37,686 nt of DNA from Candidatus Buchananbacteria bacterium RIFCSPLOWO2_01_FULL_39_33. Lineage in GTDB: Bacteria; Patescibacteriota; Patescibacteriia; 2-01-FULL-39-33. Numbering within the stretch: position 1 is the first letter of the stretch; each line of letters begins with the position of its first letter. The DNA is taken from assembly GCA_001817505.1 (NCBI GenBank), contig MHIM01000006.1, forward strand, positions 1-37,686, in the 5' to 3' direction. The position numbers were made by a program, and so were the translations under genes. A model generated the notes under the pieces. That model searched no databases, was not told the origin of the DNA, and was given only the letters and a program-made list of their open reading frames with translations. Positions 1-37,686 of this stretch are shown piece after piece.

Positions 1-150
1 AAATCACTTAATCTCTTATAATTAACCATAGAAATCTAATGTAGCATTATTAGCGCTTCGCGCCAAATCTGTTGCGTTAGATTCTGGACTCAAACCAAGT
101 TAAGATTTTAACTTTTAGTTTTAGTTTGAATAATGATAAGATGTCTTCAT

Positions 151-1038
151 ATGCCTTTTCGCTTTAGAAAAAATTTTATTCTCTTGGCCCTTATTATTAT
201 TACCGCTTCTTTAGTTTATTTTTCCCACCAGTGGAATGCCAATCCTCAAGTCAAGGGGGCGACAGAATGCGCTAATTGTTTGGTAATTTATTTTTTTGAT
301 GTTGGCCAGGGCGATAGCGGACTAATCAGAACATCTAACGGGCAGGATATTTTAATTGACGGCGGACCGGATAATCGGGTCTTGGAAAAATTAGGCCAAT
401 ATTTACCGCTGGGCGACAATGATATTGAAATGATGGTTTTAACCCATCCGCACGCTGATCATGTTACCGGCTTAGTGGGTGTCTTGGAACGTTATCAAGT
501 AAAAAAAATTTTAATGACCAAGGTGCCCTATGCCACTGCGGAATATCAAACCTTTTTAAATTTAATCAAGGAAAAAGATATTGCCACTGAAATCGTTAGC
601 GGTCAAGAGACAATTACTTTAGAGGCCAGTACTACTTTAGATATCATCTGGCCGCTGGCCAATATTGCTGGTCAGCATTTCAGTAATCCCAATAATTCAT
701 CAATTGTTTTCAGTTTATCTTATGTTTCTTCAACGGCGCTGTTGATGGGTGATTTGGAGCAGGAAGAGGAATTGACCGCCGATTATCCCGATCTGATTAA
801 AGCTGATCTTTTGAAAGTCGGCCATCACGGCTCAAATAATGCCAATGATTTAGCCTTCCTTTTAGCGGTTAGTCCCCAATATGCGGTTATATCGGCCGGC
901 GCCAATAATCGCTATGGCCATCCGCAATATCGCGCTCTTAAGAATCTGGAGAAAGCCGGGGCAGAGATTTTTCGCACTGACCAGCAAGGCGATTTAATTT
1001 TCTATTCTAATGGCTGGGGTTTTAAGCCGGTTGACTGA
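151..1038 (+). CDS. ComEC/Rec2-like metallo-beta-lactamase-fold hydrolase with N-terminal membrane segment
   Basis: ORF with signal/TM N-terminus followed by FFDVGQGDSGLIRT, LIDGGPD, LTHPHADHVTGL, LLKVGHHGSNNA, typical of ComEC/MBL proteins. ORF track starts at 133; internal ATG at 151 is a plausible start. Confidence 0.88.
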   Translation: MPFRFRKNFILLALIIITASLVYFSHQWNANPQVKGATECANCLVIYFFDVGQGDSGLIRTSNGQDILIDGGPDNRVLEKLGQYLPLGDNDIEMMVLTHPHADHVTGLVGVLERYQVKKILMTKVPYATAEYQTFLNLIKEKDIATEIVSGQETITLEASTTLDIIWPLANIAGQHFSNPNNSSIVFSLSYVSSTALLMGDLEQEEELTADYPDLIKADLLKVGHHGSNNANDLAFLLAVSPQYAVISAGANNRYGHPQYRALKNLEKAGAEIFRTDQQGDLIFYSNGWGFKPVD

Positions 1039-1048
1039 GTTTCCACCT

Positions 1049-1076
1049 AATCTCTTGATTTCCAGAGATTTTTTTG
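1049..1076 (+). terminator. Rho-independent terminator
   Basis: AATCTCT-tgatttcc-AGAGATT followed by a T-run, just after the ComEC-like stop. Confidence 0.7.
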
Positions 1077-1113
1077 TTAAAATTCCTACAAATTAACCAA
1101 AGTCATAAAAAAT

Positions 1114-1497
1114 ATGCCTGATAAAAAAATAAAAGCGCTTTTAGTGGAAGATGATCCAATGATATTGGAGATGTATAAGGCCAGGATGCAAGATGAGGGC
1201 TGGGAAGTTTTTTCAACCGACCGTGGCTCGGAAGCCGTTGAATTGGCCAAAAAAGAAAAGCCGCATATTGTTTTGTTGGATATAATATTGCCGGAAACTG
1301 ATGGCTTTAGTGTTTTGCAGAAATTGAGGGCCGAAACAGCCACTAAAAATATTCCGGTTTTAATGCTTACCAATTTGGGGCAAGAGTCGGATCAGAATCG
1401 CGGCCAAGAGCTGGGTATTGAGGGGTATTTCATAAAATCACAGCATACGCCGGCTGATGTCATTGCTAAAATAAGGGGTCTGGTCAGCCGTCGGTAA
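1114..1497 (+). CDS. Response regulator receiver-domain protein (CheY-like)
   Basis: KALLVEDDPMILEMY, IVLLDIILPETDGF, PVLMLTNLG, YFIKSQ. Confidence 0.92.
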   Translation: MPDKKIKALLVEDDPMILEMYKARMQDEGWEVFSTDRGSEAVELAKKEKPHIVLLDIILPETDGFSVLQKLRAETATKNIPVLMLTNLGQESDQNRGQELGIEGYFIKSQHTPADVIAKIRGLVSRR

Positions 1498-1580
1498 ACT
1501 GCACCGGTTGCCAATCAAAATAAATAAATTAATCCTATTAAATAAATTTTTATTTTTTATATTTTTAATTTTTTATAATT

Positions 1581-2081
1581 ATGAAAGAAACAATTGAAAG
1601 GACTTTAGTTCTTTTAAAACCAGATGCAGTGAAAAGGGGATTGCTGGGAGAAATTATAACGCGTTTTGAAAAAGCCGGTCTAAAAATCGTAGCTATGAAG
1701 CTGAAATGGGTTGAGGTCGAAAAAGCCAAGAAGCATTACACTGAAGATATCTCTATAAGACGCGGCGAAAAAGTCAGAAAAGTTTTATTGGACTTTATCA
1801 TCACCGGTCCGGTTTTGGCTCTGGTGATAGAAGGAGTTGAGGCCATTGAAAATGTCCGGCTAATGGCCGGTGATACTGAGCCCAAATCGGCTTTACCCGG
1901 CACTATTCGCGGCGACTATTCTCATGTCAGTTATCGTCATGCTGATTTAGAAAATAAAGCGGTGGAAAATATTATTCACGCTTCTTCTAATAAAGCCGAT
2001 GCCCAGCGAGAAATATATTTGTGGTTCAATGAAGATGAAATTTACGATTATCAGACAGTCCATGAAGCTCATACTTTTTAA
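1581..2081 (+). CDS. ndk: Nucleoside diphosphate kinase
   Basis: RTLVLLKPDAVKRGLLGEIITRFEKAGLKIVAMK, GTIRGDYS, NIIHASSNKADAQREIYLWF. Confidence 0.95.
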   Translation: MKETIERTLVLLKPDAVKRGLLGEIITRFEKAGLKIVAMKLKWVEVEKAKKHYTEDISIRRGEKVRKVLLDFIITGPVLALVIEGVEAIENVRLMAGDTEPKSALPGTIRGDYSHVSYRHADLENKAVENIIHASSNKADAQREIYLWFNEDEIYDYQTVHEAHTF

Positions 2082-2085
2082 GTAA

Positions 2086-2127
2086 AATAAAAACAGACCG
2101 TCTCAAGCGGGCTGTTTTTATTTTATT
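2086..2127. terminator. Bidirectional terminator between convergent ndk and rpmB
   Basis: AAAATAAAAACAG ... CTGTTTTTATTTT inverted repeat with A-tract and T-tract on opposite sides. Confidence 0.75.
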
Positions 2128-2297
2128 CCTTTTTTCTTATAGGTTTTCAGGCAACTGGTGCAGATTTTCATTTTTTGCCCACCGATTTTTTTGCTTTGCA
2201 GGTTTATTTTCATGGTCCTTTTGGCTTTGACGTGCGAGTGGCTGACCCTATAGCCGACAGTCGTGCCCCGGCCGCAAATTTCACAAACTTGTGACAT
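2118..2297 (-). CDS. rpmB: 50S ribosomal protein L28 (59 aa; missing from supplied ORF track)
   Basis: Reverse-complement translation MSQVCEICGRGTTVGYRVSHSHVKAKRTMKINLQSKKIGGQKMKICTSCLKTYKKKGIK*, a clear L28 with CxxC...CxxC zinc motif. Confidence 0.95.
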   Translation of the reverse strand: MSQVCEICGRGTTVGYRVSHSHVKAKRTMKINLQSKKIGGQKMKICTSCLKTYKKKGIK

Positions 2298-2390
2298 AAC
2301 TTTAAAAGTTTGAATTAAAAATTATCTGGTAATTAGTTTATCATATTTGCTAAGTAAAGTCAATAATGATACTATTGTTAAGTAAAAAGT

Positions 2391-2455
2391 ATAAAGTTAT
2401 AAAGTAGAAAGTATTGATTGTAATAATTGGAGCTTTATAACTTTCAACTTAATAA
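2391..2455 (+). repeat. Intergenic word-type inverted repeat (AAAGTTATAAAG dialect)
   Basis: AAAGTTATAAAG (2393-2404) and CTTTATAACTTT (2433-2444) are perfect inverted arms; the 3' arm leads up to the M50 ATG. Confidence 0.75.
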
Positions 2456-2470
2456 CTTTTAACTAATTTT

Positions 2471-3100
2471 ATGCCGATCAATTGGCTTTTTTCCGAACCG
2501 ATATTATTTATTTCCTGGATAGTAGCTATACTTATTACTTTGACTATCCACGAATTTTCTCATGCTCTTAGCGCCAAATATTTTGGCGATAATACCGCCG
2601 AATTAATGGGCCGGGTCAGTTTAAATCCCTTGGCTCATATTGACCCCTTGGGTTTTGCCATGCTGCTTTTTGTCGGTTTTGGCTGGGCTAAGCCGGTGCC
2701 AGTCAATCCTTACAATTTAAGAAAAGCCAGAGTGGCCAGCGCGCTGGTTTCACTGGCTGGACCATTGGCTAATTTATTGGGAGCGGTGGTTTTCAGCTTG
2801 TTACTTAATTTTATCTCTCCGGTTTTGGGTTCCCAGAATATGTTGGTCAATTTTTTGTTTTTGTTGGTTTTAGTCAATGTTATTTTAATGGTCTTTAATC
2901 TCATACCCATACCTCCTTTGGACGGTTCTAAAGTCCTTTTTAGCATTTTGCCAGATAAGTACAATAACTTTAAGGAAAAATTTTCCCTTAATGGGCCTTT
3001 TATACTTATTGCGCTGCTTTTATTGGATAATTTTTTGAATCTCAATATTTTTTCCAGTTTGTTTAATTTCACCTTAAATATCCTGTCTAATTTTTTGTAA
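2471..3100 (+). CDS. Site-2 protease family (M50) metalloprotease
   Basis: TLTIHEFSHALSAKYFGD (HExxH-like), NLIPIPPLDGSKVLF, multiple TM segments. Confidence 0.93.
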   Translation: MPINWLFSEPILFISWIVAILITLTIHEFSHALSAKYFGDNTAELMGRVSLNPLAHIDPLGFAMLLFVGFGWAKPVPVNPYNLRKARVASALVSLAGPLANLLGAVVFSLLLNFISPVLGSQNMLVNFLFLLVLVNVILMVFNLIPIPPLDGSKVLFSILPDKYNNFKEKFSLNGPFILIALLLLDNFLNLNIFSSLFNFTLNILSNFL

Positions 3101-3123
3101 TGGCTTTTAAATATTTTTAACGC

Positions 3124-3152
3124 TTGACTTATTTCAGATAATTGTTTAAAAT
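3124..3152 (+). promoter_or_regulatory. Sigma70-like promoter of the str (rpsL) operon
   Basis: TTGACT (3124-3129), 17-bp spacer, TAAAAT (3147-3152). Confidence 0.6.
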
Positions 3153-3239
3153 ATCCTTGTTGAATCTGGTGCTGTCAAGATCAATAACTTCCGCCATTTC
3201 CCAATAGTTATAAGTAAAATAAACCTATATTAATTGGGC

Positions 3240-3262
3240 TTCCCTCAGCTAGGGAATTTTTT
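3240..3262 (+). terminator. Terminator-like hairpin in rpsL leader (possible attenuator)
   Basis: TTCCCT-cagct-AGGGAA-TTTTTT, 28 nt upstream of rpsL ATG and downstream of the predicted promoter. Confidence 0.65.
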
Positions 3263-3289
3263 AATCAAAAAACTTCGTATTTATTTATT

Positions 3290-3718
3290 ATGCCGACCAT
3301 CAACCAATTATTAAAAAAGGGCCGAACCAGTAAAAAATCCAAATCCAAAACCCCTGATTTGCAGATTACTTTAGACAGTTTACATCGGAAAAGAAAAACC
3401 ATGTCCAAGGGCAATCAATTCAAAAGGGGGGTTTGTTTGCAGGTGAGGACTACTACTCCTAAAAAACCGAACTCGGCGCTGAGAAAAATCGCTCGGGTTC
3501 GTCTTTCTAATGGTCAGGAAGTCACTGCTTATATTCCCGGTGTGGGTCATAATTTACAAGAACACTCCATTGTTTTAGTCCGCGGCGGCCGGGTTAAGGA
3601 TTTGCCAGGTGTCCGATACCACGTGGTTCGGGGCGTTTATGATGCGGCCGGCGTTAGCGCTAGAAAACGCGGCCGCAGCAAATATGGGGCTAAGAAAGAA
3701 AAATCAGCTAATAAATAA
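3290..3718 (+). CDS. rpsL: 30S ribosomal protein S12
   Basis: [79 protein letters not shown]. Confidence 0.98.
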
Positions 3719-3735
3719 AATTACAGGAATGCAAG

Positions 3736-3805
3736 AATATAAAAATAGATTTTATAAAGAAATTTAATAAATGTTTTTATATTTTTATATTTTTATATTT
3801 TTAAA
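3736..3805 (+). repeat. Intergenic AT-rich word-type inverted repeat (ATATAAAAATA dialect)
   Basis: gaATATAAAAATAgatttt ... tttTTATATTTTTATATTTTTATATTTTTaaa between rpsL and rpsG. Confidence 0.6.
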
Positions 3806-3816
3806 TTTTTAAAATT

Positions 3817-4287
3817 ATGAGAGGAAAACCAGCGCCCAAAAGGCCAATCATTGCCGATGCCAAATTCAACCGTGATGATTTAGCCAAGTTTATCAATTAT
3901 ATAATGGAGCGGGGTAAAAAGACCCTGGCCGAAGATATTGTCTATGAAATGATGAATATTATTTCTGATAAGACCAAATTAGATCCGGTGGAAGTTTTTG
4001 AAACCGCCATTAGGAATGTTTCTCCGACAGTGGAAATCAAAGGCCGCCGAGTCGGCGGCGCCAATTATCAAGTGCCGATAGCTGTCAGATCGCAAAGAAG
4101 CTTTACCTTGGCCTGCCGCTGGCTGATTGATGCCGCTAAAGCCAAGAAAGGCCGGAAAATATCTGAAAGATTAGCCGAAGAAATCATCAGCGCTTACAAC
4201 AGTGAAGGCGCGGCTTTCAAAAAGAAACAAGACACTTACCGCATGGCCGAAGCCAACCGGGCTTTTGCTCATTTTGGCAGGAATTAA
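3817..4287 (+). CDS. rpsG: 30S ribosomal protein S7
   Basis: FINYIMERGKKTLAEDIVYEMMNII, VEIKGRRVGGANYQVPIAVRSQR, YRMAEANRAFAHF. Confidence 0.98.
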   Translation: MRGKPAPKRPIIADAKFNRDDLAKFINYIMERGKKTLAEDIVYEMMNIISDKTKLDPVEVFETAIRNVSPTVEIKGRRVGGANYQVPIAVRSQRSFTLACRWLIDAAKAKKGRKISERLAEEIISAYNSEGAAFKKKQDTYRMAEANRAFAHFGRN

Positions 4288-4296
4288 TAAATAATT

Positions 4297-4410
4297 TTCA
4301 ATTTCTAATTTCTAATTCCTGCCGGCCGGCCGGCAAGTTCAAACAATTTAAAAATGATTAAATTTTAAAATTATAAAATTAGATCATTGTTTGAAAATTG
4401 AAAATTTTTA
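4297..4410 (+). repeat. Intergenic inverted repeat with nested GC palindrome between rpsG and fusA
   Basis: ATTTTCAATTT.../...AAATTGAAAAT and TTCAAACAAT/ATTGTTTGAA inverted arms; GCCGGCCGGCCGGC self-complementary at 4321-4334. Confidence 0.65.
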
Positions 4411-4419
4411 AATTTTATT

Positions 4420-6564
4420 ATGCCCCGAAAACAACCCTTGGAAAAAGTCCGTAATATCGGAATTATCGCTCATATTGATGCCGGCAAGACCACTGTCTCC
4501 GAGCGGGTTTTGTTTTACACCGGGAAAAAGCATAAAATCGGCGAAGTTCATGAAGGCGAAGCCACTATGGACTGGATGGAACAGGAACAGGAACGAGGCA
4601 TTACCATCACTTCAGCGGCCACCACTTGCTTTTGGCCTAATGCCAATTGGCTGGGCGGCGGCGATATACAGATCAATATTATTGATACTCCAGGCCATGT
4701 GGACTTTACAGCCGAAGTGGAGCGTTCACTGCGGGTTTTAGACGGCGGCGTAATTGTCTTTGACGGTGTGGCCGGCGTGGAGCCCCAATCGGAGACCGTT
4801 TGGCGGCAATCAGAAAAATATCATGTGCCCAAAATCGGCTTTATTAATAAGATGGACAGAATGGGTGCTGACTTTTATTATGATTTGAAAACTATTTATG
4901 ACCGCCTGACTCCCCGCGCCCACCCAATTCAATTGCCTCTCGGCGCCGCCGAAACTTTTAAAGGCATCATTGATCTTTTTGCCATGAAAGCCAGAATCTA
5001 TTTGGATGATTTGGGTACCAAGTGGGAAGATCTGGAAATTCCAGCTGAAGAAAAAGCTCGAGCAGTTGAGTATCGGGCCAAGTTAATTGAAGCGATTGTG
5101 GAAAATGACGAGGCCTTGATGGAAAAATATTTGGCCGGCAAAGAAATTCCCCTAATTGATTTAAAGAAGGTGTTGCGCCGAGCGGTTATCGCCAATAAAA
5201 TTGTGCCGATTATGTGCGGTTCGGCTTTGAAAAATAAAGGCGTCCAGTTTTTATTGGATGCTGTGGCTGAATATTTGCCTTCGCCGATTGATATTGACGC
5301 ACCCATTGCTCATCACCCCGATGATTTAGCCAAAGAGATTAAGGTTGAGGTTACAGATGAAGCGCCTTTGATCGGCCTGGCTTTTAAAATTGCCACCGAT
5401 CCTTTTGTCGGCAAATTGGTGTTTTATCGCGTCTATAGCGGTATTTTGAAATCCGGTTCTTACGTGGTCAATCAGACCACTGGCGATAAAGAACGAATTG
5501 GCCGTATTTTAAGAATGCATGCTAATTCCCGAGAGGAAGTCAGCGAGGTCTATTCTGGAGAAATTGCCGCTATTGTGGGTTTGAAAGGCACCACCACCGG
5601 TGATACCATTTCTGATCCCAGCGTTAAAGTTTTATTGGAGAATATTATTTTTCCGGAACCAGTTATTGATATTGCCGTTGAGCCCAAAACTAAAGCTGAT
5701 CAGGAAAAAATGGGTCTGGCTTTGTCTAAACTGGCCGAAGAAGATCCGACCTTTAGAGTCAGAACCGATGAAGAAACCATGCAGACCATTCTTTCTGGCA
5801 TGGGCGAATTGCATTTGGAAATTATTATTGACCGCATGAAGCGCGAATTCAAAGTTGAAGCCAATATCGGCAAACCGCAAGTGGCTTATCGGGAAACCAT
5901 CAAAGGAGTAGCTGAAGCCGAGGGTAAATATATCAGGCAGTCCGGCGGGCGCGGACAATACGGCCATTGCTGGATCAGGCTTGAGCCGACGGAAAAAGGT
6001 GAGGCCGGTGTCCAAAAAGAATTTGAATTTGTTGATGCTATTAAAGGCGGCGTGGTGCCCAAGGAATTCATTAAGCCGATTGAAAAAGGCATCAGAGAAG
6101 CGATGGATAGGGGCATTGTGGCGGGCTATCCGCTGATTAATGTCAAGGCTACTCTCTATGATGGCTCTTATCATGATGTTGACTCTTCGGAAGCGGCTTT
6201 TAAAATCGCCGGTTCTTTGGCTTTCCAGGATTCGGCTAGGAAAGCCAATCCGATATTGTTGGAACCGATTATGAAAGTGGAAGTGGTGACTCCCGAACAG
6301 TTTATGGGTGAAGCTATTGGCGACTTAAATTCCAGAAGGGCGATTATCGGCCAGATGGAAGATCGAGGCGAAGGCGCTTCAGCGGTTAAAGTCATCAGCG
6401 CCGAAGTGCCACTCTCGGAAATGTTTGGCTATATGACCACTTTACGCTCATTAACTCAAGGCCGCGCTTCTTACACGATGGAATTTTTAAAATACAACGA
6501 GGTACCTAAGAATGTGGAGGAAAAGATTAAGGAAGTTAGGGGCACAACCAAAGCTCGAGTTTGA
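4420..6564 (+). CDS. fusA: Elongation factor G
   Basis: [59 protein letters not shown], full-length 714 aa. Confidence 0.99.
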
Positions 6565-6611
6565 TAATTTATTACAAACTTTAGTTCATCTACTATAAAA
6601 GGAGGAAAACA

Positions 6612-6773
6612 ATGTCCAGTTGTGGTTGTGAAGGAAGTTGTCCCCTATGCCGAATCGGCGAAGTGGATAATCACCAATGTAATTGCTGTAAAGTGGAATT
6701 TTGCCAGAAATGCCACGGTCTTATAAACAATGTTAAATCGGGGAATATATTACCGTGTCAATGCGCTAAATAA
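6612..6773 (+). CDS. Cysteine-rich small protein (53 aa, 11 Cys), putative metal binding
   Basis: MSSCGCEGSCPLCRIGEVDNHQCNCCKVEFCQKCHGLINNVKSGNILPCQCAK*; strong SD AAGGAGGAAAACA upstream; downstream terminator. Confidence 0.75.
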   Translation: MSSCGCEGSCPLCRIGEVDNHQCNCCKVEFCQKCHGLINNVKSGNILPCQCAK

Positions 6774-6787
6774 TGTGTCAAAACATC

Positions 6788-6822
6788 CGAGCCGCCTGGT
6801 TTAGCCAGCGGCTTTTTCTTTT
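6788..6822 (+). terminator. Rho-independent terminator of fusA transcription unit
   Basis: gAGCCGcCTGGtttagCCAGCGGCTTTTTCTTTTTT. Confidence 0.85.
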
Positions 6823-6908
6823 TTAGAAAAAAAGTGAGTAAATATTATATTAAAATATTGAATTCCCGCATCAAGCCTGCCGGCTGGTACGAGTTGACAA
6901 GACAAAAT

Positions 6909-6941
6909 GTACGTACCTTGTTCGTACAGCGTCCGTACATT
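6909..6941. repeat. Three tandem 11-bp iterons sharing CGTAC
   Basis: GTACGTACCTT / GTTCGTACAGC / GTCCGTACATT in perfect 11-bp register. Confidence 0.7.
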
Positions 6942-7003
6942 TAAAATAAAAATATAAAAATCTAGAAATATAAAAATATAAAGCCAAAGGATCCCCTTCG
7001 GGA

Positions 7004-7034
7004 AATAAAAAAAGAGACCTAAATTTCAGGTCTC
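7004..7034 (-). terminator. Terminator of minus-strand island, stem overlapping the stop codon
   Basis: Minus strand: GAGACCT-gaaattt-AGGTCTC-TTTTTTTATT; TGA stop lies at the stem/loop. Confidence 0.8.
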
Positions 7035-7229
7035 GGGATTTTGGGTCTCAATCTTGGCGATTAGCTTAGTTCTTATTTTTTCAAAATTATCACCCAGCTT
7101 TTTTGGACTGCCTTGATCCATATATTTTATGGCTGTTAATAACAAATATATTTCTGCCAGTGTCAGCTCAAGAGAAATTTTTTTAGAGGATTTACTCATG
7201 ACTTTTTCTTCAAATGAGTTGATTTTCAA
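7026..7229 (-). CDS. Hypothetical small protein, paralog of the adjacent 7210-7377 ORF
   Basis: MKINSFEEKVMSKSSKKISLELTLAEIYLLLTAIKYMDQGSPKKLGDNFEKIRTKLIAKIETQNPET; the internal MSKSSKK start is also possible. Confidence 0.65.
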   Translation of the reverse strand: MKINSFEEKVMSKSSKKISLELTLAEIYLLLTAIKYMDQGSPKKLGDNFEKIRTKLIAKIETQNPET

Positions 7230-7377
7230 TTTTAACTATCAGATTGCTGATGGCCGGAGCCGAGTTAAGATGGCCGACTATATCTTGGTCTAATATCGCA
7301 TGTTCACTGGCTAAAGCTGCTAAAATCAACTTAACTTCTTTTAGCTCCAATTCAAGGTGTTGGGTTTTGGGGTTCAT
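7210..7377 (-). CDS. Hypothetical small protein (55 aa), paralog of the neighbouring ORF
   Basis: MNPKTQHLELELKEVKLILAALASEHAILDQDIVGHLNSAPAISNLIVKIENQLI; start chosen at 7377, so it overlaps the end of the upstream ORF by about 26 bp rather than the 102-aa extended version. Confidence 0.6.
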   Translation of the reverse strand: MNPKTQHLELELKEVKLILAALASEHAILDQDIVGHLNSAPAISNLIVKIENQLI

Positions 7378-7732
7378 CAGCTTTCTCCAATATGAAGATA
7401 ATCCTATTCGCATTATCAAAATGATCAATCGCTTGAATGGCCAATCGTCCGTCAATTTTAATATAACGGATGTTTGTTCGGAATAAACCGTTTGGGAGTC
7501 TAAAACTACTCCAATCACTCATCACTTCAATTTTTGGCGGTGCCATGGACCATTTAATCTCATCTTGGGTACTGGACAAGGTGGCTGTTGATTCTACACT
7601 TAACTGCTCATTCCGGTCTTCATTTATTATTTTAATTTTAGCCAATATGAAAGTTAAGATTAATAAACTAAGAATGATAAAGTATTTTATTGACCAATGC
7701 ACGGTCTGATTATTACTCTTAGTTTCATTCAT
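7352..7732 (-). CDS. Hypothetical membrane-anchored protein (single N-terminal TM)
   Basis: SIKYFIILSLLILTFILAKIKII TM; SD AAAAGGAGAATAAGCT upstream of ATG. Confidence 0.7.
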   Translation of the reverse strand: MNETKSNNQTVHWSIKYFIILSLLILTFILAKIKIINEDRNEQLSVESTATLSSTQDEIKWSMAPPKIEVMSDWSSFRLPNGLFRTNIRYIKIDGRLAIQAIDHFDNANRIIFILEKADEPQNPTP

Positions 7733-7764
7733 AGCTTATTCTCCTTTTATCGGGCGGCCTAAGT

Positions 7765-8076
7765 TTAGCTATGAAAAGTTTGAACTGATATCTGATTAGC
7801 GGCTTCTTTTAATTTCCAAAAAGATTTGGTAGCTTTTGGACCTAAAATGACTTGATCCAAAGGACCTTTCAAGTTAGCCGGCATTTGCTCTGGCAACAGG
7901 GGAAAAGGCAGATTATTTTCTTCACAATAGGCCCGGCCGACCGCTTCCACTTTAGCTAAAAAATTATTACCAAATAAAGTTGAACCAAAGTCGCCAAACT
8001 TAGATAAGAAACTGAAGTATGTTTGGTAAAGTTTATAAATTTTATAAACATCCATCATAGTTACAGTTTCAGGCAT
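7765..8076 (-). CDS. Hypothetical protein
   Basis: 103-aa ORF with SD-like AAGGAG before ATG; same orientation as the minus-strand cluster. Confidence 0.65.
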   Translation of the reverse strand: MPETVTMMDVYKIYKLYQTYFSFLSKFGDFGSTLFGNNFLAKVEAVGRAYCEENNLPFPLLPEQMPANLKGPLDQVILGPKATKSFWKLKEAANQISVQTFHS

Positions 8077-8186
8077 CGGCTAGCTCCTTGTTTTTTACTT
8101 CTTTGATTATTGAAAGGTACGAATATTAGCTTTGATCTTATAACTTATTAACTTTATATGTCAAGTTTGGTTAATTTCCCAAAAAC

Positions 8187-8215
8187 TTGATAAATTACAT
8201 TTTTTCCATTAGAAT
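8187..8215 (+). promoter_or_regulatory. Sigma70-like promoter
   Basis: TTGATA-17 bp-TAGAAT upstream of the 8259 ORF. Confidence 0.5.
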
Positions 8216-8258
8216 TAAGCCAAACCCCCCAGTGGGGTAATTAAAACTTTCTAAAAAT

Positions 8259-8696
8259 ATGGAATCCATTCAAAAAGTGATAAATTTAATTAAAAAAACC
8301 GGTGATAAAGTTGTAATTTTAGACAAAAACGATGATTTGAGTTGTGTGGTTATGACGGTAGCCGATTACGAAAAACTGGTTTTAGGTCAATCAGGCCTTC
8401 AGGGCTTGACAGAAGAAGAATTATTGGATAAAATAAACCGCGACATTGCTATTTGGCAGGACTCTCAAGAAAACGGGCATTTGCCAATAGATCAGCATGA
8501 TTTTTCACAGGACTTGGCTCAAAATAGCCAATCAGCCAGGGACTCCAGTTTTGATGATACTCCTTGGCCGGCGGTTGATGAAATTGATGAAAATAATGAT
8601 TTTTTGCTAAATTCAGATGATTTTAAAGAGTCGCCAATCAATGAATTATCAGAAGATGAGGATGAAGACAGGTACTATTTTGAGTCGGTGGAATAG
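8259..8696 (+). CDS. Phd/YefM-like domain protein with long acidic C-terminal tail
   Basis: MESIQKVINLIKKTGDKVVILDKNDDLSCVVMTVADYEKLVLG resembles the Phd/YefM fold; tail is rich in D/E/S. Family assignment by eye. Confidence 0.6.
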   Translation: MESIQKVINLIKKTGDKVVILDKNDDLSCVVMTVADYEKLVLGQSGLQGLTEEELLDKINRDIAIWQDSQENGHLPIDQHDFSQDLAQNSQSARDSSFDDTPWPAVDEIDENNDFLLNSDDFKESPINELSEDEDEDRYYFESVE

Positions 8697-8713
8697 GTGG
8701 AATAACTGTAGAT

Positions 8714-8763
8714 AAGTGTCTTAGCCACTAAACACTTGCAAAAATTATAATTTTTGTTATAAT
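8714..8763 (+). promoter_or_regulatory. tuf promoter with overlapping inverted repeat
   Basis: TTGCAA (8736-8741), 16 bp, TATAAT (8758-8763); AAGTGTcTTAG-cca-CTAAACACTT (8714-8737) overlaps the -35. Confidence 0.65.
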
Positions 8764-8793
8764 AATTACACATTTTTAAAAATAAATAAGTTA

Positions 8794-8840
8794 TCGAGGC
8801 CTGGGTAAAACTCCCTTGATTATAAAGGCGAGGGTCTCGA
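8794..8840 (+). promoter_or_regulatory. tuf 5' leader stem-loop
   Basis: TCGAGGCC (8794-8801) pairs with GGTCTCGA (8833-8840) with one G-U; inner CTC/GAG and CCTT/AAGG pairing possible. Confidence 0.45.
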
Positions 8841-8856
8841 GAAGGAATCAACCAAA

Positions 8857-10044
8857 ATGGCTGAAAATTTTGACAGAAGCAAACCGCATGTAAATGTGGG
8901 CACTATCGGTCACGTTGACCATGGTAAGACCACTTTGACGGCGGCTATTTTGCAGGTTTTAAGAGCAAGGGGTTTATCTTCCCAGGATAAGTCCGTTGAC
9001 CAAATTGACGCTGCTCCTGAAGAAAGAGAGCGTGGTATTACTATTGCTACTGCTCATGTTGAGTATGAGACCGAGAAAAGGCATTATGCCCACGTTGATT
9101 GTCCGGGACATGCCGATTATATTAAAAATATGATTACCGGCGCGGCTCAAATGGACGGAGCCATTTTAGTGGTTTCAGCTACTGACGGCCCCATGCCCCA
9201 AACCAAAGAACATATCTTGCTGGCCAGACAGGTAGGCGTGCCTTATATAGTTGTCTTTATTAATAAAGTTGACCAAGTTGACGATCCATCGTTGATTGAT
9301 TTGGTTGAAGAAGAAATCAGGGATTTATTGAAAAAATATGAATTTGATGGTGATAAAGCCCCGGTTATCAGGGGCTCGGCTTTAAAAGCTCTCCAAGATC
9401 CTAAAGGTTCGGAATCCGAACAGGTGATGAAGTTGATGGAGGCCTTAGACAGTTATATCCCAGTGCCGGAAAGAGCCACTGACTTGCCGTTTTTGATGCC
9501 GATTGAAGATATTTTCTCAATTGAGGGTCGGGGCACGGTGGTTACTGGCAGAATTGAAAGAGGCATTGTTAAATTAAATGAGGAAGTTGAAATCGTCGGT
9601 TTAACCGCTACCCAAAAAACAGTGGTTACCGGCATTGAAATGTTCAATAAGAATTTAGATGAAGGCCGGGCTGGCGATAATGCCGGTGTCTTACTTAGAG
9701 GTGTTAAAAAAGACGATGTGGAAAGAGGCCAGGTCTTGGCTAAGCCAGGAACTATCACTCCTCATAGCGAGTTTGAAGCCGAGGTCTATGTTTTAGCCAA
9801 AGAAGAAGGCGGCAGGCATAAGCCATTTTTCAAGGGCTATAAACCGCAATTTTATATCAGGACTACTGATGTTACCGGTGAAATTGATTTGCCGGAAGGC
9901 ACGGAAATGGTCATGCCAGGCGATACTGTTAATTTGAAGATTAAATTAGGCAAGGAAGTGGCAATGGAAGAAAAGATGAAATTCGCTATCAGAGAAGGCG
10001 GCCATACTGTCGGCGCTGGCGTGGTAACTAAGATTATTAAATAA
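8857..10044 (+). CDS. tuf: Elongation factor Tu
   Basis: [62 protein letters not shown]. Confidence 0.99.
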
Positions 10045-10067
10045 ACCATTTTATAAACAGATAATCG

Positions 10068-10094
10068 GGGATTGGCGGCCGAGCCACCAGTCCC
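10068..10094 (+). promoter_or_regulatory. GC-rich hairpin in tuf-rpsJ spacer
   Basis: GGGATTGGCGGC-cga-GCCACCAGTCCC, 12-bp stem with one wobble and one mismatch. Confidence 0.55.
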
Positions 10095-10132
10095 TGAAGT
10101 TACCCGGTGGGGTGAAACTGAAATTTAAAAAC

Positions 10133-10477
10133 ATGGTAAGCACAACTATTGCAAGCAAAGAAAAAGAAAAAGCTCATCAAAGGATTAGAATAAAGATCAA
10201 GGCCTATGATCATAAGGTTATTGACAATTCTGCCAAAAAGATCATTGAAACCTGCCTTAGAAACGGTGTGGCGATAGCTGGTCCGGTGCCATTGCCGACT
10301 GAAAAAAAGAAATATACAGTTAACCGTTCAACTTTCGTGCATAAAGACAGTCGTGAGCAGTTTGAAATGAGGATCCACAAAAGATTATTGGATATCATTG
10401 ATCCTGACGCTAAGACCGTTGATGCCCTGATGAACTTGAATCTGCCAGCCGGCGTGAACATTGAGATTAAAATGTAG
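10133..10477 (+). CDS. rpsJ: 30S ribosomal protein S10
   Basis: [71 protein letters not shown] at 10133 or GTG at 10112. Confidence 0.95.
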
Positions 10478-10480
10478 AAC

Positions 10481-10554
10481 CTACGAATCTACAAATTATT
10501 TACAAATTTACAAATAAATATTTGTAAATTTGTAACCGATTTGTGGATTGGTAG
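10481..10554 (+). repeat. Intergenic inverted repeat (TTTACAAAT dialect)
   Basis: TTACAAATTTACAAATA-aa-TATTTGTAAATTTGTAA nearly uninterrupted hairpin, with outer CTACgAATCTACAAAT/ATTTGTGGATTgGTAG arms. Confidence 0.8.
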
Positions 10555-10570
10555 AGTTTAGTAAATTACA

Positions 10571-10900
10571 ATTAGGAACCGAAGATAGAAGTACTTTTCT
10601 GATTTTGGAGAGAGAACTCGCCAGTAGCTCAGCTGAACAAATTGCACTATACGCTACGGCGAAGCGTGTGAACAGCTAAGTGTTCTCTCTCCTCCAATTT
10701 TGGGAGGGATTAGAGTAATACTCTTTTGTACTTGGGTTAGGACCAAGCAACTGAGTTCCCCTCCCTCTCTGTTTTTTTGGAGAAAGGTCAAACCCTTAAT
10801 TGGGTTGTCTGGAAAAAGACTAGATAAACCTCTGATTAGATTTCTGGAGGAAGCCAGGTCTAAAAAGAGTATCTTTCTCCTTTTATCTTCGGTTCTTAAT
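10571..10900 (+). ncRNA. Candidate structured RNA, family unrecognised
   Basis: Terminal helix ATTAGGAACCGAAGATA (10571-10587)/TATCTTCGGTTCTTAAT (10884-10900), one G-U; GGAGAGAGAAC (10607-10617)/GTTCTCTCTCC (10682-10692); GGGAGGG (10702-10708)/CCCTCCC (10759-10765) enclosing AGAGTaatACTCT and CTTGGgttaggaCCAAG. No credible long CDS. Strand inferred from flanking genes. Confidence 0.6.
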
Positions 10901-11101
10901 GATAAAATCTATCCGCTGTGGCGGATAAGCAATCATTTCCATAAGTGGAAAAAGATCCCAAGTTATTAGAAGCCAACAGGGGAAAACCTCCAATCGTGGC
11001 AGTTGATTGACAAGGAAAAAAAGAGAGACAGTTTTATAACTATCTCACCAAAATATCTTAAAAATTAATAGATTTTAAGCTCAAGGTTATTGAGCGGTTA
11101 G

Positions 11102-11137
11102 ATCTGGCTTTTTTAAGATAGCCGGATTTTTTATTTA
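11102..11137 (+). terminator. Terminator-like hairpin downstream of candidate ncRNA
   Basis: ATCTGGCT-ttttttaagat-AGCCGGAT-TTTTTATTT. Confidence 0.65.
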
Positions 11138-11138
11138 T

Positions 11139-11205
11139 ACAAATTTATAAATCATTTACAAATTTACAAATATTTGTAGATTAGTAGCTGATTGGTGGAT
11201 TGGCA
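11139..11205 (+). repeat. Second TTTACAAAT-dialect intergenic repeat upstream of rplC
   Basis: ACAAATTTATAAATCATTTACAAATTTACAAATATTTGTAGATTAGTAGCTGATTGGTGGATTGG. Confidence 0.6.
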
Positions 11206-11232
11206 GCAAAACGGATAAATTAAAACACCAGT

Positions 11233-11976
11233 ATGAAGTTTATTTTAGGCAAAAAATTAGCTATGACTCAGATTTTTGGAGCCAATGGGCAAGCCGTTCC
11301 AGTAACGGCGGTTTTAGCCGAACCCAATATTGTTGCTCAAGTTAAAACGGCCGATAAAGATAAATACAGCGCGGTTCAGGTCGGTTTTGGAGCGGGTAAA
11401 AATCTTAATAAGCCTCAAGCCGGACATTTAAAGGGCTTGGATCATCTTAAAATAGTCAGAGAGTTCAGAATAAGTCCGGCTGAAGCCGTTAAACTAAAAA
11501 GGGGCGATAGAATTACCGTTGATGTTTTTAAAAAAGACGATAAGGTTAAAGTTGTCGGCACTTCCAAAGGGCGAGGTTACCAAGGCGTGGTTAAAAGGCA
11601 TGGTTTTCATGGCAGTCCGGCTTCTCACGGCCATAAAGACCAGTTGAGAAAATCGGGCTCCATTGGCGCTACTGATCCGGCCAGGGTTTTCAAGGGTATG
11701 AGAATGGCTGGTCGAATGGGTCACGACCAGATTAGCGTTTTGGGCTTGGCGATAGTGGATATTGACCAAGAAAAGAATATCCTTTACATCAAGGGAGCAG
11801 TGCCGGGAGCTCGAAATGGCTTATTGCTTATCAGCGCTCCGGGAGAAATGAAGATTCAAGCCAGCCAGAAAACCCTGTCTGCGCAGGCAGGAATAAAACA
11901 AAAAAACACGGAGGAACAAAAACCGACAGCAGAAGCTATAGAAGAAGCCAAGTCGGAAACAGCAACTGAAATATAA
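11233..11976 (+). CDS. rplC: 50S ribosomal protein L3
   Basis: MKFILGKKLAMTQIF, GTSKGRGYQGVVKRHGFHGSPASHGHKDQLRKSGSIGATDPARVFKGMRMAGRMG; charged C-terminal extension. Confidence 0.97.
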   Translation: MKFILGKKLAMTQIFGANGQAVPVTAVLAEPNIVAQVKTADKDKYSAVQVGFGAGKNLNKPQAGHLKGLDHLKIVREFRISPAEAVKLKRGDRITVDVFKKDDKVKVVGTSKGRGYQGVVKRHGFHGSPASHGHKDQLRKSGSIGATDPARVFKGMRMAGRMGHDQISVLGLAIVDIDQEKNILYIKGAVPGARNGLLLISAPGEMKIQASQKTLSAQAGIKQKNTEEQKPTAEAIEEAKSETATEI

Positions 11977-11993
11977 ATAATCCTATAAACTGC

Positions 11994-12027
11994 CCACTAC
12001 TCACTAGCCACTACTCACTACCAACTA
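11994..12027 (+). repeat. CACTACT word half-arm between rplC and rplD
   Basis: GCCCACTACTCACTAGCCACTACTCACTACCAACTA, same dialect as the rpsC-rplP element. Confidence 0.6.
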
Positions 12028-12030
12028 ATT

Positions 12031-12723
12031 ATGAAGATCCCAGTTTACAATTTAAGCGGTGATAAAATTAAGGATATTGAAATAAGCCAGAGGATTTTTG
12101 GTGTTAAGCCCAAAGTTGAAGTTGTTCACCAGGTAGTGGTGGCTCAAACAGCCAACGCCCGTCAGGTTTTGGCCCACACCTTGGATAAAAGTGAAGTCAG
12201 GGGCGGCGGCAAGAAACCCTGGAGGCAAAAAGGCACCGGTCGAGCTCGGCACGGATCAATCCGTTCCCCCTTATGGCGCGGCGGTGGCATTACTTTCGGC
12301 CCAACCAAATATCGAAATTTTTCTAAAATTATCAATAAAAAACACAAGCAGTTGGCTTTAGCCATGTGTTTATCAGATAAGATTTTGGCTAAGGCCTTGA
12401 TCGTGTTGGAAAAGTTGGAATTACCCACCGGCAAAACTAAAGATTTGAAAAATTGGCTTGATAACCTTAAATCAAAAATAACCGACATTCAGAATAAGAA
12501 AAAATTTTTATTGGTGCTTGATAAAAATGATCAGAGTCTAATCAGGGCGGTAAAAAATTTGGATAAAACTGACGTTATTTTAGCTGACAGTTTGAATTGC
12601 CTGGATATTTTAAGCCACGATGCCATTTTAACTTCCGAGCCAGCTATTACCCAAATTGATAAGCATTATAAAAAAGTCAGTGTCAAAAGAAGTCGGGAAT
12701 CAGAAATAAAAAATAAGAAATAA
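12031..12723 (+). CDS. rplD: 50S ribosomal protein L4
   Basis: KSEVRGGGKKPWRQKGTGRARHGSIRSPLWRGGGITFGP. Confidence 0.97.
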   Translation: MKIPVYNLSGDKIKDIEISQRIFGVKPKVEVVHQVVVAQTANARQVLAHTLDKSEVRGGGKKPWRQKGTGRARHGSIRSPLWRGGGITFGPTKYRNFSKIINKKHKQLALAMCLSDKILAKALIVLEKLELPTGKTKDLKNWLDNLKSKITDIQNKKKFLLVLDKNDQSLIRAVKNLDKTDVILADSLNCLDILSHDAILTSEPAITQIDKHYKKVSVKRSRESEIKNKK

Positions 12724-12750
12724 ATTTGATCTGTTAAATTAGCTAAAGTT

Positions 12751-13200
12751 ATGAGTATTTTTGATAAGTTTAAAAAATCTAAGATCGAGAGAGCCCAATC
12801 AGTCGTTTCTAAAAAAGAAACTGCTAAGGTTAAGATTGACAGGCCAGAGCCCAATATTTCAAAAACTGAAGTTGATGACCAGCCGAAAGTCAATCAATCA
12901 TTTTCAGCTAAGGACTCAAAATTTCACGGTCTTTTAGTTAGACCATTGATTACTGAAAAAGCCACTAACTTAGGGCAGAAAAATCAATATGTGTTTGCCA
13001 TATCAAATAAAGCCAATAAGATTCAGATAGCGCAAGCTATTGAGGCCAGGTATGGCGTCAAGCCGATTAAAGTCAATGTTTTAAATATTTCTGGTAAGGT
13101 TGTCAGGCGGGGCAGGCAGATCGGCCGGACCAAGGATTGGAGAAAGGCCGTTATCACTTTGCCGGCCGGAAAAAATATTCAGATTCATGAAGGAGTTTAA
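12751..13200 (+). CDS. rplW: 50S ribosomal protein L23 with N-terminal extension
   Basis: LVRPLITEKATNLGQKNQYVFAISNKANKIQIAQAIEARYGVKPIKVNVLN; about 58 extra N-terminal residues. Confidence 0.94.
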   Translation: MSIFDKFKKSKIERAQSVVSKKETAKVKIDRPEPNISKTEVDDQPKVNQSFSAKDSKFHGLLVRPLITEKATNLGQKNQYVFAISNKANKIQIAQAIEARYGVKPIKVNVLNISGKVVRRGRQIGRTKDWRKAVITLPAGKNIQIHEGV

Positions 13201-13236
13201 TAATTTAAGAATTAATTAATTGTTTTCCGCTCAAGG

Positions 13237-13276
13237 CGCCGTGCCTGCCTCTGGCCTGGGATCTGCCTCTGGCCTG
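13237..13276. repeat. CTGCCTCTGGCCTG direct repeat / dispersed GC-rich repeat
   Basis: CTGCCTCTGGCCTG at 13245-13258 and 13263-13276; 13237-13255 reverse complement matches 27922-27940 in 18/19 positions. Confidence 0.7.
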
Positions 13277-13299
13277 AAGAAATTAGAAATTTTAAAGAA

Positions 13300-14148
13300 A
13301 TGGCAATAAAAATCTACAAACCAACTACTCCAGCCAGACGTCACACTTCAGTGTTGGCGAGTGATGATATTACTGCCAGTCAGCCGCAGAAACGGCTGGT
13401 TATTTCCGGCCAAAAAATGGCCGGCCGCAATAATCAAGGAAAAATTACTGTCAGGCATCAAGGTGGCGGCCAGAGGAAAAAAATCAGAATCATTGATTAT
13501 AAGAGGGACAAGTTTGACATTCCGGCGAAAGTTGCCAGTATTGAATATGATCCCGGCCGGAATGCCCGAATAGCTCTCTTAAATTACACTGATGGTGAGA
13601 AAAGGTATATCGTGGCTCCTATTGAGTTGAAAGTTGGTGAAAAACTGATGAGTTCCAAGAAGTTGATTGAGTTTAAAGCCGGTAATGCCATGCCGCTCTT
13701 AGTTGTTCCACCAGGGATGTTTGTCTATAATGTGGAGATGATGCCGGGCAAAGGCGGACAATTAGCGCGCAGCGCCGGTAATGCCATTTATTTGATGGGC
13801 TTAGATGGCGGCCATGCTCAGCTGAAGATGCCCTCGGGGGAAATCAGATTGGTCTCTGATAAGTGTTTGGCTACTATCGGCTCAGTTAGCAACCAGGATT
13901 ATAAGAATATCAGATGGGGTAGAGCTGGCCGGATGAGACATAAAGGTATTAGGCCGACAGTCCGAGGCAAAGCCATGAATCCAGTTGATCATCCTCATGG
14001 CGGCGGCGAAGGCAATAACCCTATTGGTTTGAAGAATCCTAAAACCCCCTGGGGCAAGCCGGCGCTGGGAGTTAAGACCAGAAGGAATAATCGAATATCT
14101 GATCAGATGATTATTGCCAGAAGGCATACCAAAAAGAGGCATAAGTAA
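13300..14148 (+). CDS. rplB: 50S ribosomal protein L2
   Basis: [36 protein letters not shown]. Confidence 0.98.
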
Positions 14149-14228
14149 AAAGCCAAATCAAGGTAAAATCAATTAATTAAAAAATAATTTTCATTTTCTA
14201 ATTAAATTTTTAATTTAGCGAAGCGGTT

Positions 14229-14516
14229 ATGTCCAGAAGTTCAAAAAAAGGTCCTTATGTCAACCAAAAACTATTGAAGAAAATGGCCAGAGTTCCCAGA
14301 GGCGAGAAAGTCGTCATTCGGACTTGGGCCAGGGAAAGCACTATTACTCCGGAAATGGTCGGCTTTACTTTTGGCGTGCACACTGGCCGCGAACATTTGC
14401 CGGTTTTAATTATTGAAAATATGGTCGGACATAAATTAGGTGAATTTGCGCCCACTAAAAAATTCGTCCGCCATGGCGGCAAAATCCAAAAAGCCATAGA
14501 GCAAGAGAAAAAATAA
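14229..14516 (+). CDS. rpsS: 30S ribosomal protein S19
   Basis: [64 protein letters not shown]. Confidence 0.98.
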
Positions 14517-14517
14517 T

Positions 14518-15051
14518 ATGGAAATCAGAGCCAAGGCAAAATTTATCAGGATTTCTCCGAAAAAAATGAGGTTGGTTGCCAACTTGATTCGCGGCTTGGC
14601 GGTGGATCAGGCGGCTGTTCAATTGAAATTTAGCAAAAAAAATGCTGCTTGGCCGATAGCCAAATTATTAAAATCAGCTATTGCTAATGCGGAAGAAAAT
14701 GAGAATTTAAAAAGGAATAATTTGTTTATTAAAGAAATCAATGTTGATGGCGGCCCGACTTTAAAGCGCTGGCTGCCGAAAGCCATGGGCCGCGCTACTC
14801 CGCTAATTAAAAGATCTTCCCATATCAGCTTGGTTTTAGCGGAAAAAGTTCCTACTGTCGGAACAGACAAAGTTAAGAAAGAAGATACCAAAGACGATCT
14901 TATTAAAATAGAAGATTTGGGAAAAATCAGCCGCCAGAACAAAACTGAGGATAAAAAAGAAGAAAAAAAACCGGCAAGCAGCGGCCGCCAAGGCGGCCCA
15001 GTCAGCCAGAAAATAGTTAATAAAATTTTTAATAGAAGAACCGGCAGTTAA
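14518..15051 (+). CDS. rplV: 50S ribosomal protein L22 with charged C-terminal extension
   Basis: AKAKFIRISPKKMRLVANLIRGLAVDQAAVQL, INVDGGPTLKRWLPKAMGRATPLIKRSSHISLVL; then ~65-aa Lys/Glu-rich tail. Confidence 0.96.
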   Translation: MEIRAKAKFIRISPKKMRLVANLIRGLAVDQAAVQLKFSKKNAAWPIAKLLKSAIANAEENENLKRNNLFIKEINVDGGPTLKRWLPKAMGRATPLIKRSSHISLVLAEKVPTVGTDKVKKEDTKDDLIKIEDLGKISRQNKTEDKKEEKKPASSGRQGGPVSQKIVNKIFNRRTGS

Positions 15052-15061
15052 AGGACTGGTA

Positions 15062-15152
15062 GGTTGTAGCTTTTTAGCTTTTTAGTCAATAATCAATTAA
15101 GAAGTTAAAAATACTATAACCTAATAAGCTAACTAGCTAAAAAGCTAAAACC
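15062..15152 (+). repeat. Intergenic inverted repeat (TAGCTTTTTAGCT dialect)
   Basis: GGTTgTAGCTTTTTAGCT / AGCTAAAAAGCTAaAACC; 3' arm ends directly at the rpsC ATG. Confidence 0.85.
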
Positions 15153-15854
15153 ATGGGACAGAAAGTTCATCCAAAAGCGTTTAGATTAAAAATCAATAAA
15201 ACCTGGGATTCCAAGTGGTTTTCTGACCGGGATTTTTCGCAATTATTGGAACATGATATAAAAATCAGAAAATTTATTTTGAATAAATTTAAAGCAGCCG
15301 GGATTTCTCGCGTGGATATTGAAAGATCAAGCAATGGCCTTAGTCTTAATGTTCGTTGCGCTAAGCCGGGCCTTGTTATTGGCCGAGGCGGCCAAGGAGC
15401 CGAAGATCTGAAAAAAGAAATCCATAATAAGTTTATGAAAGATGCTTTTAGCCGCCAAAGAGGCATCAAGAACATAAATATTAACATTATTGAAGTGGAG
15501 AATCCCAGTTTGGATTCCTCGATCATTACCCAGCAGATTATTGCTGATTTGGAAAAAAGGATTCCTTTTAGGCGGGCTGTTAAACAAGCCATGGGACGGG
15601 CGGAAAAAGCCGGAGCCAAAGGCATTAAAGTTATTGTTTCTGGCCGGTTAAACGGAGCTGAGATTGCCAGAAGGGAAACATTTTCAACTGGCAAAGTGCC
15701 ATTGCATACTCTGCGCGCCGATATAGATTATAGCCGCGATGCCGCGATGACGATTTATGGAAAAATAGGAGTTAAGGTTTGGATTTATCGCGGTGAAATA
15801 TTTGCTGAAACTAATAATCAGGCCAAAGCCGAAGCGGTTAAGAGTTTTAAATAA
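15153..15854 (+). CDS. rpsC: 30S ribosomal protein S3
   Basis: MGQKVHPKAFRLKI, GLVIGRGGQGAEDLKKEI, GRLNGAEIARRETFSTGKVPLHTLRADIDY. Confidence 0.98.
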   Translation: MGQKVHPKAFRLKINKTWDSKWFSDRDFSQLLEHDIKIRKFILNKFKAAGISRVDIERSSNGLSLNVRCAKPGLVIGRGGQGAEDLKKEIHNKFMKDAFSRQRGIKNININIIEVENPSLDSSIITQQIIADLEKRIPFRRAVKQAMGRAEKAGAKGIKVIVSGRLNGAEIARRETFSTGKVPLHTLRADIDYSRDAAMTIYGKIGVKVWIYRGEIFAETNNQAKAEAVKSFK

Positions 15855-15860
15855 TTAGAT

Positions 15861-15937
15861 GGTAGTGAGTAGCGAGTAGCGAGTAGAAATTTTTAAAAAT
15901 AATTCTATTCACTACTCACTACTCACTACTCACTACC
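15861..15937 (+). repeat. Intergenic inverted repeat (GTAGTGA dialect)
   Basis: GGTAGTGAGTAGCGAGTAGCGAGTAGAA ... TTCACTACTCACTACTCACTACTCACTACC. Confidence 0.85.
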
Positions 15938-15957
15938 AACTACAAACTAATAAAGAT

Positions 15958-16368
15958 ATGTCTTTAGCGCCAAAAAAATTAAAAATGAGAAAACCACATC
16001 GTCCAGCTGTTAAAGGTATGGCGGCCAGAAGCAACGCCATTGCTTTTGGCGCGTTTGCCCTTAAAGCGACTACCGGCGGCTGGGTTAGTGCCCAACAGTT
16101 GGAGTCAGCCAGAAGAGTTATTACCAAGTTTGTCAAACGCGGCGGCAAAATTTGGATTAGAATTTTCCCGCATCGTCCAATTACCCAAAAAGGAACTCAA
16201 GCGACGATGGGCGGCGGCAAAGGCGTGCTGGAATATTATGTAGCCATAGTCAAACCCGGGACAATTATTTTTGAAATGGCTGGCATTGACGAGGCCGAAG
16301 CCAAGAAAGCCATGACTCTGGCTGGCTATAAATTGCCGGTTAGAACTAAATTTTTAGCCAAGGATTAA
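15958..16368 (+). CDS. rplP: 50S ribosomal protein L16
   Basis: FGAFALKATTGGWVSAQQLESARRVITKFVKRGGKIWIRIFPHRPITQKGTQATMGGGKGVLEYYVAIVKPGTIIFEM. Confidence 0.97.
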   Translation: MSLAPKKLKMRKPHRPAVKGMAARSNAIAFGAFALKATTGGWVSAQQLESARRVITKFVKRGGKIWIRIFPHRPITQKGTQATMGGGKGVLEYYVAIVKPGTIIFEMAGIDEAEAKKAMTLAGYKLPVRTKFLAKD

Positions 16369-16392
16369 TTATTATAAGATTTTCTATCAAGT

Positions 16393-16584
16393 ATGGATAT
16401 TAAAGAAATAAGAAACAAGCCATTATCAGAATTGAATCATCTTCTTGGCGAACTGAGAAAAAAAATGGATGATTTAAAATTCAAGGTCTATCAGAATCAG
16501 TTGAAAAATGTCAGAGAAATTAGAATCTTAAAAAAAGATATCGCTAAAATTTTAACGATTATATCCGAAAAAAATAAGGAGTAA
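16393..16584 (+). CDS. rpmC: 50S ribosomal protein L29
   Basis: MDIKEIRNKPLSELNHLLGELRKKMDDLKFKVYQNQLKNVREIRILKKDIAKILTII. Confidence 0.95.
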   Translation: MDIKEIRNKPLSELNHLLGELRKKMDDLKFKVYQNQLKNVREIRILKKDIAKILTIISEKNKE

Positions 16585-16604
16585 GCTAATATTTATAGAT
16601 TTAT

Positions 16605-16853
16605 ATGGCAAAAGAAAAACCAGTAATTAAAAGAAAGCTTAAAGGCGAGGTGATTTCCGATAAAATGGAGAAGACCGTTGTGGTTAGGGTTGATCGGTTT
16701 AAATTGCATCCAACTTATCAGAAAAGGTTTAAGGTTAGTAAAAAATACCAAGCCCATGATCCTAAGAATCAGTTTAAAATTGGCGATTCAGTGGAAATTA
16801 TTGAATCCCGGCCACTAAGCCAGGCTAAAAGGTGGCGAGTAATTTATAAGTAA
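16605..16853 (+). CDS. rpsQ: 30S ribosomal protein S17
   Basis: LKGEVISDKMEKTVVVRVDRFKLHPTYQKRFKVSKKYQAHDPKNQFKIGDSVEIIESRPLSQAKRWRV. Confidence 0.97.
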   Translation: MAKEKPVIKRKLKGEVISDKMEKTVVVRVDRFKLHPTYQKRFKVSKKYQAHDPKNQFKIGDSVEIIESRPLSQAKRWRVIYK

Positions 16854-16860
16854 TTAGATA

Positions 16861-16957
16861 GTAGGTTGTAGCTTTTTAGCTTGTTAGGGATTGTTTAAAA
16901 TATTATAAATAAATCCTAATAAGCTAATAAGCTAACCAGCTAATAAGCTAAATATAT
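16861..16957 (+). repeat. Intergenic inverted repeat (TAGCTT dialect)
   Basis: GTAGGTTGTAGCTTTTTAGCTTGTTAGG ... CCTAATAAGCTAATAAGCTAACCAGCTAATAAGCTAA. Confidence 0.8.
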
Positions 16958-17329
16958 ATGGTTCAAGCCGAATCAATGTTAAAATCAGCCGATAACACTG
17001 GCGCTAAAAAATTGAAGGTTATCAGGGTTTTGGGCGGTTATAAAAAAAGGTATGCCAGCTTAGGCGATGTGGTCACGGCCAGCGTTAAGGAAGCGACTCC
17101 CCATAGCTTAGTGAAGAAAGGTGATGTTGTCCAGGCGGTTTTGGTGCGCACTAAAAAAGAAGTCAGGCGGCCAGACGGTTCTTATATTAGATTTGATGAT
17201 AATGCCGCTGTTATTATTGACACTAAGAATAAGGATATGAGAGGCACTCGTATTTTCGGACCGGTAGCCAGGGAATTACGAAATTTAGGGTATCAAAAAA
17301 TTATCAGTTTAGCGCCGGAAGTGCTTTAA
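16958..17329 (+). CDS. rplN: 50S ribosomal protein L14
   Basis: [75 protein letters not shown]. Confidence 0.98.
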
Positions 17330-17369
17330 TTAGATGGTAGTGGGTAGTGAGTAGAAATTTTAAAATATT

Positions 17370-17714
17370 ATGAAAATAAGAACAGGCGATAAAGTTAAAA
17401 TATTATCAGGTAAAGATCAAGGTAAAACTGGCAAGGTTTTGCAGGTTTTCCTTAATGAAAATAAAGTGGTGGTGGAAGGCCTTAATTTAATGATTAAACA
17501 TCAGCGTCCCAAAAAACAAGGAGAAAAGGGCCAAAGAATCCAGTTTCCAGCGCCGATTAATTCTTCAAAAGTCGCTCTTATTTGTCCTAAATGCGGCCAA
17601 AATTCCCGAGTGGGTTTTAAAATAACCGAATCAAGTTTGTCTGCTGAAGGCCAGGCTAAAAGCCGAAGAATTAAAAATAGGATTTGTAAAAAATGTCAAG
17701 AAGTAATTAATTAG
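17370..17714 (+). CDS. rplX: 50S ribosomal protein L24
   Basis: MKIRTGDKVKILSGKDQGKTGKVLQVFLNENKVVVEGLNLMIKHQRPKKQGEKG. Confidence 0.96.
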   Translation: MKIRTGDKVKILSGKDQGKTGKVLQVFLNENKVVVEGLNLMIKHQRPKKQGEKGQRIQFPAPINSSKVALICPKCGQNSRVGFKITESSLSAEGQAKSRRIKNRICKKCQEVIN

Positions 17715-17717
17715 ATG

Positions 17718-17789
17718 GTAGTGGGTAGTGAGTAGTGGGTAGAAATTTAAAAATAATTCTACTAACTACCCACTACCACCCACCAACTA
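17718..17789 (+). repeat. Intergenic inverted repeat (GTAGTGG/CCACTAC dialect)
   Basis: GGTAGTGGGTAGTGAGTAGTGGGTAG ... CTACTAACTACCCACTACCACCCACC between rplX and rplE. Confidence 0.8.
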
Positions 17790-17795
17790 AAATAT

Positions 17796-18338
17796 ATGAA
17801 ATCAATATTGTTTAAAAAATACCAGAAAGAAGCTCTGCCTCTCTTGAAAGAAAAGTTCGGCTATAAAAATAACTTAGCTGTTCCCAAAATTGAGAAGGTC
17901 AGTGTTAATATTGGAATTAATGCCAGAAGTTCAGAAAGCAATTATGCCGATAATGTTGAAGACCTGCTGGCTAAAATTACTGGTCAGAAACCGATTAAAA
18001 CCAAAGCCAAAAAAGCTATTTCGGCTTTCAAGATTAGGCAAGGCCTGGTAGTCGGCGTGAAAACCACTCTCCGGGGACAAAGAATGTATGATTTCCTGGA
18101 TAAGCTGGTTTTAGTAGCTCTACCCAGAATCAGAGATTTTCGTGGTTTGGATGTTAAAAGCGTCGATGGGCAAGGGAACTTGAATTTAGGTATTAAAGAA
18201 CATAATGTTTTTCCGGAAATAAAATCTGATGAAGTTGAAAGAATTTATGGCTTGGAAATTTCTATTACTACTTCTGCCAAGACCTGCGAAGCAGGACTGG
18301 AATTATTCAAGGCCTTGGGCTTTCCTTTCAAAAAATAA
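17796..18338 (+). CDS. rplE: 50S ribosomal protein L5
   Basis: KIEKVSVNIGINA, LVVGVKTTLRGQRMYDFLDKLVLVALPRIRDFRGL, LNLGIKEHNVFPEI. Confidence 0.97.
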   Translation: MKSILFKKYQKEALPLLKEKFGYKNNLAVPKIEKVSVNIGINARSSESNYADNVEDLLAKITGQKPIKTKAKKAISAFKIRQGLVVGVKTTLRGQRMYDFLDKLVLVALPRIRDFRGLDVKSVDGQGNLNLGIKEHNVFPEIKSDEVERIYGLEISITTSAKTCEAGLELFKALGFPFKK

Positions 18339-18439
18339 AAGTAATATAAAAATAAAATTTATGATTATAAACGCCAATAACTTTAGATGATTAAATGAAT
18401 TATTTTTATATTTTTAAGTTTTTAAGTTTTTAAATAAAT

Positions 18440-18625
18440 ATGGCAACTAAAGCGCAAATAGAGAAATCCAAGAAAACATCGAGCCAGTCGACTAGGGCTG
18501 TCAATCGTTGTTGGCGTTGCGGACGTCGGCACGGTTATATGAGGCAGTTTCATTTATGCCGGATATGTTTTCGGGAATTGGCCACCAATGGCCAGATTCC
18601 GGGAGTGACTAAATCATCTTGGTAA
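18440..18625 (+). CDS. rpsN: 30S ribosomal protein S14 (type Z, zinc-binding)
   Basis: [41 protein letters not shown], CxxC...CxxC. Confidence 0.97.
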
Positions 18626-18629
18626 ATAA

Positions 18630-18718
18630 ATGAGTAGAAAGTTGTAAAGTATAAAGTTATCAAGTTCATTATTAAATTTTTCAACTTTCAACTTTTAACT
18701 TTATAACTTTTAACTAAT
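18630..18718 (+). repeat. Intergenic inverted repeat (AAAGTTATAAAG dialect)
   Basis: GTAGAAAGTTGTAAAGTATAAAGTTATCAAGTT ... CAACTTTCAACTTTTAACTTTATAACTTTTAACTA. Confidence 0.75.
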
Positions 18719-18727
18719 TATCATTAT

Positions 18728-19129
18728 ATGACAGATCCAATTGCTGACATGTTAACCAGAATTAGAAATGCCTCTCTTGTTAAAAAGAAGCAGGTTTATA
18801 TTCCGTTTTCCAAAATCAAGTTGGAAATTCTTAGGCTTTTGAAAGCCGAAGGATTTATTAAGGGTTTTGAAGAAATAAAGCCCGGTTCCACTGGTCAAAA
18901 ATTCGGCGGTTTGGAAGTTGAATTAAAATATAATGGAGCTAACTCCGCTATTACCAGCCTTAAGAAAATTTCCAAGCCGGGCCGAAGAATTTATGCCGCC
19001 AGTGATGAACTGCCAAGGGTTTTAAACGATTTAGGTATTGCCATTATTTCTACTTCCAGCGGTGTTATGACCAATAAGAAAGCCAGAAAAATGGGATTGG
19101 GCGGAGAAATAATTTGCGAAGTCTATTAA
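18728..19129 (+). CDS. rpsH: 30S ribosomal protein S8
   Basis: [62 protein letters not shown]. Confidence 0.97.
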
Positions 19130-19133
19130 TTCA

Positions 19134-19208
19134 GCTTGTAGGTTGTAGCTTTTTAGGAATTAAACTAACAGCCATATAACCTAACAAGCTAATAAGCTAA
19201 TCAGCTAA
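19134..19208 (+). repeat. Intergenic inverted repeat (TAGCTT dialect)
   Basis: AGCTTGTAGGTTGTAGCTTTTTAGG ... CCTAACAAGCTAATAAGCTAATCAGCTAA. Confidence 0.75.
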
Positions 19209-19215
19209 TAAAAAA

Positions 19216-19758
19216 ATGAGCAGAATCGGCAAGCAACAAATTAAAATTCCCAGTGGCGTTGAAGTTAAAGCCGACGATAAAGTTGTTATTGTCAAAGGGC
19301 CAAAAGGAGAATTGAAACAAATAATACATCCGTTTGTTACCATAGAAGTAAATGGCGATCTGGCTGTTATTAAAGTTAAAGATGAAAACAATAAGCAGCA
19401 AAGGGCTCTCTGGGGTCTTTTCGCTAGTTTGCTTAATAATATGATTATCGGTGTGACTCAAGGGTTTTCTAAACAGCTGGAAATTAACGGCGTGGGCTTT
19501 AAGGCGCTGGCAGCTGGTCGAAAACTGAATTTAAATGTTGGCTTTTCCCATCCAGTGGAATATAATATTCCGGAGGGGATAGAAGTGAAAACGGAAGGCA
19601 ATCTTATAACCATTACCGGCATTGATAAGCAATTAGTTGGGGAAATTACTGCCCAAATTAGAAAAATTAAGAAACCGGAGCCCTATAAAGGCAAAGGCCT
19701 TAAATATGTTGGCGAAGAAATTAAGAAAAAAGCCGGTAAAACCGCTGGTAAAGAATAA
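19216..19758 (+). CDS. rplF: 50S ribosomal protein L6
   Basis: MSRIGKQQIKIPSGVEVK, VTQGFSKQLEINGVGFKALA, IRKIKKPEPYKGKGLKYVGEEIKKKAGKT. Confidence 0.98.
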   Translation: MSRIGKQQIKIPSGVEVKADDKVVIVKGPKGELKQIIHPFVTIEVNGDLAVIKVKDENNKQQRALWGLFASLLNNMIIGVTQGFSKQLEINGVGFKALAAGRKLNLNVGFSHPVEYNIPEGIEVKTEGNLITITGIDKQLVGEITAQIRKIKKPEPYKGKGLKYVGEEIKKKAGKTAGKE

Positions 19759-19762
19759 ATAA

Positions 19763-19852
19763 CTCCTACTAATTTACAAATCAACTACAAATTTATAAAT
19801 AATCAAAATTTAATTTGTAAATTTATAAGAGATTTGTAGGTTAGCGAGTAAA
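19763..19852 (+). repeat. Intergenic inverted repeat (TTTACAAAT dialect)
   Basis: CTACTAATTTACAAATCAACTACAAATTTATAAAT ... ATTTGTAAATTTATAAGAGATTTGTAGGTTAG. Confidence 0.75.
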
Positions 19853-19871
19853 TTGGCTAAGCTAAATTATC

Positions 19872-20228
19872 ATGAAAAAATCACAGAAAATAAAAAATCA
19901 AGCCAGAATAAGAAGGCATAAGAGAGTCAAGGCCAAAATTTTTGGTACTGCTAAATATCCTCGGCTTTCAATTTATAGGAGCTTAAATCATATTTATGCC
20001 CAGTTAATTGATGACCAAAGTGGCCAAACCATTGCCAGCGTTAGTGACTTGGAAGTTAAAAAAGGCCAGACCAGAATTGAAAAAGCCACTATGATTGGCC
20101 AGTTAATTGCCCAAAAAGCTATTAATAAAAAAATCACCAAGGCTGTTTTTGATCGGGGCCGATTTAAATATCACGGCCGGGTTAAAGCCGTGGCTGATGG
20201 CGCTAGAGCCGAGGGCTTAAAAATATAA
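19872..20228 (+). CDS. rplR: 50S ribosomal protein L18
   Basis: RRHKRVKAKIFGTAKYPRLSIYRSLNHIYAQLIDDQSGQTIASVS, FDRGRFKYHGRVKAVADGAREGL-like end. Confidence 0.97.
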   Translation: MKKSQKIKNQARIRRHKRVKAKIFGTAKYPRLSIYRSLNHIYAQLIDDQSGQTIASVSDLEVKKGQTRIEKATMIGQLIAQKAINKKITKAVFDRGRFKYHGRVKAVADGARAEGLKI

Positions 20229-20231
20229 TAT

Positions 20232-20323
20232 TAGCTGGTAGTGGTAGCTTTTTAGCTTTTTAGTAAATAACCAACTAAGAAGTTAAGAAGTCCTAACCTA
20301 AAAAGCTAAGAAGTTACCAGCTA
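20232..20323 (+). repeat. Intergenic inverted repeat (TAGCTT dialect)
   Basis: TAGCTGGTA (20232-20240)/TACCAGCTA (20315-20323) plus CTTTTTAGCTTTTTAG/CTAAAAAGCTAAGAAG. Confidence 0.85.
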
Positions 20324-20354
20324 ACAATCTAACAAGCTAATAAGCTAAATAAAT

Positions 20355-20885
20355 ATGTCAGGCAAAGACACTAACAAGAAAAAATTAAAAATCAGGAAAG
20401 AACAACCGGAATTTGAACAACAAATAGTTGATTTGGCTCGCGTAACTAGAGTTATGGCCGGTGGCAAAAGGATGCGTTTTCGGGCTTGCGTTGTTATTGG
20501 TGATAAAAAAGGCCAAGTCGGTGTTGGCTTAGCCAAAGGCCGGGATGTTGCTTTAGCGGTAGAAAAAGCCGTGGCTAAAGCCGAAAAAAATCTAACCAAA
20601 GTCAATCTGGTTAATGGCACTATACCCCATGAGATTTATGTTAAGGTTGGCGCCGCCAAAGTGCTTTTAAAACCAGCTCCGGCAGGCACTGGCATTATTG
20701 CCGGTGGTGCTTCCCGCCTAGTGTTGGAATTGGCCGGAGTTAAGAATGTGGTGTCTAAAATTATGGGCACTAATAATAAAATCAGTAATGTTGATGCTAC
20801 CATTAAAGCCCTTAGCTCGTTGAAAAAAATCAAAGAAGAAAAAATCGATAATAAAGAAGACAAAAATATAAAAATACAAGAATAA
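20355..20885 (+). CDS. rpsE: 30S ribosomal protein S5
   Basis: VTRVMAGGKRMRFRACVVIGDKKGQVGVGLAKGRDVALAVEKA, LKPAPAGTGIIAGGASRLVLELAGVKNVVSKIMGTNN. Confidence 0.98.
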   Translation: MSGKDTNKKKLKIRKEQPEFEQQIVDLARVTRVMAGGKRMRFRACVVIGDKKGQVGVGLAKGRDVALAVEKAVAKAEKNLTKVNLVNGTIPHEIYVKVGAAKVLLKPAPAGTGIIAGGASRLVLELAGVKNVVSKIMGTNNKISNVDATIKALSSLKKIKEEKIDNKEDKNIKIQE

Positions 20886-21005
20886 AATAATATAAAAATA
20901 TAAAATAAATTCATAGATTATAAATAAAGTATTAACCATAATAAAATTATGGCAATAATACAAAGAGATGTTTTTATTTTTTTATGTTTTTAAATTTTTA
21001 AAATT

Positions 21006-21470
21006 ATGATTATAACTCTATCAAATTTAAAGCCAGCCAAGGGCGCTGTTAAAAAACGCCGTGATATCGGCCGAGGCGGTAAACGCGGTTCTTATTCCGG
21101 GCGAGGCCTAAAAGGACAAAAAGCCAGAAGTGGCGGCAAATCAGGCCTCAAGGCCCTTGGTTTCAAGCAAACTCTCCAAAGAATTCCTAAGCTTAGGGGT
21201 TTTAAGGGTCTCAAAGCCAAAATGGCCATTGTCAATTTGTCTGATTTGGGTAAAGTTTTTAAGAGCGGCGATCTGGTCACTTCCAGGGAATTGATTAAAT
21301 CAGGCCTGATTGACTCGGCTAAAAATGGAGTCAAAATTTTAGGTAACGGCCAGTTGAAAAAAAATCTTAATGTTTTTGTTGAGGCCTATTCGGCTTCGGC
21401 CAAAGCAGCCATTGAGAAGGCCAGCGGCACAGCCGAGGTGTTTAAAAAACCAGCCATCAAGAAAAAATAA
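21006..21470 (+). CDS. rplO: 50S ribosomal protein L15
   Basis: LSNLKPAKGAVKKRRDIGRGGKRGSYSGRGLKGQKARSGGKSGLKALGFKQTLQRIPKLRGF. Confidence 0.97.
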   Translation: MIITLSNLKPAKGAVKKRRDIGRGGKRGSYSGRGLKGQKARSGGKSGLKALGFKQTLQRIPKLRGFKGLKAKMAIVNLSDLGKVFKSGDLVTSRELIKSGLIDSAKNGVKILGNGQLKKNLNVFVEAYSASAKAAIEKASGTAEVFKKPAIKKK

Positions 21471-21540
21471 AATAAATAATTTAATCACTGCTAATTCGCC
21501 AATCGCTGGTAAATTTACAGGGCCTGGATTTTTCTAAATT

Positions 21541-22815
21541 ATGTTAAATAAAATCGTTCAAATCTGGAAAATCAATGATTTAAGGAAAAGCATTTTATTT
21601 GTGCTGGCTATGCTGGTAATTTTTAGAATTGCCGCTCACATTCCGGTGCCCAATGTTGATGTTGGAGCGCTTAAGAATCTTTTCCAAAACAATCAATTAT
21701 TGGGATTGATCAATGTTTTTTCCGGTGGCAGTATGGAAAATTTCTCCGTAGTCATGCTGGGCATTGCGCCTTATATTACCGCTTCCATTATTTTTCAGCT
21801 CCTGACCATGGTCATTCCTAAATTAGAAGAACTCTCCAAAGAAGGCGAGTATGGTCGGCAAAAAATAAATCAATGGACTAGATGGCTGACCGTGCCTTTA
21901 GCTTTTTTGCAGTCCTTCGGTATGATTACGATTTTAAGACAATCAGCAGCCGATGTTCTGCCAAACTTTACTTCTTGGCAAATGCTGGTGGCCATGGTCA
22001 CTATCACTGGTGGCACTATATTTTTAATGTGGATCGGAGAACTTATTTCTGAGAAACATATCGGCAATGGAATTTCTCTTTTGATTTTTGCCGGCATTAT
22101 CTCTGGCTTGCCAACCAGTGTTGGCAGCACTTTTTATACCTATGACCAGACCCAAATAGTCAATATGATTGTTTTTACCGCCATTGCCCTGATTACCATT
22201 ATTAGTGTAGTGATTATCACTGAAGGCCAAAGGAATATTCCGGTCTCTTACGCTAGAAGAATTAGGGGTAATAAAGTTTATGGCGGGACTAACACTCATT
22301 TGCCTTTACGGGTTAACCAAGCTGGCGTTATTCCGATCATCTTTGCTATCGCCATTATTATGTTTCCACCGCTAATTGCTCAACTTTTTTTAAGAGTGAA
22401 AACCAGTTGGCTGGCTGCTTCAGCCCAGTGGGTGGTGCAGATTTTTCAAGACCAGCTTTTTTACGGTATCGCTTATTTTGTGATGGTCGTAGCTTTCACT
22501 TATTTTTATACGGCTGTTATTTTTCATCCTGATCAAATTGCTGAAAACTTGCAAAAACAGGGTGGCTTTGTTCCCGGCATTAGGCCAGGCAAGACCACAG
22601 CCGAATATCTGCAAAAAATTGTCACTCGCATTATTTTTACTGGCGCTTTGTTTTTAGGTATTATTGCTGTTTTGCCTTTGATCACGGCGCAGATTACCAG
22701 CACCCAATCTTTGGTGGTAGGCGGCACCAGCTTATTAATCGTTGTTTCGGTAGTGATTGAAATGGTCAGCCAAATCAACGCCCAATTATCAATGAGGGAT
22801 TACGAAGAAATATAG
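21541..22815 (+). CDS. secY: Preprotein translocase subunit SecY
   Basis: 10-TM protein; RIAAHIPVPNVDVGAL, GIAPYITASIIFQLLTMVIPKLEELSKEGEYGRQKINQWTRWLTV, RIRGNKVYGGTNTHLPLRVNQAGVIPIIFA. Confidence 0.98.
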   Translation: MLNKIVQIWKINDLRKSILFVLAMLVIFRIAAHIPVPNVDVGALKNLFQNNQLLGLINVFSGGSMENFSVVMLGIAPYITASIIFQLLTMVIPKLEELSKEGEYGRQKINQWTRWLTVPLAFLQSFGMITILRQSAADVLPNFTSWQMLVAMVTITGGTIFLMWIGELISEKHIGNGISLLIFAGIISGLPTSVGSTFYTYDQTQIVNMIVFTAIALITIISVVIITEGQRNIPVSYARRIRGNKVYGGTNTHLPLRVNQAGVIPIIFAIAIIMFPPLIAQLFLRVKTSWLAASAQWVVQIFQDQLFYGIAYFVMVVAFTYFYTAVIFHPDQIAENLQKQGGFVPGIRPGKTTAEYLQKIVTRIIFTGALFLGIIAVLPLITAQITSTQSLVVGGTSLLIVVSVVIEMVSQINAQLSMRDYEEI

Positions 22816-22939
22816 GTAGTTTATAAAGTTTGTAAAGTTAAAAGTTTAGGACTTTTAAAAATTTACCATCGAACAGGAAAATAAAATAGCTAATGGCTTA
22901 TAGTTTCTAGCTAATAGTCAATAGTTGATGAGGAAAATT

Positions 22940-22961
22940 GCCTTTTTAAAAGGCTTTTTTT
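22940..22961 (+). terminator. Rho-independent terminator after secY
   Basis: GCCTTTttaAAAGGC followed by T7. Confidence 0.8.
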
Positions 22962-23019
22962 ATTTGGGAAAATAAGGTAAAATACAAGAGTTAATATTAA
23001 ATAATCGCTTTAATTTTTT

Positions 23020-23691
23020 ATGGCAAAAGACAATAAGCCGTTTGAGATTATTTTATTCGGCCCACCGGCCTCTGGCAAGGGTACCCAAGCCAAGCTATTG
23101 GCTGAGACCTTTGATATTCCCCACATTTCTACCGGCCATTTATTAAGAGAGGTGAAAGCCGATGCTAATAATCATTTAGCCAAAGAGATTGCTAATTTAA
23201 TTGATAATGGCCAGCTGGTTGCTGATGACTTGGTCAATCAAATGGTGGTTGACAGAATTAAAAAAAACGACTGCCAGGCTGGCTTTATTTTGGACGGCTA
23301 CCCCCGAACCGAGGAACAAGTTGAATTTTTGGAAAAAATTTCCAATATTGATTATGTCTTTTTAATTGAAATTAAAGACGAGATGATTATTGAGAGAATA
23401 TCGGGCCGCCGGACTTGTAAGAATGGCCATAGCTGGCATATTAAATATTCGCCCACTAAAAAAGACGGTCTTTGCGATATTTGTGGTGAGGAACTCTATG
23501 TCCGAGACGACGATAATGAGGAAAAAGTCAAAGAACGGCTGAGAATTTATCATCAAAACCATGATCCGATTTTAAACTACTATAATCAAAAAGAAAAATT
23601 AATCATCGTCAATGGCGATCAGCACATTGAAGGCGTTTTTCAGGATTTGATTAAATATTTGGTAGATGATTTAAGGAGAAAGATGAGATAG
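23020..23691 (+). CDS. adk: Adenylate kinase
   Basis: ILFGPPASGKGTQAKLLAETFDIPHISTGHLLRE, GFILDGYPRTEEQ, Cys-containing LID. Confidence 0.97.
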   Translation: MAKDNKPFEIILFGPPASGKGTQAKLLAETFDIPHISTGHLLREVKADANNHLAKEIANLIDNGQLVADDLVNQMVVDRIKKNDCQAGFILDGYPRTEEQVEFLEKISNIDYVFLIEIKDEMIIERISGRRTCKNGHSWHIKYSPTKKDGLCDICGEELYVRDDDNEEKVKERLRIYHQNHDPILNYYNQKEKLIIVNGDQHIEGVFQDLIKYLVDDLRRKMR

Positions 23692-23713
23692 ATATAAAAA
23701 TATAAATTAGATA

Positions 23714-24481
23714 ATGATAAAACTAAAAACTAAACAAGATATAAAAATATTGCGCCGCGGTGGCCGGATTTTGTCCAAGGTTATGGACCAGCTATCAGCT
23801 GAAGTTAAACCTGGCGTTAACACCGAGCAACTGACTGATTTGGCGGAAAAGCTGATTATTAAAGCCGGTGGACGACCGAGTTTCAAGGGCTATAAAGCGG
23901 CTTGGGCCAAACAGGCCTATCCAGCGGCCTTATGCGTTTCTCTTAATAATGAAGTGGTCCATGGTTTGCCGGTACCAGCCAGAATTATTAAAAATGGCGA
24001 TATTGTTAGCCTGGATTGCGGTTTGGAGTATGAAGGTTTGTTTACTGATATGGCTAGAACTATTATCGTTGGTCAGGTTAGTAGAAAATTAAAAAAATTA
24101 GTATCGGTGACTCAAGAGGCCTTAATGAAAGGCATTGGACAAATCAAGCCGGGTCATAAAATTTCTGATATCTCTCGAGCTATTCAAAAACAGGTGGAAA
24201 AAAATGGCTTTTCGGTAGTGCGCCAGTTGGTTGGTCATGGCGTGGGCTATAGCGCCCATGAAGAACCGCCAACCCCCAATTTTGTTGATAAAAACGTGCC
24301 TGATGTGGAATTAAAAGTCGGTCTGGTTTTGGCTATTGAGCCGATGGTTAATGTCGGTGGCTGGGAGGTTGAAAGTTTAGAAGACGGCTGGACGATAGTT
24401 ACTCGTGATAAAAGCATTTCAGCTCATTTTGAACACACGGTGGCAGTGACGGAAAAGGGGTTTGAAATATTAACTAGATAA
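23714..24481 (+). CDS. map: Methionine aminopeptidase, type I
   Basis: CVSLNNEVVHGLPVPARIIKNGDIVSLDCGLEYEGLFTDMARTIIVG, GHGVGYSAHEEPPTPNF, EHTVAVTEKG. Confidence 0.97.
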   Translation: MIKLKTKQDIKILRRGGRILSKVMDQLSAEVKPGVNTEQLTDLAEKLIIKAGGRPSFKGYKAAWAKQAYPAALCVSLNNEVVHGLPVPARIIKNGDIVSLDCGLEYEGLFTDMARTIIVGQVSRKLKKLVSVTQEALMKGIGQIKPGHKISDISRAIQKQVEKNGFSVVRQLVGHGVGYSAHEEPPTPNFVDKNVPDVELKVGLVLAIEPMVNVGGWEVESLEDGWTIVTRDKSISAHFEHTVAVTEKGFEILTR

Positions 24482-24491
24482 TTTAAAAATT

Positions 24492-24884
24492 ATGAAACTC
24501 TTAGGCCTTGATTACGGTGAAGCGAAAATCGGTTTGGCTATCGGCGACCTTGACAGCGGGGTGGCCACACCTTATGGAGTTATTAAAAATCTGGGTTGGA
24601 ATAATGTTATTCACGAAATAAAAAATATTAGTGATCAAGAAGGCATAACTAAAATAATTGTTGGCGTGCCGGTTAATCCCGCCTCCCTTGAATCCGAGCA
24701 GATCAGAAAAATAGAAAATTTCATCTGGCAACTCAAAGCCAAAACCGGCTTAGAAGTTCTGGGTCAGGACGAAAGATTTTCTACCCAAGCAGCCCAAAAA
24801 TTGATAGCTAAAAACCGGGCTCATGATGATGAGGTGTCAGCCATGCTGATTTTACAAAATTATTTTGACTCACCAAGTAAATAA
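24492..24884 (+). CDS. ruvX: Holliday junction resolvase-like protein RuvX/YqgF
   Basis: MKLLGLDYGEAKIGLAIGD, IIVGVPVNP, GLEVLGQDERFSTQAAQ, DDEVSAMLILQNYF. Confidence 0.92.
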   Translation: MKLLGLDYGEAKIGLAIGDLDSGVATPYGVIKNLGWNNVIHEIKNISDQEGITKIIVGVPVNPASLESEQIRKIENFIWQLKAKTGLEVLGQDERFSTQAAQKLIAKNRAHDDEVSAMLILQNYFDSPSK

Positions 24885-24895
24885 ATATTAAGGAC

Positions 24896-25011
24896 ACCAG
24901 ATACAAGACACGAAAAAGATACAATAACCAATATTCAATAACTAAATATTTTAAATAGATTTTAATTATTTGAATTTGAAGTTTGGAATTTATTTGTAAC
25001 TGGTATCTGGT
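24896..25011 (+). repeat. Intergenic inverted repeat (ACCAGATAC dialect)
   Basis: ACCAGATAC (24896-24904)/GTATCTGGT (25003-25011) with word-like AT-rich interior. Confidence 0.65.
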
Positions 25012-25030
25012 AGCCTTATTTTATCTTTTT

Positions 25031-25603
25031 ATGTCAACTTTTTTAACCCAAGGCATAATCTTAAAAAAGGAGGATTATCGGGATTACGACTGCAAGTTTA
25101 TTATTTATACCTTAAGTCGGGGCAAGATAATTGTTTTGGCTAAAGGGTCTAAAAAAATCACTTCCAAATTAAATCCCCATTTGGATTTTTTTTCTACCTT
25201 AACGCTGATGGTGGCTAATAGTTCAGCTTTAAAGCGCTTAGCTGGCGTTCAACTACTGAAAAAATATAAACGAATCAATCAGTACTTTTCCAAAAATATT
25301 AGCGCTTTGTATTTTTTGGAAGTGGTTAATTTACTGGTTAAATATGATTTTAAGGACGATGAAGTTTATAAAATCATCGTCAGTTTTTTTTCGGCTTTGG
25401 AAGATGGCCAGAACAGCCAGGTGGATTTACTATCTTTGAATAAACATCTTTTTGAATTATTGAGCCATTTGGGCTACCGGCCTAAAATTAAAGTTAGCCG
25501 GCAAAAGCAATTAGCGATTGAATTCCACCGATTAGTGACCGAAATATCGGAAAAGGAAGTTAAGAGTTTTAATCTCCTTGCCAAAAATTTGCTTTTTAGC
25601 TAA
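25031..25603 (+). CDS. recO: DNA repair protein RecO-like
   Basis: MSTFLTQGIILKKEDYRDYDCKFIIYTLSRGKIIVLAKGSKKITSKLNPHLDFFS matches the RecO N-terminal OB domain; start moved from 24983 to the internal ATG. Confidence 0.85.
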   Translation: MSTFLTQGIILKKEDYRDYDCKFIIYTLSRGKIIVLAKGSKKITSKLNPHLDFFSTLTLMVANSSALKRLAGVQLLKKYKRINQYFSKNISALYFLEVVNLLVKYDFKDDEVYKIIVSFFSALEDGQNSQVDLLSLNKHLFELLSHLGYRPKIKVSRQKQLAIEFHRLVTEISEKEVKSFNLLAKNLLFS

Positions 25604-25642
25604 AATGTATCCATTAAATCAACTAAATTTTAAGTTAATTTT

Positions 25643-27073
25643 ATGAAGAGAAGGCCGATTCAGGAGGTTGCCAAAATGATAGGTCAGGCAGCTATGGTGG
25701 CCGGCTGGGTCAACAACCGCCGGGATCACGGCAAGATTATTTTCATTGACTTAAGGGACAGAAGCGGACTTTTGCAAATAGTTTTTACCCCGGAAAATCA
25801 AGAGCTTTATGAGCGAGCTAAGACCTTACGCTCGGAATTTGTGGTCAGAATTTCCGGCTCAATTAACCAACGGCCGCCAAAATTGATTAACGACAAAATT
25901 GACACTGGCCGGATAGAAATGCTGGCCAAGGACTTAGAAATTTTAAATGAAGCTAAAACTCCGCCTTTTGAATTGGCTAAGGATACTATTAGTGTTGATG
26001 AGGAACTGCGCTTGAAGTATCGCTACTTGGATTTGCGCTCTCTAAGGATGACGAAAAATTTAATCAAGCGTTCACAAGTAGCTCAATTTTTTCGCGAGTA
26101 TTTGATTAAAGAAGGATTCTTAGAAGTGGAGACGCCCTATTTGACCAAGGGCACGCCGGAAGGAGCCAGGGAATTTTTGGTGCCGGCGCGCTTATGGCCG
26201 GGCCAGTTTTATGTTCTACCGCAATCGCCTCAGCAATTCAAACAATTACTGATGATAGCTGGGGTGGAAAAATATTTTCAAATTGCCCGTTGTTTTAGAG
26301 ATGAGGATCAGCGGGGCGACCGCCAGGCAGAATTTACCCAATTGGATTTGGAGATGAGTTTTATTACCCAGGCAGACATTATTGAGTTAATAGAAAAAAT
26401 GTTTATCAATTTGGTTGAAACTCTATATCCTCATAAGAAAATTACTCAAAAACCCTTTCCTCAAATTTCTTACCAAGAAGCCATGGACAAATATAAGACC
26501 GACAAGCCGGATATTAGAAGAGATAAAAATGATCCCAGTGAATTGGGTTTTTGCTGGCTGGTTGATAAGCCAATGTTTGCCTATTCTGCCAGCGCCAAAA
26601 AAATTGTGGCTACCCACCATCCTTTTACTAGGCCGGTTAAAAGCGATATGGAAAAATATCCTGATGAGCCGCTAAAATGGCACGCCTATTCTTATGATTT
26701 TATCTTGAATGGCTTTGAGATTGCCGGTGGCTCAATTAGAATCCATCAAAAAGAAATCCAGGAACAAGTTTTTAAAATTTTGAATTTGTCAGAAAAAGAA
26801 ATCAAAGCCCGTTTTGGCCATATACTGGAGGCCTTTGAATATGGCGCGCCGCCTCATGGCGGCATTGCGCCCGGCCTTGACCGAATTATGGCGATTTTAG
26901 AAAATGAGCCTAATATTCGCGAAGTGATTGTTTTTCCTAAAACCGGCGATAATCGCGATCTAATGATGGACGCGCCAAATTTCGTGTCTAAAAAGGCCTT
27001 GAAAGACGCGCATATTGAATTAGCCAAAGGAATTGAAGCCGAAGCTGGTTTTGATACGGAAATGGCGGAATAA
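25643..27073 (+). CDS. aspS: Aspartyl-tRNA synthetase, short form apparently lacking the GAD insertion
   Basis: VAGWVNNRRDHGKIIFIDLRDRSGLLQIVF, RYLDLRSLRM, FRDEDQRGDRQAEFTQLDLEMSF, HHPFTRP, GGIAPGLDRIMAIL; 476 aa. Confidence 0.95.
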   Translation: MKRRPIQEVAKMIGQAAMVAGWVNNRRDHGKIIFIDLRDRSGLLQIVFTPENQELYERAKTLRSEFVVRISGSINQRPPKLINDKIDTGRIEMLAKDLEILNEAKTPPFELAKDTISVDEELRLKYRYLDLRSLRMTKNLIKRSQVAQFFREYLIKEGFLEVETPYLTKGTPEGAREFLVPARLWPGQFYVLPQSPQQFKQLLMIAGVEKYFQIARCFRDEDQRGDRQAEFTQLDLEMSFITQADIIELIEKMFINLVETLYPHKKITQKPFPQISYQEAMDKYKTDKPDIRRDKNDPSELGFCWLVDKPMFAYSASAKKIVATHHPFTRPVKSDMEKYPDEPLKWHAYSYDFILNGFEIAGGSIRIHQKEIQEQVFKILNLSEKEIKARFGHILEAFEYGAPPHGGIAPGLDRIMAILENEPNIREVIVFPKTGDNRDLMMDAPNFVSKKALKDAHIELAKGIEAEAGFDTEMAE

Positions 27074-27137
27074 AATTTTTCAGGCAGATTAAGTGATCTA
27101 TAAGGTCAAGCTAGAAAATAAATTTTAACTTTACAAT

Positions 27138-27455
27138 ATGGAAAAGGAACCGGCTTTTCAGTCAATTGAAGATAAATTTAGACAACAAATTGGTGAAAGA
27201 TTTGATCTCTGGGTTTCTATTATTGATGAGGCAAAAGTGAGTGAAGGGACTAAGGAAAAAATCAAAGAAATATTATCAACTTTTAGAGATAAGGCCTTGG
27301 CTAATTGGTGGGCAGATATAGATGACGCTTTTTATGGAACAATTAACGCCATGTTTAATGCAATTTATGACGAAAGCAATAAAAATGAGGCCAAAGCGCT
27401 GTTTCAAAATATCAGGGATGATATGTGGATGCTATTTAGAGAGATAAGAGATTAA
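27138..27455 (+). CDS. Hypothetical acidic, alpha-helical protein
   Basis: 105-aa ORF in the intergenic space; no recognised motif. Confidence 0.6.
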   Translation: MEKEPAFQSIEDKFRQQIGERFDLWVSIIDEAKVSEGTKEKIKEILSTFRDKALANWWADIDDAFYGTINAMFNAIYDESNKNEAKALFQNIRDDMWMLFREIRD

Positions 27456-27544
27456 AATTTATTACCCTAATAAAATAATATGACATCTCTTAAGGAGGTG
27501 TTATTTTATGAATATTAGCTTATTTCCGTTTAATATTTGATGTT

Positions 27545-27596
27545 TTGTGATAACCAAAATATTTTGTTATAATATAACCATAATTTATGGTTATAT
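27545..27596 (+). promoter_or_regulatory. Promoter plus palindromic operator of the wHTH gene
   Basis: TTGTGA (27545-27550)-17 bp-TATAAT (27568-27573); 25-bp perfect palindrome ATATAACCATAATTTATGGTTATAT at 27572-27596. Confidence 0.75.
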
Positions 27597-27960
27597 GGCG
27601 CTCTCTAACTTGCAAAAATATATCCTCAATAAGGGTTTGGAGGGTCGGGCTAAGACAGTCATCAAGGCGGTTTTAAAAAAGTTTTATGCTGCCAAAAAGA
27701 ACCAGCCCAAAGAAGAAGATCAGCTCAATATTATCACTAAAAGCGTTGAACGGCTGATTAAAAAGGGTTTAGTTAAGGGAATAGGCGTTAAAACTAAAGA
27801 AAAGTGGTTTGTTAAAGAAGTTATCTTAACTAAGAAAGGATTAAAAAAGGCCAAAGAGCTTCTGGGCCAGCAGCAGGAACTGCCTTTTATTAAGAAAATA
27901 TCCGTCAAAGGCGGACCCCATGCCAGAGGCAGGCAAGGCGTCTCTGGCGGGAAAAAATAG
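27595..27960 (+). CDS. Winged-helix-type DNA-binding protein (putative)
   Basis: LQKYILNKGLEGRAKTVIKAVLKKFY ... IITKSVERLIKKGLVKGIGVKTKEKWFVKEVILTKKGLKKAKELL; start taken at MALSNLQ rather than 27547. Confidence 0.65.
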   Translation: MALSNLQKYILNKGLEGRAKTVIKAVLKKFYAAKKNQPKEEDQLNIITKSVERLIKKGLVKGIGVKTKEKWFVKEVILTKKGLKKAKELLGQQQELPFIKKISVKGGPHARGRQGVSGGKK

Positions 27961-27984
27961 AAACTAAAATTTATGGTTAATAAT

Positions 27985-28683
27985 ATGCCCGCCAAAGGCG
28001 GGTCCGCCCCTGGCGGAAAATTAACTTTAGATCAAGTCAAAAATAATCCGAATATTAAATGTTTTCTCAAGCAGACCGATCTTTTTTTGGATGCCATAGG
28101 TTTTACTGATCATGGCCAGCGTCATATCAATATTGTGGCAGATCGGGCCGGGACTCTGGCGCAGAAGATCGGCTTGAATAAAAACGACCAGGAACTCTCG
28201 GCTATTGCCGGTTATTGCCATGACATGGGCAATTTTTTGGGCCGGACTTATCATCATTATTGGGCGGCTTTGTTGTTTTCCCAGGTTTTTATGGAGGAAA
28301 TGGACGGTTCAAGCGATTTAGCCACTATTATGCAGGCCATAGTTACCCATGATAAAAATGAAGTGAAAATAGTCAGTAAAGTTTCAGCCGTTTTGATTTT
28401 AGCCGATAAATCCGATGTTCACCGGACTCGCGTCAGAAAAAAAGACATTAAAAATATTAAATCCGATATTCACGACCGAGTCAATTATTCGGTCACCGAA
28501 AATAAATTATCAGTTGACCGAGGTAAAAGAGAAATTATTCTGCGTCTGAAAATTGATACCAATATCACTAAGCTGCTGGAATATTTTGAAATTTTCATCA
28601 ATCGTATGACTTATTGCCGCTTGGCGGCCGATTATCTGGGCTATAAATTTGTTTTATATATAAATAATTTTAAACTGTCTTAA
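27985..28683 (+). CDS. HD-domain phosphohydrolase
   Basis: FTDHGQRHINIVADRAG, IAGYCHDMGNFLGRTYHHYWAALLF, IVTHDKNEV; alternate start at 27973. Confidence 0.85.
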   Translation: MPAKGGSAPGGKLTLDQVKNNPNIKCFLKQTDLFLDAIGFTDHGQRHINIVADRAGTLAQKIGLNKNDQELSAIAGYCHDMGNFLGRTYHHYWAALLFSQVFMEEMDGSSDLATIMQAIVTHDKNEVKIVSKVSAVLILADKSDVHRTRVRKKDIKNIKSDIHDRVNYSVTENKLSVDRGKREIILRLKIDTNITKLLEYFEIFINRMTYCRLAADYLGYKFVLYINNFKLS

Positions 28684-28785
28684 GATTTGGACAAAATCCA
28701 GACTATGAGGGTAAGGATAAAATTAATTAACTATATAAGATTGTGATAATTTATTATTCAAATCTTATTTAACAGGGTAAAATTT

Positions 28786-29715
28786 ATGGAAGAACAAGAC
28801 CATTATAGGGGACGGGGAGCACTGGACGCTTTCTTAAACCTTTTTTGTCTCATCACGCTGGCCTGGACGTCAATTGCCGCCGGCCTAATCCTTTTTCAGA
28901 TTATTGATAAATTTTTAAGTCCGGAAAAACTCTACTATTACAATGAATTTTCCCAAGTCGGCTTGAAAATCGGCATTGCCTCGGCCTTGATTGTTACGCC
29001 GATATTTTTATTGGTGATAAATTTTTTACACCGCCATTATAAAAACGGCGTTTTAAGCCATCAAAGCGGCGTTTATCGCTGGCTGACTTACTTGGTTTTA
29101 TTAGCTGCCGCCTTAAACATTATCGGCCGGTTGATTCAATTGATTTTCCAATTTTTAGACGGTAGTTATACTCTGGCTTCGGTTTTAAAGATTTTAGTCG
29201 TCTTACTGATTGCCAGCGGCATTTTCGGCTATTATTGGTATGATCTAAAAAGAACCGATTATAGCCAACCAAGCCAGATTTCCAAAATATTTTTGGTAGC
29301 GGTAGCAGTAATTATTATTGCTTCAATAGTCGGCGGATTTTTCCTGATTGATTCGCCGCAAATTACCAGAATGAAAAAACGCGATCAGGAAAGAGTCATG
29401 CATTTGAATAATATCCGCAGCATCATCGCTTCCGATTATATTAATGTTAAAACACTGCCAGCTGGTTTATCAGCGCCGAAGTTTTCTAGCAATATTGACC
29501 CTTCAACTAACCAACTCTATGAATATCGGGTTATTGATTCTAATAAATACGAGCTTTGTGCTACTTTTGAACTGCCGGCCGAAGATCCTAGTAAATTGGG
29601 TTATATTAGTGGTGAAAATTGGGATTATCATCAATCAGGCCGACAATGTTTTGAGCAAACTGTTTCTGGTTTAGATGCCAAACCGTTGCCACCGGAAGCT
29701 CAAATTATCAGATAA
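28786..29715 (+). CDS. DUF5671-like multi-TM membrane protein
   Basis: Four to five hydrophobic segments; FLNLFCLITLAWTSIAAGLILFQIIDKF resembles DUF5671 by eye. Confidence 0.65.
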   Translation: MEEQDHYRGRGALDAFLNLFCLITLAWTSIAAGLILFQIIDKFLSPEKLYYYNEFSQVGLKIGIASALIVTPIFLLVINFLHRHYKNGVLSHQSGVYRWLTYLVLLAAALNIIGRLIQLIFQFLDGSYTLASVLKILVVLLIASGIFGYYWYDLKRTDYSQPSQISKIFLVAVAVIIIASIVGGFFLIDSPQITRMKKRDQERVMHLNNIRSIIASDYINVKTLPAGLSAPKFSSNIDPSTNQLYEYRVIDSNKYELCATFELPAEDPSKLGYISGENWDYHQSGRQCFEQTVSGLDAKPLPPEAQIIR

Positions 29716-29738
29716 TTAATTATTAACTAACTTAAATT

Positions 29739-30314
29739 ATGCCAATTCCTAAAAAAGTCAAAAGTTATTTGGATAAGCAAGGCATTGATTATGAGGCCAT
29801 CACCCATAAGACGGTTTATACCGCCTATGATGCCGCCCAAACTCTCAAGAAAGAATTAAAAGAAATTGCCAAGAACTTGTTAATTAAAGCGGACAATACT
29901 TACGCTTTAGTTATCGTGCCAGCTGACAAAAAACTCGACCTCAATAAAATCAAAAAGGCCTTAAGCGCTAAAAATGTTTCTCTTCCCAAGGAAAAAGTGA
30001 TGATCAGAATTTTGAAAATCAAGCCGGGCGCTATTTCTTCTTTCGGCAAATTACACAAATTGGAGACACTAATTGACAAGGCCATGCTCAACACCCAAAA
30101 AGCCATTTTTTCCACCGGCAGTTTGACTGACAGTGTTTTTCTAAAAGTCAAGGACTTTATTCAAATGGAAGAAGCCAAATTGGCTGATATCGCTGCGGCT
30201 GGCGGTTATAAGATTCCCAAAGTCACTAAAAGCCAGATGGCTAAAGTAAAAAAGAAAGTAGCCAAGAAAAAACCCGCTAAAAAGAAAGTTGCTGTTAGAA
30301 AAAAGAAGAGGTAG
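29739..30314 (+). CDS. YbaK/EbsC-type aminoacyl-tRNA deacylase with Lys-rich C-tail
   Basis: YLDKQGIDYEAITHKTVYTAYDAAQTL, AKNLLIKADNTYALVIVPADKKLDLNKIKKAL; tail KKKVAKKKPAKKKVAVRKKKR. Confidence 0.87.
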   Translation: MPIPKKVKSYLDKQGIDYEAITHKTVYTAYDAAQTLKKELKEIAKNLLIKADNTYALVIVPADKKLDLNKIKKALSAKNVSLPKEKVMIRILKIKPGAISSFGKLHKLETLIDKAMLNTQKAIFSTGSLTDSVFLKVKDFIQMEEAKLADIAAAGGYKIPKVTKSQMAKVKKKVAKKKPAKKKVAVRKKKR

Positions 30315-30319
30315 AAATA

Positions 30320-31015
30320 ATGTATCAGATAAAAATTAATCAATTTAGCGGACCCTTGGATTTGCTCTTGGCTTTAATTGAAGAGCAAAAATTGGATATT
30401 TCCCAGGTGTCTTTAGCTAAAGTGACCGACCAGTACTTGACTTATTTGGATAGTCAAATAGAAATCAGCGCTACTGAACTGGCTGATTTTTTAGTGATCG
30501 CCACCAAATTGTTAGTGATAAAATCCAAGATATTGATTCCGCAATTGGCTGATGAGGAAGAAGACAGCGCTGAGCAATTGGAAGCCCAGCTAAAAATATA
30601 CAAAGATTATCTGGCGGCCTCTAAAAATATTGAGAGAATCATTAAAGGTGGCCATTTACTTTTTAGCCGTGAGCGAATCGCTTTTAATTTTGAACCCGCT
30701 TTTTCTCCGCCTAAAACCCTCCGTGCCGAGCAATTAAAAGCGCTTTATGAAGAAATATTAAAACGCCTGGATTATATTGTTAATTTGCCGCAGAAAGTGA
30801 TGAAACAGACAGTCACTCTGAAAGAAAAAGTGACCAATATCAGAGAACTGATTGTTAAATTAAAAACTGTCAATTTCAAAGATATACTGGCCGAGGCCAA
30901 GAGTCGGACTGAAGTAGTAGTAAGTTTTATGGCTCTTTTAGAATTGATCAAGTCAGGGGAGATTGCTGTTAATCAGGGCAACATTTTTGATGATATTTAT
31001 GTGGAACGAGCTTAA
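30320..31015 (+). CDS. scpA: Segregation and condensation protein A
   Basis: YQIKINQFSGPLDLLLALIEEQKLDISQVSLAKVTDQYLTYL, LADFLVIATKLLVIKSKILIP. Confidence 0.95.
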   Translation: MYQIKINQFSGPLDLLLALIEEQKLDISQVSLAKVTDQYLTYLDSQIEISATELADFLVIATKLLVIKSKILIPQLADEEEDSAEQLEAQLKIYKDYLAASKNIERIIKGGHLLFSRERIAFNFEPAFSPPKTLRAEQLKALYEEILKRLDYIVNLPQKVMKQTVTLKEKVTNIRELIVKLKTVNFKDILAEAKSRTEVVVSFMALLELIKSGEIAVNQGNIFDDIYVERA

Positions 31016-31097
31016 GGGATAAATTATTATTTAAATTAAAAGATTAGAAATTAATAATTTATTTTTAGGTTTTTATATTTTTAGGTTTTTATATTTT

Positions 31098-31664
31098 ATG
31101 GTATTAAAAAATCAAATTGAAAGTTTGCTGTTTATTTCCCCTAAGCCCTTGTCGGTTAAAGATTTAACTAAGTTGATGTCGGCTGATCAAAAAGATACAT
31201 TTGATGCTTTGATTGAACTGGCCAAAGAATATCAAGCCAGAGCCAGCGGTATCAAATTGCTTAAAATAGGCGATAAGTACCAATTAACCACTGCCGGTGA
31301 GGCCGCTGAAGTGGTAAAAAAGTTCATTAAAAGTGAGATCAGCGACGAGTTAACCAAACCGGCTTTGGAAACTTTGACTATTATTGCTTACCGTGGCCCG
31401 ATTTCTAAGGCCGAATTGGAAATTATTCGAGGTGTTAATTGCAGCTTGATTTTGCGCAACTTATTGATGCGCGGGCTGATTGAAGCCGGCGAAGACCGGA
31501 AGAAGATGGTTGTTTTATACAATATCACTTTTGAATTTTTAAAATATTTAGGCCTGAATCAGCTGTCGGATTTGCCTGATTTTGAAAAATTAAATCGGAA
31601 TAATAACTTGGATAAGTTGTTGGCTGCTAACCAAGAAAATAATAGTAAATTAGAAGAGAATTAA
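31098..31664 (+). CDS. scpB: Segregation and condensation protein B
   Basis: QIESLLFISPKPLSVKDLTKLM, ALETLTIIAYRGPISKAELEIIRGVNCSLILRNLLMRGLIEAG. Confidence 0.94.
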   Translation: MVLKNQIESLLFISPKPLSVKDLTKLMSADQKDTFDALIELAKEYQARASGIKLLKIGDKYQLTTAGEAAEVVKKFIKSEISDELTKPALETLTIIAYRGPISKAELEIIRGVNCSLILRNLLMRGLIEAGEDRKKMVVLYNITFEFLKYLGLNQLSDLPDFEKLNRNNNLDKLLAANQENNSKLEEN

Positions 31665-31670
31665 GTAAAA

Positions 31671-31764
31671 TCCTCCCCTTACCAAGGGGAGGCAGAGCGA
31701 AGCGGTGGAGGGATTGCCAAAAACATCGGCCAACCACTCCAACCACTCCTTGGTAAGGAGGGGA
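31671..31764. repeat. MITE-like inverted repeat between scpB and the carboxypeptidase gene
   Basis: TCCTCCCCTTACCAAGGGGAGG ... CCAACCACTCCAACCACTCCTTGGTAAGGAGGGGA. Confidence 0.75.
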
Positions 31765-31787
31765 AATTGTAATTTAATTTTTAAACT

Positions 31788-32723
31788 ATGTTCGAACTCC
31801 TTGTTAACTTAATACTAACCAGTTTATTCTTACAAGCGCAAGCCCAAGAGCAGCTGACGGTTAAAGGTCTCACCTCCATTGAATATCGCTTACCTCAAGC
31901 CGAGATCAAAAAATTACAGCAAACAGCTCCCCAGAAATATAATAATAGCGGCAGTTTAGGTGTGGCTGTTTCTGCTCAAAGTGTTTTAGTGGCTGATGAA
32001 AAAACCGGCAAAGTGCTTTATGAGAAAAATTCTCAAGAAATTCGAACCATAGCCAGTTTAACCAAGCTGATGACCGCTTTGGTTTTTTTAGACCATAATC
32101 CCGGCTGGTCAAGTGAAATTAAGATATTAGAAGCCGATTACCACGATGGCGGCATCAGCTATTTAATAGCTGGCGAGTTGGTCAGTGTGCGCGATCTTTT
32201 TTATGCTTCGCTGGTTTCTTCTTCCAATGAGGCGACAGCGGCCTTAGCTCGTTCAACCGGCTTAAATAATGCTGATTTTGTGAAAGCCATGAATAGGAAA
32301 GCTGAACAATTAGGCCTAGTTAGCACTTTTTTTGCCGATGTCACCGGCTTAAGCAATGACAATAAGTCAACAGCCGCCGACTTGGCTATTATGTCCCAAG
32401 TGGCTTTTTTAAACAGCGATATTAATCAAGCGGCCAGCTTGGAAACTTATGATTTAAATATTATCAATAAGGGTTTAATCAGAAATATCAAAAGTACCGA
32501 TAAGATACTTAATCAGGCCTTTGGGTTGGCTGATAAGATTTATCAAGTGGAGGCTGGTAAAACTGGTTATTTGGAAGCGGCCGGCTATAATTTCGCCAGC
32601 CGAGTTAGCGATAATTCCGACCGCAAGATTTTAGTCGTAGTTTTAGGCAGTGAAACCGCTCTTAGCCGCTTTGCCGATACTAAAAGCTTGGCTTATTGGG
32701 TTTTTAATAATTATCAGTGGTAA
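31788..32723 (+). CDS. D-alanyl-D-alanine carboxypeptidase (S11 family)
   Basis: IRTIASLTKLMTALVFLD (SxxK), SSNEAT (SxN), EAGKTGYLEAAGYNFASRV (KTG). Confidence 0.93.
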   Translation: MFELLVNLILTSLFLQAQAQEQLTVKGLTSIEYRLPQAEIKKLQQTAPQKYNNSGSLGVAVSAQSVLVADEKTGKVLYEKNSQEIRTIASLTKLMTALVFLDHNPGWSSEIKILEADYHDGGISYLIAGELVSVRDLFYASLVSSSNEATAALARSTGLNNADFVKAMNRKAEQLGLVSTFFADVTGLSNDNKSTAADLAIMSQVAFLNSDINQAASLETYDLNIINKGLIRNIKSTDKILNQAFGLADKIYQVEAGKTGYLEAAGYNFASRVSDNSDRKILVVVLGSETALSRFADTKSLAYWVFNNYQW

Positions 32724-32728
32724 AATTT

Positions 32729-33484
32729 ATGCCCCAACCGATCTTGATAGCCAATTGGAAAATGAATCTTTCTTTAAAAGAGCTAGAGAATTTAGCTAAT
32801 GATTTTAAAAAAGAACTGGGCGGAATTCAAGATAAAGATATAATCATTTGTCCTTCAACCGTCAGCTTGATTACCATGGCCGGTCTTATTGGAGACAGTT
32901 ATCTGCAATTAGGCGCTCAGAATGTTTTTTGGCAAGATTCGGGCGCTTATACCGGTGAAACCTCGCCGATGATTCTGAAAGAAATCGGTTGCCGATATGT
33001 GATAGTCGGCCATAGCGAAAGGCGCCAGTATTTGAACGAAACCGATGAGATGGTTAATAAAAAAGTTCAGGCCTGTTTGGCCAATAATCTGATGCCGATT
33101 TTGTGTATCGGTGAAACCCGTGAGACCAGGCAAGAGGGTCAGACCGATAATGTTTTGCACCGCCAGTTAATCAGTGGTTTAGATAGTGTCAATTTAATTG
33201 ACCAAGAGCAATTAATAATCGCTTATGAGCCAACTTGGGCAATTGGTTCGGGGCTGATAGCCGATCCCGAAGAAGTTGAGCGAGTTTTCGCCTTAATCAG
33301 GCAAACGCTGGTTAATCTTTATCCATTGACAATTGTCAATAATAATGTCAGGATAATTTATGGCGGCAGTGTTGATGCCAGTAACATTGCCGGATTTTCC
33401 GAGATTGAGCTATTAGCTGGCTTTTTAGTCGGCGGCGCCAGCTTGGAAGTCGGTAAGTTTAAAGAAATCGTTAAATTTTTATGA
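32729..33484 (+). CDS. tpiA: Triosephosphate isomerase
   Basis: ILIANWKMNLS, YVIVGHSERRQYLNETDEMVNKK, IIAYEPTWAIGSG, IIYGGSVDASN; start at MPQP. Confidence 0.97.
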   Translation: MPQPILIANWKMNLSLKELENLANDFKKELGGIQDKDIIICPSTVSLITMAGLIGDSYLQLGAQNVFWQDSGAYTGETSPMILKEIGCRYVIVGHSERRQYLNETDEMVNKKVQACLANNLMPILCIGETRETRQEGQTDNVLHRQLISGLDSVNLIDQEQLIIAYEPTWAIGSGLIADPEEVERVFALIRQTLVNLYPLTIVNNNVRIIYGGSVDASNIAGFSEIELLAGFLVGGASLEVGKFKEIVKFL

Positions 33485-34341
33485 TTTTATTTATTTTTAT
33501 AACATCACTGCTAATAGCGGTTTTAGGTTTAATCGGCCTGGGTTATATGATTTTTAAAAAGATTCCCGATTTGAAGAATTTAAACGTTGAATCCCTGATT
33601 GAGGAAAAGCAAGGTAAAACCAAGGCCGATATATTGGAGGCCAAGTTTCTTCGCTTCAGCAGTAGATTGAGAGCTAAAATAAATAAAACCATGACACCGC
33701 AGAAAGGATTTTTGGCTAAGAAAATTAAGAAAATTAAAGCCAGAGTGACCGAAATTGAAGAGCAGTATGAAAATAGCCAAGGCCAGAAAATTGAGCCCCC
33801 AACAATTCCCGAGCTGCTAATGGAAGCTAAAAAATTAATCAATGAAGAAGAGTTTGTTGGAGCTGAGAGATTTTTAATTGAAATCATCGCCAGGGATAAT
33901 AAGAATATCCAGGCCTATGAAAAGCTGGGTGATTTGTATTTTAAAATGAGAAGCTACGAGCAAGCCGAGGAAATTTATAAGTATTTGCTTAAACTGAAAA
34001 TTGTCGGTGATAGCAGCCAGCACACTATCAGGAGAAATAAAATGGAGGAACTGGAAGCTGATACTTTGTCCCAACTTGATGTTGACCATAAAATTTCTGT
34101 TTATTATGAAGAATTGGGGCAGGTCTATGAAGTTATGGGCAAAGACCATAAAGCGCTTGACGCTTATCTTAAGGCCACCTCCATTGATCCTAATAATCCT
34201 AAATATTTAGATAAATTGTTGGAAATAAGCCTTAAAATTAAAGATCGTGACTTAGCCAAAGATGCTTTAAATAATTTAAGAAAAATCAATCCCGACAATG
34301 CTAAATTGCCGGTTTGGCAGGAAGCCATTGAAAAATTGTAA
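33481..34341 (+). CDS. TPR-repeat protein with N-terminal TM
   Basis: N-terminal TM; AYEKLGDLYFKMRSYEQAEEIYKYLL, YYEELGQVYEVMGKDHKALDAYLKATSIDPNNPKYL; ATGA overlap with tpiA. Confidence 0.88.
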   Translation: MILFIFITSLLIAVLGLIGLGYMIFKKIPDLKNLNVESLIEEKQGKTKADILEAKFLRFSSRLRAKINKTMTPQKGFLAKKIKKIKARVTEIEEQYENSQGQKIEPPTIPELLMEAKKLINEEEFVGAERFLIEIIARDNKNIQAYEKLGDLYFKMRSYEQAEEIYKYLLKLKIVGDSSQHTIRRNKMEELEADTLSQLDVDHKISVYYEELGQVYEVMGKDHKALDAYLKATSIDPNNPKYLDKLLEISLKIKDRDLAKDALNNLRKINPDNAKLPVWQEAIEKL

Positions 34342-34483
34342 AAAAGCTGTTAATATATCAGGACTTTGGGTAATAGAAAAATAAAAGAAGAATGTAGCCA
34401 TTAAAATTTTTATAGTTGTTATTAATTAATAGTTAATTTATTTTGTTAATAGTTAACTGTTAATTGTTAATAGTTATTATTCT

Positions 34484-34559
34484 GCCGTTGTAGCTCAGTT
34501 GGTAGAGCGCATCCATGGTAAGGATGAGGTCTCCAGTTCAATCCTGGACAACGGCTCCA
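34484..34559 (+). tRNA. tRNA-Thr (anticodon GGT), CCA encoded
   Basis: GCCGTTG..GCTC..GAGC..CATCC-ATGGTAA-GGATG..TCCAG-TTCAATC-CTGGA..CAACGGC-T-CCA. Confidence 0.95.
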
Positions 34560-34600
34560 ATTAACAATTAACAATTGACTTTTAACAATTAACAGGAGGG

Positions 34601-34963
34601 ATGGATACATTTAGATTTTTTCAGTTTCAAGTTTATAAAGATGCTAAGAGTTTATATCAAGAAATATTAATAGTATCTGAAAAAATCAAAAGTAATAATT
34701 CATTAAAAGATCAAGTTAACAGATCAGCCTTATCTATTATTTTAAATATCGCTGAAGGTTCAGCTAAAAAATCAGATAAAGATTTTGCCAGATATTTACA
34801 AATATCTTTAGGATCAGCTAATGAGCTGGTAGCCTGTTTAAATTTAATGTATAATATGGGTTATTTAAATAAAGAGTTATATATTAAACTTTTTAAATTA
34901 GCTGAATTAGTTGCTAAACAATTAGGCGGTTTTATAAAAAAGTTGAATAATGTTAATAGTTAA
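34601..34963 (+). CDS. Four-helix bundle protein (23S rRNA-intervening-sequence protein family)
   Basis: FQVYKDAKSLYQEI, NNSLKDQVNRSALSIILNIAEGSAKKSDKDFARYLQISLGSANELVACLNLMYNMGYL. Confidence 0.92.
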   Translation: MDTFRFFQFQVYKDAKSLYQEILIVSEKIKSNNSLKDQVNRSALSIILNIAEGSAKKSDKDFARYLQISLGSANELVACLNLMYNMGYLNKELYIKLFKLAELVAKQLGGFIKKLNNVNS

Positions 34964-34987
34964 GTGTTAATTGTCAATAGTTATTAA

Positions 34988-35072
34988 GGGTCGGTACCAA
35001 AGTGGTCAAATGGGGGAGACTGTAAATCTCTTGGCTATGCCTTCGAAGGTTCGAATCCTTCCCGGCCCACCA
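34988..35072 (+). tRNA. tRNA-Tyr (anticodon GTA), type II long variable arm, CCA encoded
   Basis: GGGTCGG ... GGAGA-CTGTAAA-TCTCT ... AAGG-TTCGAAT-CCTT-CCGGCCC-ACCA. Confidence 0.95.
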
Positions 35073-35131
35073 GTTTTTGACTAATAACTAATCAAGTGTT
35101 AAGTTGTCTGAAACTATAAAGGAGGCAGGAA

Positions 35132-35353
35132 ATGAGAGTAGATAATAATAGGTTTGTATTTTCTAAGGTTGGTCGTTATGGTAAGAGATTTCATATTTTT
35201 TCTGGTGGTTGGCTGGCTAGATCGTTTTGTGGACGCGGACCAGCTAAAGCCCAAAATAATAAAATATCCAATGAAGAAATTTGCGCAACTTGTAAAAAAA
35301 TGTATCAGGAAATTTCTCATTCGGCTTTAGCCCAGATGTTTTTAGGATTTTAA
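35132..35353 (+). CDS. Small hypothetical protein with CGRG...CATC motif
   Basis: 73 aa; SD AAAGGAGGCAGGAA immediately upstream; in tandem with next SD-led ORF. Confidence 0.65.
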   Translation: MRVDNNRFVFSKVGRYGKRFHIFSGGWLARSFCGRGPAKAQNNKISNEEICATCKKMYQEISHSALAQMFLGF

Positions 35354-35377
35354 TCAAACCAAGAAGGGAGGAAAAAT

Positions 35378-35593
35378 ATGAATAGTTCTTTGACTGCCAT
35401 AGACAGAGTTAAGTTAATGATTATTGCTGTTGATGATTTTACCGATGACGAGATTTGGCAAAATTTTTTAGATTTTGAAATTTCTGATGAGGATGAGATT
35501 AATGAACTTAGTGATTGTTTGGACAAACATCGGCCAGTTTTAAGTGCCAAAATGGCAAAAATTTTGAAACATAAGTTTCAGCAGGGACATTAA
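35378..35593 (+). CDS. Small acidic hypothetical protein
   Basis: 71 aa; SD GAAGGGAGGAAAAAT upstream; terminator overlapping stop. Confidence 0.65.
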   Translation: MNSSLTAIDRVKLMIIAVDDFTDDEIWQNFLDFEISDEDEINELSDCLDKHRPVLSAKMAKILKHKFQQGH

Positions 35594-35607
35594 TCCCTGT
35601 TTTTTTA
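35582..35607 (+). terminator. Terminator with stop codon in the loop
   Basis: CAGGGA-cattaa-TCCCTG-TTTTTTTT. Confidence 0.85.
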
Positions 35608-35691
35608 TTTTAGTTCAATGAAAATGTCAGAATAAATAATAATTGAAATAACTTAATTTATCCCCATTTTATTTTTAAGCTGTGTTTGTGT

Positions 35692-35697
35692 TATAAT
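35692..35697 (+). promoter_or_regulatory. Putative -10 box of the surface-protein gene
   Basis: TATAAT within GTGTTATAATATAGAC, leaving a ~130-nt 5' UTR; -35 weak. Confidence 0.4.
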
Positions 35698-35831
35698 ATA
35701 GACAATCATTTAACAAATTTTTCTTTAAAAAAATTAAATACACATAAAATAATTTATAAAAACTATTTTTAAACACTAAATTACCCATGCCGCAATATTT
35801 TCTATTAAATTTAGGCAAATAATTTAATATC

Positions 35832-37686
35832 GTGATTAATTTAAAGGGCTTAATTCAACAAAGAACTCTTGTCTTAAGCAGTTTTGTGGTCCTTTTAATT
35901 TTCAGTTTAAATATTGGATCATTGGTGTCTATTAACCAAGTTCAAGCAGCTACCGGCGTACCTAAAATTTTAAATCATCAAGGCCGTCTTTTAGATTCTA
36001 ATGGCAATTTACTCGGTGGATCAGGCACAAATTATTGTTTTCGTTTTGCTTTTTGGGATGCGTCTACTGGCGGTGATAGAAACGGCCATCAAATCTGGCC
36101 AGCCAATTATGCGACCTCATCAATTATGAAGGTTAGTGTTGTCAATGGGGTCTTTAGCGTGGGCATTGGCGATACCTCACTTGAGGCTGGCGGTGATACG
36201 CTCGATTTTAATTTCCAAGATAATGATACGGTTTATTTGAATGTTGAAGTAGCCAATTCAGTTAGCACATTATGCACGGGGTTAAGTGATAGTGATTTTG
36301 AAACTTTAGATCCTCGCCAGCGTATTTTTTCCTCTGGCTACAGCATTAATGCTAATTCGGTTGTTGGCTCGGTGACCAGTACTGATTCGTTTTATGTTAA
36401 TGGCACCTCTTTATTTACTGGCGCTACCGCTTCTTCTACTGGCTTAGTTATAGGTGGAGATGCCGTTTTATTCCGTTCCAGCGCTAACACCTTGAATTTA
36501 CAGGTATCAACTACTACTTCCGGTGGTAGTTTAACTTTAGATACAAGTGTTTTAGTGGTTAATACCAATGAAAACCGAGTGGGTATTGGCACTGCTAATC
36601 CCCAACAAACTTTGGATGTTTCAGGTAATGTTTTGATTACCGGTAATGCTACAACTACTGGTTATTTGCTTATTGGCACCGCTCCAGCCGGCTCCACTTA
36701 CGCCAACGGTGATGTCAATATTGGCAATAATTTGGTAGTAGGCGGTTCTATTACTTTGGGCGGTGAGACGAAATCTGTCTGGCCAACTAGCGGCGGCGCT
36801 GCTGGTTCGTGGTGGGCGACTAGTTCCGAATCAACTTTAGCTTATCCTGGTAGTAATTTAAGAACTGGTTATGGCCTAATCATTGGTGGCACAGCTACCA
36901 CCTCGGATAATACGCGGTTTGAAGTAGCCGGCAACGCTAAAATTTCCGGCAACGCCACCACCACCGGCTATCTGGTCTTGGGCACCACTAATCCCAATAG
37001 TAATTTAGCGGCTGGCACTATGTGGGCTACTTATACCACCTCTTCCCAAGCCACTTCCACCTTTGGTTATTATGCCAATCATTTGAAAGTTGCCACCACC
37101 ACCGAAGCTGAGAATCGAGAATTGATTGTCGGCGGCGATAGCTATTTTGCCGGCTTAGTCTATATCCAGGGCAGCGCTACCACTTCTGATTCATTATTTG
37201 CTAATGGCTATGCTTCTTCTACTTTAGGTCTCTTTACTCAAGGTAATCTGCATCTTGGCGGCACCGCAACTTTTGACGGCTTGCTGTCAGGCACTGGTTG
37301 GACGACGTCTAATCAGAACTTCTGGAACACTACTTCCACCTGGGCTGGCTCGGAGAGCGAATTCAGTAAATACTTGAACGCCACCACCACTTTGGATTTG
37401 ACTAATCTCATCGCTGTCCAAGCCACCACCACCAACTTCTACACCACTGGTCTGGGTGTTAACAGTGAATACTTTACTGATCTGACTGGTGCGGGTTTGA
37501 CTCTCTCGGGCGGCGCTCTGACGGTGGCCACTCTGGGTTCTAGTGGCGCTTGGTACGCCTTTGACGCTACCGCTTTAAGTCCCACCTCCACCCGCGGCAT
37601 CTTGGTTAACACGGCTTCTTCCACCATCACTAACTTAGTGGTTAATACCGCTACCACTTCTAATTGGTTGAACATTGGCACCTATG
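35832..37686 (+). CDS. Large secreted/surface repeat protein, 3' truncated by window end (absent from ORF track)
   Basis: GTG start, open frame for >=618 codons: MINLKGLIQQRTLVLSSFVVLLIFSLNIGSLVSINQVQAATGVPKILNHQGRLLDSNGNLLGGSGTNYCFRFAFWD...; signal-like N-terminus; repeats such as RVGIGTANPQQTLDVSGN and GNATTTGYL. Confidence 0.85.
   Translation, partial: MINLKGLIQQRTLVLSSFVVLLIFSLNIGSLVSINQVQAATGVPKILNHQGRLLDSNGNLLGGSGTNYCFRFAFWDASTGGDRNGHQIWPANYATSSIMKVSVVNGVFSVGIGDTSLEAGGDTLDFNFQDNDTVYLNVEVANSVSTLCTGLSDSDFETLDPRQRIFSSGYSINANSVVGSVTSTDSFYVNGTSLFTGATASSTGLVIGGDAVLFRSSANTLNLQVSTTTSGGSLTLDTSVLVVNTNENRVGIGTANPQQTLDVSGNVLITGNATTTGYLLIGTAPAGSTYANGDVNIGNNLVVGGSITLGGETKSVWPTSGGAAGSWWATSSESTLAYPGSNLRTGYGLIIGGTATTSDNTRFEVAGNAKISGNATTTGYLVLGTTNPNSNLAAGTMWATYTTSSQATSTFGYYANHLKVATTTEAENRELIVGGDSYFAGLVYIQGSATTSDSLFANGYASSTLGLFTQGNLHLGGTATFDGLLSGTGWTTSNQNFWNTTSTWAGSESEFSKYLNATTTLDLTNLIAVQATTTNFYTTGLGVNSEYFTDLTGAGLTLSGGALTVATLGSSGAWYAFDATALSPTSTRGILVNTASSTITNLVVNTATTSNWLNIGTY

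What the first reader, a model, noticed from the sequence alone, without database searches (positions are those of the whole stretch)
27545..27597. 25-bp perfect palindrome overlapping the -10 box and start codon of a wHTH gene
ATATAACCATAATTTATGGTTATAT (27572-27596) is a perfect inverted repeat directly following TTGTGA-N17-TATAAT and covering the ATG of a putative winged-helix protein. This is a strong autoregulatory-operator arrangement with essentially no 5' UTR (leaderless or near-leaderless mRNA).
Basis: partly seen in the sequence, partly recalled or inferred. Interest (0 to 1): 0.6.

Follow-up and report, generated by a model that had tools for sequence, protein, structure and literature searches.

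The report
Self-repressor operator in a short-leader promoter
A small DNA-binding-type protein gene of an uncultured ultra-small bacterium starts inside a perfect mirror-repeat that sits on its own promoter, most likely the landing site by which the protein (or another repressor) switches the gene off; this is an ordinary kind of control, found here only in this genus.

Summary
ATATAACCATAATTTATGGTTATAT (27572-27596) is a perfect dyad (12-bp arms, 1-bp centre) overlapping the end of TATAAT (27568-27573) and the ATG (27595) of a 121-aa gene; chance in this AT-rich intergenic is about 0.0008. The protein models as a winged helix, nearest solved folds PadR/MarR, but belongs to a family without a Pfam name, present in 136 of 381 genomes of the class. 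The one sister species that has the gene keeps the promoter register, 27-nt TATAAT-to-ATG spacing and the dyad at 10 of 12 pairs. These are the only matches with at most 1 mismatch in both genomes. Beyond the genus the dyad is absent: relatives mostly lie just behind aspS or an HD gene. An RNA hairpin is disfavoured because the sister sequence does not fold. Best reading: a genus-level operator at a terminator-isolated, short-leader promoter, probably autorepression. The binding protein is not shown, and the family's conserved recognition helix without a conserved site argues against a family-wide self-operator. 'Leaderless' is not supported: the predicted leader is about 13-16 nt. Interest is low to moderate.

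The parts
27470..27509 (+). hairpin with U-rich 3' side (terminator-like) that separates the wHTH gene from aspS and the 105-aa ORF
   Evidence: RNA fold -13.7 kcal/mol, z -5.1; the sister species has a different terminator-like hairpin at the same place
27545..27550 (+). -35 hexamer TTGTGA
   Evidence: TTTGT kept in the same register in sister G002
27550..27570 (+). imperfect dyad ATAACCAAAATATTTTGTTAT in the -35/-10 spacer, resembles the main dyad (16 of 21 by eye) 24 bp upstream; possible second site, not kept in the sister
   Evidence: (I1)
27568..27573 (+). -10 hexamer TATAAT, preceded by TGT (extended -10 form)
   Evidence: identical hexamer in G002
27572..27596 (.). 25-bp perfect dyad, proposed operator
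   Evidence: 10 of 12 pairs in G002
27595..27960 (+). 121-aa winged-helix protein of an unnamed ABY1/Patescibacteria family; residues ~101-121 are an extra tail absent from relatives
27962..27978 (+). partial second match (2 mismatches, right half intact) over the ATG of the next gene; significance uncertain
27973..28683 (+). HD-domain protein gene, probably same operon
   Evidence: Pfam HD at cut-off; neighbours wHTH genes in G009 and other relatives

Best explanation
The dyad is a DNA operator built into the core promoter (from the end of the -10 box through the predicted start site to the start codon) of a terminator-isolated wHTH-HD transcription unit. A repressor dimer bound there would block RNA polymerase. 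The likeliest repressor is the wHTH protein itself (negative autoregulation). Shown: dyad, promoter-like sequence, fold prediction, uniqueness, retention in the sister species. Inferred: start site, dimer, binding, repression, identity of the binder.
For: Dyad unlikely by chance at this spot and unique in the genome. Among 90 family members the dyad scores 12 here and 8 in the sister against a mean of 4.3 (sd 1.6). In the sister TATAATATAACCATAA is identical, 27 of 30 nt from TATAAT to ATG match, and TATAAT-ATG spacing is the same 27 nt, while sequence upstream of about -60 does not align. The only hits with <=1 mismatch in G000 and G002 are these promoters. The protein folds like PadR/MarR repressors, whose best matches include complexes with operator DNA. 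Autorepression through palindromes is documented for a MarR-type regulator (YvmB/PchR, PMC4992311).
Against: Only two species. Both arm changes in the sister break pairs and none is compensatory. The recognition helix (NIITKSxERLI) is nearly invariant across the family, yet the site is absent upstream of the other members and not enriched in class genomes (10 genomes with a hit against about 15 for the reversed control). Constraint extends beyond the dyad into the first 10 codons (identical codons 7 of 8 against 28 of 59 later), so initiation-region constraint may explain part of the conservation. Foldseek scores are modest (best E 1e-3, TM ~0.5).
Confidence: 0.5

Rival explanations
1. No operator: the block is conserved because it is a core promoter plus short leader and start region; the perfect symmetry in this one species is fortuitous.
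For: Sister has 2 of 12 pairs broken; nucleotide constraint continues ~30 nt into the coding sequence; left arm overlaps -10 and start site, right arm overlaps the start region, both constrained anyway; family-wide absence.
Against: Chance of such a dyad here is below 0.001 and the sister still ranks joint second of 90 for symmetry.
Confidence: 0.27
2. Operator for a different regulator, which controls the wHTH-HD unit.
For: Conserved recognition helix without a conserved site in relatives.
Against: Site occurs once in the genome, as expected for a dedicated autoregulator rather than a regulon; a local winged-helix protein is the simplest binder.
Confidence: 0.16
3. RNA device: in read-through transcripts the inverted repeat forms a hairpin that hides the start codon, so that only transcripts begun inside it are translated.
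For: Full dyad folds at -10 kcal/mol, z -3.3, covering the ATG; a transcript starting at ~27580 lacks it.
Against: The sister's sequence does not fold (0 kcal/mol); a terminator-like hairpin already lies upstream in both species.
Confidence: 0.06

Closest known systems
MarR-type autorepressors (e.g. B. subtilis YvmB/PchR, PMC4992311; E. coli MarR)
   Same: small winged-helix protein, palindromic site at its own promoter, probable repression by blocking polymerase
   Different: separate sequence family (no Pfam MarR hit; weak PDB profile hit 4xrf MarR E=0.17); shorter, without the longer flanking dimer helices of MarR (from own knowledge); binding not shown
PadR family (B. subtilis PadR-operator complex 5x11; LmrR)
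   Same: best Foldseek matches, short wHTH with a C-terminal helix
   Different: E ~1e-3, TM ~0.5, 16% identity; no Pfam PadR hit; dimerisation helix untested

Membership tests
PadR/MarR transcriptional regulators | winged helix-turn-helix fold | tested here: met
   AlphaFold2 mean pLDDT 79, H5-16 E21-23 H24-32 H40-57 E60-66 E71-78 H80-90; PDB matches
PadR/MarR transcriptional regulators | match to family profile above cut-off | tested here: not met
   no PadR or MarR Pfam hit for any of 30 members, none in NCBIfam for the window protein
PadR/MarR transcriptional regulators | homodimer through terminal helices | not testable with these tools
   only monomer prediction available
autoregulated promoter (negative feedback) | dyad overlapping core promoter of the regulator's own gene | tested here: met
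autoregulated promoter (negative feedback) | site conserved with the gene across species | tested here: inconclusive
   kept at 10/12 pairs in the single sister with the gene, absent from 88 more distant members
autoregulated promoter (negative feedback) | protein binds site and represses | not testable with these tools
   needs EMSA/footprint and reporter assay
leaderless mRNA | TSS at or within a few nt of the start codon | not testable with these tools
   no TSS data; the -10 position predicts a ~13-16 nt leader (inference)

The most novel reading that the evidence does not exclude
An unnamed, ABY1-centred winged-helix family, normally carried passively behind aspS or an HD gene, has in one genus been detached by a terminator and given its own short-leader promoter with a self-operator, i.e. 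recent gain of negative autoregulation in a candidate-phylum bacterium.
Probability: 0.3. Interest if true: 0.4.

Novelty: new member of a known kind. Interest (0 to 1): 0.25.

Why it matters
It gives a concrete, testable binding site for an unnamed regulator family that is common in ABY1 Patescibacteria. A small paper search with the terms candidate phyla radiation, transcription factor and winged helix returned nothing. The mechanism proposed is otherwise textbook.

Tried and rejected
Family-wide operator: rejected, dyad absent in 88 of 90 and core not enriched in class genomes over the reversed control. Shared promoter element elsewhere in the genus: the exact 16-mer in G001 lies at the end of another gene with no promoter context, taken as coincidence. 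Tandem second operator 27550-27570: not kept in the sister. Motif at L199 (ATATAACCAT before ATG): a lead in one distant relative, not clearly beyond chance. Near-leaderless promoters as a genome-wide rule: TATAAT near starts is only slightly above shuffles. Ribosomal S20, mnmG and DUF6429 hits: far below cut-offs. The first genome-contig scan with the single protein found nothing. The L053 fold used wrong coordinates and was redone.

Full report
Observation. Markov simulations put a dyad of this size at under 0.001 for this intergenic stretch. Other perfect dyads exist in the genome, several being copies of a repeat, but in 207 kb none of the others lies on a recognisable promoter and start codon. 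The core is unique in the 973-kb genome.

The gene. The product (121 aa) has no Pfam or NCBIfam match above cut-off. 136 of 381 genomes of the same class carry a relative; in a sample across the phylum only one match was outside the class. Named relatives are Candidatus Buchananbacteria, Kerfeldbacteria, Kuenenbacteria, Falkowbacteria, Komeilibacteria, Uhrbacteria and others, so the host is an ABY1-type Patescibacterium (class name from own knowledge). The AlphaFold2 model (pLDDT 79) is a winged helix, and its nearest solved folds are PadR and MarR proteins. The helix at 40-57, with the nearly invariant NIITKSxERLI, is in the position of a recognition helix (inference). Residues beyond ~100 are not found in relatives.

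Context. In 42 of 90 family members aspS lies within 150 nt upstream on the same strand, in 9 an HD gene; in 57 an upstream open frame ends within 40 nt. In the window aspS is followed by a 105-aa ORF, a strong hairpin (-13.7 kcal/mol, z -5.1) and then the promoter. In sister G002 a different terminator-like hairpin and the same promoter lie between aspS and the gene. The gene thus appears to have its own promoter in this genus.

Conservation. G002 (protein 67-69% identical) keeps TTTGT in the -35 register, TATAATATAACCATAA exactly, the 27-nt spacing to ATG, and the dyad with 10 of 12 pairs. Both arm substitutions are uncompensated. Upstream of about -60 the two sequences do not align. Constraint also runs into the first 10 codons (7 of 8 same-residue codons identical against 28 of 59 later; other family pairs show 45% against 47%). 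So the conserved unit is promoter + leader + start region, and the dyad is its middle. No other relative has a comparable dyad over the start. The core with at most 1 mismatch hits 10 of 381 class genomes against about 15 for the reversed control, yet in G000 and G002 the hit is precisely this promoter.

Mechanism. A DNA operator fits best: symmetric, centred near the predicted start site, next to a winged-helix gene, unique. An RNA hairpin fits less well, because the sister's sequence has no fold (0 against -10 kcal/mol) and promoter-born transcripts would lack the left arm. That the encoded protein is the binder is inference by proximity and precedent (YvmB/PchR autorepression, PMC4992311). 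The absence of the site from relatives with nearly the same recognition helix is the main reason for holding confidence at 0.5. The leader is short, not absent: TATAAT ends 21 nt before the ATG, so a start ~7 nt downstream leaves about 13-16 nt, without Shine-Dalgarno, which is common here (21 of 187 genes have an SD-like motif).

Possible extra sites. A weaker dyad in the spacer (27550-27570) resembles the main one but is not kept in G002. A two-mismatch half site lies over the next gene's ATG (27962-27978); it is one of only two such other sites in the genome, and the reversed control also gives one, so it is noted and not claimed.

Verdict. A real, probably functional promoter dyad; most likely a self-operator of an ordinary kind, restricted to this genus on present evidence.

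Noticed in passing
window 27138-27455: 105-aa ORF between aspS and the terminator with no Pfam match.
   Followed up: no
window 27900-28020: GC-rich repeat-like sequence (CCGCCAAAGGCGG type) makes up the extra C-terminal tail of the wHTH protein and the extra N-terminus of the HD protein; similar repeats lie upstream of relatives in L015 and L021.
   Followed up: partly
window 27494-27540: AAGGAGGTG followed 7 nt later by a 10-codon ORF (MNISLFPFNI), the SD lying in the 3' arm of the terminator hairpin; not present in sister G002.
   Followed up: partly
L044:9178-9207, L046:2325-2354, L047:5910-5937, L049:9112-9141: Repeated perfect palindrome GGTAGAGACGGGGCATGCCCCGTCTCTACC, three times paired with ACCTGCCTGCCGGCAGGCAGGT nearby; looks like a dispersed repeat family.
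   Followed up: no
L047:8420-8455: 36-bp perfect palindrome TAAAGATTTGTCTAGACATGTCTAGACAAATCTTTA, not near a called start.
   Followed up: no
L199:1440-1510: Distant relative (record titled Bacteroidetes MAG, probably mis-binned) has TGTGATATAATATTATATAACCATTATG before its wHTH gene, i.e. a near-leaderless promoter with ATATAACCAT.
   Followed up: partly
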